Positions 1 to 64,000 of a stretch of DNA of 64,000 nucleotides are shown here, one piece after another (within the stretch, counting starts at the first letter, position 1; each line of letters opens with the position of its first letter). The stretch covers positions 1,488,001-1,552,000 of the forward strand of contig JADILM010000005.1 of NCBI GenBank assembly GCA_016617785.1, in the 5' to 3' direction. Position numbers and translations under genes: made by a program. The notes under the pieces were generated by a model. The model was not told where the DNA came from and made no database searches. It worked only from the letters and a program-made list of their open reading frames with translations. Source of the DNA: Sporobolomyces roseus. Its lineage: Eukaryota; Basidiomycota; Microbotryomycetes; Sporidiobolales; Sporidiobolaceae.

Positions 1-23
1 CCTCCCTCACTCGCTGTGAGTAG

Positions 24-783
24 ATCCCACCTCGACAAAGTAATGCAGGATACAGAGCAGCAGATTGGCAATCAGCTTCGTAACTCTCTGCCCTTCCTCT
101 GCTCTCTCTCTCTTCTCGCTCAATCCCCTAAATCCACTTCCTCCTTCTTCCTCTTGTAACAGTGAGGAACCAATGTGGAAAGGACGATTGAGAGTCATGG
201 AGTACGGTTCAGAACCTCCAACCCGTTGCCTCATCAATTTGGAAGACAAAGACTCTGGCGAATTATTCGCGCAATGTCCTTACCAACCTACGAAACAGAA
301 TAGTCATGGAGGATGTGAGGCAGTGTTGGATAGTTCGAGGTATTTCGTATTGACTGTCGTAGATCAACAATCCGGTCAGAAAGCTTATGTAGGCATGGGG
401 TTCCCGGAGAGAACTGAATCGTTTGATTTCAACGTTGCTTTACAAGGTCAGTTCTCTCTCCCTTTCCCCTCTCTTTTGACGGGAGCTCGTGCTGATAGGG
501 ACTGTATATAGATTGGTCAAAACGACAATCACCACCTAAACTCACGTCGTCCTCAACGAGTGGAACAACCTCTTCACCTCATCTCCCAGCTGGAAAATCA
601 AGAGATTTCTCCCTCAAAGAAGGTGAAACGATTTCGATCAAATTGGGTGGGAATAGTGCGATCAAGAAGAAACAAGAGAGTGATTTGACTGGATTAGGTG
701 GAAGTTCAGGAGGAGGAGGAGGAGGAGGATTGGGAGGGTTCAAATTGGCTCCCCCTCCACCAGCTCCTCCTCGTGGTAGATAG
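24..783 (+). CDS. NECAP-type endocytic adaptor-associated protein, 5' end missing
   Basis: The start of this gene lies before the window. The first visible exon (24-79) follows an intron ending in gtgagtag and encodes IPPRQSNAGYRAADW, the hallmark of the NECAP PH-like fold. The second exon (163-446) encodes WKGRLRV, LEDKDSGELFAQCPY, DSSRYFVLTV and GFPERTESFDFNVALQ in the family's order. The third exon (512-783) is a Gly- and Pro-rich tail ending PPPPAPPRGR. Introns are 80-162 and 447-511; both restore the frame. NECAP proteins bind the AP-2 ear and clathrin-coat partners during endocytosis. Family assignment is secure; a role in endocytosis is inferred from homologues. Confidence 0.9.
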
Positions 784-933
784 AAGAGAACGCTACATGT
801 TTGTATTGACTATATCGGTTCATCTAGAAAGGGACTGTTCTCTTGTTGTGCGATGCGAGAGAGAAAAAGCAAAATAACGATAATTTCTAGAATGACAAGA
901 AAGAAACGATGCAAAGAGAACAGAACAAACGTA

Positions 934-2646
934 CTACAGATTTACAACATTATCCATCTCGACGATACCCGGTAACGCCATGAGTTCCTCCACTTCTACC
1001 CCTTCCTCCCAAAACCATTCCTCTCCATCTCCCTTTCCTTTCTCTCTCCAACCCTCCAAAATACTCCTCGTCATTCTACCCTGCCAAGAATCCCTCGCCT
1101 TCAAATCCCTCTCATACAAACCCCACCAACTCTCTGGTCTACTCGCCAATTCCTCCCCAAACTCTTCTCCACCCGCTTCTGAAAACTCTTTTGAAAACTC
1201 TGTACCGATCAAGGCTGAGCGGTTCGAGAGTTCGAAATCGGTCGGGATATAGTTTCGAGCACAACCGGCTAATCCATCTTTCGTACGCCAGTCGGAAGGT
1301 GTCGAGGAGAGGACATGGAATTTCGAGAAACAATCTGAAAGGGATCTTTGACTATAATCTGTGAGAGCTACTCCGACCTCAGCGCACATCCGGGGGGGAT
1401 GAGGAGGAGAGAGAAAGCTTACGGTACAAGTAGAGTCCTTCTTGTGGGATCGCTTCACCGTGATACGGATAGTTCCCTCGATCGTATTTCAATTCTCGTC
1501 CTTGTGAATCAAAGATTCGATTTGTCGGTAATTGCTTGCAGGAATCTGTGGATCATTTCTTTCCTTACATCAGGACAATCGGCAACTTGATGAAAGAGAG
1601 AGAGAATCTCACGTGGTCCTAACCATCCAGCGACGTTAGGTTTCCTTTCCGCATGAAGGAAGATCTATTCCCTCCCCCTCATTTCTCGTCAGTCCAACAT
1701 TGCGAGTAGAGAGCGAGACTACTAGGCTTACCTTGCCATAAGTGTGATAACCACTAGGAATCCTATCCCTCACTGTCAATTCCTGCGTCACAAACTGATC
1801 CCTCCCCAACGTCCTCACTCCATAATTCTGAAACGGATACCTCAGAATCGGTACACAAGTCGCTTGTTTCAACTGTTCGAAGAGGGAATGGAGGGGATAG
1901 GTCCATTGTTGCGTTTCAGAGGAAGAGGGGATGGGAGAAGGGATTGGGGAGGACCAGCCTGGTGCATCGACCATGAGGAACTCGTCTACGTCGTGATGGG
2001 ATACCCAATTTGAGGTGGTGAGTACGTGCTTCTCGCAGAGGTGTAGGACGTGAGTTTGATAAACACTTCCAATATTAACCGTTTCTACATTCTCACTTTC
2101 CCTTTTCATCAGCTCATGGGTCGGGGTTCAACGTGAAGAAAGCTCTTACCATCATACTCCAATTCATATAATACTACACTACCTTCTTCCAACCAAGGTT
2201 TCAATAATTTCCTCATTTCCAAACTTGGATTATTGTCAAACAAGTAAAACCTCTGTACTCCCAACAATCGATGCCACGTAATCCATTCTGGTAAATACTT
2301 GTTCTCGTGAGTTGGAACTGCACAGATTGAAACGTTGAAGTAATCTTGTCGAGGGTTTCGAGGGATGAGGGAAAAGGAAGAGATGGAATCGACTAAAGGG
2401 AGCGCTGAGGATTCGGAAGGGTGGATCAGGTAGGAGTTGAGAGGTACAGGAGTGCTTGAATGGTAGAATGAAGCTATCCGAGAGCTGGAGAGACGAGGGA
2501 GAGATCAATTGAGATGAAACGAAAAAGCGGTGTTGAGAGGAATGGGAAAGGGAAGCGTACGAGGAGGGAGATAGAGAGTAGAGGATCAAGAGTGAACTAG
2601 TGGCAGCGAGCACTACTAACAAGTAGGTGCGTCGCGTACCACTCAT
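934..2646 (-). CDS. Glycosyltransferase family 92 (DUF23) type II membrane protein
   Basis: About 460 residues after splicing of roughly six exons. The start ATG (2646-2644) is followed by a short cytosolic stretch and one hydrophobic anchor (YLLVVLAATSSLLILYSL), giving a type II Golgi-style topology. Then come the GT92 landmarks: SICAVPTHENKYLPEW, WHRLLGVQRFYLFDNNPS, the metal-binding DxD-like box HHDVDEFLMVDAPGW, and a late conserved histidine region near RGNYPYHGE and HYSQRS. Introns such as the one opening at GTACGC after LSPSS restore phase exactly. GT92 enzymes add hexoses, typically galactose or a related sugar, to glycans; the donor and acceptor here are unknown. The last exon (to 934) is acidic and Trp-rich with no known domain. 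It is one of three consecutive minus-strand genes, with 249 bp between its start and the eIF3d stop. Confidence 0.85.
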
Positions 2647-2895
2647 TTGCCCCAAAGAAGTTGACGGCCGAAAAGCAAACAAGAAAAGGCTGGATGTGGT
2701 TTCGAGTCTTGTCGCAACTCGACTTGTTCTACTCGGTGTGAGAGTCTCAAGAGCGTAAGACCGAACAGAGCGAGAGGATCGACTTCGCGGCAAGACGGAA
2801 TTTCGACAAAAGAAGGATACAAAAGATCCCAGTCTTTTCTTTTCTCACAAAAACAAGGTCTATACGGAAGAGTACACCCTACAATCATCCATCGA

Positions 2896-4990
2896 TTACA
2901 TACCATCGTCAGAGACAGCCGCAGAAGGAGTTTCATCAATGAGATCGTCTTCGTTGACTTCGAATGCGTCGTAAGGTACTCGGTAGAATTTGATGAGAGG
3001 CTAAAAACAAACACATCATCCGAGTCAGTCAGCTGAACCTTCGAGTGAGAGAGTGCAGGAACTCACCTTGTTGGGATCCTTGAGGAGAACGTATTTGCCT
3101 TCGGGTTGCTTGAGAGCCAAATCGGCAATAGTTCGAACGATACCCCAACCGTTCGCGAGGTTGACGTTGTTTTGTTGAGCGAAATCGCGAGGTTTCGAAG
3201 TTTGAGTACCGAGGATAATGTGTCGGGAAGCATCTCGAGGAGTGGCACGAGAAACCCATCTGCAATCGTTACTCTAATCAGCATTCTGCACTGTACATAG
3301 AAAGAGAAGGAGGGAGACCTCACCCAATCTTGAGTTGATCTGCACCGGCAAGAACGGATTGGACTGCCCATCGAGCGAGTTTGCTCGAATTGTTCTTCAT
3401 CTCAGTAGCAACGACAGCACCACGTTGAGTGTCGAGCTTCGTCCTCCAATCGGGAGCACCTCCAGATCCTTGAGCCCTCGAATCAAACTCGTTCAAAGTC
3501 TTGATCGTAACGTAAGAATCCTCCTCTTGAGCGGAAGCAGCCTTGACGAACGCGTCAACTTCGGTACGAACCACGATTCCAACATCTTCGTCTTCCGTAA
3601 CTGACAAGTCGAACTTGCGGTATCGGAATCCGCAAGAAGCGAGGGGTTCGGTTTCTTCGGTCGAGTAGAAAGGGTTGGGGTGGTCGAGTTCGACACGAGT
3701 CGAAGGGTCTTCGCGAACGACTTGGAAGGCAAAGTTTTGGTTGATGTAGGTAGCTTCGAGGGAGAGGGCGGAGGGAGAGTTGAGGGTGTCCTTCTCGTTC
3801 TCGAGAGGAGGGTCGGCAGCGTTCTCGTTGACCGAAGGATAGTCTGTAAGAGGGAAATTCGCATTAGTCAGATCATGCAGACTCGGAATCTGACCGGGAC
3901 TCCGACTCACCGAGGGGTCCACCTTCTCGCTTGTCCATGAAGAGCTTGTCTCCCTCTCGAGTGAGAACGATGTCCCAAGGGTAGACAGATCGACCAGCAA
4001 CCATAAGCATCGAGATAATGCTGTCGGTAACGAAGATTTGGGCGCGATCTTTGGCAGCGAGATCTTGAATGATAGGGTCGTCGGAAGTCGAAGGGTTGTA
4101 ACGAAGGCGGTCGACAACTTGAAGAGGTTTCTCGTTCTTGGTGTTGACTCGATCGAAAACTCGGTCATATTCGTAAAGGAAACCGTGCGAGGAGCTACAA
4201 AATGCGATCTCGTGAGTTCACAATCGGATGAGAGTGAAAAGGAATGTAGACTCACAGGGTTTCGGGATCTTCAGTATCGACATCGAGACGAAGTTTGCTC
4301 AATCGAGAGAATTCAATCTCCTCGAGTTGTTGCCAATCCGAACCAATGTTGACACTCGCATCCCTCGTTCTTTGCTCCTTGTTCCAATCCCGGTAACCGA
4401 GCCTTCCACCTTGAGCGCGACCTCCATTCCTGTTCTGTTGTTGACCTCGAGCGTCCCTTCCTCCTTGAGCTCCTCCTCGTCCACCTCGTCCCGATTGTCC
4501 AGCAGCTCCACCTCTTCCTCCACCCCGTCCATTGGCAGCAGTGCGAGTCTGAGGTCCACGAAGTCCTCCAGATGAAGCTCCTCCTACTTTCTTAGTTGCT
4601 GCTCCTCCAGCGACGAGCGAGAAAGATGCCTCGTCCTCATCGTGGTAGTAGGCGAAAGTGCCGGCACTCGAAGCACCGAAAGCCTCCTTGGGTTCACGGT
4701 ACTTGCCTCCTTGAGGTCGGGAAGAAGTAGCGGCAGCAGGTTGAGCAGATTCAGCGTTCCAGTCGACAATTCGGCCCAACTTGTCGTTCTTCGAGAAAGG
4801 TGCATAAGGGATACTAAGATGAGCGAAATGTACAGAGATCAGCAGATGCAGGGGATGAGAACTGAGTGATGAGAAAAATGAGGAACAATGGAGAAACTTA
4901 CTCCTTGAACTGAGGAGGAAGGTGATCTGCCGAGGGGCCAAAGTGATCCCCGTTATCCACCACTGATCCAATTAATGCTGATAAACTCAT
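2896..4990 (-). CDS. Translation initiation factor eIF3 subunit d
   Basis: A six-exon gene on the minus strand. Exon 1 (from 4990) encodes [19 protein letters not shown], and after an intron the frame gives [20 protein letters not shown], diagnostic for eIF3d. A Gly/Arg-rich (RGG-type) segment with NGRGGGRGG and SGRGGRGG follows, then the conserved [16 protein letters not shown]. The cap-binding-like core holds [41 protein letters not shown] and [20 protein letters not shown]. The C-terminus reads [19 protein letters not shown] and ends [12 protein letters not shown]. eIF3d is the eIF3 subunit that contacts mRNA and can bind caps. All domains are intact, so this looks functional. Confidence 0.95.
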
Positions 4991-5346
4991 AGTTGATAGC
5001 TAGAGAAGTTGAAGAAAGTTGGAGGGAAAGGGAGGAGAAATGTCAGTCAATTGATCCTTCGAGTGGAGCTCTGCACGCTAGCAGGGCTTCCAAGAGACTA
5101 CTACGTAGCTCACTGAATGATAGGAGAGGCGTCGGGCTTACTTGTTGAAGTGGTGGGAAATCAACTCTCCCTCTCTCACAAAATCTCGCTCGCTTCTTCG
5201 CAAAAAGTTGAATCGAAAAAGTTGGCAAAGAATGATCTCGAATTGCAAGAGGGACGGATGAGAGAGTGGCCAGGAAGATACCCTGCAAAGAGCGAATGGC
5301 TAATAACGAAGGGAAATCGACAAGTTCGACGAATTCAAGAATTCCT
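4991..5346. other. Intergenic, eIF3d 5' leader and dioxygenase 3' flank
   Basis: No supported gene. It holds the minus-strand leader of eIF3d and the 3' flank of the dioxygenase gene; both genes are on the minus strand. Confidence 0.6.
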
Positions 5347-6979
5347 TCACAAGAACCTAAACCTCTTCACGGCACCCGAGACGCCAGTGGCTACAGCTGC
5401 GGCGAGAGATCCAGTCGATCCGGAAGCTGAGGCGATGTAAGACTTGAGGCCAGCAGCGGATCGAGCAGAGGCAGCCATGGTAGGATCGAGGGAAACGAGA
5501 GTATTGGTCGACGAGATCGTTATGGAGTTGTTCGTGTCAATGCCAAGAGTGATGTAGCCGCTAGACGGATAGTACCACTATATCAGCACAGAGACAAAAA
5601 AGCTGAGAACGTAAGAAAACCTACTAAGCTCCGTCGTTTGCATCGTCTGTCAGGAAATCGACCTCGGCGAAAGGTGAGAATCCGCTTCCGAGCGAAGATT
5701 GGAGGATACTATCGTCTTCATTGACAGTACGTTGCTGATCGGTGTTCAGGTAGGCGTCGGTTGCGAGTACGAGGGAGTTTTGAGTCTCGTTGAAAAAGAT
5801 TTGACCTTCGTGAACGACAGTTCCCGAACGAGATACGATAGTGCTTTAGAAGGTTGTCGAAATATTTCATCAGTCTCTGATCGCGGGGAGTCGACGAGAG
5901 AAGTACTGGTGAGAAGAAGGGAAACTCACCCATCATCGGAAATCTCGTAATCCTTTCGAACGATAACGTGAATGTGAACGGTTCTGCCAGTGTAGTATCC
6001 TGGCCAAGTAGTCTATGTGGAGAAGAGCACGTCAGGATCTGCTCAGAATCGGAAGCTGAATTCAGACTGACCTCGAATTCGACGAGACCGTTTGAGTTTG
6101 TCGGATATCCACCTCGGAGGAAAGTACCATCGTCGTTCGAATCGTCGTCTTGAGCACGCTTCGAGATGGTCGACGAGTTTGTCGAGGAAGGAAGAGCTGA
6201 AGGAGCGGCACCGCTTCCCGAGAGAGCGACGCCTGAAGGAGCTGAGCCGTTTCCCATTCCACCTCCTCCTCCTCCTCCCCCTCCGCTCGGGGCGTCAAGA
6301 GAGGAGGTCGTGAAGTAGGAGTAGCTGCCAGTCGAGTTACAATGCCAGATCTCAACCATGATGTTCTCGACAGGTTCGCAAGTCGAGATATCCATAATAC
6401 CGACGTCGAGAGCTGAGGACAATATAGTGTCAGCCGGCTCGGGATTGGCACGAAAGAGAAGAATTGATGACGATAAGAGAAGAAGGGCTTACTGAGGGGA
6501 ACTCCAGGTTGATCTTCAGCGATTGATGTCCTCAAAAGCTCATTGTTGAGATAGTAAGGACCTTCCGTAACTTCGGGTGAGAGGACGCAGGTCGTGTTCT
6601 TGAAACTAAAGTATAAGCCAAACGAGGTGAGTCGAGGAGCTCTCAGAGAGGAAGAGCGAAGCTAGCTCACCTCGAAGCTTGAGGTTGAACTGCAGAGATG
6701 GCAGAGGTAGGGATGTTACGCTTGAGCAGCTGATCCCGCTTAGCCATGCGACGAGCGTTCATACTCTGCGCTTGAGTAGAACACTTCGAGGCTGCACGGA
6801 CGTGGAGGGAACGACGAGCGAGTTCGAAAGGTGTGGGAGGAGGATCATGGACGCCAGGATGAGCTGAGATCGAGACGAGGGAGTCAGCATGGCGCCAGAG
6901 ACAGAGGCAGAGGAGGCAACATACCTGTTACAATGCCTGCGAGGGTGATGGCGAGAGTGAGAGAAGCGAGAAATTGCAT
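5347..6979 (-). CDS. Secreted intradiol ring-cleavage dioxygenase-like protein
   Basis: The protein starts MQFLASLTLAITLAGIVTAH, a classic signal peptide; a dibasic-rich propeptide-like stretch (ARRSL, KRDQLLKR) follows. The catalytic fold shows TEGPYYLNNELLRTSI, EDQPGVPL, DISTCEPVENIMVEIWHCN and WPGYYTGRTVHIHVIVRKDY. The last box supplies a Tyr and the HxH ligands expected for non-haem Fe(III) in protocatechuate 3,4-dioxygenase relatives. A Gly/Ser-rich insertion (SGGGGGGGGGMGNG) and a KR site lie after GSYSYFTT. The C-terminus is an Ala/Ser-rich tail ending GAVKRFRFL. Secreted fungal members of this family are thought to cleave aromatic breakdown products outside the cell; the substrate is unknown. 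Several short introns, all phase-consistent. Confidence 0.85.
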
Positions 6980-7839
6980 GATTGTGAGAGGTTGAGGCTG
7001 CAAGAGAGAAAGTGGAACTTGGAGTTGGAGGATGAAGGAAGAAGAGAGGGAGAGCAGAATGCAAACGACTTGATTGGATTCGAGGCTAAGCGCGCAGAAG
7101 GTAGACCTGCGATGGAGAAGAAGCTTCCTCACCGCAGTCTCAAAAAGTGGTCGCAGCGAACCCAATTTACCCTCTTTTGCGGCATTGCTCCATCTTTGCC
7201 AATAAACTTGCAGCCGTGCGCAGACTGATCGAATTTAGCACAGTCGGGATAGGCTGAATGGCAGTTGCCAGAAGCTGAATCGGTCGAAAGTCGCAGTCTC
7301 GATGCCTGATCTCGTCCGAAGCATGCAGCACTAGTCTTCTCCATCTATTGAGTCTATCGCGGGAGCGCAGGAGGTGCGCAGGGGTTGAGGCGAGGCACTG
7401 AATGACGAGGGAGAAGAGAAGAAAACCGACGAAGCGCGGGAGACGAGGAGACTAGCGTAAAACAGCTCAGAAGAGACAGAGAGACTTTGGCTACAACTGG
7501 CATGCAACAAAGGTGATGTCGAAGAGAGTGGTAAGGAAGAAAGCTCGACACTCACTTGCAAATTTCCAGTTTTAAGCATTTTTGCAGGGATGAACCAGCT
7601 CAAGCGAGAGCGATCAGAATATCACTATGAGCGGGTTATGGTCATCGGAAGGCGACTGTTCAAGCGAATCGAACACGGAGCACGGCTGTTTGGCGATTTC
7701 GCAAACTCGCGAAATGGTCAATCGAGCTTGACTACAGCGCGGCTTCAACGATTGAAACGAAGCTATAGAGATTGCAACAACAACAACAACAGGAAACGTG
7801 TAAGACGAAACAAGCGCAGGTATCATACTCGACTGAGGT
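6980..7839. other. Intergenic, no supported gene
   Basis: About 860 bp between two minus-strand genes. Short frames on both strands are composition-driven and lack recognisable motifs. It contains a (CAA)5 microsatellite at 7775-7790. Confidence 0.55.
7775..7790. repeat. (CAA)n microsatellite
   Basis: Five tandem CAA units in an intergenic stretch. Confidence 0.8.
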
Positions 7840-9584
7840 CTATCTACCACAGAAAGCGTACAGTTCGTATCTTCTCCTCTTCTCTTCCTTCGACGGCAGC
7901 GCGTCAGGCTGCACGATCGTCTCATCCCCGCTACTCGACGCTTCAACCTCAACCTCCCGCCCTACCTCTTCTTTCTCTGCATCGACCGTAGCTTCTGATC
8001 CGCCAATCCCGATCGCTCGTATACGCCTCGATTCTCCCTCTTCCCTGTCCAGCTCTCTTCCTCTCGCCCTCAGCTCTCGCAGCTCCAACGCCCTCGATGC
8101 GATATCTCGCTGCAAGGCGGCGATTCGAAGCAGTTGCGCTCGTTCTCCGGGATAGTTCTCTCCTTCTCCCCCTTCCGAATTTTGTACCGAGTTGATAGAG
8201 AGAGCGAGAGGCGAATGTGTGAAAGGTCGAGAAGGTAAGAGTAAACCATCTGGATTCGGAGATGTCGTTTCTGCGAGGTCGAACGAAGATGAAGTGGTCC
8301 CGGTTGAAGAGGATGAGCGAAGTGGGGAGGGGAGAGATATACGGAGAGGGATGTTTGTCGCTGGTAGTGAAGGGGACGACGAAGAGGTTGGACTAGAGTT
8401 CTCGTGATGCGAAGTAGCTTCACGATGTCGATCGATAGCAGCTGATACTCTTCGAGATGCAACAATCAATTGACGAACAGTGTGACGAATGCTATCGGTT
8501 TGGGTCGCAGCGGAAGTTGATTCGAGAGTATTGTCGGAGGAAGGGAGACGAGGCGAGGGAGAGATAGTGTTTGAAGAACGAGTGATGGTCCGTGGTGGAG
8601 GATTCGTGAGTGCTGACGCTCTCTCGGATAAGTCTGTGAGAGTCGAAGCGAGTTGACCCAATCTGCTCAATTTCGAAAGGTTAGTGAGCACCGCAAGGAC
8701 ACAGGAAGCAGTGCGTACCTCGTAGCAAATGCGACTGTCCTATCGAGTCCTTGACGAGCCTGCATTGTTCCGTCTCCGACTCGTGTAGTACTAGCTTCAT
8801 CGTGTTCCTCGCCTGCCATCGCTCTCGCATCTGCTATTCTCGTCCTCGTATCGTCCAATCTCTGCCTCACTTCTGCCAGCAATACTCTCGATTCCTCATA
8901 AGCATTACTCGCCTCGACAACCTGGGATGACGGAGTTGGGGGTTCCTCTGTTGTCGCTGTCTCCTCGAGTCTGGTTTCGACAGTCCTCAATCTTTCCGCA
9001 GATTGCCTCAATCGTCGCAAAGGATCGTTTGGGTTTTGTGCCGCTCTCGTTGGGTCTCCGCCTTCTGCCTCAACCCTTCTCGCTCTCCTCTCTCCTAGCC
9101 AGCGTAACCACGCAGACGTCGAGCCTTCGTTTCCGTCGAAAGGATGAGGAGGTGGTGAAGGGGTTCGAATTCGAGTAGTCGGACGAGTGGGGTTGAGTGA
9201 GGATGCACTGTAGCGTCTACTTCGGTCGAGGGTCGGAGTTGGAGTAATCGCGCTGTTTGTAAACGGTTGGATCGGATCGTTTGGGTTACGATCGGAATTA
9301 GATGAAGAGTTGGGTGAATTTTCGAGGATACGAGCTACGTATTCGGGTTCGAGGCCATAGAAGGGAGATGTAGAAGCTGATCCCCTCGTTGTATAGGGCG
9401 AAATGGAGGAATGAACGGGAGAAGTAGAGGGAGGTGTTGAATGAGGAGAGGAAAGATCTTGCGAATTTGGGTAGTGAGGCGACCAGTAAGCTTGAGGTTC
9501 TATGAATTCGATTCTTTGATCAGTATTAACTCTGTCGTGGGTCTTCTGATGCTGCTTACGATCGAATGGAAGGGGTCGAGGCAT
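7840..9584 (-). CDS. Hypothetical low-complexity, coiled-coil protein
   Basis: I do not recognise a family. The ATG at 9584 gives MPRPLPFDR, followed by a likely 60-nt intron (9559-9500, GTAAGC..CATAG). A Ser/Pro/Asn-rich region comes next, then Arg/Glu-rich helices predicted to form coiled coil (LRQSAERLRTVETRLEET; EESRVLLAEVRQRLDDTR). A second intron (8718-8663, GTACGC..AGCAG) joins in phase to RLGQLASTLTDLSERASAL. The remainder is Ser-rich, with another helical segment (AALQRDIASRALELRELRA) and an acidic/basic end. About 540 residues. No catalytic motif, signal peptide or membrane segment is visible. The long open frames joined by good splice sites support a real gene. Confidence 0.65.
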
Positions 9585-9931
9585 CAATCTGGAATGACGG
9601 ATGTTGAAATTGAATCAAGTTTGCGACTTGGTGCCTAGCGTCTGATGGTGTTCTATATCTCGCTGGTAGTATCTGCACTACTCTAGTGAAAGTCGTCGGC
9701 TGAAAGTGGTTGAGGGTTGGAGGAATGGGATAATGGGAAGAAGCGAGAGATGGGTAGACGGGGAACGTGAGTCGAGGAGTGAGGCTCTTGTGGATTTCAC
9801 TTGGGGGCGACTTCGTGTTGAGGTGTTGCTGGGTGGTGAAGGGAGAGAGAATAAACCACGAGCGAGGGAGACGAGTCGACGCCTCAATCAACTTTGAGTA
9901 TATATGCTGTTGATTAAGCCTTTCTTTCATC
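9585..9931. other. Intergenic, promoter side of tRNA and of the 7840-9584 gene
   Basis: No supported coding region. It ends at the tRNA-Gly gene. Confidence 0.5.
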
Positions 9932-10003
9932 GGGTCGTTGGTGAAGTGGTTATCATGCGAGCCTTCCAAGCTCGCGGGACGGGTTCGATTCCCGTACGAC
10001 TCA
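9932..10003 (+). tRNA. tRNA-Gly (anticodon UCC), intronless
   Basis: The sequence folds as a cloverleaf. The acceptor stem GGGTCGT pairs with ACGACTC (one G-U). The D-arm contains AGTGGTTA. The anticodon stem CGAGC/GCTCG carries the loop CTTCCAA, giving anticodon TCC. The T-arm is ACGGG-TTCGATT-CCCGT, and A10003 is the discriminator base. GGTTCGATTCC is a good B box and the D-arm serves as the A box. A T4 run at 10006-10009 and a longer T run soon after fit RNA polymerase III termination. Confidence 0.93.
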
Positions 10004-10005
10004 TC

Positions 10006-10009
10006 TTTT
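10006..10009 (+). terminator. Pol III terminator of tRNA-Gly
   Basis: TTTT a few bases after the tRNA 3' end; a T6 run follows about 15 nt later as a backup. Confidence 0.6.
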
Positions 10010-10326
10010 GCCAATTTGCGAACAATTTTTTGTTTCTTGCGTTTTGCTGTTGCTCGAGACTCGTCCCTCGTCGATACGTCGCATCAAGTAACAGCGTGCG
10101 AACAACGAGGCTGGTACAGAGCTTTGCCCTAGCTTCATGAGGAGCCCTGCTGTTTTTGTGAGAGTCGACACCTGAGTTGCGACGACCGCAAACTTGTCGA
10201 AGCCGCGCGCTTCTTGACTCCCAGACGGCAAGCTGTTTATCAGGAGCTCGAGCCCGTTTCGAGACGATATAAATGAGTAGATTGCGAAGTACAGGATGGG
10301 AATGCAAATGATGATGCTCTTGACAA
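10010..10326. other. Intergenic between tRNA and MYND gene 1
   Basis: No supported gene; 3' flank of the minus-strand MYND-finger gene. Confidence 0.5.
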
Positions 10327-11242
10327 CTACAGCAACTCTTCCAAAATCACCATCTGCTGTCTTATATCCATGACCAGATGACGCGCCGTTTCAGGAGAGT
10401 CTCGTCCGACGTCCTCGTCGCAGAACCGCATCAACTCTTGTCTTGTCAAATCGAGGAGACGCCTATTCTCCAACGAAGAATCTCGAAAACATGCAATCAG
10501 TGTAGAGGTGTAGATGAAAGATTTGTGCTGTAACTTGGTAGCCCAAACGGTGCTGTCGACAATGTCTTTTTCGAGGCGTCCTATGGTGTTCAAGAGGTAG
10601 TCGATAGGTTGTGCAAGGAATGCGTCGCGGAAACAGGTCCTGACTGCAGCTTGAGTCATGTTTCGTGTTGGAAGCTTCTGGGTTTCGAGCATGATTCCTA
10701 TCGGGCCAGCTGCTTGTCGAATGTCGAGCAGCTTGGAACTGAATTGTCTGCTGAGAGCCTTTTCCTTTCCGGGATCTCGATGAGCTTCGAGGTCGGCCTG
10801 TTAAGACTCTCACTCTACAGTCAGCGAGAGGACCAGCTGAGGGTTTCCGTGTCCATGAGCTCACAATGAACGCCCGTTCTGACTCTTCCTTTGAGTCCCC
10901 TTTCTGAGCAGACGTCTCAATCCAGGTTATCGGTTTTCCGCCGGGAGCTTTCATGGTTTGACCGCTCATAGACTTGATGTGCTCGATCTCGGCGCTCGAA
11001 AACGGTGGCCATTGGAATGGCGAGCTTCGAACACCGCACACTCGCTTGTGAAGCGGAAAGACCTAAATTCTTGCTCGGTCAGCTCACATCAACAGATAGC
11101 TAGAGAGAATGAAACTGACAAGCTTTTGGTGCTCTCTTGAGCAGAAGAACATCCAATTCGTACCATGACGGGCGCAATCCGCGCATCGAGTTGAGGTAGA
11201 TTCTTGACAGACTACGCATTTGCCAAGAGGGGAGGTGGTCAT
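10327..11242 (-). CDS. MYND-type zinc-finger protein, copy 1
   Basis: Exon 1 starts MTTSPLGKCVVCQESTSTRC and continues ADCARHGTNWMFFCSREHQK; exon 2 continues LHKRVCG. Together they give the C-x2-C, C-x2-C, C-x3-H, C ladder of a MYND finger. Exon 2 then reads SSPFQWPPFSSAEIEHIK and exon 3 is a helical region ending DIRQQMVILEELL. Introns open at GTCAGT after EHQKL and at GTGAGC after RAFI, and both restore the frame. The body is about 240 residues with no SET or other catalytic domain. MYND fingers bind proline-rich peptides. The gene resembles its neighbour at 12519-13502 in finger sequence and exon layout, so the pair looks like an old tandem duplication. Confidence 0.8.
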
Positions 11243-12518
11243 CGAAGGAGAAGGAGAGGTGTACGTGTGGGGGGGGGCGAGAGAAGGGAGAGACGAAGTG
11301 AGAGAACCGAGGGAGCGATTGAGGTGGCTTTATCGTTGCGGGAGAGGGACGAAGTGATGCAGTGAGTGTCGAGAGTGAAGACGGGGAGTCGGAGAACGTC
11401 GAACGGTGCGGTAAGGGGGGGAAGAAGAGGGACAGCGAAGAAGATTTCGGGAGTTTGGGCGAAGAGGAAAGCGGGAATTGACTTGATTGATTCGTCGGAA
11501 GTGCGCTCGTCTATGAGTTCTTCTCTGGGTAAGATTGTAGCGCGCTCGGCGAGTCTTGAGGTTGACTACTTGAGGGGAGAGAAGCGAGGAAAGTAGTTGG
11601 TGGGGGACAAGCAGCGAGGAAGGGTTGCGCGACCTTGTGATAGTATAGGGTCGAGTCGTACAGCTCCCAAGACTGGTTTGAAGCTATCTCAAGCAGTCTA
11701 AGCGAGTTGAAGAGATTGGTTCGAGGTCAACCAGCGAAACTCGTTTCTTTCACTCCTTCCAGCCACCTTGAACTCGCTGAACTCCTCTGGATCAACATGA
11801 ACCACATACTGCAGCCTGCAACGACCTAGCTCGTCCCGACTAGCCTTTCTCCTGTCTTCTCAGACCCTTCCCCTCTCTTCATCTCTCTCCTCGAATTCTT
11901 CCTCGACTACGGCGTCTCGAACTATTCCAACAACTCTCACCGCTAGAACATTCGGATAGCGAAGCTGTGGAAAAGGATGGATCAAATCGAAGTTGTTGGT
12001 ACCGAGAAATCGATGCCGTCAACTCGTGAGCCGATCTTTCTCTCCTTCCCTCGATTCGGGAGCGTTGAGGGCTAATGGCAACATTTAGTGAAATGTGGCA
12101 TGCGTACGGCGTGTGAATGAGCTTATGTAGGGCGATGTGCGGGCAGATGAAGCTCGAGAGATGATAGTGATTCGCAAGAATTGTCGAGATCGCAAGGTGA
12201 GCTCCCCCTCCCCCTTCTCTCTCCTCGCAGACGCCTGTAGCTGAACACATCAACTTGACCTATAGGTGACGCATCGATAGCGGTCAGGATCGTCGTAGAC
12301 CTTCGACAACTTCGTTCACGAAACCCTCGAACTCGACAAAGCGCTTTCGAAGGAGAGCTGGTAGACGTAATCGAATGCGCGAAAGGAGTCGGAGCTCTCA
12401 CGCGATGCAGTATCGAGTGGGACAGGGCATACATTTGAACGTAGAGACTATCAACAGAGTACAAAGCAAGTTCAGTGATTTCCTGGCTCGCGCCTTTGGC
12501 TCGCTCCCAACCTCCCAT
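11243..12518. other. Intergenic between the two MYND genes, no supported gene
   Basis: About 1.3 kb. Purine-rich near 11260-11600 (leader of MYND copy 1 on the minus strand). Small frames on both strands show no family motif and no convincing spliced structure. Confidence 0.5.
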
Positions 12519-13502
12519 TCAATCCATCCTTCTCTCTGCCTTGCCATGATCAGCCTGACAAAGATGCCCATACCGCCTCTGGATCTGAATGACTCGCAAA
12601 TCGGGCAATTCGCTCGGTAAAGATTCCAGGAGTCGCTTCAGGGCAGCCTCACCGTGTCTTTTGAAGGACTGGGTTTCCTCGGAGGGATACCGAGTGTGAA
12701 GTCCCATGAGTACGCCCCTGAGGAGGACTCGATGCTGAATTAGGGTCCACCACTTGGTATAGTCGGCGTCCTCAGAGGTGAACTTCGGGAGTCGGGAGTT
12801 GTGTCGACCGTGGGCGTTTGAAAGGAAGTCGAAGGGTTGCGAGTTGACGAGGTCTAATGCTACCATTCCTGGGGTCTCGCCGGTTTCGCTTGCTCGTACG
12901 CTGACCTGCGTCAACCACGCTTCTCGCCGAATACCCATGATTTCCCTCGTACGCTGCTCGAGCGGTACGGTCGAGGCAAACGATTCAAAATTCATCATGG
13001 CGAACTGATGTCATTCGAGGGTTTAGCTTCACGAGACTGAGGCAAGACTGGCGAGGGTAGCCTGACCTGAAAAGTATCTGCAGAGCTCATACCGAGGGCT
13101 CGGAGTGAAGCGCGAGTCTCGGCGGGAAGCAACGCCACGAAACCATCTGCCCAGCTCCATACGATAGCCCCTCCTTCGACGACATGGCGTCGCTCCTTCC
13201 GGCTCAGCTCCGCGAAGTGCAAAATCTCTTCCTTCGAAAGGAAAGGTATTCGGAAAGGATTTGACTTGTCGCCGCAAACTCGTTTGTGTACCTTCCAGAT
13301 CTATATATGCGCTACTTTCAGCTCTTATCCGAGCCGAGAGTAGCGGACGAGAAGAGCTCACGAGTTTCTGATGCTCAGTCGAACAGAAAAACATCCACTC
13401 CGTCCCACTTTTCGCACACGCCGAGCATCTCGTGACAGTCTCTTTCCCACATACGACACACTCCCCGGTGGCTTGAGGAGTGGCAGCGGGAGAGGTCGAC
13501 AT
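12519..13502 (-). CDS. MYND-type zinc-finger protein, copy 2
   Basis: Exon 1 encodes MSTSPAATPQATGECVVCGK and continues to TRCSACAKSGTEWMFFCSTE before HQKLV; exon 2 continues IWKVHKRVCGDKSNPFRIPF, completing the MYND ligand set. Exon 2 goes on with FLSKEEILHFAELSRKERR and VEGGAIVWSWADGFVALLP. Exon 3 starts FAMMNFESFASTVPLEQRTR and ends CQADHGKAERRMD. Introns open at GTGAGC (near 13361) and GTCAGG (near 13067). About 290 residues. The downstream domain is unrecognised and differs from copy 1, so the two have diverged outside the finger. Role likely protein-protein interaction. Confidence 0.8.
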
Positions 13503-13911
13503 CTCGGGAAAAGAGGTCAAAGTGGGTTCGAGAGTTGAAAGGAGGAGCGAGAGCTGAACAACAAACGAGAATCGATTCGGTGAGGGACTGTAGAGATACA
13601 AGAGAGGCGTATATTACATACTAGGTAGCTGAGAGGGCTTTTGAGGTGAGTTGGAGGGAGAGAGAGCTGATTCGAGATGAGAGAGTTGACCGAGATGGAG
13701 AGAGGCGAGACCGGCGAGAGACTACTTGGAGAGCTTGTGGGATGCCCTCAAGAACAATATACAAACTGCACAGTGAGGCTTGAATCGATGCGGTTGAAGT
13801 TTGTCGAGGAAGTGAAAAGTCGAAAGTCAAGAGATCTCGCTCACTCCGACTCTGACTTTGCGACAAAACCTGTCGACCATCGTTCGCTCCAACAACTCGA
13901 TTCTGAGCGAG
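13503..13911. other. Intergenic, MYND copy 2 leader
   Basis: No supported gene. Confidence 0.45.
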
Positions 13912-14157
13912 ACGATGTACAGGCGTCTCGCGCGTCGTCGAATCTTCACTCGTCCCTCAAAGACAGCTTCTCGCAACGATGCTCATACATGCCTCCCTCC
14001 AGACCGCTCTCTTCAACCACTCTCTCCAGCCAATCTACCTTGGAGTGTCTTCCTGCCCCTTCTGCGTCCGTCGCTGCACCCTTCGCCGCTCGTGACTAAT
14101 CCTGACTCCAACTCGAGGAAAGACGAGTCTTGGTCTTTCGGCTCTTGGAAGCGATAA
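13912..14157 (+). CDS. Possible small basic protein (82 codons)
   Basis: An ATG-initiated frame with a strongly basic start (MYRRLARRRIFTRPSKTASR) that resembles a mitochondrial targeting peptide, ending DESWSFGSWKR. It sits alone on the plus strand between the MYND copy 2 leader and the 3' end of VTC1, where a gene could fit. No family is recognised and the frame could be chance or one exon of a spliced gene. Confidence 0.3.
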   Translation, partial: TMYRRLARRRIFTRPSKTASRNDAHTCLPPDRSLQPLSPANLPWSVFLPLLRPSLHPSPLVTNPDSNSRKDESWSFGSWKR

Positions 14158-14348
14158 TAAGACGAGTTGTTACACGTTGTAAAGTAGAGGAGTAGCGTCG
14201 TAGTAGGACCTAGTGTAAAGAAGTGGGAATACTGCAGAGAAAGAAAAGAAAAGGGAGAACCGATGAAGAAGCGAAAAGGGGGGGAAAATGTGGAAACGAA
14301 TTGCGAGCGAAGGAGGACTAGAGCAATGTGAGAGAGTCGGGGTTGTGA

Positions 14349-15206
14349 TTACGCAGTGAACTGTGCATGAAACACAACAGCAAATCAGATGTCGGTGAGT
14401 ACAAGATGCGAATCGAGGTTCCACGTACTCGTAAGATAAAATTCGTTACTACTGCAGCAAACAACGAAACACAAAGCACCGTAGGACCTGTGCAGAGAAA
14501 CAAGTTCCGCATCAGTACTGGCCAGACAGTGGAGCTTCATGACAGATGCGAGCGAGATTTCGACGTACCTAATCGATCATCGTAAGGACCTGAACCACGT
14601 TTCCTGATTGCGTTCGCTCGCCAATGGTAAGTGAGTAACCTGTAGGACATTTCTGCCACTAGTATCAGTAGCCTCATCAAAGCGAAGATACAGCGAGAGA
14701 AGTGAAGTTACGCATAAATCATGATTCCCATGGCTGTTTCAACACTCATTCTCCATCAGCCATCTCCCCTTCTCCGCGTTTCAGAGGATGAATGTTCACT
14801 CACAAACAATAGTGAACAATCCAGCCGAGATCTTTCCAACCCTATCTCCAAAGTTCAATAACCCAACTGACAGACCTCCCAAAACGACCGTGAAGTTCAA
14901 CCAGGATAAAAAGGTACGCTCATTCGCAAAGAATACTTTGGGTTCCTATGTACTCTCGAAGGTTGAAATTAGCAAGAGAGAAGAGAAGAGAGAGGGGAAG
15001 GAGAGGATGTTTACCACTCGGACTGGAAGCGCGATGCGCTTGTTCTGTTGGCGCTGTAAGAGAGGTTGAGATGACCTATGAGCGGCAACAAGGGAATCAG
15101 TAGGTGAGGACAAGCGGGAGATAAGGTTGATGAGAATCCAGGTTGATCAAGAGTCTTGGGACTTGCAAGGGAGCTGTTAAGAGTATGGAGGATGGCAGAC
15201 TCACAT
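14349..15206 (-). CDS. VTC1: Vacuolar transporter chaperone subunit VTC1
   Basis: The spliced product is 122 residues. It begins [20 protein letters not shown], much like yeast Vtc1, continues [56 protein letters not shown] and [11 protein letters not shown], and ends [11 protein letters not shown]. Three hydrophobic segments match the VTC transmembrane domain. VTC1 is a small membrane subunit of the vacuolar complex that makes and imports polyphosphate. The start is unusual: A15206 and T15205 are followed at once by a GTGAGT intron (15204-15076), and the G of the start codon is supplied by exon 2 (15075). Five further short introns restore phase. There is no in-frame ATG before residue 70, which forces this reading. 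Confidence 0.92.
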
Positions 15207-15729
15207 TCTGAGCTAATCTAGGATAGCTTCAAGTCGGTTTGAGAGGGTGTCAAGGTGTTGAGTGAAAGTGAAGAATTCGAGAGGAGACGAACGTGGGATT
15301 TAGGGGGAGAGAATTGGGAGAGAAAGTTTGAACTTGCAAAGTGCAGGATTTGACACTGGTGTGTAGAGAGTGTCACAAGAAGCAGAGGGAAGCAACTACG
15401 AGCGGGACTGGAAGAGAGACGGGCGAGAAATACGATGAAAACTAGAAACAATTTCATTCGCAACGAGAACGAGCTTCTTCGAACCACAACCATACGCTGT
15501 GTCAAAGAAGCGAAAGAGCGATGTATCCGCGACGTCGTTCGCTGATTTGGACCGCAAGCTCTCAGCTCGTTCGAAGGAGGCGTCCCAAATCACCCTGTTC
15601 ATAATCTCAACTTCCCTCCATCCGCCCTTCTGTCGTACGCTTCTCTTCGTCTCCCTTCTCCCTTCTCTCATGCCACTCGTACCCACGACTGTTCGAATTA
15701 GTATTGTTTCGTTCCATCCCCTCTGAAAT
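15207..15729. other. Intergenic, VTC1 upstream region
   Basis: 5' region of VTC1 and 3' flank of NDUFAF3, both on the minus strand. No supported gene. Confidence 0.5.
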
Positions 15730-16552
15730 CTACTGGGTCAATCCAGTTTTCGCCGATAATCGACTAACAGGATACAATGCTGCCGCCACCCGCCTTCCCT
15801 CTTCACTCAGTAAGTTGTACGTCGAAGCTGCGTTCCTCTATCCGATACAGAAAGAACGAGAACGTGATTAGCGAGTAAAGAAGATTCGAGGGAGAGAAAA
15901 GGAGACGCACGGAATCCAACACGTCTACTTGAATACCGAGCGAGTTGAGGTACTTCTTAAACTTTGGTGGAGGGAACAAACCAGTTGGACCAGTACCGAC
16001 CAACAAGATTTCTATCGCACAGAAATCAAAAACGAAATCAGTACCTCGATCTCCCTCATGCTTACCCCCCTTCTCCCTCAGCTCGACCGTACATGAACAA
16101 GATAGTTACGACTCACCAGGTCTAGGATTAATGACCTCAAACACTTTTAACTTTTCCTCATCGAACCCATTCCAACTTCCACCTTTCGAATCCTCCTTCG
16201 GTTCTTCTACATCCCACATGAACGCAACTCCTTCAATCATCAATATAGGACTTGGCAACACTAATCCATCTGATAGTGTATAGCCTGCTGAGGGGGTCAG
16301 GGAGGTGATTTGGAGAGAAGGATTCGAGGAGGGGAGAATAATGTTTGGTAGTCTATGCGAGAGGGGGTCAGTGATGGGCTGTGAGAGAGAATAAGGAGAA
16401 GCGTACGAGTCTCCTACTGCTAGGGATGGGCGAGAGGTGGAAAGTAGGCGGAGAGAGGAAGTTGAGGGAAGGAGAGTTGGAGATCGGATTGATCCGGTTG
16501 ATCTAGAGGTCGCTTGAGCGAGTGTTCGTAGTGTTTGAGTAGATCGAAGCAT
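15730..16552 (-). CDS. Mitochondrial complex I assembly factor NDUFAF3-like (Mth938 domain)
   Basis: The N-terminus MLRSTQTLRTLAQATSRSTG is a basic, hydroxylated mitochondrial presequence. The body shows ITSLTPSAGYTLSDGLVLP, LMIEGVAFMWDV and KVFEVINPRP. After an intron it continues EILLVGTGPTGLFPPPK and SLGIQVDVLDS, and after a second intron NAASTYNLLSEEGRRVAAAL. These are the ordered landmarks of the NDUFAF3/Mth938 fold. Human NDUFAF3 helps assemble NADH:ubiquinone oxidoreductase. About 205 residues, complete, ending SRLSAKTGLTQ. Its presence implies the organism has a canonical complex I. Confidence 0.9.
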
Positions 16553-16755
16553 AGCTATTCGTAGTGTAGAGTACAGTGAAGACGCTTGCGATCAAGATAT
16601 TCGCTCAAGTTCAAGTTTAATTAATTCTGTGCTATTCAAAGCTAAGCCAAAGCCCCGCTGGAACAATGAAAACATACACGAACAATAATTCTATACAAAA
16701 AACTCTTCCTTCGACAGACGAATTAATACTCCCAAACTCTTCGCAACTAACTCTA

Positions 16756-18066
16756 CTGTCCGTCGCCAGCCATCCCTCCGCCTTTGGCCAGCGACCGAAC
16801 TCGCTTCATTGTATGCTTCATGCGAACACCATAGATACGGCCGGTGAGGTTTCTGAGAGTTGTAGCTATTTTTCGTAATACTTTCTTCCCTTCGATAGTT
16901 GAAGTGAGAGAAGGGATCGCTTCGTCAAAGGATGGCATGAGTCCAGTCTCATAATACAGGCTCGTAGAACGAGGCTAGATCGGGTCACCTCGCATCAAAC
17001 AGGGCATGCGATTCGCTAACACGATTTTCTCTTCTGCAGTCAAAGAACTCGATGAATCGTGTCGACCGCTCTCTGACGCCAAGTAGTGTGCTGCTGGCAA
17101 CGTACAAATATATGGGACTCATCCTCGACTTCAGAATCACAGAATACGCAGGTAGTAGGCTGCAGAGGGTCCGCCGCTCCGGTTGCTTTCTCTGAATGCC
17201 TTCTTTCGACGAGCTCCAGTGTCCAGCGCATGAGACCTCGCCAGTAGTTGTACTTGCATACCGTGTCCGTGCAGGGATCGTTTTACGGCGGATCAATCGA
17301 GCGGCATGTTTGCGAAGCCGAGAATTGATGGGTCAAAGCGCTCTTTTTCCTTCGGTTGAAGCTCAGAGAAACGAGCACGCGAGGACGCTTCGAGCAGCTG
17401 AGAGCGAGGGTCTCCCTCGATATATCCGTTAGTTCCGATACAAAGAACGAAGCGAGGCAGCGGGAAAATCGGGTCCAGCAGAACAGGAACACTTTGCAGG
17501 GAGTGAGCCGACTTTGCTAGAGAGTCGCATCGGTCATTGAGCCGCTCAGCAACAGTCACTGTTGCAGTGTGCGCCTTGACATGCCTGATCTCTACGTCAA
17601 AGTTCGCTGATGCAAGCATTCGAAGGATTATTCGACACCACGCCCACCAATGACCAGCACTTGTACTCTTCGCTACAGCACATTCATTCAGTATATTGAT
17701 TGAGGTGAGATGATCAGTGAAGATGGTACTGAGCTTGACAGCATTCTCGGCCCTCGAGCGATCAAGAAAAGCAGCAAAAAGTGCAAGGGAGAGAGTTGCG
17801 ACTTCAGCTTGCAAGCTTTTCGCTAGAGGATTTGCCAGCTTGAAACTGAGTTCTATATTTCCTGCCACTGCTCCCGTCGCTGAAGAGATACCGTTGATAG
17901 CACATGCTGAACCGTCGGACGCCCAAGTCGCTTGTTCTTCGAAAGGTCGATCGATTTTACGACTCGCTCGCTGACGATGGCTTCGAAGCGTGACGAAAAG
18001 AGACTCTACTGCTCGACGCGAGAGTATGAGAATTGTACCTCTGAAACCCGACGCAGGGTCATTTCA
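16756..18066 (-). mobile_element. Decayed LINE-type retrotransposon fragment (RNase H and RT zinc-binding region)
   Basis: Reading from 18066 toward 16756, the first frame (to 17293) carries an RNase H-like domain. ATWASDGSACAING is the first strand with an acidic residue, LQAEVATLSLALFAAFLDR the Glu helix, STIFTDHLTSINIL the Asp strand, and RHVKAHTATVTVAERLNDR with CDSLAKSA the His/Asp end. After stops and frame changes near 17290, another frame shows TCVFCDSEVEDESHIFVRC, the C-x2-C..H..C knuckle usual after reverse transcriptase in LINE pol proteins. A third stretch (16938-16756) resembles the pol C-terminus (TTLRNLTGRIYGVRMKHTMK). The RT domain and 5' end are absent. The copy is truncated and frameshifted, hence dead. 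Confidence 0.7.
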
Positions 18067-18483
18067 GCTGCCCCGATCAAAGCTGCTGAGTGATGAACGG
18101 GTAATAAAATATTACAACAATGTAGTATACACAATTTCGTCCGACTGTCATCCTACCCAACGAACCCTCTTCATTGTTCCTCTCATCCTTTCCCCATATA
18201 TCCTTGCCGCTGAATTCTCAAGAATCGATGAAAGACGACGTACGTTCTTTTTTCCCCCCTCGACGAAATGCGGATGAGAGAGAGAGAAGGCTTGACGAGC
18301 GGCATGAGACGCGCAACGGACTGTTTCGAGCTGGCAAGGACGGTAACGAAATCATCGATCATCAGCGGATCAATTCCATAAATCGAAATTGGAAAAACTC
18401 CTCCTCCTCCCTCCTCTCGCTGCCTACGGCCCAAGACTGTCTCCTGCGGCCTTATAGGAAGCCAACGACTTTTGAGCGGCCCT

Positions 18484-18771
18484 GTCTATCGCAGCATACC
18501 TCCCTCCGAAACAGCATCTCGAACTTTCCCCGACCCTCGAAAGTTGCGCCCTCTCCTCGTCTCCGAGTCCTCATAGTTGTTCCCAACCTCCCTCCACTGA
18601 AAATGTACCATTCTCAGAACGCCTGATCCCGATAGACCACCTCAACGCCCTCGACTTTTACGTCGCCAAGATGATGATTGAGCGTGTAAGTCGCCGTTTC
18701 AGTTCCCAATCTCTGCGGAAGCAGTGTTGTAACCACACAACTGATGATGTTCTTAGCCAATGGTTAGGTAA
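18484..18771 (+). other. Possible terminal exons of an unrecognised gene or gene fragment
   Basis: One frame reads through to RLIPIDHLNALDFYVAKMMI and ER at 18684. It then meets a consensus GTAAGT intron (18685-18756, with CTGAT branch site and TTAG acceptor) that splices to PMVR and stop (TAA 18769-18771). The splice signals are good, but the upstream frame has no start and no recognisable family. It may be the 3' part of a gene damaged by the neighbouring retroelement, or chance. Confidence 0.25.
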
Positions 18772-19439
18772 TACTGTGTGTCGACTTAGAATGTAGCGAC
18801 TTTGGATTGTTCGCAAACACCTCTTTCAGAAATTGATGATACGATACGCCAGAGTACGAGACGCTGCTCTAGATTTGTCGGAGAGCATGAGTGACTAGTC
18901 CAACGCATACTGTCAGCTTGTGCGAGGTCGGAAAGGGATAGTGGAGAAGAGGGGAAGGAGAGGAAGTGAGGGAGGAGGTGGGTTCGCTTCACGCTCGAGT
19001 TGAAGGCTTGTTGTCGCTCTGGAATACATTCTTGATCTATAGTATCTATCTGCGTGGTGTAACGTTGATTTGAGGATTGTTGACGAGGACAAGAGGTTCG
19101 ACTTCACTTTTCTCTCTCCCTTCCTCCCTTCACCAATTCACTCCGCTCTGCTCTGACAACAGCACCGCAAAACAAGCACTTCAGAAGCATCTACAACCTG
19201 ATCAGAAACAATAGCACCTCTTCCCTTTCTCCCTTTCCTTTCCTCCCTCCCTCTTCGACTCATTCCATTTCTTCACATTCATCCTCGAACCACAGAACCT
19301 CTAGTCAAAGACCTATATCCCAGTTCACTTTACCTTCTTTTCTGCAGATCAATCCTCAGATTTCTCTCCCTCTCTTTCGCCAACACCTTCCTTCTTTCAC
19401 GTCGACCTCTCCTACTCCCTCGATTGGTTCTATTAGGCA
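18772..19439. other. Intergenic, pyrimidine-rich leader of the Fanzor-like gene
   Basis: No supported gene. From about 19110 to 19439 the plus strand is markedly C/T-rich (runs of ctttcc and cctccc), like other plus-strand promoters and leaders in the window. No inverted repeats marking a transposon end were obvious by eye. Confidence 0.5.
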
Positions 19440-22400
19440 ATGGGGATATCACAGGCATGGAAAGTGGCTACAGAGATTAATGAGGAGCTGCAAAGAAGGA
19501 AACAGGAGCTGGAAGAGCCACAATTGAGTCTCAAGAAGAAGGGGAAGGGAAAAGGAAAGGAGAAACTTACCGATTCGTCACAAACCAAGGAAATGGACGT
19601 TCAGGATAGAGCGAGTCTTATTATGTTCAATGTTGGAGATATGAGTCAAGCTTTCGATTGTATCGTCAGGCGCATCCAACAAGAATACCAAACCAATTCA
19701 CCAATCCGTCAGTTCCTCAAGGTTTTCTCATCTATATCTCAGCGTCAGCTCACACGCTCTCTCTGATCATGCAGACTTCATTCTCTATCTCGACGTCAAC
19801 TCGATTGGCTTCTTACAATTCGACAAGGCGAGAGAATTGATCCGAAAAGATCGCAATTTGAACTCCGAGAATCGCAAAATAGCCACCAAACGACTGCAAC
19901 ATTGGATTACTCGTAGCTTCTGCGACGAGTATGGAGCGATCGTACCCGCCGGGTCTCAACTTGAGCTTCATGCGGATCATCACGACCGACGAGGGAAAGA
20001 CAAGATGGTGGAGCTGGAGCATCGATACCTCAAAGACGCGGAAGAATTCGCCAAATCTGTCGTTGATGAACTGCTGGGATCGCAAGCTGTAGACAAGCAA
20101 CAGAAGAGGAGGACGGTGAAAAGGAGGAGAAGGAAAGAATGGAATGAAATGGGAACGGAGCAGTCTAGTCAAGGAGCTCAAGATGAGGGAATGGAGGATG
20201 GAGGAGTGGGAGATGATGAGAAGTTGGTCGACAAATTGGAAGGATCTCGTGAACAAATCGAATCGATCGCTGGTGAGCCATCTTTTGTCTTTTCGGCTCT
20301 TCCTCCTTTCCCTGTATCTCTCGCGTCCCGTTCCCAGTCGATCCTCGCGCTTCTTCGGCACTCCTCTCTGCGTCCATCGACTGACTTCGTTATCTCGATT
20401 CACAGGTCGACTCGTGGATGAGCGATTTGCCGAGACAGGTCCACTTCGTTTACCAACTATCGAAGATGTATGTCTCGTTGTTTCTCATCGATGGCAGCTG
20501 TGTGAGTCGTGACTGACGGTATAGCTAGTACTATCTCACTCAACAGGCGAATGACAACGATCGAGTTATCTCTTTACTCTACCAAGACATTCGATCAAAA
20601 GCTACTCTCGTCACCGCTCATCGAGAAGCCGACGACTCGATTCTCGCACGTGCTCAGAAGCCTAGCCGTACCGACGACCGCCGCATCCACGTGGTCCTTC
20701 CTCAACTTCCTTCAGCCGTTCCTCCCGTTCCTCCCGTTTCCCCCCCTTCTTTTTCCTCTTCCTCCCCCCCGATTTCCGTCAAAGTGCTCGTCACTGGAGA
20801 TTCGGACCCAATCTTTCAACATGACTCTCGCAACGTCCGATTCGTCGTCTCGCCGTACAAATGCCTGAAGAAAGATGCAGTTCGAGCGTTGGATCTCCTC
20901 GGACTTCACGAAGTCAGCCGCGATCTATGGCCCTTCGACGACGTTCAAGCCACGCGTGGAGCGATGATCATGGTCAGCAAGGAGCGAGGGGAGAAGGTGG
21001 CCGGATTGGGATTGAGGAAATTGATCAAGAAGCGAGGATTGACGGATTTCCTAAACGACCTCGAGCAAGTACGGAGCTCAATCAAGGGTTTCGAAGACGG
21101 CGTCAAAGCCGTATGGAATCTCGACTCGCTACCTTCGCAATACCAGGGGCCGAAAAGCCTCCAGAAAGTTGTCGATGAACTCTATCGTTTGGAACTCAAA
21201 GTCGAACCTCCTTGGAAGGTCAAGGAATTCCTCGAGGTCATCGACTCATTGCGAAAAGGAGTGAAGAAGGACAAGCACCTGGTCTTGAAGTCGGAGGTGA
21301 TCAAGAGGATGACAGTCGAAGCAGTCGCCGTTGCTATCGAAGAGGTCAAGCTCAAGCTTTCTCTCGGGATCGATGGTCAACCTTCTCGGAAACACCAACG
21401 AGCCTGTCGTCGAAGAAGCTCGTCAGTGCCTCTCGATGGCTATCGCAGATCGGACAAGACCGACGCTCGAGTCGCAGACGAGCTCGATCTCCTTCTCGCT
21501 TCAGAGTGGGAATCTTCCCGACCTTCGACTCCAGAACCTCAACATCTCTCTCCCATTCTCTCCAAAGCTTCACCTCCCCATGCAAACCCGACTACCCCCG
21601 ATGATCAAAGCACCGAAAACGCTGTCATCCCTCCTTCGAATTCGACCTCTCTCGCTTCTCGATCTCCTCCCTCTCGACTTTCGCAATACCGAGTCCGAAG
21701 GTACCAAGAATCATTTGTTCTCTCCGACAACATCGAGCAAGATATTGCCAAACAACAACAACTTGATCAAGAAACTGGAGTCGTCGCGCCTCTTCCCGCC
21801 GAATCAGAGAAGAAACCGTTCTCGGTCAAGCAGAAGTGGCATCAAGCTGAGGTCTCGTCATCGAAAAAGAAACGAATCTCGAACAAGAGGCCAGACGTCG
21901 TCGATGGCGTCGGAGTCAAGCTCGTCGGTTTCAGTCCTCGTTGCATCTCGAAGATTCCGATGACCCATCTCGCTTTCAACGATCTACTCTTCAATCGTAC
22001 GTTCCTCTCTACCCTCCACATCTTTCCACAGCCGAGACTGATCGCTCTTCTGACTGCAGGGAACGTCTTCGTCGATTCAACAGATCCGTCCGATATCGTC
22101 GCCGATTTCGACCTCGACGAGCTCGCTCCAGGTTGGTCAGAGTCAGCGCTTTGGGTCTACCGAACAATCTTCGATGTAGGTCGAGACGCCAGCTTCGAAA
22201 TGGGACAACGGTTGGAGGAGGTTATGAGAGCGACCATCACCTTCGAACCTGGTTTCCTCCACGCCTTCACCGAATCAACGAGTGGCGCCGTTCACCTTTG
22301 TGGTGCTATCTCCTCTGTACTCAAATCACTCGACGTCAATACGAAGATCACTACACCAACTCGACCAGCGACCGCGCAAGAAATCGACGCTTTCTTCGTC

Positions 22401-25400
22401 ACCTACGATACCAAGGGAAAGGTCGAACGCACGACTTACTCGAACGCTATCGAACGAGAATTGGCAAAGCAGGCGCTCAAGAATTGCTTGGTTTCGAACG
22501 ACCAGTTGAATCGATTTCTTGTTGTTTGCAAACACAACTCAATGGTGAGCTTCTTTTACTACCGTGTCTCCCTCTCATTCGAGCATTCGACTCATGTTTG
22601 TACCCGCTCTTCAGGCCTGCATCGGAATGCTCCTCGACGCGATCCACGTCAAGAATGCTACCGACGTCTTCGCTCCCGTCGTCGATCATCACCCCTTCTT
22701 CGAGCTCAACATGACTGCAGCGGGTGTCAACGCCGTCGTCAACAGTCGCAAATTCGCCTCGACTTGGTCCTCGGCGACTGCGAAACTCCTTCTGTCTGAA
22801 TCTCTCCAGCTTCCCACACGATTTTCCCTCTTTCCCTTCGCCTACAATGCCGATCCCGCCGAACTACCCTCTTCGCCTCTGTCACTCACTGCAGCTTACG
22901 TACTCGGAAACATCTCGAAACACATCGACGATTCTGCCCCTCCCTACTCTTCTCTCCTTTCGAAGCTGGTCGACGCGATCAAATCGATTGACACTCTCCC
23001 CAATGCACCTCCTCCAGTTTTCGCCGAACTCTCGCAACAGCTCGTCGGCTGCTTTCATGGTTGCGACACTGTTCCGACCCGACTCCTCGACCTTCACTGG
23101 CAACCCAGCAACATCTCGGAGTTTGAGGACGGAAAGAAAGAAGCGATGGAGCGAATTGTCGAGTTACTCAGATTTATCGCTGGACTTGCCCAGAGAGGTA
23201 TCAAGGAAGGGATTGAACATGTTGAAGAGGTGGAGAAAGTGAACGAGAAGAAGAAGTCCTCAGGAGGACGAGTGAAGCGAAGTGGGCAACTCAAGACGAT
23301 CGCAACGATTGGGGAGTACGAGTCATTGACGGTCGAAGGAGTTGAATCGAAGATCGATAGTAGCGGGGATGACGGAATGGAGAATACGGTTCCAGGAGGG
23401 ATTGGAGCGAAAGAGTTCCGAGTTTTCTCTCATCGTTGGGATGCTCTGTTGGGTCGGAACACAGTGGTGAGTCTTCCGAAAATCCCGGCTGATTCAGCGC
23501 TCGGTACCAACTCTTTCTCTTTCGATCAGGCATTCGAGCCTCAATTTTGCAAGCTCAACTCCCAACTTGTCGCTTATCTCACTCGTACACCTATCTCAAG
23601 CGAAGGAGAAATCGTTCCTCCGATCGTCAAGCTCTTCGCTCAAACCATCTCCCGTCGAGCTCAAGCGATCGATCAGATGAATCTCATCAGTCTCTCCCCT
23701 GCTTCTCTCGATCACGACACGGAGATGGAGGAGAATCAGCCTTCAGATCAAAGGAACGCTGCCACCGTCACCAGAGCTAGGGAATCGGCCGATCGATTCA
23801 TGAGGCTCGCCAGGGGAGGGCAAGTTGCGAGTTTGAGAAAAGGGAAAGAGAACGAAATCGCTTCTCCTGTGGATTCGCTAAGGAGGGAAGCTATGGATGT
23901 CGACGGAGCTGGGATGGTTGAAGGAGGTGGGGCTGGTGGTATCGATCGAGGAGGAGGAGGAGGATCTTCAACTTCAACTTCAACTTCAACTTCAACACCT
24001 GCTCGCACTGCCGTCGATTCCGCCAATCCTCGTGCTCCACCCGCGAACTACTCGAATACAGTTCGACTGGCTGATCAAGATCGATGTCGTCCAGTTCTTA
24101 CCGGGAACGGCGTCCATTTCCTCGTCTTCGAAGAGCGATTTCATCAATACGAGAAAGGCAAACTTGGACCTGGAGAAGTATACAACTGTCGCCGCCTCAT
24201 TCCTGGGATTCACGACTCCGGGATCATCAAGTTCAAGAGGGTTCAGCAAGGTTCAATCGCTGAGATCGAGGTCGACGAGGAGTTACTCGCCGAGTTCGAA
24301 GCTGCTACGAATCGGGTTCAACGACTCTACACTGCTCCTTTCCCTATCAATTCTACCTTCACCGACCGCTATCTCCTTATTCCTCAGTCGGGTCACGATT
24401 TCATAGCCACAACTTTCACGACATCTTTCGGCTCACGAATCCCTTACGATCTCATCGTTCTCAAGGAAGGGGAACTTCAACTTTTCTACATTGATCCTCG
24501 TCGAGCGGAGTCGGATGGCATGAAACTGATGGAGAAGCATCACGGTGAGTTCCTCGCTCTGTTCCTCTCGAGTTGTCGAGGATGCAGACTGAGCAGAAAG
24601 TTTGCTCACTCTGTAGTTCCCCGGTCTCTTCCTTGGACAAATGCCTTCCCTCTCCTGCTCAGCAAGAAGAAGAAGAGGAAACCGAAGCAAAGGAAGAACT
24701 CGAAGGTAGGAGAGAATTCGAAAGGAACTCACGACGACGACGACTTCTTCCGAACCGCTACCGAACAGAAGAAGATCCCGGACCTTCATTACGCACTCGA
24801 AAAGACTCGCTGGTCTCAGATCGTCATTCGACGAACGATTAAACGTGACAGTTATAGTTGGAAGAGGCGGGAAGCGAGGGAGGAAGTTCTGAGTGAGGAG
24901 ATGGTTGTTCACAGAGGTATCGATGGGAGGGAGTTCGAGCTAGTCGATGCCGAACCTATCTTCGAGCTCGTTGGAAGGGAAGAGATTCAGTGGTTCAATC
25001 CGGATCGCTGGAAACGAGGTCGACGACAAGGACCAATACACTTCTACGACGCTGATCCTCTCCTACTCCTTCCTGCTGGTCCTCCTCTTTCCTCTCCTCC
25101 GACTTCAAGAGCTGTTCGAGCTGTCAAAGAGGCAGAGGGCGCCCTTGGAGGAACCCCAAGAGAATCGAAATCCCAACATTCCCTCATCTCGGTCGACCCT
25201 GGAGAGAAGTTCCTCGTTGCAGCTCACGTCTCGCAACCTGGGAGCCAACGATCTTCATTCATCTGTCTAGGGAAGGAGGGTCCTGCAGAGGAAAGGCGGA
25301 GAGCAGCGGCGATTAGGAGGGAACTCGGAAATCAAGGGTTGCAAGCTCAATTACTTGAAGATTTCACAGGTTCGTCTTCTCCTTGGCGACCAATCGAGGC

Positions 25401-26629
25401 TCTTCTTCGTCTAACTCGAAACTGATGAACTATTGTTGTTGCACAGGTTCAAAGAATGGTTCTTTCAGCAAAACGTTCTCTCGAATCTCGTCCCGAAACA
25501 ACCCTTCTTCGACGACTACCGCCGCCCCTCCTCTTCCTTTCATCTCGTCTCCTCATATCATCCCCATTCAACGCACGCCTTTCTTGAACTCGTTCGCGAC
25601 TCTCCTTCCTGCCCCCCTCATCCGCATTCTCCTCGCATCCCCCGACGTTCGACTGACTGCATTCAATCTTCAAAACTCTCGTCAGCAACAACGTCATCAT
25701 CAATCGCAAGCGGCATTAGCGATCACCAAGGCTGTTCCTCGAGTAAAGACAGTCAAAAATGGGAAACCAAAGTTTGTTAAGCAGACAGCAGCTTATGTTA
25801 TAGGAGCTGGAGATGGAAAGACGAAAGCGTGGGGAATGGGATTCGGGTCAGCTTTCGTCAAGTGGCTGTATTACGGTGCGAAGAGTCGAGGAGACTTCAG
25901 CAAGGTTTACTTATTGAAGGTTCCCGAGGCTTATACTTCACAGCTGTGTCCGAGATGTATCAAGCCGTGAGTTCAACATCTCACCTTACCACTTGATCCT
26001 TTCCTCCTCCCATCATTCGACTTTCACTCCTTGCGACTTCGACAACTTCTTTCTCTCGAGGGAGGTAATCGATGGTTCCTTTCTCTTCCCGTCGCTCATA
26101 TCCCTCGCATCCTCTCAACTTGACTTCCGCCACAAGAAGCCGTCGGAACACGCTTGACTGCGCGCTGACATCGTTCGACTTGGTTCTTAGGCTCATCTAC
26201 GCCGCTGAATTCGTTGGAAAGATCCTCAAACTCGACCTCCGCATTCTCGTCTGTCTCTGGTGCAAGATCCACTGGCATCGAGACAAAGTCGGAGCGATGA
26301 ATTTAGTCGCGAACCTCGCCAACTTCCTTCGTCTTCGCCGCAATGCTCGAGCACCACTCCTCAGTGTTCAACTCGGTCACGGCCCTCGATTCTCCGGCTC
26401 AAACCCAACAACCAAGCTCTCGATCGCTTACTACTCGATGCAAAGGAAGGAAGAAGGACGAGATGCAGATAAACTCGAATCTGAGCGATTCACAGAGTTG
26501 ATTGAGGGCATGGAGGAGGTTGAACAGGAGAAGAGAAGGGTTGTCAAGGATTTGAAGGATGCTGAAGTAGAGAATGGCGATGATGAGGATGGAGGGGAAC
26601 CGTCAACAGATTCAGAGGACGACGAGTGA
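19440..26629 (+). CDS. Giant FEN/XPG-like nuclease fused to a Fanzor/TnpB-type RuvC nuclease
   Basis: Ten exons (19440-19707, 19775-20272, 20406-20467, 20547-21996, 22060-22544, 22615-23466, 23530-24544, 24617-25369, 25447-25966, 26191-26629) total 6342 nt, a 2113-residue protein, with every junction in phase. N-terminal part: starts MGISQAWK, then YLDVNS (D96), HADHHDRRGK (D157, D160), HREADDS (E303, D305, D306) and LVTGDSDPIF (D361, D363). This is the acidic order of FEN/XPG-like PIN-fold nucleases. The middle (about 400-1700) is unrecognised with low-complexity linkers. C-terminal part: SLISVDPGEKFLVAAHV (RuvC-I, D1737), YVIGAGDGKTKAWG, KVPEAYTSQLCPRC (E1955, C1962, C1965), CLWC (1989, 1992) and HWHRDKVGAMNL (D1999). 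This is the RuvC and zinc-ribbon signature of TnpB and its eukaryotic relatives, Fanzors. Catalytic candidates are intact. The tail is acidic. Guide RNA dependence and host role are inference. Confidence 0.85.
23967..23996 (+). repeat. (TTCAAC)5 coding microsatellite
   Basis: Five hexanucleotide units encode a Ser-Thr repeat after a GGA run encoding poly-Gly, in a linker of the large nuclease gene. The unit is a multiple of three, so length changes keep the frame. Confidence 0.85.
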
Positions 26630-26934
26630 AGAGCAATTTTGCATTTCAGCTAGCAGTATTTATGTATCGTACAATGCACACGACAAGTTGTTCGATCTTT
26701 GAGAATACTCGAGCTTGTTTTGCGACGAGAGCTCTCATTGAATCTTCCCAGAATCTGGAATCAGGTTTAGCGATAGCTTTGATCGATGCAGTTTCGGGTG
26801 AACATTGTGTAAATTGCGAATGCGGAACATCTGTCGAAAAGAGGGAGAGGAGAGGAGATACGAGCTATGATCGTAAAAATAGAGACGAGAAGCGGCTACA
26901 GACAAAAAAAAATGGTTCGAGAGGCTGATCGGAT
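26630..26934. other. 3' flank of the Fanzor-like gene
   Basis: About 300 bp between two convergent genes. No gene seen. In TnpB and Fanzor loci the guide RNA often overlaps or follows the 3' end of the nuclease gene, so this and the last exon are the place to look for one. Confidence 0.4.
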
Positions 26935-27382
26935 TTAGCGGTTCCAACTAGGTTGAGGAGGCGCACAATACATTGACGTCAAGCTGTTGTAGCTCCATTT
27001 GGTCGGAGGCGACCAAGAAGATTGGGTAGGGAGCGAAGGAAGCGAAGGAAGCGAAGGAAGCGAGTCGATTGGAAGAGCGTCCTTCATTTGTTTCGAATTG
27101 GACGTTGAACTTTGACTCTTCTTGGCTCCTCCCTGCTTTGCAGCAGACTTCTTAGCGGCTTTCGAGCGCTTGGACTGTGATAGAAGGAAGAGAGGCTCAA
27201 AAGAGGTTTCGAGGGAAAGTCTTTGTCAGAAAGTATGAGGGAAAACGTACTTGAGGTTCTGCTTTCAACTCGGTATCTTCTTCCTCCTCTCCAGATGCAA
27301 GAGCTGCCTTCCAGATGCCAGAAGCTGCGGTAGCAGCGGCACGCTTTGGTCGATAAGGCGTAGAATTTGAGTCGCTTTGCAT
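26935..27382 (-). CDS. Small basic hypothetical protein
   Basis: Two exons. Exon 1 encodes MQSDSNSTPYRPKRAAATAA, then GEEEEDTELKAEPQ. A GTACGT intron with a CACAG acceptor leads to SKRSKAAKKSAAKQGGAKK, a Lys/Ala-rich stretch that could act as a nuclear localisation signal. A three-copy SLP repeat follows and the end reads MYCAPPQPSWNR. About 125 residues, no known domain. Convergent with the large nuclease gene. Nuclear location is inference from composition only. Confidence 0.6.
27033..27059. repeat. 9-bp tandem repeat, 3 copies (gcgaaggaa)
   Basis: Coding repeat giving Ser-Leu-Pro units in the small basic protein on the minus strand. Confidence 0.8.
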
Positions 27383-28856
27383 CGGGTCGGAGGGCTTGAG
27401 GGCTTGAGGGAGGGAGGGAGAAAAAACGATATTCGATAGATTGTAAGAGATCTCTCTAGCGGGAGAATACTGGAGATTCGACTAAACAAGGTGAGGCGGG
27501 TGTTGAGTGAAGGAAGGAGGAAACGAGGAAAACTGACATTCCTTGAGTAGCGAAAGAGCAGCTAGCTCGATTGACCTGTTGCGTAGATGGAGCTGGTAGG
27601 TATAGCTCCAGTCGAAGGTCGAGAGGTGAAACGAGGGAGTGCAAGAGGAGAGGGCAGTTGAAATTGTTCAAAAAATTCGCGACGAGCTGTGGAAATGACG
27701 GGAGTAGGCTAGGCAGTTTCGGACGCTTAATCCCTTTCCAGGATATCTCGGCGTATGCTGAGCCTTGATCGAAAGAACCCGAAACGAGTAGTAGCAGGAA
27801 AGGAGAGAGAAACTCGAAACCCCAAAATCGAGTCTCCTGCTCTCGAATGCGAACGAGGTAACCATTCTTAAGATATTTGAAACGGTAGCCTACACACAAG
27901 TTTGACTTTATAACAGAAACACGTGAAACGAGTGTTTTGAAAGTCGAAAAGAGTTGCGATTCGTTTGTCTTCGCACTTTCCGAAAGCCGATTTGCTTCTC
28001 TTCTTCCTTCCCATCACTTTTTCAATTTCTTTCCCTTTTTCTTCACTTCAAGAGTCGTGAGTAGCTTCCTCAACTCGCTCACACTCTCCAAAGTGGTCCT
28101 GATATCATTTGTTGACTCCATTAGGAGTTTCCGACTTTATCTTCACTCCTCTCTCTCTCTCTCTCTCCTCTCTCTTTCCCCTCTCTCTCCCCCTCGACTC
28201 TCCCCGTCTTCGAGGATGGTGAATATTTGAGGACAAGTGATGACAATCGAATGGGGGAAAGCGAGTTAGGTCCGTTGCCACTCTCTCTCTCTCTCTGATC
28301 TTCCTCCTCGAAAGAGGATCACTGACTGCTTTCGCCTCGATGTTCATAGGAGTTGCCCTTCGGGGAGGTGCCTAACCCCGAGTACCTCTATCTGTATCGA
28401 TTGTTGAGAATGCTTGTGAGTTTTGACTTCTCTTTCGTTCGCATCGCAAACTAATCTTCGCGTTTCAAAAGTTGCTTCTCTTTACGTCACGAATCTTCAA
28501 ACATTCATCTCCTTCAAGACAGGTTCCATCCCCCCTCTCTACCTCCCTTTCGTTTCCCATTAATCTTCTTCTCTTTTACTTTTCATTTCACCCACTCTTG
28601 TCGCTCGTTTCTCTTTTCCCTTCTACTTTACCTCTTCGGAGGAACCACCCTCGTTTTAGTTTGGGTTCTTTTTCGACTAGCCAGTCACGAACAATTACCA
28701 CTTAGAACAGTAGTTTTGTTACTTTTCGCTTTTGGTATCGTGGCTCGTGTAATCGGGACAATTGAACATTACTATCCGCCCACTTTTCGGCTCGCTTCGT
28801 TGACCGGCTAAGTTGACTTTCTCTCCTCACTCACCCATCCACCTCGCGAAAGAAAG
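27383..28856. other. Long divergent intergenic region
   Basis: About 1.5 kb separating divergent genes. The plus-strand half (28000-28700) is strongly pyrimidine-rich with CT microsatellites. A 147-codon minus-strand frame at 27456-27899 lacks any motif and is probably not coding. Confidence 0.5.
28150..28167. repeat. (CT)n microsatellite
   Basis: Pure CT dinucleotide run inside a longer pyrimidine tract; a second (CT)8 run lies at 28281-28296. Confidence 0.8.
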
Positions 28857-29710
28857 ATGGCATCTCAAGAACGAATCAACACAGTCATCAGGAACCGATT
28901 ACAACGAACTCTAGATTCGTTGAGTACGGCCGGGTTCTCAAGAGCAATCGCTAAACGAATCGTTTTGGACCAAGTGAGCGTCTCGGGAGTCGTCATGGAC
29001 GGAGAGGAAGATACTGTAAGCTACTGCTTCATTCCCATGCTTCTTCGAGCTATTTCGAAGAGGGAAACTTTCGACGGAACTCTCGTTTTATCAAGCGAAC
29101 CCACCATTCTCGCACTCAAGCCTCTCCCCGTTCCTCCTACAGCCCTGACTGACATCGTCTCATTCATTCTCCCCGATAGAAACCGACGAAATCCGCTCAA
29201 TCAACCGTTTCCTGCCTAATCCCGGTCTCTCAAGACATGTGTAACGTCGCAGGCAATCTCCATGGTGGATGCGGAGCCTGGCTAGTCGATCACTGTTCTT
29301 CACTCGCACTATTGGCTTTATCAGGAGGGGACGAGGGAGAGCAGAGATGGACGACCAGCGGAGTAAGCACGAATTTGAACTTGAATTACATGAAAGCTGC
29401 TCCTGTAAGCCCCTTTTCTCTTAGCCCAATACGTGAGCTGGCTGATACGAGGGTTGTTTGGATTTAGTTGGGAACGAATTTGAAGCTTGTGACTCAAGTG
29501 TTGAACTTTGGAAGAGTAACGAGTTTACTGGAAACTAAGATTTATAATGCGTGAGTTTCCCTTCCCCTGTTGAGACTCGGGAAGATGAAACACTGACATA
29601 GAATGGAGGATAGGGATACAAATCAATTGTTGACGGTTGGGTGGCATACGAAACAAGATCAGTACAGGCCTCCTGTAACGAAATCGAAAAGGGGGAAATC
29701 GAAATTATAA
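28857..29710 (+). CDS. Hotdog-fold thioesterase (PaaI/ACOT13 type)
   Basis: Exon 1 encodes MASQERINTVIRNRLQRTL. A 164-nt intron (29016-29179) leads to SAQSTVSCLIPVSQDMCNVA and the hallmark NLHGGCGAWLVDHCSSLALL. The HGG helix start and the following Asp are the usual active-site region. TTSGVSTNLNLNYMKAAP, LKLVTQVLNFGRVTSLLETK and TVGWHTKQDQ complete the fold over three short exons. About 180 residues, complete. ACOT13 relatives hydrolyse acyl-CoA; the exact substrate is not readable here. The N-terminal helix has no clear mitochondrial signature. Confidence 0.85.
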
Positions 29711-30489
29711 AGGCTGGATTGAACTTGAAGGAATACAGGTGGATGTTGTAGAGCTTTGTTCAGGATGGGATGTCATCGGCTTGTTTTGGTCGATAGCTCG
29801 TGGTCGTTAGAGAGAACAGAAGCGAGAAATCCTGAGGTTGAGCGAGATAGACGAGAGAACGATCGATGAATAGCAGGATCGATTCAGCCAGCGCTTTGCA
29901 ATAGTCTCATGAGCCTTTGAGCGTACGGAGCGCGAGTCGAGTGAGTGGTAAGAGGTCAAGAGGAGCGAGTTAGTATCTCTGCCTTAAACTTCTGATTCAA
30001 CATCAACAGATCGCTCATTCGCCTATTCCGAGATCTCGACAAGTAGCTAAATAGGTTAGTCAGCTAGGTCTCGTCTTCATATACAATGAGACGCGGGAGA
30101 AGGAGGACTTCATCAACAAAGCAACTTCAAACTATCGATTCTGAACACTACAAGCTGATGAGGGTGACAGGGACATCGGAGGAGGAGAAATGAGTGATCC
30201 GAGTGTACTTGGAGGATCTCAGTGGTCGAGCAATCGCGATGGAGAGGTCCAACTGAGGTGGAGGTGGAGAGGGAGTCAGCGGCTCAAGCACAGCAGAAGG
30301 GACTCAGCTGGAGCGCACGGAGGATCTTATCGTGAGGCTGAAGTGGTAGAGAATTCAAACACCTTCAAAGAGGTTTGTCTCATTGTCGAGCAAAGTTGCT
30401 GATCCCTTCGCTCTCCCTTCCTCTCCCTTTCCAGACGCCCAAACCGATTACCGACCCTATTCCAGACACAAAGAAGCTTCCACGACAAG
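29711..30489. other. Intergenic before NAA10
   Basis: About 780 bp with no supported gene; a short frame at 30190-30402 has no motif and probably lies in the NAA10 leader. Confidence 0.5.
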
Positions 30490-31391
30490 ATGAACATTCG
30501 AAGAGCGACGATCGATGATTTGATGGGAATGCAAAATTGCAATTTACACAATCTGCCAGAGGTGAGCTCTCCTCTCCTCTTTCTCTGCAGGGAGCGGCCC
30601 GTCGTCGCTGTACCATCTCAGTAGTATGCGACTTCCGTACGATGCTGACAACGCTATTTGTTCTCTTCTCGAATCTATGAATAGAACTATCAAATGAAGT
30701 ATTGTGCGAATCTCTCTCTCGCGACCCATTCACCTCGCTTTCCCGAGCTGACGGGTCGAGAGCAAACTTCGAGCAGATCTCTATCATGGGTTGACATGGC
30801 CTCAAGTCTCGTTCGTAGCGGAAGATCACAAAGGACGAATCGTCGGATACATTCTCGCGAAAATGTAGGCTTCGACACTGCTATCGCTGCATCTTCGCTT
30901 ACAGCGTCACTGATGCGACTCGATCGAATACTTACAGGGACGAAGAAGCAACTGAGGATCCTCATGGTCATGTCACGTCGATTTCGGTGTTGAGAAATTA
31001 TCGAAGGTTGGGATTAGCGAATAAACTTATGCAGCTTTCCCGTGCGTCGCTCGCACACCTTCTACCTCTTCGTGTCATTCTGACGAAGTAGGAGTTGGTG
31101 CCGAATGCGCAGAACAATCGATGAAGCAAACTTACAACGCTTCTTTCGTTAGTTTACATGTCAGGAAGACGAACAGGGCGGCGTTGGCACTGTATAAGGA
31201 TACATTGGGATTTGAGGTGGTCGATATCGAGAAGAGTTATTATGCGGATGGAGAGGTACGTTCATTCCGAGATTGAATCCTCTGTTTTCATGTAGTCGGA
31301 ATTGGGTCGAAGCTTGAGAGGGTTGGGCACTGATCATCTCTTCTGAAAGTGTGTACAGGATGCCTACTCGATGAAGTTGTTCATGAAGTGA
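30490..31391 (+). CDS. NAA10: NatA N-alpha-acetyltransferase catalytic subunit (NAA10/ARD1)
   Basis: Exon 1 (30490-30561) encodes [20 protein letters not shown] and NLPE. A 19-nt microexon (30685-30703) encodes NYQMKYY with its last codon split. Then come [16 protein letters not shown] and [12 protein letters not shown], an intron splitting the Met codon, and [30 protein letters not shown] is the acetyl-CoA-binding R/Q-x-x-G-x-G/A region; [20 protein letters not shown] and [17 protein letters not shown] complete the GNAT fold; the end is [12 protein letters not shown]10 acetylates nascent N-termini after methionine removal, at the ribosome with NAA15. The protein stops right after the catalytic domain, without the longer tail seen in animal orthologues. 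Confidence 0.93.
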
Positions 31392-32770
31392 TTTATACCC
31401 CGTTTTGAACTTTTCTTTTCACGGAATCTCAAAGACAACTTCAAACACTCAACGTTCCTCGCTCTCACGCTCCATCATTGTGTCCGAAGCGTGTTCTATT
31501 GAGTCCTGCGCTCATCAAGGAGCGGCTGAAGAATGCGAGAGGGGAGAGACAGCCGAAGTGGGTACGAGAAGAAAAGAGGAGGTGAGTGTAGATCTCCATC
31601 TGGTTCAGAGACATCTCACTTCTTACTTGCAGAACCTCGAAAGGGCATTTGCACACACGCTAATCCTCACCATGGAGTGGAACCGAAGCTGACGAGTCGT
31701 TCGTGGTCTGTCGCGAAACAGCTATCGCGAAGTCTTTTCTCGTTGTTCCAAGTCTCGCACATCTGCCATTTCGTGTCTCGGCTTCACTCTCGCTTTCGAA
31801 TCTCTGTTAGGCCTTTCGGCTGCCTAGCACATCTACTTTCGTCGCCCACCTTGACGATTTCATCACTTCTCGATGTGGTTCCAACCCCTCGCACTATCTG
31901 AACAGAGTAGCTAATTCCGTTCGACGGGGCTCCGGTACGGCGCCACCAGACAACCAAAGGGTGACCTGCGAGGAGTGATAGTCGGACAGACGAAGAACAG
32001 GTACGAGATCTTCAAGAGACCTCTTCTTCGCTCTTGCCGAAAAAAGCTGAGAACCTTCGCAGAAGCATCTACAGATCGCTTGAACTTCTTTCGACTCTGT
32101 TTGATCTGCAAAGCGTACGGCGCATGATCTTGGAGCTCGCATGCTGCTAACGAGACATATTGCTCACTGCGACGCCATCTTCGGAAGCTATTTTTCGCTT
32201 TCCTCCTCATCTTCTGCGCCTTTTCCCGCTCGTCTTCGTATTCCTGCTGCTGAATTCTCGCTCTCTCTCCTTGAGGTACTGTAGATCTTTTCCTCGTTTC
32301 TCGGTTAAGGAGGGGTACCGCTTCTTTTTGTTTCCCTTCTTTTCCTTCTTCTCTTCCGTCGTTCGAGACTTCTTTCCCCTCTTCTCCATTCTTTCCGACC
32401 AACAAAACTATTTCGACCTCGTTCCATCCCAGATCTCTACCTTTTTCTAGCCGAGTCGCCAGGACTTCTTTCCCGACTTCTCACCGAAACTCCGTCCTTT
32501 CCTTCTTCCTCTCAAACTTTCGCTGTACCAATCGACTTACACACACAGCCACTCTAATCCCCACGTACGGTCTCCTGCGTCGACAATCAGAACATAGAAG
32601 TCAATAGAGTTTTTCGAGAATAGGTTGTGACCCGTCCTCGAAAGAAATTGTTGGTTCGAATCGTTCAACAATCGCACCACATTTCGGCTTCGACAGACCC
32701 TTACGCCCGCTTCTCTACCATACTTAGCACTACAACGACCTTCTCCCCCGAAAGAGGAGGTACAAGCAAG
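31392..32770. other. Intergenic, no supported gene
   Basis: About 1.4 kb. The second half is T/C-rich on the plus strand, consistent with the leader of the 32771 gene. A 164-codon antisense frame (31911-32405) is the mirror of this tract. Confidence 0.5.
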
Positions 32771-33392
32771 ATGCTACACCCATCTTCGAAAGTCTCGCAA
32801 CAACCCTCCGGCTTAACAATCCATCCTTCTCTTTCCCTCTTCGATTCTGATTCCACTTCCACTTCTCCTCCACCCGCAATATCTCCTCCCGTATCAACGA
32901 ATACAGCAACCTCCTCCAAGTCAGTTTCAGCTCCCTCTCCAGTTGGTTCGCCTTCTTCGACTTCGCTCCTTCGTGCATCCCCGCAACCTCGCACCGGTCT
33001 GTCCTCGTCGTCCCCGCTCACACAAGCTTCATTGAAGGCTCGGGAAGAAGCGCGAGGTGTGAATCGGGATGTCAAAGATGTAGAGAATGGGAATCAAGAT
33101 TACATGAATCTCGGGAGAATGCAAACAGGAGACAGGGACGGGAAGGGATACTTCAGTGGGGATATGGACGAATGGGAAGATTGCTCTTCGGAGGTGACGG
33201 AGATGGGGAGGAAGAATGGAGAAGCAGAACAGGACGAGCCGGAGGAAGATATTATGGGAGACTACGAAGAGGGCGCAACTCCCACTCTAGGTGAGTCTCC
33301 CTTCCTTCTGAGACGAGTCAAGTGAACATGAGACTGATGATGAGATCGATACTGAGCAGAAACTTTCAAGGAGGTGCTCAAGGTGGCTTGAG
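32771..33392 (+). CDS. Hypothetical Ser/Pro-rich acidic protein
   Basis: ATG at 32771 (MLHPSSKVSQQPSGLTIHPS) opens a frame that is Ser/Thr/Pro-rich, then acidic (DMDEWEDCSSE; EQDEPEEDIMGDYEEGATPT). A GTGAGT intron near 33292 with a GAGCAG acceptor at 33360 splices in phase to ETFKEVLKVA and stop. About 185 residues. The end, TPTLGETFKEVLKVA, looks conserved in style but I cannot name a family. An earlier non-ATG part of the frame extends upstream to 32627 and is not favoured. Confidence 0.6.
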
Positions 33393-33775
33393 AACGGAAA
33401 CGACGGATGGAGAAAGCCAGATTTGATACCCCTACGCTACGTATACCGCTCTTAGATTACGACTCGCTCGCATGTCACTCGAAAGAGATCCTCCTCTGTA
33501 CTCAGCTTACCTTGGTCAGTGCAAATGAGGCGCACAATCCGAGAAGGGTTAGCGAAACTCAGGCTGTTTTCGAATTGCGAAGAGCTCTCGCGCTCTTGTT
33601 TTTTTTGGGACCTCACCGATGAGCCTACTTCGCCGTCAAGCTGAGCGAGCAAAGTCGCGAGAGACTTGAGAGATGAGCGACAAAGTTTGCGAGATTCCGT
33701 TGCGAAAGCGAGAGATTCCAAAACTTGCTCATCTTCCTCCCTCTCTTCACTTCTCTGCTCAGTCTACCTTACAAC
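33393..33775. other. Intergenic before the oxidoreductase
   Basis: No supported gene. Confidence 0.5.
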
Positions 33776-35268
33776 ATGGATCAGGAACCTCATCGAGTCG
33801 CACTATGTGGTGCTGGAGGGTTTGCAAAGAACGCTGTGAGTACTTCAGTCTTGAACGGTTTCCAAGATTACATCACTTCGAGTTGAGCCCAGACGGGAGG
33901 AGATGGGGATAGTTTGAGGAGATTGAGAATAGCCTGATAGTCGGAGGGAGTGTACAAGAGCAGCAGTAGAGAGCTTTGTCCCTAACCCTCCCCCACTTTC
34001 TCATTTCTAGCATCTCCCTGCTATAGCAGCAACCTCAAATCTACACCTCGCTGCAGTCTACAGTCGATCACTATCAAGCGTCAACTCTCTCCTCGAAGCG
34101 ACAAAGAAACACGGTCGAACGAATCATGAACTTTCGACTTACTCTGACGACCCTTCAACCGAATCCTTCGACGACTTGCTCGCGAGAACCGATATCCCAA
34201 CCGTCATCTTCTCCTTACCTATCGCGACTCAACCTGCGCTCATTGAGAAAGCGCTCAAAGCGGGAAAGAATGTCATTTCAGAAAAACCTGTCGCTCCTTC
34301 TCTCGAAGAAGGTGAGTTCCGTCCGACTCTTCTATGCTCTTCATTCGCTCACTGCCATTGTCTGATAGCGAAACGATTGATCGAGCTATACGAGAAGGAG
34401 TACAGACCGAAGGGACAGAGTTGGATCATCGCAGAGCAGTTCCCTTGGGAGCTGAGTTATTGTAAAGCGAGGAAATGGGTCCAGGAAGGGAAACTGGGCG
34501 AGATCAGAGGGTTCAGTGCGGAAGTCTACATTCAGCCGAGTGCGATGGCGAGGAATACGGGTTGGAGACAAGTTCCGGATTATCAAGGAGGGTAAGAAGC
34601 ATCTCTTTCGCTACTCTACTGAAACGGCGAAACCGACACTTGCTCCTGCGCTCGTTGCCAGGTACATATTAGACGGCGGTGTCCACTTTGTCGCCGGCCT
34701 ACGACATATCCTCCCGCACCCGATTACCTCGATCTTCGCAACTGCGTCTCAACTCCAAGATTTCCTCCCTCCCTGCGACACTCTTACTGGCGCCCTCACA
34801 GCTACCCCTCCTCCCTCCTCTTCTTCTTCTTCGTCTCCTCCTCCCTCCTCTTCTTCTTCGTCTCCAATCTCCGGAACTTTCGCTTTCTCCTTCGGCACTG
34901 AATCGGGTACAGCTCGACACTACACCATTCTCGGTTCGAAAGCTTCCCTCAAAGTTGATTTCTCCGGTGGCTCGAAGCACACACTCACCCTCTCGACTCT
35001 CACGACCAATCCAGAAGAATCGGAACCTCACAACACGGTCATCGAATTTGGTCAACATGGAGTCGAAGAAGAGTTTGATGCGTTTGCACAAGCCTTACTC
35101 AACGGGCCTGGGAGCGAAAGCTGGAAGGAGGTGATGAGAAGGAGTGGACCGAGAGCTACTTTGCGAGATCTCGGTGTCATCGAAGGTGGGCTCAAGAGTT
35201 CAAAGGAGGGCAGAGCGATCGATCTGAGGGCAATAGTCGGTGGAGACGAATGGTTCAAGATCGAGTAG
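33776..35268 (+). CDS. GFO/IDH/MocA-family NAD(P)-dependent oxidoreductase
   Basis: Exon 1 encodes MDQEPHRVALCGAGGFAKNA, with the Rossmann GxGG-type dinucleotide loop. Exon 2 gives HLPAIAATSNLHLAAVYSRS, LLARTDIPTVIFSLPI and AGKNVISEKPVAPSLEE, the family's EKP motif. Exon 3 includes WIIAEQFPWELSYCKA and NTGWRQVPDYQG. Exon 4 gives ILDGGVHFVAGLRHIL, where D and H are the usual catalytic pair, and a C-terminal beta domain ending VGGDEWFKIE. About 395 residues. Members oxidise or reduce sugars, inositols or dihydrodiols; the substrate is unknown. A poly-Ser/Pro insertion (34807-34865) sits in the beta domain, probably a surface loop. Confidence 0.88.
34807..34865 (+). repeat. Duplicated TCC/TCT tract encoding poly-Ser/Pro
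   Basis: Two similar copies of a Ser-coding block joined by Pro codons, giving SSSSSSSPPPSSSSSS inside the oxidoreductase; likely replication slippage. Confidence 0.75.
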
Positions 35269-35352
35269 AAGGTACTATGCTATTTACGTAAGGTATGAAG
35301 GTCGAGAGGAGCTACAGATCAAGGCGAGAAGTGCGAGATTGGGGATTTGAGA

Positions 35353-36658
35353 CTATTCGCGAGGACCTGAACCCGATGCCATTCGCTTGACGCAAAAGCC
35401 TACCTCCAGTCGCTCTCCAGAAGCTTTCTTCTTCGCCAGTAAAGCAACCTTCTTCCTCTTCTGGCCTGCCGACACGAAACCTCCTCCAGATTTCGAGAAA
35501 GAGGAGAACCCAATATTCATTCGCTTCGGTTGCTTTTCTCCTTCTGGGACTTCTCCCTCGTCTCTTGGGCGGCGCTAAGGGATCGACTGAACGTCAGTAT
35601 CGAGGGGGTTAGGCAGTTCGAAAGAAAACTTACGACCGCAATATCGGGTTTAACGTCTGCGGGTTCGTTGTACTCGGCAGCAGCGATAGGTGAGGGAGGT
35701 GGCGCTACCACTCTTGCTCCCGTACCTTGCCCCTCTAGCTCTCTGATCCGTTCCTGAGCACGTTCGAGCTCGGCTGCTTTGGATTTGAGCTTTTCCGATT
35801 CCTGTTCGAGCGACTTCGATTGCGCTTTGCACCACCCCTCATGCTTGACGAGGTGTTCTCGTTTCGTCAAAGTCTGACATCCATCAGTCACTCGGCACCT
35901 GTTGAGACTAGACTCCGTGAGCATTCGACTTTCAGGGGGTGAAAGGGATCGCGACGAACTTGAAAAACGTGCAGATCTCGTCGTGAATCTTTGCGGTTGA
36001 GCGCATGTAGGTTGCGGCACAATCCTCTCGTGGGCATTTCATTGTGCCGCTCGGACAAGTAGTGTTGAGATGCCAACGGATTCTGTCGACAGACCCTTGA
36101 TAGTCGCAACCTTCGTTTGGACAAGGTCGAGGTTTCTCCCTACACTGTGGCTGAAGAGATCAACGATAGATACGCTAAGGACTAAACTGGTCGTACTCAC
36201 GCTCTCTGCGTGCTTTTCGAGATCGCTAGCATTTCCTTCCCAATGACAATTTCCTCTTCTCCTTGAATATTTACAGCGCACTCTGATATCGGTCGCAGGT
36301 CAGTACTGAGCATCGACAAGCGTTTGAGTGAGAACTCACTGCAGGCCTCCGACAATTCTCGCAATGGCGATGGAGGGTCGAGGGTTAGCACTTTCGCGGC
36401 ATTGAGGACATCGCAAAGGCTGGGAGTTCTTCTGAATACGGGCTTCGAGGTCGTTGAGGCAACGGCAACACGATTGATGCTCCTTTGAACAGTAGCTGTG
36501 AGCCGAGGAAAGCGAGTTCATGCAGACTGGTCGGAAGAAGGGGATTGAGTCAGCTTGACCTAGCTTGATCTGAATGGGATCTAACTTAAAATGGACGTAC
36601 TCTGACAGATCAGATACTCAGGTAGTTTCGATACGAAAAGGTCGCTGTTGATCCCCAT
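35353..36658 (-). CDS. RING plus TRAF-type zinc-finger protein, cluster 1 member A
   Basis: Exon 1 encodes MGINSDLFVSKLPEYLICQ, and an intron interrupts the codon after it. Exon 2 completes a RING finger: CQICMN, YCSKEHQSCCRC, LRCPQCRESAN. Next come RCKYSRRRGNCHWEGN, KPRPCPNEGCDYQG, HLNTTCPSGTMKCPREDC and HDEICTFFKCRVTDGC, spaced like TRAF-type zinc fingers. A coiled coil follows (LEQESEKLKSKAAELERAQE) and then a basic end (GQKRKKVALLAKKKA). The stop is TAG at 35355-35353. No MATH/TRAF-C domain. Likely an E3 ubiquitin ligase; substrate unknown. Closest in build to B and C downstream. Confidence 0.8.
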
Positions 36659-37207
36659 TTCGACTATTCTCGCAAACGAAGAGTTGAGCACGGGGTTGAT
36701 TTGATCCTTGTAGATGCTGATCCTGGTAACAGGAGCGAGGGGAATCTTGTAGCTAGGAGAACGAGGTGAAGGCGAGATGAGCAAGCAGGATGAGAACGGC
36801 CTCGGACCAGTCTCACGAGTTTGATCCAAAAGACAAAGGAGCGAACCAAGACCTAAAGCGGAAATGTTTCGCCCTTTCAAAGCTCTCCCACGCTGTCCGA
36901 GACTGATTGATACGCTCTATCAGCTTATCGGGAGAGCGTCGAGCAGGAAGTGAAGAATCGAAAGGGGCGGACTGAGGAAAAGTAGTTCTCGCGAGCTACA
37001 GTAAGAAGGGGTCAATAATAAGTTATGATTGTGCGATGTCATGGTAAAGGGTGGAAATGATATATGATGTAAGCGCTAAAGTAGAGGCAGGAAGAAAGTG
37101 AGGTGTTCGGAAGGGGAATCGGCGAAATCGAAACGATCCGAGCATTGTTGTTGGTTGCCTGAATCCATCACTCCTCCGCCGTCACCTTCTTCGCCGGGTT
37201 CTACGAC
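36659..37207. other. Spacer between RING/TRAF genes A and B
   Basis: No supported gene; leader of A and 3' flank of B (minus strand). Confidence 0.5.
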
Positions 37208-38327
37208 CTATACCTTGACTGCAGCTCGAGCCCAAGGCGGTTGAACGTGTTCATCATCGCATTTCTTTCGCTTCTTGAGGTCCGACCTCCTCACAACACA
37301 GTCTTCTTCTGTTTCCTCCGCCTTGCGAATCCTTTCCTACATACAGATCGAGAGAAGGAATCAGTCGCAGAGACTTGCAGAAGGTGAAGATGGAATAGCT
37401 CACCAATTCAGCTTTGAGTTCGTTGATCGTTTTCCTCGCAACTATCATGAGCACATCGGCTTCTCTCAGTTCTTCTGCCCGCGCTCGGCACCCGACCTCA
37501 TGCTGTAGTAAGTGCGTCCGTTTCGTAATTGTCTCGCATCCCTCGACGGTACACCTGCGCTTGAACGAGAGTTAGCTTCGAAAACTAAAGACCACGAAAA
37601 GAAGAAGAACCGACTTGAAATGTGTGCAGATCTGATCATGAATCTCAGAGAATGATCGAACGTATTGCATCTCGCATCCGTCACGCGGGCAGGTCATTCT
37701 AGCATGTTCGCATTCGTTGGCGAGATGATCCTCGTTCTCCGTTTCAGTTCCTATGAAGTCGCAGCCTTCACCAGCGTTTGAACAGGGCTTAGGCTTGCAG
37801 CCACACTGTAGGAAAGAGCAAGCCGATCAGCGGAGATTGCTTGTACAACAGAATCGGAACGGACCTTTGCGAAATGCTCAGCGTAATCACTGACATTTCC
37901 AGTCCATTCACAATCTCCCCTCTTTGAGTATTTGCATCTCATTCTGTTTCTCGACAGATCAGTACTTCGAAGAACGGAAAGAAATGCTCTATAGGCTCGA
38001 CTTACTGAAGTTCACCGACGATTCTCGAAATCGCAACGCAAAGCTTGGGGTTCGCTTTGCTTCTGCACGAAGGGCAGCGAAGAGGCTGCCGGTTGATTTC
38101 ACGTTGCTTTGTCGCGTCGTGGAAGCACCGCCTACAGGTGAGGTGATCCTGCTGACACCAAGAGTAAGCTCCTGAAAGTGCATTCATGCAAACTTGCGAG
38201 GGGGTGAAGATGAGGGGTAAAAGTCAGCGACTCGCGTTCTGTCACGTATAGAGAGAGATGGGAGCATACCTTGGCAGGTCAGATACTCTGGGAGAGGCTC
38301 GAGGAAAAGGTCAGAATCGGTCCCCAT
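37208..38327 (-). CDS. RING plus TRAF-type zinc-finger protein, cluster 1 member B
   Basis: Exon 1 encodes MGTDSDLFLEPLPEYLTCQ. Exon 2 encodes VCMNALSGAYSWCQQDHLTC, RRCFHDATKQREINRQPLRC and PSCRSKANPKL, a complete RING. Then RCKYSKRGDCEWTGN, KPKPCSNAGEGCDFIG, HLANECEHARMTCPRDGC, HDQICTHFKRCTVEGC and HLLQHEVGCRARA, matching TRAF-type fingers. The tail is short: KTINELKAEL, then ERIRKAEETEEDCVVRRSDL and KKRKKCDDEH, a likely nuclear localisation signal, ending ARAAVKV at 37208. It lacks the Pro-rich stretch present in A and C. Confidence 0.8.
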
Positions 38328-38786
38328 CGTCTTTCGAAAACTTGCTTGCGACGAAGAGTTAGAACGCGTTCGAACTGATTGGGTGGAGCTGTGGGCTGAG
38401 TCGGGCTGGTAGCTGAAGTAGGTTGACGCGAGGAGACGAGGCTTTTGAGATATCGGGAGAAAGTCGAATTGATGAGAGGGGAAGGAACGAGAGAGAGAGA
38501 AGGAGAAAGACGAGACGAGATCGAAACTTTCGCCGTTTCCGAATTCCTCTGACTTCAGGGGTCGATACTGTCGATTCAAGTCGACCATAGCCGTGTCTGC
38601 GACATGCTCCAACTCGACTCGAATGATACTCTGAAAAAGCGATTCGAATTCGATCCTCCGACAGCGACAATCGCTATATGTTGCACTGGATACAAATAAG
38701 ATGAATGAGTATGTACAACAGATGCAGAGGAGACAGATGAAAACAGAAGAGAAAAGCGAAAAAAAAAGGGGTAAAGGAAAACATCT
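38328..38786. other. Spacer between RING/TRAF genes B and C
   Basis: No supported gene; several overlapping short frames reflect composition. Confidence 0.5.
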
Positions 38787-40052
38787 TCAAGAGCTCGCCG
38801 CACCGTTAGAGCCACTCGCTCCGTTGTCGGCTGATGATGAAGGCTGGATGGCAGTTCTCCAAGAGACGATCGCCGGTCTGAGAGCGGGTGAGGCGGCAGC
38901 TGCGTTGTCGACTTTGGGGCGTTTGTTTGATCCCTCAGCTTCGCTTTCTTCGGCAGGGCGAGTGTTCCGCTGTACGACCATGAGCGTGAGTAAGCAGATG
39001 TACGTGCAACCGAGTACGAGGTGGAAACGCACAAGAGAAACATCAGGTTTGATATCGGTTGGTTCTTTCTCGACTGCGAGAGGTGAAGGAGGTCCAGCTA
39101 CTTTCTCCGCTTCGAGTTCTTGGATCCTTCGACGAGCAGCCGCTAGTTCAGCGTTCTGACTCCGAATCCTAGCCGAATCTTCGAGGATTTGTCTCGCAGT
39201 CGCTCGACATCTAGTTTCGTGTTGAGGCAAGTGCTCGCGTTTCGTGACTGTCTGACAGCCGGGAGTAGCTTGACATCTGCGGGGATGAGTCAGCTCGAGC
39301 AGCAGTCAAAAGATGGAGAATACGACTCACCTCCAAAAAGTACAGATCTCATCGTGAATGTTCGCCGTCGAGCGTACGTATTCGTTACCGCATCCGACAC
39401 GAGGACACTTCATCATTCCATACGCGCACGATGTTACGAGATGCGTCCTCAGCTGGGCATCTGTCCCTTGCACAGCGCAGCCCTTCGCGGAATGAGGGCA
39501 AGGCTTCGGCTTATGGAGACACTGTAAGCATCGGAATCACCTATTAGCGGGTTTCCGAGATCTACCAGGAGGTGTGACGAACCGTCGCTACATGCTTGTG
39601 GAGGTCACCAGCGTTCCCCGTCCATCGGCAGTCGCCATTTTCCCGCGAAAATTGACATCTCACTCTACAACAATCCTCCGAAGTCAGCGAAAACGACCTA
39701 GTGGACAACATGGGATGAGGCGCACTGTAAGTTGTCCACTATCCGGGCAATGGCAACGGATGGTTTCAATCTAGCGGGGGCTCTGCACTGTGGACATAAC
39801 TCTGGGCGATTGTTCCTCCGGGCTTGATCATGAGAGTCCTGTGCACAGCTTCTACAGGTCATGTGTTCCTCCCGACAATAGCTCATCGCCATGTGCAATG
39901 CGTTCATGCATACTGAACGGAACAAACGTGAGGGAGAAGGAAGGGAAGCAGCTCTGTTAGCGAAGGGACGCAAGCTCGTGGATTTCAGACTTACCTTGAC
40001 AGATGAGATAATCCGGTAAAGGGGTGATGAAAAGGTCGCTGTCTATCCCCAT
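38787..40052 (-). CDS. RING plus TRAF-type zinc-finger protein, cluster 1 member C
   Basis: Exon 1 encodes MGIDSDLFITPLPDYLICQ. Exon 2 encodes VCMNALHMAMSYCREEHMTC, RSCAQDSHDQARRNNRPELC and PQCRAPARLKPSVAIARIV. TRAF-type fingers: RCQFSRENGDCRWTGN, KPKPCPHSAKGCAVQG, HLVTSCAYGMMKCPRVGC, HDEICTFWRCQATPGC and HLPQHETRCRA. Coiled coil ARIRSQNAELAAARRRIQEL, then EKEPTDIKPDVSL. A GTGCGT intron leads to RNTRPAEESEAEGSNKRPKV and a Ser/Ala tail. The motif EPxDIKPDxxxV is shared with member A just before the last intron, so A and C may be closer to each other than to B. Confidence 0.82.
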
Positions 40053-40521
40053 GTCGAAGAACGAGGAGAAAGAGAGAGAGAGAGTATCGGGTTTCGAAAG
40101 AAAGGTGGGATCTCGCTTCAAGAGCTGTCGAGAGAGCTGTAGGGCGAGCTATTGAGGTATTTCGGTATTTGAGCGCTGTTTGAGATCGTCTGAAGCAGTG
40201 CGAGAGGTCGAGAGGTGTTGGGTGAAGAAGGAAGAGTTGATCAAAAACTTCGGAACCTTCCCTCGCTTCTGAAATTTCACTTTCTTTACTGTAGCAAAGT
40301 ATGGCTTGACTATAGATCGCTGCTGCTATCGTCTGAATTGTCAACAACGAGGAAAAATACGAATTCGGAAGAGTGCCCTGAGACATCGAAATTTCGGGCA
40401 GCGTGCCTTGTGAGAAGGACGGACTAGGTCGACTAGATTTGCTCTCTCTCTCTTCAATCCTAGTCACACTATTCGCGAGTTCGACTACCTTGCACCACGC
40501 TTTGAGAGCACTACGGCCGCA
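40053..40521. other. Divergent promoter region between RING/TRAF C and the Zn2Cys6 gene
   Basis: 470 bp between divergent start codons; no gene seen. Confidence 0.5.
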
Positions 40522-43500
40522 ATGAGCGGGTACTCAGCAGTTCATCACCCGAATTACCCATCTTCATCTGCTCCTGCTGCTGCTGCACCGCGATTGCATT
40601 CGGCCTCGTACTCGCCGACATCGACTACGGAATATCAACATCAGCATCAACGTCAGCCCACTGGTCCACCACCGAGATCTCACCCACTTCCGACGAACGA
40701 GGACAAGAGACGGAGAGATGAAGTGGAAAATGACGATGGATACGAGAACGGTTCATATTACGGAGGAGGAGATGATACTAAACCGAAGAAGAAACAGAAA
40801 GGAAGAGCTGTCCTCTCCTGTGGAGAGTGTAAACGAAGGAAGGTCAAATGCGAGTAAGCAAAACTCTTCGTTCTCTTACTCGCTTCTCGACCTCGGAAGC
40901 TGATTAGTATTAGTGTTGCTCTCACAGTCGCAAAATTCCTTGTGCGACATGTATTCAAAGAGGTAAACCAGATGCGTGCTCTTGGGACGACCCGTTGGCG
41001 AACCCTGAATCGCAACCATTCGCTCTCGCAACCGATTATCAAGACGTTCTCGCTCGACTGGATCGAATCGAACACTTCCTTGAAACTCTACCTTCAGATG
41101 TACGAACTCAAGCGATCAAAGCCGGTTCAGTCTCATCTACGAAGCAACTCGAACCTGCTACGCCCAAACCCAAACTCTCGAATGAAATGGACGAAGCGGC
41201 AGCCGATCTCGAGGCGTCAACCTTCCAACAGGTCGCAGCACCTTCTCCTGCGGGTCTCGATTTCCTCGCGTCCGCCATCGACATGGTTCCCTCTTCGCAT
41301 CGACCCTCCGCTCAGATCGACCAACACCCCGAACCTACCTCTTTCCTCACTTCGATCTTGGGTCACCCGATCCGCTTCGAAGGAGCAACGAAAGCCGTTT
41401 CGCACGGACTCGACCTCTGTTTCTCCCAATCTGAGATGATCGAGCAGAGGGACAGATCTCTCGAAAAGATCTATTCCCTCCTGCCAACTCCGGACGCAGC
41501 AAGTCGAATTATTGGAGCTTACTTCGAAGATGTCAGCTGGTTCTATACGATCCTGCATCCACCGGCGTTCTTGGCAGAGGTGGAGAAATTCGAGGAAATG
41601 TTGAAGATGGGGAGACAGAATGAGGTAGATCTCGCTTGGTTGGGAATCTTCTTCATCGTAAGTTCTGTCTCTTCGGTGGTCGAGATCGACGGGTCTTTCT
41701 CAGTTCCGCGCCAGAATGGTGAAACTCACGATTGTTTTCGTGTCCACAGGTTCTCGCACTTGGTCTCGACGGAGCTCAATCGATCGAAACTCCTCCTTTG
41801 CCATTCGCAACGAAACCTGAAACTACCGCAGCTTGGTATGCGGCTTCACTTCGACTCTTTCACCTTTCGAATTGGCCGAATCAACCTCAATTCCGACTTG
41901 TTCAGCTCGTCGCCCTCTACGGCCGTACGTCCTGTTCTTCTTACTCTATGAGCGACTCTGACAATGTTCCACCTTCATAGAGTACAATTTGACGAGTGGA
42001 GGAGGAACGGATATGGGAGGTTTTCTCACCTATCTCGCGATCGGCGTTCGAATTTCTCAGAAGTTGCGACTCCATCAACTCGGGACGGACCCGAAAACGA
42101 TGCCACCCGATGACCTCGCCTTTCCGAAAGGTACCAACAGCATGAAACGGCAAACAGCGATTCGAGTTTTTGGAATCATCACTTTCTTGGATGTCGTTAC
42201 CGCGAACAATCGAATGGGAGCTTACCTCGTCCACCCTTTACAAGTTACAACACCTCCTCCGGAGAATCTCAACTTTGATCAGCTATCTGCGACGGATTGG
42301 CGAACTGAACCTGCTCCGAGACAAGTTTGGACGGATTCTTCGCTCGAGCTGAACAAAGGTGGAGGGGGAAGATAGTAAGCTCTCAATTCACTCATGACTC
42401 GTCGCACAATGCTGATTGACTTCGCCCATCTTTGTAGCATGAGACTAGTCTTCGATCGACTCGTCACGAATGCGAAAGATTTCACCTACGACACCGTCCT
42501 CGAACTCGATAGAGAAATGCGTGTTCACGTCGCAACCTTCCCCGAATCGATGACTTCCGAGAACGTCCAGCAAGAGGAGAGGAATCCAAAGTTACGCAAA
42601 CAACGATTCATGTCGATGTCAGGCGCTTTCTCGAGGCTAGTTCGATTACATCGACCATTCTTGGTGACTGGCTTCACGAATCCGAGATATCGATTCTCGA
42701 CGGATGCTTGTCTCCAATCGGCGAGAAAGGTCATCAGTGCTCATTACGGAGGAAGGGATTTCCTCAAGAACCTTAGGATTGTGTAAGTCTCTCCTCGTAC
42801 CTTCACCGTTCTCGGATCTAGATCTAACTCCCCTATCTCTCTGACAGCCATTCTCATACACTGAGCGCAACAATCGTTATCTACTCTTACATCTTCCATC
42901 TCATCGATACCAACGCTCCCATTTCGGAAATCGCTCGAGAAAAGTGAGTTGGAATTCGATTTGATGAGGAGCTCTATACTGATCAGTCGGTGCCTTACTT
43001 CACAGGGATACTGCCGCTACTGCTTACGAAGTCTTCTCGACCACTCAAGTGACTTCTCCGATGTTGAACAAGGTCATCAAGCACGCTACCGCGATCATCT
43101 CGTAAGCTTCTCCTTCACAATAACACCACCTAGACCGCAAGCTGATAATCGCAAGCTGAGTTCAGTATGCTCGGCTCTGCTGTCGAGGAACGACAAGCGC
43201 AACGAGGTTATCGCAACAACAACGCTCCTCCTCCCGAAACCTTCGTTCAGGTTGGTTGCGACTTGATCAATACTCGTGAACGTGATTGTACTGACTGAGT
43301 CATTCCACCGACAGGTTCTTCGACGTATCGCTAAGCAACTCTCCCTCGCCCATTCACCTCCTTCAGAGTACAATGCCGGAACGAGTGATCAGCGGCCTCT
43401 CGCACCGGGACCTCTCTCAATCAGCACGACATCCTCCTTCTCCACATCTTCGTCTCGGACTACTTCCCACGAGCCCTCTTCAGCGATGACATCCGCTCCT

Positions 43501-43974
43501 TCGAGTCATCAACAATCTCCACAATTCTTCGCTCCTCCTGCGAAATCACCTGCACCCCTCGCCTCTTCACAGTCATACCCACCCCCTCCTCTTCCCTTCC
43601 AGACTCCACAAATTGGTGGCTCACCTCCAGATCCTGGATTCGCAGCCATGTTCCTTGGTGATCTCGGTTTGAGTTCTCCGATGAAACCAGGTCCAGACGT
43701 CTACGATCTCTCTTGGCTACAAAATACTTCCTACGCTGTACCCGCACCCACTCCTTCCATGTCCGACTCGAACCCTCTATACCCTCAGCAGACTTCGTCG
43801 TTAACTCCTTACTATAATCTCTCTACTTCGCATCCTCAATCGCAATCGCAACATTTCCAACACTCGCCTGGAGGAGGGATCGGAAGAAGGTCACTCTCAC
43901 CTCAGCAACCGAGTAAAGGATGGTTCCTGGACGGTTCTGAAGGTGCAGATGCTTTGTACTCGCAAATCAAGTAA
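40522..43974 (+). CDS. Zn(II)2Cys6 transcription factor with fungal-specific TF domain
   Basis: The N-terminus is Ser/Pro/Gln-rich, followed by basic KPKKKQKGRAVLS and the binuclear cluster CGECKRRKVKC. An intron lies inside the cluster; the next exon supplies RKIPCATCIQRGKPDACSW. A short coiled coil follows (DYQDVLARLDRIEHFLETL). The middle homology region shows YFEDVSWFYTILHPPAFLAE, TAAWYAASLRLFHLSNW, LAIGVRISQKLRLHQLG, VFGIITFLDVVTANNRMG and SGAFSRLVRLHRPFLVTGF. The C-terminal half-domain is Ser/Pro-rich and ends EGADALYSQIK. Eight or so introns; total roughly 950 residues. It is a nuclear DNA-binding regulator; its targets cannot be read from sequence. It lies between the RING/TRAF genes but shows no evident tie to them. 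Confidence 0.9.
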
Positions 43975-44393
43975 TCACTATCTCTCTCCCTCCTTTGTCG
44001 TTTATATTACCCTACTTTTGTTACTCTATTGTCTTTACTTGTAGCACTGCAATCTCTCTCGTCGTTCAAAGGAAAGGATTTATCTGGAAATTAGGAAATC
44101 GTATAGAACTCGAATTCGATATCAGATTCTTATGTAGTAGTGCGAAAGAGGAGGGAGAGAACGACGAGAGAAAAGAGGGAAATGTATGGATAGCTAACGA
44201 GACAAGTCAAAGACAGCAAAAGAGGAAGGTGGGTAAAATGCTAAGTGAGTGAGAAGCAGGTAAAATCATAGAGGAGAAAAGGAACAGGGTATAACAATCA
44301 TTAGAGAGAATATGCAGAAAGCGAGTGATATGTACTGTGTTGCGATGGGATAGAGAACAGAAAGGAGGGACGGAAGGGGAATCGAGTTTTGGT
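43975..44393. other. Convergent 3' flanks
   Basis: 3' ends of the Zn2Cys6 gene and GRR1 face each other; no gene seen. Confidence 0.5.
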
Positions 44394-47300
44394 TTAGGCG
44401 TCTCCCATCGTGAGATCCTCTTCTTCTCCTGTCGCCTCTCCCTCATCTCCTTCCTCATTGTCATCTTCCATTTCTGATCCACCACCACGTCGATGAGATG
44501 GTCCAGAAGATCGATAATTCGTTCGAGTAACCGTTGCTCTTCTCGGTCGAGGAGGTCGAGTCAAACTTGATGTAGAAGCAGTTTGATCCATTGGTGAGTC
44601 GAGTTCCATCGAGTTTGAGCTACCAGTCGATGGTACACTCCTGAGTGAGCGCAACAGGGGACGAATTAGCGAAAGCAAGGCGAGTAGAGAAGAAGAGTGA
44701 GAGCGCACCGAATAGGAATATTGTGCATTCCTTCCGGATCGTTCAGATCCGCAGAGAAATCATAATCCGTTTCCTCTCCAGTCTGAGTAGCTCCGCTCAA
44801 CCCCAACGAGTTCTGTCGATAAAGACTAGGCCGATTGAATCCCGTCTGTTGAGGGCCTTGAGATCCACTCGGTCCAGCTCCATTCCTATTCGACGGTCGA
44901 GGTGCGAAAGAAGCCAAATGAGGTAAAGTCGGATTCGAAGTAGATGCGATCGATGAAGCTCCTCCCCCTTGTTGCTGAGATTGTTGATCCAACCAAGCTT
45001 GGTAAGCTCTCGGAGTTCGATAGGACTGCTGTAAAGGCGATTGCTGAGTCTGAGGAGCTTGAGCTTGAGGTCCACCCATCGCGAAAGGAGAACCCAAGAT
45101 CCCACCCCCTCCCGCTGCACCTCCTCCCTGAATTTGACCTCTCCCATTCCCGTTCTGACCCATCGTCTGTCTCGCCTGAGCGATCTGAGCTAGTCTCACT
45201 CTGGCTTGCGCGACTTGAGCTGCTGTTCCTCCTTGTCCTCCTCCTCCTTGCATCCTCTGTTGAATTTGTTGTTGATTCGCACCCACTCCTCCTTGTTGAC
45301 CTAATCCTCGATTCCCTACTCTCGTCATGTCGTCGTCTGAAGGTGGATCGGGTTGGGAGAGTACTTCGAGTTCCGCTGGAGAGAGGGATCGGAGGTATCT
45401 TCGTAAATCATGTACTCCTCGTCCCGAAAACACACAGAATGAGCGTCGTTGATGATCGTTGAAATCCTACATCGAGCTTCGGCGTCAGTATGCGTCTTCC
45501 GAGTGAGTATTGAAGAGAAAGTTTTCGACGTACTTTCGGAGGAGGTCTACAGAAAACTTGCAACACTTTCTTCCTGAACGCTTGAACCTCGGTCAAACTC
45601 AGATGAGTCAATCTCGGTAAATGTTGAAGGAGGTCGTTGACTCCCGAAACGGTGAGGTTCGAACAGTAGGAGAGATGAATTCTTTCTAGCGAAGTTCGAG
45701 CGTGGAGTGCGTCGAGAGATGCATCGGTAATATTCGTCACCTGTCAGAGAGAGCAAGGGTCAGTCTAAGGGAGAGAGAACGAGGAGAAGGGAAACGTACT
45801 CGAACTAATCCGATTCGTTTCAGACGGGGTAAGTTCGCAGCGAGCTCCAACACTGAAACATCCGTCAAGTTGTTACAACCTGTTCCCTCGGGATCGTACA
45901 ACTGCTCAGTCTGCGTGTAAGCGAAGAGTTGTGAAGAGATTCTGAACGAACAAGCTAAATCGATGTATCTCAACCTCGTACAACTTCTCGCAATTGCCGT
46001 CACCGCTTTATCCGTAATCCTGTACGTACAGACAGACCAATTCATCAGTACCTTCTCGCTGGACGATGGGAGAGAAGAGAGTGTGGAACATACGAGTTGA
46101 CATGACCCAAATGTAAATAATGTAAATGTTTGCCAACTTTACATATCTCGTAAAGACTCTCATCAGTCAGCCTACCACATTTCGCAAGGATCAAGTTCCT
46201 AATCTTTGGCATGAACTTGATGATACCTCCTATTGCTTGATCGGTCAACAGAACGAGCGAAGTTAGGTCGAGGTATCGAAGATGATCGAAGGAGTGTAAG
46301 GAGGGGGGTGAAGTGAGGGGTTGGGGACGACGGATGAGAGCTCCTGAGGGAGCGGAGAGGGGGGAGGGGCCGGGAGAGGATGGTCGAGAAGGATCACCGG
46401 AGGAAGAAGAATCTGAGGGTAAGGGGGAAGCTTGGGCGGAAGAGTAAGAGGAAGAGTGGGTCGAGGAGAGGAGCGAGAGAGAAGTGGAATCGGGGAATCC
46501 ATCGTCTGTCAAGGAGGTGCAACCGTTGAGACAGAGTTCGCGGATGTTGTGAGAGGATCGGAAGAGTTGTTGGAGAGAGGTAGAGGTGATGGAGAGACAC
46601 AATCCGAGGTCGATTTCGAGGAGTAAAGGGCAGTTGACCGATAAGAGAACGATTGATACATCTGTGATTAAATCACATTTCCGTAACTTGATCTGAAAAC
46701 CACTCAATCGCATCTTGAGTACTCGAAACTTAGGCTGAGAGTGAGTAATTGGAGAGAGTTGAACTTACTCTTCGTAAAGCGGGACAACCTCTCGCAAGTT
46801 TCTCCAAACCTTTATCGCTAACTTTCCCACACCCCGTCAAATTCAACCCTTGCAACCTCGGACAATTCTCTGCCAATGCTCCAATCACCTCATCATCGAC
46901 GTTCTCTACCTCACTCAAATCCAACGCGACCAACCTCTTGGACTGTTTCAATAAATCGACCATACTCTGACTCGACAAGTTTTTGCATCCCGTCAAAGTC
47001 AACCTCTCGATCCTGGTACACGGTAACAATTTCCCCAACATCTTGTCACTCATCTCTTCCGTCAAATTTGAGAAATTGATCCGGCGGACGAATTCGGGGT
47101 AAGGGAAAGTTTGTGTCGAAGAGTGAGAGAGTACTTGTAACATTTTGTAAAGGGCTGGGAGCGAGGTGAACATGGGTTTGTGCCAGAGTAATTCGACTCC
47201 ACATTGACACCATGCTTTACAGACTCGGAGAGCGGGGGCGAGGGCGGTGGGAGGAAGGAGTCGGAGAATGTGAAGGAGGATCTCGTGAGGAAGGGAAGAA

Positions 47301-47725
47301 GCGGGAATGTGTTCATCTTCTGAATAATCGTCTTCGTTCATTGCGTCTCCACTGTTCTCGAGTGAGACCCGTCGACGATTCCCACTTCCTCCTCCGTTTT
47401 GAGCATGACCATCTGGAAACGTTCCAGGATAACCAGAATTCGAATTGTGGGTCGTGAGCGCGTTGAAAGGCCAATTCGTAGAATTACTCGAGACTTTTGG
47501 TGTGGCCGGACTGAGTTTGTTCAAGCTTGCAGAAGATGCGTCTGGGTCGTCGAGGTCTTCGGGTTCGAGGAAATCTTCTGAATCGTCGTCGGCTGATTCT
47601 TCGGGATCTGATCTACCCGCTGCGGAGGAGGTACGAGAGATGGATTGAGAGTGAGAGGGGACCGAGGGGACGTAAGGTGGAGTGTGAGTCGTGCCGAGAA
47701 AGGTCGGAGGATGGTGGCTGGACAT
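44394..47725 (-). CDS. GRR1: F-box/leucine-rich-repeat protein of the GRR1 type (SCF subunit)
   Basis: The N-terminus is Ser/acidic-rich (EESADDDSEDFLEPEDLDDP). The F-box reads HIPASSLPHEILLHILRLLP, then ALRVCKAWCQCGVELLWHKP. Ten or more cysteine-containing LRRs follow: INFSNLTEEMSDKMLGKLLP, RIERLTLTGCKNLSSQSMVD, LVALDLSEVENVDDEVIGAL, LQGLNLTGCGKVSDKGLEKL, IRELCLNGCTSLTDDGF, KIRNLILAKCGRLTDESLYE and LTHLSLTEVQAFRKKVLQVF. A Ser/Pro insertion interrupts two repeats near 46300-46480. The C-terminus is Gln/Gly-rich and acidic, ending EEEDLTMGDA. GRR1 picks phosphorylated substrates such as G1 cyclins and nutrient-signalling proteins for SCF ubiquitination. Orthology is inferred from F-box plus LRR order. 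Confidence 0.88.
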
Positions 47726-48461
47726 GGTCGACGAGGGAGAGGAGCTGTAAAGTGAGAATCGTTTCGAGTCAGTTACATAGATCTTGAACGAGCTCTCGAG
47801 GTGTTCATAGGGTCAAAGGATAGTTTGACAAAGGTGAAGAGGAGGGAGAGGGAGAGATTGACCCCACACGACCCTTTCCTTACTGTCACTCCTTCGCGTA
47901 ATCCTGATATAGCTCGTGCGGAATGCACTGGGTAGTTCCAACTATATCGTGTAACCCGTAGTAGGTGTATCTCTGAGACTGAGAAGAGAGAGGATGACGA
48001 AGGAGTCGGACGAGTCGGAAATACGATTCACTCCTCCCTCGCTCTACCTGTTCAAGTGCTTGGACTGCGAATAGAGAGAAGTGTAGCTTACGTTGTTCTC
48101 TAGTGTGTTAGCTGCGGACTTAATCGAGGTTGTGCCAAGTTGCGAGGAGGTGAGGAGTCGCTTCAAAGGGGGGAGTCCAAATCGAGACACCTGATCCTAC
48201 TGGAGCTTGAGTCGAGTCGATGTAGAGGAGTGGAATAGTCGATAGTGAAGCAGAGCTAACTCAAAGTGAGTAGATGAAGGTCGAGGAGCTGCTCGCTGTT
48301 GATCCGAGGAGGATAAATTACAAACTTCAATTGGGAGCAGTTATAATAAAATTTGACTTGGGCTCTCACTTCGAATTATTCTCCCTTCTCTCTTCTTTCT
48401 GTCACCTCCCTTGAACAACCCTAATCGTGAACAGCATACTTCCACCTAGATCAAGAGCTGT
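47726..48461. other. Divergent promoter region between GRR1 and REB1
   Basis: 736 bp between divergent start codons. No supported gene. Confidence 0.5.
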
Positions 48462-51400
48462 ATGGGTAAACGGTCTCGAGCTACACTCCTCTTACAAGAA
48501 CAAGAACAAGCTTCATCATCTGCTCAGCCCTCTTCCTCCTCCTCTCTCGTCAATCAAAACAACACCGCCTCGAATTCAACTTCTACCGACACTCCAGAAC
48601 AACTAGACTCAGCGAGGAAACAAGCAAAGAAGGCTCGTAAAGCAGAAAAGAAAAGAGTCAAACAGGTGCATTCCAATTCCTCTCTCTTCTCTCTCTCATT
48701 TGAAGCTGTTCACTCAACCTATTCAAATTCCAGATGAACGAATTGATCGCTACTCAAGCTATAAACGAAGCCGCAAACGTATTCGAATCATTCGTCAATG
48801 GAGAAGTGAGTACCGATGCAGCGGGAGTGAAAGAGAAGAAATCGAAAAAGGATAAGAAACGAAAGGACAAGGAATCGGACAACGCGAATGGAGCGGTAGC
48901 GGGAGATGTTGCGGAGGGACAAGAGGAACCGAGCAAGAAGAAACACAAGAAGAGTAAGAAGCATGCGAATGAAGGAATCGAACAACAGGTGAGTCGGAAA
49001 ACTTCTTCACGAAAGATCCTACGTTTCCCACACTGCTCGCTTCGGGACGCTCTTTCCATTCGCAGGTCGATCAATCCTCTCCCGTGATCACCGCTTCTGC
49101 TCCTCTCGTTCCTGATTCCACTACGATCCCCTCTACCAAAAAGTCGAAAAAATCTAGCAGCAAATCCAAATCGAAATCTACTCCCTCTCCTCTCGCACCC
49201 ATCGCACCTCTCCCCTCCACCTCCACTTCCACTTCCGCCAACGAGTTCCTAGTCGACCCTTTATTCAACTTTGATTTCATTCCCCAACCTCAACCCACTT
49301 CCTCTTCCACTCCCGCTCAATCGACTCCTGCCGATATCCAAGTTGGCTCTTCCTCCTCTTCCTCCGCAGCAAATATCGCAGCTCATGGAGGATACGGTGC
49401 TTTCGACCTCCCGATTCCTCCAGCTTCTTACCAACCCAACGAGTTTCAACCGATTCAAGAAGACATTCCAGTCGATGCACCCTCGACCACTGGAGGAGAG
49501 GAAGGAGGGAAGAAGAAGAAGAGTAAGAAGGACAAGTCGGGGAGGAGGAAAGAAGACGGAGGGGAGAGTGAGAAAGCGAAGAGGAAGAGAGAGAGACGGG
49601 AGAAGAAGGATCAACGTAAAGCACTTGCCGCTGCTATCGCTCAACAACAGATACAAGCTCAACCTCAAACCCAAATCCAACCGGAGGAGATCGAGATGCA
49701 GATTGATCCTGCGCTCGCTGGAGTCGGGGAGACGGTCGAGAATCAACGCGAGAGAGCAAAGGAGAAGGAGAAAGAATCGAAGGGGAAAGGGAAAGGGAAA
49801 GCGGTTACGTTCTCGATCGAAGGAGATTTCGGAAGTAGCAGTTCAAGTTCAGATGATGAGGATGATGATTCAGAAGGAGAAGTCGCTGCACAACTTACGA
49901 AACCTTCCTCCAATTCCTCCTCTAATCCCTCCTCCTCGACCTCGAAGCAACCTCTCAAGACTCCTCGTCGATCCGTTTCAGTTCCTATCCCACCTCCTCG
50001 TCCAATCCTCGTCGGTCCGATTCAATCCGCAGACTCGAATACTCCCTCAGCTCCCTTACCTTCGAAACAGAAGAAAGTGTTTGATCCTACCGACGATGGA
50101 GACGTCGTCAGTATTGAGGAATTGGAGAAGGATCCGGAGTACGTCAAACCGAATCAGAAGAGTGGAACGTTTTGGGAGACTTTACAAACTAAATGGACCC
50201 CAGTCAAGGAATTGAAAGCGTTAGCTGAAGAATACGGTACGTTGAGAAATCTCTGCTTGATCAACCGCTTTGGTATACTGATCATGTCGTTGGTTACCTC
50301 GTACAGGTGAAACGTATAAACAAGGGAAATTCAGTTCGAGTGAAGATAAATTGATCAAAGCTACTATCAAGAACTACCGCGAACGATCAGGAATGACTTC
50401 AGAGGAACTCGTCACACACATCAACACTCGCAAAGCCGCGAAAGATCCTTTCGCCTCCCTCGGTCCAGATGGTAAGAAACTAGTTTCCTCTTCTGCAGGA
50501 CCTCTCAACGAATTATGGTTGGAATTGGGAAACGCTTTACAAGAGCGAGCTTTGTTGGGGATTTGGAATCATGTTAGGAGGATGTATAACCCTGATGCTC
50601 AGAAGGGGAGTTGGAGTCAAGAAGAAGACGAGAAGTTGAGGAGTGGGATTAAAGAGTTTGGGAGTTCGAGTTGGGAGAAGATTGGGACTTGGGTTGGAAG
50701 ACCTAGTGGGGATTGTAGAGATCGTTGGACTAAACAGTTGGGGGGAGGGAAAGGGGAGTTGTTGAAGAAGGGGAAGTGGAGTCAAGAGGAGGAGAGGACG
50801 TTGGTGAGATTGCATGGAGAGTTGGGAAATAGTTGGACCGCGATTAGTAAGAGGATGGGAGAGACTAGGACTGCTACTCAGATTAGGATTAAGTGGTACG
50901 CTTCTCTCATTCTGCTTCATCCGTGCGAGAGAACTAGTTGCTGATGAGCGCGAGTTGAGATATACAGGAACGATAGTCTTTCGAGGAAGAATGCTACTGC
51001 TTCAACACCTGATGGAAGTGAGGAGCAGGACAAGTCGACTTCGAGCAAAGGGAAAGAGAAAGCTACGGACGGAGAAGAAGATGGTGAGGAGGAGGAACAG
51101 GAGAAACCAGAAAGTAAACGAGCTTGGAGGTGGAAGACCGAGTATTACTCGACTCTCGTTCACCAGTGCGAAACACTTTCGCCCTATCTCTCGAAGCCTG
51201 AGACTGATGAAGCGATAGTTCCTTTCGCACAGCATCGCAAACTTGAAAGTCAAGAATGAATCCGAGATTGACTTCTCCGCTATCGATGATCCTACTCTCC
51301 AACCTCAAGGTACGAAGAACTTACGAGATCGATTCAAGCACTTGCGAGATTCTGCGATTCTCGATATCACCGAACGAGATCAATTGGGTCCGGACGCAAA

Positions 51401-51766
51401 GATCCCTTACCAAAGTGAGTTTCTCCCTCTCCCTCTCTTCCACCTTCATTCAGCACTGACAATGAGCTTGTTGCAGCTATCATTGATCATCTCATTTCAC
51501 TCTACCCGGAACCTGGTAAAGCTTACAAACGATCCTACCGAGCATCGGAAAAGAAACGACAATTGAAACTTGCTGAGAAAGAAGCGAAGAAACTTGCGAG
51601 GCAGGAGAAAGCGAGGAAGAAGAAGGAAGGGAAAGGAGGGAGTGCTAGTGCCAGTTTGCCGGAGAAGAGGAAGATCAAGAGTACGGAGTTGGTCGAGAGT
51701 TCAGATGAGGAAGAGGAAGAGGAAGGAGGGGATGAGAGTAGTAGTGACGATAGCGAAGAGGAATAA
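48462..51766 (+). CDS. Myb-domain DNA-binding protein of the REB1/TTF1 type
   Basis: Lys-rich N-terminus (ARKQAKKARKAEKKRVKQ; EKKSKKDKKRKDKE) suited to nucleolar or nuclear targeting, then Ser/Pro and Lys/Glu low complexity. The DNA-binding part shows FSSSEDKLIKATIKNYRE, then LLGIWNHVRRMYNPDAQKGS with WSQEEDEKLRSGIKEFGSSS and WEKIGTWVGRPSGDCRDRW. A further Myb repeat follows: KGKWSQEEERTLVRLHGELG, NSWTAISKRMGETRTATQIR. It ends with IDDPTLQPQGTKNLRDRFKH, a Lys-rich coil and an acidic tail (SSDEEEEEEGGDESSSDDSE). Reb1/TTF1 proteins bind rDNA terminators, block replication forks and organise promoters. About seven exons, about 840 residues. I leave the symbol blank because REB1 and TTF1-like paralogues are hard to separate by eye. 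Confidence 0.85.
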
Positions 51767-52236
51767 GATAAGGGAAAACGCTTTGTCTTGTGTAGCTTGC
51801 TTGCTTGTTTGCTTGTTGATAAACGACGCTTGATGTTTTTGCTAGTCGAATCGTTGCGAGACTTTCTCGAGAAAGATGAAACGGTTCGAAAGTGCGAGAC
51901 TAAACTCTTTCTTTCCTTCATCTCACTTCTCTTCACCTCATTCTCACTAGTACGCTCTACAGCTAACTTCAACTCACCATAACCTCTCACTATACCTTAT
52001 TCAACTGTTTAGCTTCAGCTCACTTCATCTCCCCTCAAAATGCAAGTTTCATTTAAACTCTCGTCTCCCTCTCGTCACACATCACTAACCCTCTCGTACT
52101 GTATAGGACTCGCTCTCACGCACACAAGATTGAAGCTAGTATCCACGCCAAAGCCAATCGTTCGCTTCATCTTCTTTTCTTTTTCGTCGTTTCCCCACTT
52201 GATCCGATTCCTTTCATTCTTCCTTTAGCTATCCCC
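51767..52236. other. Intergenic, pyrimidine-rich leader
   Basis: No supported gene. T/C-rich tracts precede the tiny gene at 52237; an upstream non-coding or coding exon cannot be excluded. Confidence 0.45.
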
Positions 52237-52560
52237 ATGAAGAAGTCAGGTCACGGCAACGCAAACTGGGGGTCTCAGAATGATGTGAGTTCCCCAACTG
52301 GAGATTCAGCTGAATACACAAACTGATTTCCTCGTTCTCGAATTTCGCAGGAAATCCTCGAAGGTGCGCTTCCCACTTCTCAAGACACAACATTCTCTCA
52401 GATTGATGTGTAGGAAGCGTGCGATGTACAGGCGTAGATTTGGCTCGTTCAGGAGATTACGGACGTTCTCACTCTCCTAACGAAATGGGCGCTCAAAAGG
52501 TACGCTTTCCTTCTTCATTCCTGGTTCTCGCTCTCACTGATGCCGCTGTCATGTCAGTAG
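52237..52560 (+). CDS. Tiny Stf2-like protein (43 residues, four exons)
   Basis: Exons 52237-52284, 52351-52363 (13 nt), 52432-52499 and 52558-52560 join into 132 nt in phase. The product reads MKKSGHGNANWGSQNDEILE then GVDLARSGDYGRSHSPNEMG and AQK. The G-x-G-N-W-G-x-x-x-D-E core resembles the K-x-G-x-G-N-W-G-x-x-x-D-E block of the fungal Stf2/ATPase-stabilising-factor family. The final exon contributes only the stop codon TAG, directly after a CAG acceptor. Yeast Stf2 is linked to F1Fo-ATPase inhibition and desiccation tolerance. Splice choices are mine; an upstream start exon may exist. Confidence 0.55.
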
Positions 52561-52896
52561 CTCTCGATTTCTCCTTCTTCCGAGAAGGATGAGCGCGAAG
52601 TTGGTCTTCAACACATCGCTTGAACTCGAATGTCTCGTTTCTCTCTCGTTTGGCTCGCTTTTTCGGTGTACATGTTTGGATTCTGTCGATAGGTTCTTCT
52701 CGGCTCTGTAGGGGTTTGTGAGGAAGGGAAGGAAATGGAATTGAAGTTTTAGTATCTCGTTCTTTCGGCTACAGAAACTGTGAAACCTTTCGCAAAACCT
52801 CTCGCGCTTCGGTAACTCCATCAGAACCGACAGACCCACTGAGTTACAGTAGTCGAAATCGTAAAGCGAATAAAAATGGCGAGAAAGGACAAGCGT
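52561..52896. other. Convergent 3' flanks
   Basis: No supported gene between the Stf2-like gene and RING/TRAF D. Confidence 0.5.
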
Positions 52897-53927
52897 TTAT
52901 AGCCAATTCGAATCATCATCAGGCATCAAAAGATCTTCGAGGAACGCTAGATCTTTCCCTTTGCCTTTCCCACCTTTCTTTTTGAGCTTATTGTTCTCTT
53001 CCTTGCGCTTGTCGACTTCAGCTTGCACCGCTGTGACTTTTCGCGATTGACGACGGCAATCGTTCTCGTGGGTATCGCGATTGCGCAGAGTCAAGCGAGT
53101 CGAGCACGACGTCTTGACGCGACACCTACTCGATAATATCACAGGTGAGGGAAGAGTAGAGGGCATGAGGGGAGAAGTGTGACTGACTTGAATTGATCGC
53201 AAGTTTTCCTATGCTGATCGAGATTCTTGCGAAGGAAAGCTTGACACAAACGAGGTCCGCGTGAGCAAGAAGTGAGTTGTTCCGGACAGGAGTCGACGAG
53301 GTGTGAAGCTCTTGCGCTCGCTACGACCCATTCGAAACAATCGTCGCAGAGAATCTTGCGATGAGGACAGAGCTGTGAGATACTCTAGAGTCAGCGATCG
53401 TGCGCTCGTCTGGACCCAGGAACTAACGTACTGATCCGATATGAATTAAGCGATCAGTGTACGAGCCAGTCCAGGTACACGAAGAGGTCGAACAATTGAC
53501 CCTGCGAAATCGAAGGAAACGAAAGCAGTCATTTCATTCGAGCAGAGATAGTCAACCTGAGGGAGTTGGGCTCACTTGAGATCCTTGATAATACGCTCGA
53601 CGAAAGGTGAAGGAAGTAACGAGTCAAAGTCCGTCGCCCTACGGCAAACAAGACAAGGTTTCAATGATTGAGTTCCAAAGTAATTGATCACACAATCGTT
53701 GCAGGTGAGATGTTGAGCTGAGCAGACTTGTTGTGGATGCTCGAGTACGTCTAGGCAGACTAGAAAAGTGGAGAGACGGGATTAGCGAGTGGTTGATGAG
53801 GAAGGAGCGAAAGAGGAAACGAGTCAGCTGGCGCGCGGGAAACACGAAAGGAAGTCGAAGTGGGCTCACTCGGACACTTGAGATACTCAGGTACGTCTCC
53901 TACGAAGATGGAGCGATCGATACCCAT
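52897..53927 (-). CDS. RING plus TRAF-type zinc-finger protein, cluster 2 member D
   Basis: Exon 1 encodes MGIDRSIFVGDVPEYLKCP. Exon 2 continues ICLDVLEHPQQVCSAQHLTC, NDCVINYFGTQSLKPCLVC, a RING finger. TRAF-type fingers are reduced but visible: NCSTSCTWTGSYTDR, CPHRKILCDDCFEW, HLVDSCPEQLTSCSRG, HRKTCDQFKCRVKTSC and RDTHENDCRRQSRK. The tail is a short Lys-rich coil (EVDKRKEENNKLKKKGGK) ending MPDDDSNWL. It is the shortest member. Cluster 2 RINGs carry CLxVL..PQQ after the second Cys, unlike cluster 1's CMNxL. Confidence 0.78.
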
Positions 53928-54390
53928 TGTTGAGGAGGGAGAGTCGAGGAAAGGAGTCCAAGGTTGAGTGATCTTGATGGAGAGGGGAGTAACGATACAG
54001 AGCGAAGCGCTTAATTCCTGTTACAGCTGATGTTATCTGAAGCTGGAGACCTTAGTTGAGCTGAAGGTGAGAAGAGAGGAGACAAAGAGCGTCTGCCCCA
54101 TTTTTCGAACTTGGCTGAGGTTTGCGACTCGGTCTCGCTTGTTGCGCTAGCCGTGGACTCGTCTTCTTACGCTCTCGCTCAATTGACTCTCTCGGAAAGC
54201 TCAGTGCTGAAGAATCTGTTCGATGGAAGACATCAGCAAAAGAGTCTGACTGACTGAAAACGACGGACTCGAAATCGCTTTGTTGCATCCTCACAAACAT
54301 TTCGACATGGAAACGAGAGTACAGATGGTATTGCAGGTAAAACGACAACAAAAGCAACAAAGCTAGAGACAAGCAACCCTTCGTGAGAAA
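53928..54390. other. Spacer between RING/TRAF genes D and E
   Basis: No supported gene. Confidence 0.5.
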
Positions 54391-55549
54391 TCATCGTGAC
54401 TGGCGATTGTTCAAATTGTTTGAGTAAAAGTCTCTCCAATCCGGGCGGGGGTCGAAAGCAGACGCTGGATTCGATGGTTGACTGATGAGCCTTGACTTGA
54501 GCCTCGAGTTCTCGACCATGAGTGAGGCGACGTCTCGTTCCAATTCCTTGACTTTCTTTCGGGCCTCGAGGTCTGTTCCATCGTCTCGCTTCCTCTTCCT
54601 TGTTGTGTCATCCTCAATCGCTGCAGAGCGAGACGACGATTCTTCTAGAGCTGAAATCCTGCGATGAGCATCGCGAAGTTGGTTGCGAATGTTTCGACAT
54701 TCTCGTTCGTGAAGGTGTAGGTGTTGTAGAGTGGTGCGAGTGTGACACTCCTCGTCGACGGAGCATCTACAAGCAATAGGATCAGTCTTATCCCCCTGGA
54801 CTTGAAAAGAAAGAGAGAGAAAGTCGAGCATGCGCACTTGTAGTTGCAGCAAACTCTGTTGTGATTGGCACTGTTCCTGCGAAAATAACTCCCACATTCA
54901 GCGCCTCCACGGGGACAGTCAATTGTGGTTCCTCCACACGACGAGCGTAGGTGATCTTCCTTCTTGTTGACTGCTACTTTTTCACCACACTTTTCGCAAG
55001 GAACTTTATTGAAGGGGCAACTCTTGAAACGGAGAACGCGAAAGTGAGGTCGTCCTGAAGACACCGTGTAGCAAAGGTGAGACTGACCTTCTTTGAGTGA
55101 TCCTCACTGTCTTTGTAACTTCCTACCCAAGTACACTCTGCCGAATTTGCGCATTTCACCCTGCGAAAGAAACGACACATTTCAGTCAGCACTTGCGGGA
55201 CTCGAACACATTCGAGTGAGCGAGCGTAGACGTACCTCAGCGTCATAAGCGCACGTTCGAGGATTCGTGATGTAGTGAGAGATTGCCAGGTGAAGAATTC
55301 GCGACAAACAGGACAAGGTTTCTTCTTGTTTACGTCGTTCCCGAAGTAGTCCGATAAGCAGCCATCGCAAGCAACGTGTTGACTTTCACACATTTGTTGG
55401 GGATCTTCGAGAACTTCGAGACAGACTAGAGCATGAGATCGAGTTGAGTGAGCGTGAGAATCAAGAGGAGGATGAAACGAGATAAGCTCACTTGGACACA
55501 TGAGATACTCTGGTACTTCTCCTATGAATAGCTCTGTGTCGAGTCCCAT
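54391..55549 (-). CDS. RING plus TRAF-type zinc-finger protein, cluster 2 member E
   Basis: Exon 1 encodes MGLDTELFIGEVPEYLMCP. Exon 2 gives VCLEVLEDPQQMCESQHVAC, DGCLSDYFGNDVNKKKPCPV and CREFFTWQSL, completing the RING. Then VKCANSAECTWVGSYKDSED, CPFNKVPCEKCGEKVAVNKK, HLRSSCGGTTIDCPRGGAEC, HNRVCCNYKCSVDEECHT and HLHERECRNIRNQL, TRAF-type fingers. A basic stretch TTRKRKRDDG looks like a nuclear localisation signal. Coiled coil KKVKELERDVASLMVENSRL, ending NLNNRQSR. Likely E3 ubiquitin ligase by domain content. Confidence 0.82.
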
Positions 55550-56086
55550 GGCTTGCAGCGAGGGAAGCGATCAAATTGAGCGAGTTTCCAAAATCGAGGG
55601 ATTCGACAGGGAGAGGGTATGAGATGCGTGGGAGGGTACAGCTGATGAGAAGCTATTCTGATAGCCCTTACACGGCTACACAGCTCTTGGTGTGAAGGTG
55701 ATTTGACCCAAAAATGACGAGAACGCTTGAAAGTTTGAAGTGAAGAGAGCTACTGGTGAGGTGCGAGACTGGCAAATTGATTGTTGACGAGAGCCTTGTG
55801 CAGGGCGTATCTTGAGGGGAAGAGACAACAAGCGATGGTAGAAAGTGAGAGGAGGCAGAAATTTCAGAAACCTTCGTTTCGCAAAGTTTTAATGTTCCCT
55901 TTCAGTTGACTCGATCCGGGCGACTTTCACTCGACGCCTCCAAGCAGGACCAATCCGAGAGTGAAGGGAAGGTATTGCAAATGAGGGAATAGCACAAACA
56001 ACAAAGGATAAACAAGAATCTACTGCAAATACTCCCATCGAACCCGACGACAACACTCGACAAAGAAGTCGACTCGGCTTCATCTC
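55550..56086. other. Spacer between RING/TRAF genes E and F
   Basis: No supported gene. Confidence 0.5.
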
Positions 56087-57217
56087 CTACTTCCTCTTGA
56101 ATTGATCGTTCTCTGCAGCGAGCTCTGCAGCGAGCTCTGCCACCTCGCGCTGCAACCGATCAACCTCAGCTAGGAGTTTTGCTTCTTTCGTCTTCTTCCT
56201 CTTCTTGTTTTGGTTCTCCTTCCCATTCGAGGACCTCTTCTTGATCTCCTCCTCGACTCTCTTCGTTACCTCCTCCTCGCATCTCTTCTCGACCTCCTCC
56301 TCAGCATCGTTCTCCGTGATAGAATCGAGTTCAAAGAGTTCTTGTTGAGCATCGAGGAGTTCGTCTCGAAGGCGCCTGCATTCTTGCTCGTGAGCAGCAA
56401 GGTAACGTAGACTCGTTCGAGTAGGGCAGGTAGCGTCCTCCCGGCACCTGATAGCAAAGAGGATGGGTTAGCTCGAACCGACCCAAAGAGAAGAGAAATT
56501 CGAAGCTCACTCGTAGCTGCAGCAAGAAGCAGCATGTTTCTCTTCATCCTTCCGAAGGTACTTACCACACTCTTTCCCGCCTCGAGGACATACAAGCTTC
56601 TTTTCCAAGCACACATCTGCGAGATGAATCTCTTGTTCTTTCGTGAAGATTTCGTCGCCGCATAATTCGTAATCCGTCACCTGAAACTCGCAAGACTGCG
56701 AGCTCGTTTCGAAGTCGATAAGTTGAGTGCAATAAGTAGGCAATAGGCAGTGCTTACCTTCAAGACGTGATCCTCGAATTGATCGTAAGATCCCCTCCAT
56801 TCGCATTCTGGCATGTTGCACGGAACTCTGTCAACTAAGATTCTCGATCAGCCTTGTTACTAGCGACGGAAGGAGGGGTTCAAGAGACATACTCCAGAGT
56901 TGCTAAAGCGCGGTTGACAAAGTCAGAGGAACGGAGGATGTGTGGGCTGAAAAGCTCGTTGCAATTTGAGACGAGACATGGAATTTGAGGCGCATCTTCT
57001 CGAGCGAGGTACGCGGCGAGGCATTCACCGCAGGCGAAATGCTCAGACAAGCACATACGGCGAGGTTCTTCGAAAACATCATCGCAGACTGCAGAATGAG
57101 AAAGGGAAAGTCAACTTCGACCAACTGGGTGAATCAGGGTGAGAGTGAGAGAGGCGTACGAGGGCAGATCAGGTACTCTGGTATAGCGGTCAAGACCAAC
57201 TCCATATTGAAACCCAT
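56087..57217 (-). CDS. RING plus TRAF-type zinc-finger protein, cluster 2 member F
   Basis: Exon 1 encodes MGFNMELVLTAIPEYLICP. Exon 2 continues LCDDVFEEPRRMCLSEHFAC, GECLAAYLAREDAPQIPCLV and SNCNELFSPHI; the last metal-binding pair reads C-x4-C rather than C-x2-C, so the finger may be altered. Next exons: RVPCNMPECEWRGSYDQFED, LCGDEIFTKEQEIHLADVCL, KLVCPRGGKECGKYLRKDEE, HAASCCSYECREDATCP and YLAAHEQECRRLRDEL. The tail is a long Glu/Lys coil with KKRKKTKEAK and a 12-bp repeat coding ELAA, ending NDQFKRK. It is the most divergent member in exon 1 (no LF after MG). Confidence 0.78.
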
Positions 57218-59167
57218 CCTCGAGGAGCTTGAACCGAGAAGAGGAGCTGTGTTGAATGATCGATGTGATGAGGAATTTGGCTTGAGTTGTGCGCCAGGAG
57301 CGACGAGACGGACTGCAAAGATACAAAAGCGTTTCTGAGGAGTGTGAGATCTCTATCGAGCGAGTTTGAGGCGTGAAGAGAAGCGAATGAGCAAGAGAGA
57401 CGGCAGAATCCATTTCTTCCCGATATTAGCTGGAAATTCCGTCTTCACCAGAGCGCACCAGTCTCCTAAGCTAGCTTATTCAATAGCAGATCTCAATCTC
57501 GCAACCACGCCAAGCCATTCGAAAGAAAAAGTCTCGTGAATTTTGGATCGAGAGAAATTGTTCAACTCACCTTCGCACAACTTCGAAGCATTTCTTCTCC
57601 TTCTTCGCTTGCTCTCACTGCGTTCTACCTTTCTCCCAGTTAATCTAACCCGCTGCACCCATTTGGCTCATCCGAGAAGCTCTTCCCTCTCTCCACTTGA
57701 TGAACGCTTGGAAAGCAGCAATCATCCCTCTATCGCGCATCCTCTTCTGTCGGTCGAATTGTCTCAGATACGAGTAGCTGAGAAGAGGAGTCAAGTAGTG
57801 GGCGCCTGTTGATGGCCTAGCGATGCGAGTCGTGAAAGGGTGTGCAGGAAACCGGTCAAAAGATCTGAAATCATCGAGCTGTTCTGTCGAGGCTGTGGTC
57901 GAGTCAAGCTGGGAGGACCGGTATCAGGGAGAGAGGGTGTTCATAGTAGGTAGAAACGGGTGAGTGTGAGGGTGAGGTAGAACTGGAGTTGGTGAAATCG
58001 AGTGCTCTTGATACCGAGGATCTACGAGGACGGTAGACGAGAGAATCAGCGGTTGTGAGCGAGAGGTGGAGACCACGAGGCTAGGAAGACTCACCTTCTT
58101 TGTGACTAGCGTAAGGAGAGAGAGATGAGTAGCGAGGCAAGCTGATCCTGCATCCTAGAAATGGTTCGCCTCTCATCTCGATCTCGGAGATGAGTCAATC
58201 TTGAGCGACCATATCTTTGTCGAAAGCCTGTTCTGGCAGAATGTAGAATACCAGGTCGACTAGGAGAGGCTTTACCGAAAGTAGCAGAGAGCGACTCGAG
58301 GCAAAAGCGAAAGAAAGCGAAGCGAGGGAGCCTTTTTCGGACAGACGATGGTGGATACTTGGTGGATACGTTGCCTCCACACCTTTTCGTTCCTACCGGC
58401 AACGTCACATGAGCACTGCAACGACTCCAACTAAGCTTTAGAAGAAGCAGCGAGGTCAATTGATCAGAACCACTTTAACCCGAAAGTGTTTCGCAGCTCG
58501 CCGACAGAAGGACGTTCCAACTAGAGGTGGCGTTGAGCTTTAGGAGGACCTCAATCGCTCTTTAGCAGGACAGCAAGTGTTTGAGCGTTCGGCGAGAGGA
58601 TCAGATCGAAGATCAAGGTGTCTTGAGCCAACTTGTTCTTCTCCTTCCTCAACCTTCTCCCAAGAAGCTCCCAAGGTAAAGTAACGGCTCCCTCTCCTTC
58701 GATCTTGTTGTTGTTCTCTGCGAGTCGGGGAGGGCGAAGGGCTGAGGGATATTGCATGGAACCAACGGATTTAAGGCTCGCATCGAAGAGAAGGTGGTAG
58801 GCTAGTAGAAGATGAAGAGTTGATGGGGTCAGCAAGGCTTGCTAGGGATCCTCATTGAAGGGTGAGTCGAGAGGTGCTGGAATAGGTCGAAGTGGAGGTT
58901 GAGGAAGAGGGAGAGGGCGAGGGAAAGAGAGAAGAAGGGAGAAGGGGTCAAGTGGCACTAACTAGTCGAGGATGCTGATCTAGTTGGTTCGTAGTGCTGA
59001 CCCTCCTTGATAGCTTGCGTAGTTGTACGAGGGGAATAGAGGAGGAACGGGCAGAAACCTTGTGCTCCAACTCCGGCGAAACTTCGAATTCCTTCTCCCT
59101 TCTCTCCCTTCTCCCACTCATTCTCCCTCTCTCTTCAACCTCCTCTATCCCTCACGAGCTCAATAAA
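57218..59167. other. 1.95-kb region without a recognisable gene
   Basis: Several 90-120 codon frames occur (for example minus 58106-58459 and 58551-58835), but none has a family motif or a convincing spliced extension. The plus strand is C/T-rich from about 59080 on, as leader of the next gene. Confidence 0.5.
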
Positions 59168-60277
59168 ATGAGCTCTTCGAATAGACCGCCTCTCCAGCTA
59201 CCGTCTCCCCCCGAAGAAACCGACTCACCTTCACAACCTCCTCTTCCTCCGACTACTGATCCCTCGTCTCCCACTCCGACTCGCGTTCAGCCCTCGACCT
59301 CCAGGACTTCCCTTTCCGAATGGGAAGTCTATCGAGCTACTCACGATCATCAGACTGGTCGTCCCTCCATTCAACAATCGAATAATAGCGAAAGAAACGA
59401 GGTCGATTCTGTTTGTGAGTTTGCTTCCTCCTCTTCCTCCTAGCGCATCGACTGAATCGAAAGGCGCAGCTTCGAGTGTAGTACGAGCATGGGAGAATGC
59501 GACACCGGAGGAACGAGAGCGGTATCGAATTCGAGAGGAGGAAAGTTCGAGCGAGCGAAGGCGAGAAAGTGATCGAATGGACGAAGATGGGGATGGTCGA
59601 GGGTGAAGCGTAGGATGATGAGAGGGTAGCGAAGACGGGGATGATAGGCTTCAAGGTCAAGTGAGGTGGATTGGGAGGGACGAAGCGAGCGATTCGCGAA
59701 TTGAGGCGACTTCGACGAGGCCTGCTGTCTCGAAGCACGGCCTGCACCATCCTGACTCTCGAACAATCGTCTTGTCGACCGGATTCATGCCCAACACTCC
59801 TCATCTTCACCGCTTAACTCCTTCATCTCTTCCCTCGATGTTTCTGCCTTCCGACCACTCCACCGACCGCTCACCCTTGTATCTCCTCCTTCGCTCTCTC
59901 TGCCTATTACCAGCAATATACGGGCAGAAGGCGGTATCGAAAGGAAAGTCGAAGTCGAACGACGGATCAAGCCGAAGGAATGTCTCGAAGTAGATTAGAG
60001 TCGAGAAGGAATGTGAGGGAAGTTGTGTGAAAGCTGGCGATTCGGGATTGGATCTGATGAGAGAGGTAGGACGCAGTGTGGAGGAATTGGCGAGGAAGCT
60101 GGAAGAACACGAAAAAAACCTGTCGGAAGTTTTTTCGAACTTCGATCACACACCCCCTTTTAGCCGTACGTCTTCATTCTCTCAAAGTCGTCAGGCGTAT
60201 CGCTAACATGTTCCCTCTTCGCTCGTACAGCTCTCATCGCCAACTTCCTCCGTCACCTCACTTCTAAACCCTCCTGA
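59168..60277 (+). CDS. Hypothetical multi-exon protein, internal structure unresolved
   Basis: Exon 1 begins MSSSNRPPLQLPSPPEETDS and reaches TSLSEWEVYRATHDHQTG and NNSERNEVDSV. A GTGAGT intron (near 59416) with a GCAG acceptor (near 59469) joins to SSVVRAWENATPEERERYRI and a Ser/Arg/Glu stretch, MDEDGDGRG. The last two exons are credible: DLMREVGRSVEELARKLEEH and EKNLSEVFSNFDHTPPFS, then a GTACGT intron into LIANFLRHLTSKPS and stop at 60277. The middle (59607-60000) is not resolved. The EWEVYR..W-N-x-T-P-E-E-R pattern is loosely reminiscent of an HMG-type helix set, but I do not claim that family. Confidence 0.5.
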
Positions 60278-60906
60278 CCTTTAATTACTTTCTCTTATTG
60301 TCTCATCTCATTTTCTTCTCATCACGAATCGACATACCTTCGACCATCGTTGAAAACATCGAGACACCCTCAATCCGACATTGATATCTCACTCTTGAAT
60401 TCAATCGGAAAAGCCACTCGACTGATCAGCACTCCGAATCCCCTCCTGTCCTCTCGATCAGACTTTCGACCTATTGCCCGCTTGAAGTATCTCGCCTTCT
60501 CCCCGAAAGATGATGTAGGAAGTCTCGAGACGGGCGGGCGAAGCAGGAGCAGTGAAGAATAGACGAATGACTTGGAAGGTTTCGGGTGAAAGCAGTCTGC
60601 GAGGTGTCGCCGGGATGGACTACTGTGCCAGTTTGTAGGTCGTAGTAATGATTGTCGAAGCTCAAGGATAAAAGCCACTTGCGTTCTGCAATTTGCAAAG
60701 TTCGAATCAACGAGTCGAACGAAATCCTTTGACTATAGTTCGCCCTCTGCAAACGAGCAAAGAGAGGCACCGATCCAAAGTATCTTGAGGTGCATGCTGA
60801 TCCCCTCGCTCTATTCCCAAACTCGAAAGGAAAGGAAAGCGAAGATGATCTGCCTTCTAATCCTGTTTGATGAAGAGAACGTCGAATTTCGATCCCAAAG
60901 ATCAAA
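60278..60906. other. Convergent 3' flanks
   Basis: No supported gene. Confidence 0.5.
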
Positions 60907-62580
60907 CTACTCCTCATCCGACAGAGTCTCCCATATCATATTAAGTTCCACCAATCTCGGTGGGACTTGTCGTAGAACTTCGACCGAAACATTCGCAATA
61001 GCTGAGTCCCTTCGACGGCCACGCATCAGTATCATTCAGATCGGATGCGAGTGAGCTAGAGAAGACTCACAGAATCGTATATAACAATCATCATTGACGT
61101 TCTCAAACGGTGGAGAAAAGAATGAACCAGGTAAAGCAATCACTCCCACTTTACTCGCTAACCGTTTCGAGACGACTTCGGACGAGATCCCAGTGAATGG
61201 ATGTTTGACCTATACGCACGACTTATTCGATCAGTTCACTGACTTCTGACAGGGTCTGAGAAAGAGACGATAAAAACGTACATAAGCGAAATAACCTGCA
61301 CCCGTTTCGACTTCCCACCCTTTGACACCCTCTAACAACTCTCGAAACACCTTCTGCCGTCTCCCTAATTCCTCTCGTACTCCGTCCCTCCAGGACCGAG
61401 TACCTTCGATCGCCCATTTTACGACTCGTTGCGCTGGTCGAGCAGGACAGATTTGAAGGCAATCTAGAGTTTTGTTGATCTGAATGAGGAGTTGAGGGGA
61501 CGTAATGATTGCTCCTAATCGATGCCCCGGAATCGCATAACTCCTACGAAACGTCATATTCATTAGCTCGACGAAGATGAAGAGGAGAAGGGGGTTTGAC
61601 ACTCACTTTGAGAATGAAAATAAATGAATCAAGTAATCTCTCCATTCTTTATCCTCAAATAAATTATGTGGTCTCCCCTCTACAAACTCTCTATACGTCT
61701 CATCCAATACCAATGCGATCCCATTCTCTTTCGCCAACTCCGCAAACTCCTTCAATAACTCTTTTGGATAAATAGCACCAGTCGGATTATTCGGAGAGAC
61801 TAGAACTATCGCTTTCGTTCGAGGGGTTATGAGGGATCGTGCGATGGAAGGGGAAGGGAGAAATGAGGGAGGCGAACAGGGGAGCGGGAGGAGAGAGATT
61901 GACAGTTGGGAGAGAACCATTTCGTTGTTGAAATACCAGGGGGTAGGGAGGATCACTTCGTCTCCGGATTGACACAGAGCAATCATGGTCGAGTAGAGAG
62001 CCTGCGGGAGTGGAGGGCATGGGAGTTAGCGTGACTTCGTGCTTTAGATTCTATGGTCGTGAGAAGGGGCTTGAGACGCTCCTCGTACGAGCTTCAACTC
62101 GCTACCTGCGCCCCACAGCGTTCCCAATATGTTGAAGCAGACGTGAGTGAGAGGGAGAGCTTACGAGATTGCAACCAGCAGTCAAACCGACATCCTCCTC
62201 TTTCACCTCACCTTTATAAACGTCTCTCACATCCCTCGCTAATTCCCTTCTCAACCCCGTATCTCCTCTCAAATCCCCATATCCCGTCGTCTGAGGATCT
62301 CTCGCTGCTTCTGCGAGTCTATTGAGGAAATCTTGAGGAGGTGGATCGCCGGGTACTCCTTGAGCGAGATTTAGAAGTGGCTTATCGGTTGTGGGAGAGT
62401 AGAGGGAAGCCCATTCAGATGCGAGGGGTATACTGTTTAGCTAGAGATCAATCGTGTGAGTTAGTGAGTAAGGGAGAGAGGTTGAATGAGGGGAAGCAAG
62501 AAGAAGGAGACGTACGGTGGTGCAGCTGATTCTACTACATGAGGGTTACATTGATACGCTAGATCTGAACTTGCTGACAT
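60907..62580 (-). CDS. PLP-dependent class I/II aminotransferase
   Basis: Exon 1 starts MSASSDLAYQCNPHVVESAA. Following exons encode LLNLAQGVPGDPPPQDFLNR, TTGYGDLRGDTGLRRELARD and EEDVGLTAGCNLALYSTMIA. GDEVILPTPWYFNNEMVLSQ follows. LVSPNNPTGAIYP holds the PLP-phosphate region Asn, and ALVLDETYREFV the Asp and Tyr that contact PLP. LFSFSKSYAIPGHRLGAI supplies the Schiff-base Lys, with an intron right after the Lys codon. GYFAYVKHPFTGISSEVVSK and VIALPGSFFSPP lead to CYIRFSIANVSVEVLRQVPP; the end is IWETLSDEE. About 430 residues. The fold matches aspartate/aromatic aminotransferase or kynurenine aminotransferase types; the substrate is not decided. Confidence 0.88.
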
Positions 62581-62655
62581 ACTTCCAAAGCAGCTGTGAA
62601 TGGTTAAGGAGGAGGAGGGGAGGATTCGCCTCTTTCTCTCTCTTCTTCATCTAAA
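62581..62655. promoter_or_regulatory. 75-bp bidirectional promoter
   Basis: Only 75 bp separate the divergent start codons of the aminotransferase and ECD/SGT1 genes, so both 5' leaders and core promoter elements must share this segment. It is GA/CT-biased, with no obvious TATA box. Confidence 0.6.
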
Positions 62656-64000
62656 ATGGATTCCACATCTCGACAAACCTCGAATACAGATACCTGTGTC
62701 TACCAAATAGATTTCCCTACTCCTCTAGACCACTCCGAATCACTCCTAGATCTATCGGCACAGATCCTCTCATTCACAAATTCACAAACTTTGACTTATC
62801 TCTGGCACAAACAACCTTTCCAATTGAACTTGACTAGTGTCAGTCATCAAACAGAGGCAGATAAGCATCAGCATAGGTGGTTGGAGGGAAAGACGGATGT
62901 TACAGACGCTGTCGATGATGAATGGTTTATCGTTTATTTGTTGAAGGAGATCACTAAGAAATGGACAGACGCCGTAGCTGGCATAGAGGACGATGATGGT
63001 GAGTTCTTACTCATTGAGGCAGCAGATGTACTGCCAAATTGGGTTACACCTCAAAACGCTGCAAATCGAGTAGGTCGTTTTACTCGCTTTCATCTGTTCA
63101 CTGAGCTGATGAGGCCTTGTCATGTGATCTAGTTATGGATCCATCAAGGACACCTTCACCTCGTACCGCTCGAACACAAATCGGATCTACCCTTCGAAGA
63201 GAAAACCATGAATCCTTCTTTCGACCCGGACGAAGATGGATTCATTGATCGAGCAACCGCAATCTCGCTAGTCCGTGATCCAAGTGTCGACACCCGAGCA
63301 TCAAAGGAAGTGGAGGAGACAGTATGGGCACGAATTGACGGGTGAGCTGATCTCGGTCTCGTTGATTCCACTTCGCAAACTAACTGTTTCCGGATGTTGT
63401 TTTTAGCTATCCCGCCAAAATCGAAGAGCACCATCACCAAACTCTCGCCTACTTACCGACAGATATCGCTCTAGCACTCGAGGATTCTCCTTCCTTGATT
63501 ACAGAAGCAGTAGGAGCTTTCTACGAACGAGATCCAAATATGCTCAAGGTACCTCCTCTCCTCTCCTCTCCTCTTCCAGTTTCCCTACTGATCCCATCTC
63601 TCAATCAGGCTTGTAACTCGATGTCCCGCTTCCCTCCTTCTTCTCCTCTCGCCTCTTCTTCCTCCGAAACCCCCTCTTCAAACGAAATGACCGATTCCCC
63701 ACCCTCCTCACTACCATCCACAGTCCTCATCCCCACTCGCCTCACACGCCCCATCTACTCTCAACTGATCCTCCAGAAGTTTCATTCGCCGAAACCCTTC
63801 GAGAAAGCTGGATGGAACGAAAGAAGTTTGGGCAAAGAAGATGAGAGACGCAGAGGGGTCGGAATGAAGATTGTTTCGTTTTATTCTCTCTTCTCACTGT
63901 CCTCTCTCTCACAACTGATTGACGACTTGAGTGTGATGATTAGGCATGTGGGTTTGAAATGCTTTATAAACAGACCTCCCCCATCCCTAGGTCAACAACA
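62656..64000 (+). CDS. ECD/SGT1-family protein (ecdysoneless homologue), 3' end missing
   Basis: The start MDSTSRQTSNTDTCVYQIDF is followed by the family blocks LSAQILSFTNSQTLTYLWHK, DAVDDEWFIVYLLKEITKKW, DGEFLLIEAADVLPNWVTPQ and NAANR. After an intron come LWIHQGHLHLVPLEHKSDLP and DRATAISLVRDPSVDTRASK, then YPAKIEEHHHQTLAYLPTDI and EAVGAFYERDPNMLK. The frame continues through ILIPTRLTRPIYSQ-type sequence (LPSTVLIPTRLTRPIYSQLI) and VGLKCFINRPPPSLGQQ to the window edge. ECD proteins act in pre-mRNA splicing and cell-cycle control in animals; the yeast-named SGT1 of this family is distinct from the Hsp90 co-chaperone Sgt1. At least five exons are visible; the C-terminal part lies outside. Confidence 0.9.

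Follow-up and report, generated by a model that had tools for sequence, protein, structure and literature searches.

A Fanzor-type nuclease site at the C-terminus of a predicted 2113-residue protein of Sporobolomyces roseus

Fanzors are set apart from TnpB by a DPG motif at RuvC-I and by a glutamate that lies six residues before the CxxC pair, according to the sections of PMC10711439 used here. The Fanzor/TnpB motif of Bao and Jurka is given with its spacings in excerpted parts of PMC3627910. Most Fanzor1 proteins are 600–700 residues long (PMC11423790, in excerpt), the longest Fanzors mentioned in the same sections of PMC10711439 have about 800 residues, and published Fanzors sit within transposons in that text. 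The biological roles of Fanzors remain unknown (PMC10432273, in excerpt). The product of the gene described here resembles Fanzor1, a group of RNA-guided endonucleases in the TnpB family of eukaryotes (SpuFz1, GtFz1), in the DPG motif, the glutamate six residues before CxxC, the C4 zinc ribbon and the RuvC-III RD, and in a core of about 650 residues. However, this protein adds about 1380 N-terminal residues, and the gene differs in its single copy, its nine predicted introns and the lack of any transposon ends found. The initial annotation had remarked that Fanzors are usually far shorter, which holds against the published range; the whole protein is about three times the usual Fanzor length. 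The RuvC domain is enlarged as in PpFz1, which carries a RuvC insertion (FRI). The distance from D1737 to E1955 is 218 residues, a comparison by length only, while D383 to E541 in SpuFz1 spans 158 residues (PMC11423790, in excerpt). In PpFz1 the addition is inside RuvC, whereas the large addition of this protein is N-terminal.

The window is the whole 64,000-nt stretch of DNA analysed, and all coordinates refer to it. The gene occupies 19440-26629 on the + strand:

19440-19707, 19775-20272, 20406-20467, 20547-21996, 22060-22544, + strand: whole coding region, exons 1-5
22615-23466, 23530-24544, 24617-25369, 25447-25966, 26191-26629, + strand: whole coding region, exons 6-10
19708-19774, 20273-20405, 20468-20546, 21997-22059, 22545-22614, + strand: introns 1-5
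23467-23529, 24545-24616, 25370-25446, 25967-26190, + strand: introns 6-9

Ten exons separated by GT-AG introns add up to 6342 coding nt and 2113 residues, and the sole stop codon is the terminal one. This gene structure, as initially annotated, was rebuilt from the sequence. The predicted frame has the top codon bias in nine of the ten exons (leave-one-exon-out, with training on the other nine); exon 3, 62 nt long, gives no clear winner (0.112 vs 0.129). An in-frame TAG lies two codons 5' of the start ATG. Introns were chosen by enumerating frame-keeping GT-AG pairs and then selecting among them, and several introns have other frame-keeping pairs. For intron 3, the acceptor at 20528 would give a 2119-residue variant, numbered +6 after residue 276; residue numbers here follow the 2113-residue model. 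Acceptor 20546 is preferred because the near-continuous similarity to a metagenomic relative, P0001, begins at QAND, whose CAG is this acceptor, and the start of that similarity disfavours 20528. The 2113-residue reading frame is a real gene.

The product divides into the following parts:

19440..21398, + strand: N-terminal block, residues ~1-560, with LDVNS, HREADD, TGDSDP and GLG and no FEN/XPG match (motif positions, Pfam, PDB)
20547..21996, + strand: exon 4, covered by the relative P0001 (protein search, identity by 20-residue windows)
21921..23781, + strand: middle block, residues ~735-1289, ordered-looking composition, no family (composition, Pfam)
23782..24063, + strand: Gly and Ser-Thr linker, residues ~1290-1383, few ordering residues and a STSTSTSTST run
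24064..26413, + strand: putative Fanzor core, residues ~1384-2042; RuvC motifs and TNB seen (TNB, NF040570 sub-cutoff, PHROG 506, size)
25195..25203, + strand: RuvC-I DPG motif with catalytic D1737 (motif position, shuffle test)
25926..25928, + strand: repositioned RuvC-II glutamate E1955, six residues N-terminal of the first CxxC (definition from excerpted PMC10711439)
25947..26263, + strand: zinc ribbon C1962-x2-C1965 ... C1989-x2-C1992 with intron 9 inside (Pfam TNB)
26282..26284, + strand: RuvC-III aspartate D1999 in HRDKVGAMN (motif position, shuffle test)

The C-terminal end carries the RuvC and zinc-ribbon signature of TnpB and Fanzor that had been noted at first sight. Once spliced, exons 9 and 10 score 37.8 bits (cutoff 26.3, E = 2.1e-9) with Pfam Cas12f1-like_TNB (PF07282) over profile positions 4-60 of 60, and the match runs across the intron 9 splice. 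The unspliced halves of the zinc ribbon score just 22.6 and 16.7 bits, which supports intron 9. The pattern D-X(125,275)-[TS][TS]-X-X-C4-X(5,50)-RD, which is the Bao and Jurka motif with C4 spacings set in this analysis, is present and occurs in none of 3000 shuffles. The same is true (0/3000) of a pattern combining DPG with the repositioned glutamate, written here after the description in the excerpted PMC10711439. D1737, E1955 and D1999, likely the catalytic residues, and the four zinc cysteines are all intact. A match to PHROG 506, a transposase family, has a value of 3.8e-7. The TnpB family NF040570 gives 24.9 bits against a cutoff of 100, in the C-terminal part only; it is a prokaryotic family, and this sub-cutoff score does not separate Fanzor1 from non-Fanzor. 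In the PDB, the C-terminal piece hits only Guillardia theta Fanzor1 (E = 0.47, not significant alone), in an alignment (VPEAYTSQLCPRC/VPEHYTSQECPSC) that takes in VPE-YTSQ-CP-C as well as the last RuvC motif. Judged by its sequence, the C-terminus is a predicted Fanzor-type RuvC/zinc-ribbon nuclease site, not an ordinary TnpB one. All motifs quoted in the initial annotation are present: LDVNS at residue 95, HADHH at 155, HREADD at 301, TGDSDP at 359, DPGEK at 1737, PEAYTS at 1954, CPRC at 1962, CLWC at 1989 and RDKVG at 1998. The C-terminal set is far beyond chance; the order of the N-terminal set is not clearly so.

The core after the linker, about 650 residues, has the usual size of Fanzor1, so the ~1380 N-terminal residues are an addition. 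Ahead of RuvC, Pfam, NF040570 and PHROG give no family match for WED or REC; both domains are assumed in the core from about 350 residues of available space. Pfam shows no match at E<=10 for a 536-residue middle piece. Two basic clusters, KRRRRK (205) and KKKKRK (1560), are candidate nuclear localisation signals. For a guide (omega) RNA there is no convincing candidate: Rfam gives no match close to the gene, and among 19 windows of 140 nt (25900-27119) the lowest folding z-score is -2.03, with no strong fold.

A relative is known over exon 4 alone. Among 5.8 billion proteins, the exon-4 search returned one match, P0001, a protein of 511 residues on an 8323-base metagenomic contig, with 71% identity over 493 aligned positions. 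Full-length and C-terminal searches of the same set, with candidates 0.55-1.75 times 2119 residues long, gave none at E <= 0.001; in the full-length search the best 7977 candidates by shared words were scored. Scans of viral contigs showed no relatives. When P0001 is compared with the whole genome, it matches only 20523-22010 of the window, a stretch that overshoots exon 4 by 24 nt on the 5' side and 14 nt on the 3' side. These limits near the exon ends fit an intron on either side of the exon in each of the two lineages, on protein-level evidence only.

The N-terminal block was initially read as a FEN/XPG-like (PIN-fold) flap nuclease, joined to an RNA-guided cutter whose cut ends it would trim. 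The protein begins MGIS, as does the host EXO1-like gene (MGISGLL). LDVNS, EADD, GDSD and GLG can be aligned with FEN1 in the FEN order, and P0001 has EADD and GDSD unchanged. What the protein shares with FEN1, XPG, EXO1 and GEN1 is the succession of some acidic motifs in its N-terminal block; there is no significant sequence or profile similarity. At E<=10, Pfam recognises no XPG domain, whether with residues 1-604, with shorter pieces or with P0001 as query. PDB searches with the N-terminal part return nothing FEN-like, and PHROG and NCBIfam scans no FEN/XPG match. Against nine FEN-family rows, hhalign gives 0.33% probability, and 12 of 60 shuffles score equal or higher; the figure is 10 of 60 with P0001 added and 21 of 60 with a larger FEN set, all of these runs being without a positive control. 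A FEN profile of 52 rows (49 archaeal and three others), with filters off, gives -4.5 bits, a score that 310 of 500 shuffles reach. A divergent host FEN paralog outside this profile scores 48.1 bits. Whole-genome scans with XPG_I (E <= 0.001), XPG_N and XPG_I_2 (both E <= 10) make 7, 10 and 3 matches, respectively, none of them at 19440-26629. These scans recover other host XPG genes; they are blind to introns, and the proposed XPG_I motifs sit in one exon. A scan of the genome_contigs set with human FEN1, aimed at control rows, gave no match.

The motifs themselves speak against this reading as well. Of 5000 shuffled versions of residues 1-560, 85 (1.7%) contain the pattern E[AG][DE] ... [AST]x[DE]xD, as do 139 of 2000 shuffled full-length proteins. 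This E ... DxD pattern is insensitive, with 14 of the 52 FEN-family rows carrying it; it also occurs in 2 further ORFs among 188 in the window. Conservation around EADD and GDSD is unexceptional: against 71% overall, the 20-residue windows that hold these motifs share 80% and 75% of their residues, respectively, with P0001. In an alignment made by hand, the position of FEN D34, the first aspartate, would be N64 and that of D233 a glutamate. GLG is lost from P0001, which reads GEKVTGL--RTLIKK at the would-be FEN hairpin. AlphaFold2 on 20529-21401 only, with P0001, gives a pLDDT of 36, too poor a model to decide on a PIN/FEN fold. A flap nuclease at the N-terminus, missed by every profile method, is unlikely. 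Of the proposed fusion of two nucleases, the Fanzor half stands, and so does the long continuous frame; the FEN/XPG half is unsupported by every sequence test. We consider it improbable that a host-domesticated Fanzor carries a highly diverged PIN/FEN-type extension, which would combine an RNA-guided break and end processing in one polypeptide. A Toprim reading of E ... DxD was weighed by eye only and dropped. The remaining weak matches in these searches fall short of every cutoff or carry no meaning: Vfa1 (E = 2.7), DUF7718 (0.05), an MreB-like match (0.14), Exo70_N in P0001 (0.022) and a phage ADP-ribosyltransferase family in PHROG (0.048).

The linker at residues 1290-1383 lies between the upstream part and the final 730 residues, and the block that follows it is of normal Fanzor1 size (PMC11423790, in excerpt). 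Both facts would suit two adjacent genes merged by prediction, a fungal protein in exons 1-~7 and a Fanzor1 in exons 7 or 8-10. Yet the linker and both flanking blocks are uninterrupted within exon 7. Introns 6 and 7 each have a length divisible by three and contain no stop, which keeps the frame open spliced or unspliced, and one ORF (22549-25425) spans both. The first gene would have no stop codon, and we regard such a merger as quite improbable.

The gene is single copy. Protein searches of its own genome (22.4 Mb, 15 contigs) return one locus, as do DNA searches with the flanks, 17000-19440 on the 5' side and 25900-28600. Two weak TNB matches elsewhere in the genome look chance-like when read in three frames. 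No inverted-repeat pair closely brackets the gene within 16000-30000. Nine pairs of 16-31 nt with 77-94% complementarity occur in this interval; two of them span the gene, and these are 17 nt long, not at the gene ends, and were judged chance rather than transposon ends. Neither the terminal repeats nor the several copies of a Fanzor-carrying transposon are thus seen at the locus. The GC content of the gene is inside the range of the window. Of seven window frames scanned, eIF3 zeta and F-box pass Pfam cutoffs; these are host genes, at least 15 kb from the gene. By eye, a frame at 40914 resembles a Zn2Cys6 factor; it has no Pfam family match. The small introns, the size of the genome and this frame are the grounds for the assignment to fungi. 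The nearest upstream frame, on the opposite strand, weakly matches RNase H and is possibly what is left of a retroelement, so the surroundings are not purely host genes. A decaying transposon-borne Fanzor, open by chance and with no present function, would fit the single copy, the lack of recognisable termini and the possible retroelement remnant adjoining the gene, but is very improbable against 2113 open codons with consistent codon bias, intact catalytic residues and a 71% identical relative whose frame is open through exon 4.

The locus is probably one host-resident, immobile, host-retained Fanzor1-related gene with a large N-terminal extension, its retention by the host being judged from a single genome and a single related protein. 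Residues ~1384-2042 would form a Fanzor core of normal size and bind a guide RNA. This putative core may cut DNA with D1737, E1955 and D1999 in the nucleus. The ~1380-residue extension, on its flexible linker, could be a lineage-specific scaffold or targeting module that recruits the core. The mobile element has presumably been lost, so the protein would serve the host, possibly by cutting or marking particular DNA, e.g. invading elements.

In the open PMC literature, no Fanzor–FEN/XPG fusion is described by title or start of abstract among the matches listed; subscription papers are mostly outside this collection. 'Fanzor' does not occur there with 'Basidiomycota', nor 'TnpB' with 'XPG' and 'fusion protein'. 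'Fanzor' and 'FEN1' co-occur in one paper. A Fanzor relative that is single copy and rich in introns, keeps its active site intact and carries so long an extension would be a concrete candidate for a host-retained Fanzor, and it shows how large the architecture around a Fanzor-type active site can grow.

Elsewhere in the host genome (G000), the divergent FEN/XPG paralog L004 lies at C7:1458855-1462118 and reads as carrying a very long insertion that separates the XPG_N from the XPG_I part. The locus L081 (C9:304899-305249) matches XPG_I_2 with 33.8 bits, and we take it to be Asteroid-type.

Upstream of the Fanzor-like gene, on the opposite strand, an RNase H-like open frame occupies window positions 17294-18063 (-). 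Its profile match to RNase H is weak (19.4 bits, under the cutoff of 25.8), and it has one relative elsewhere in its own genome, with 45% identity, within a 645-aa frame. The frame is possibly a LINE remnant. In the Rfam scan of the 64,000-nt window, the only match at the gathering threshold is a tRNA-Gly (TCC) at 9932-10003.

Two predicted introns of the Fanzor-like gene are stop-free and have lengths divisible by three:

23467-23529, intron 6
24545-24616, intron 7

Forms retaining these introns would therefore remain translatable.
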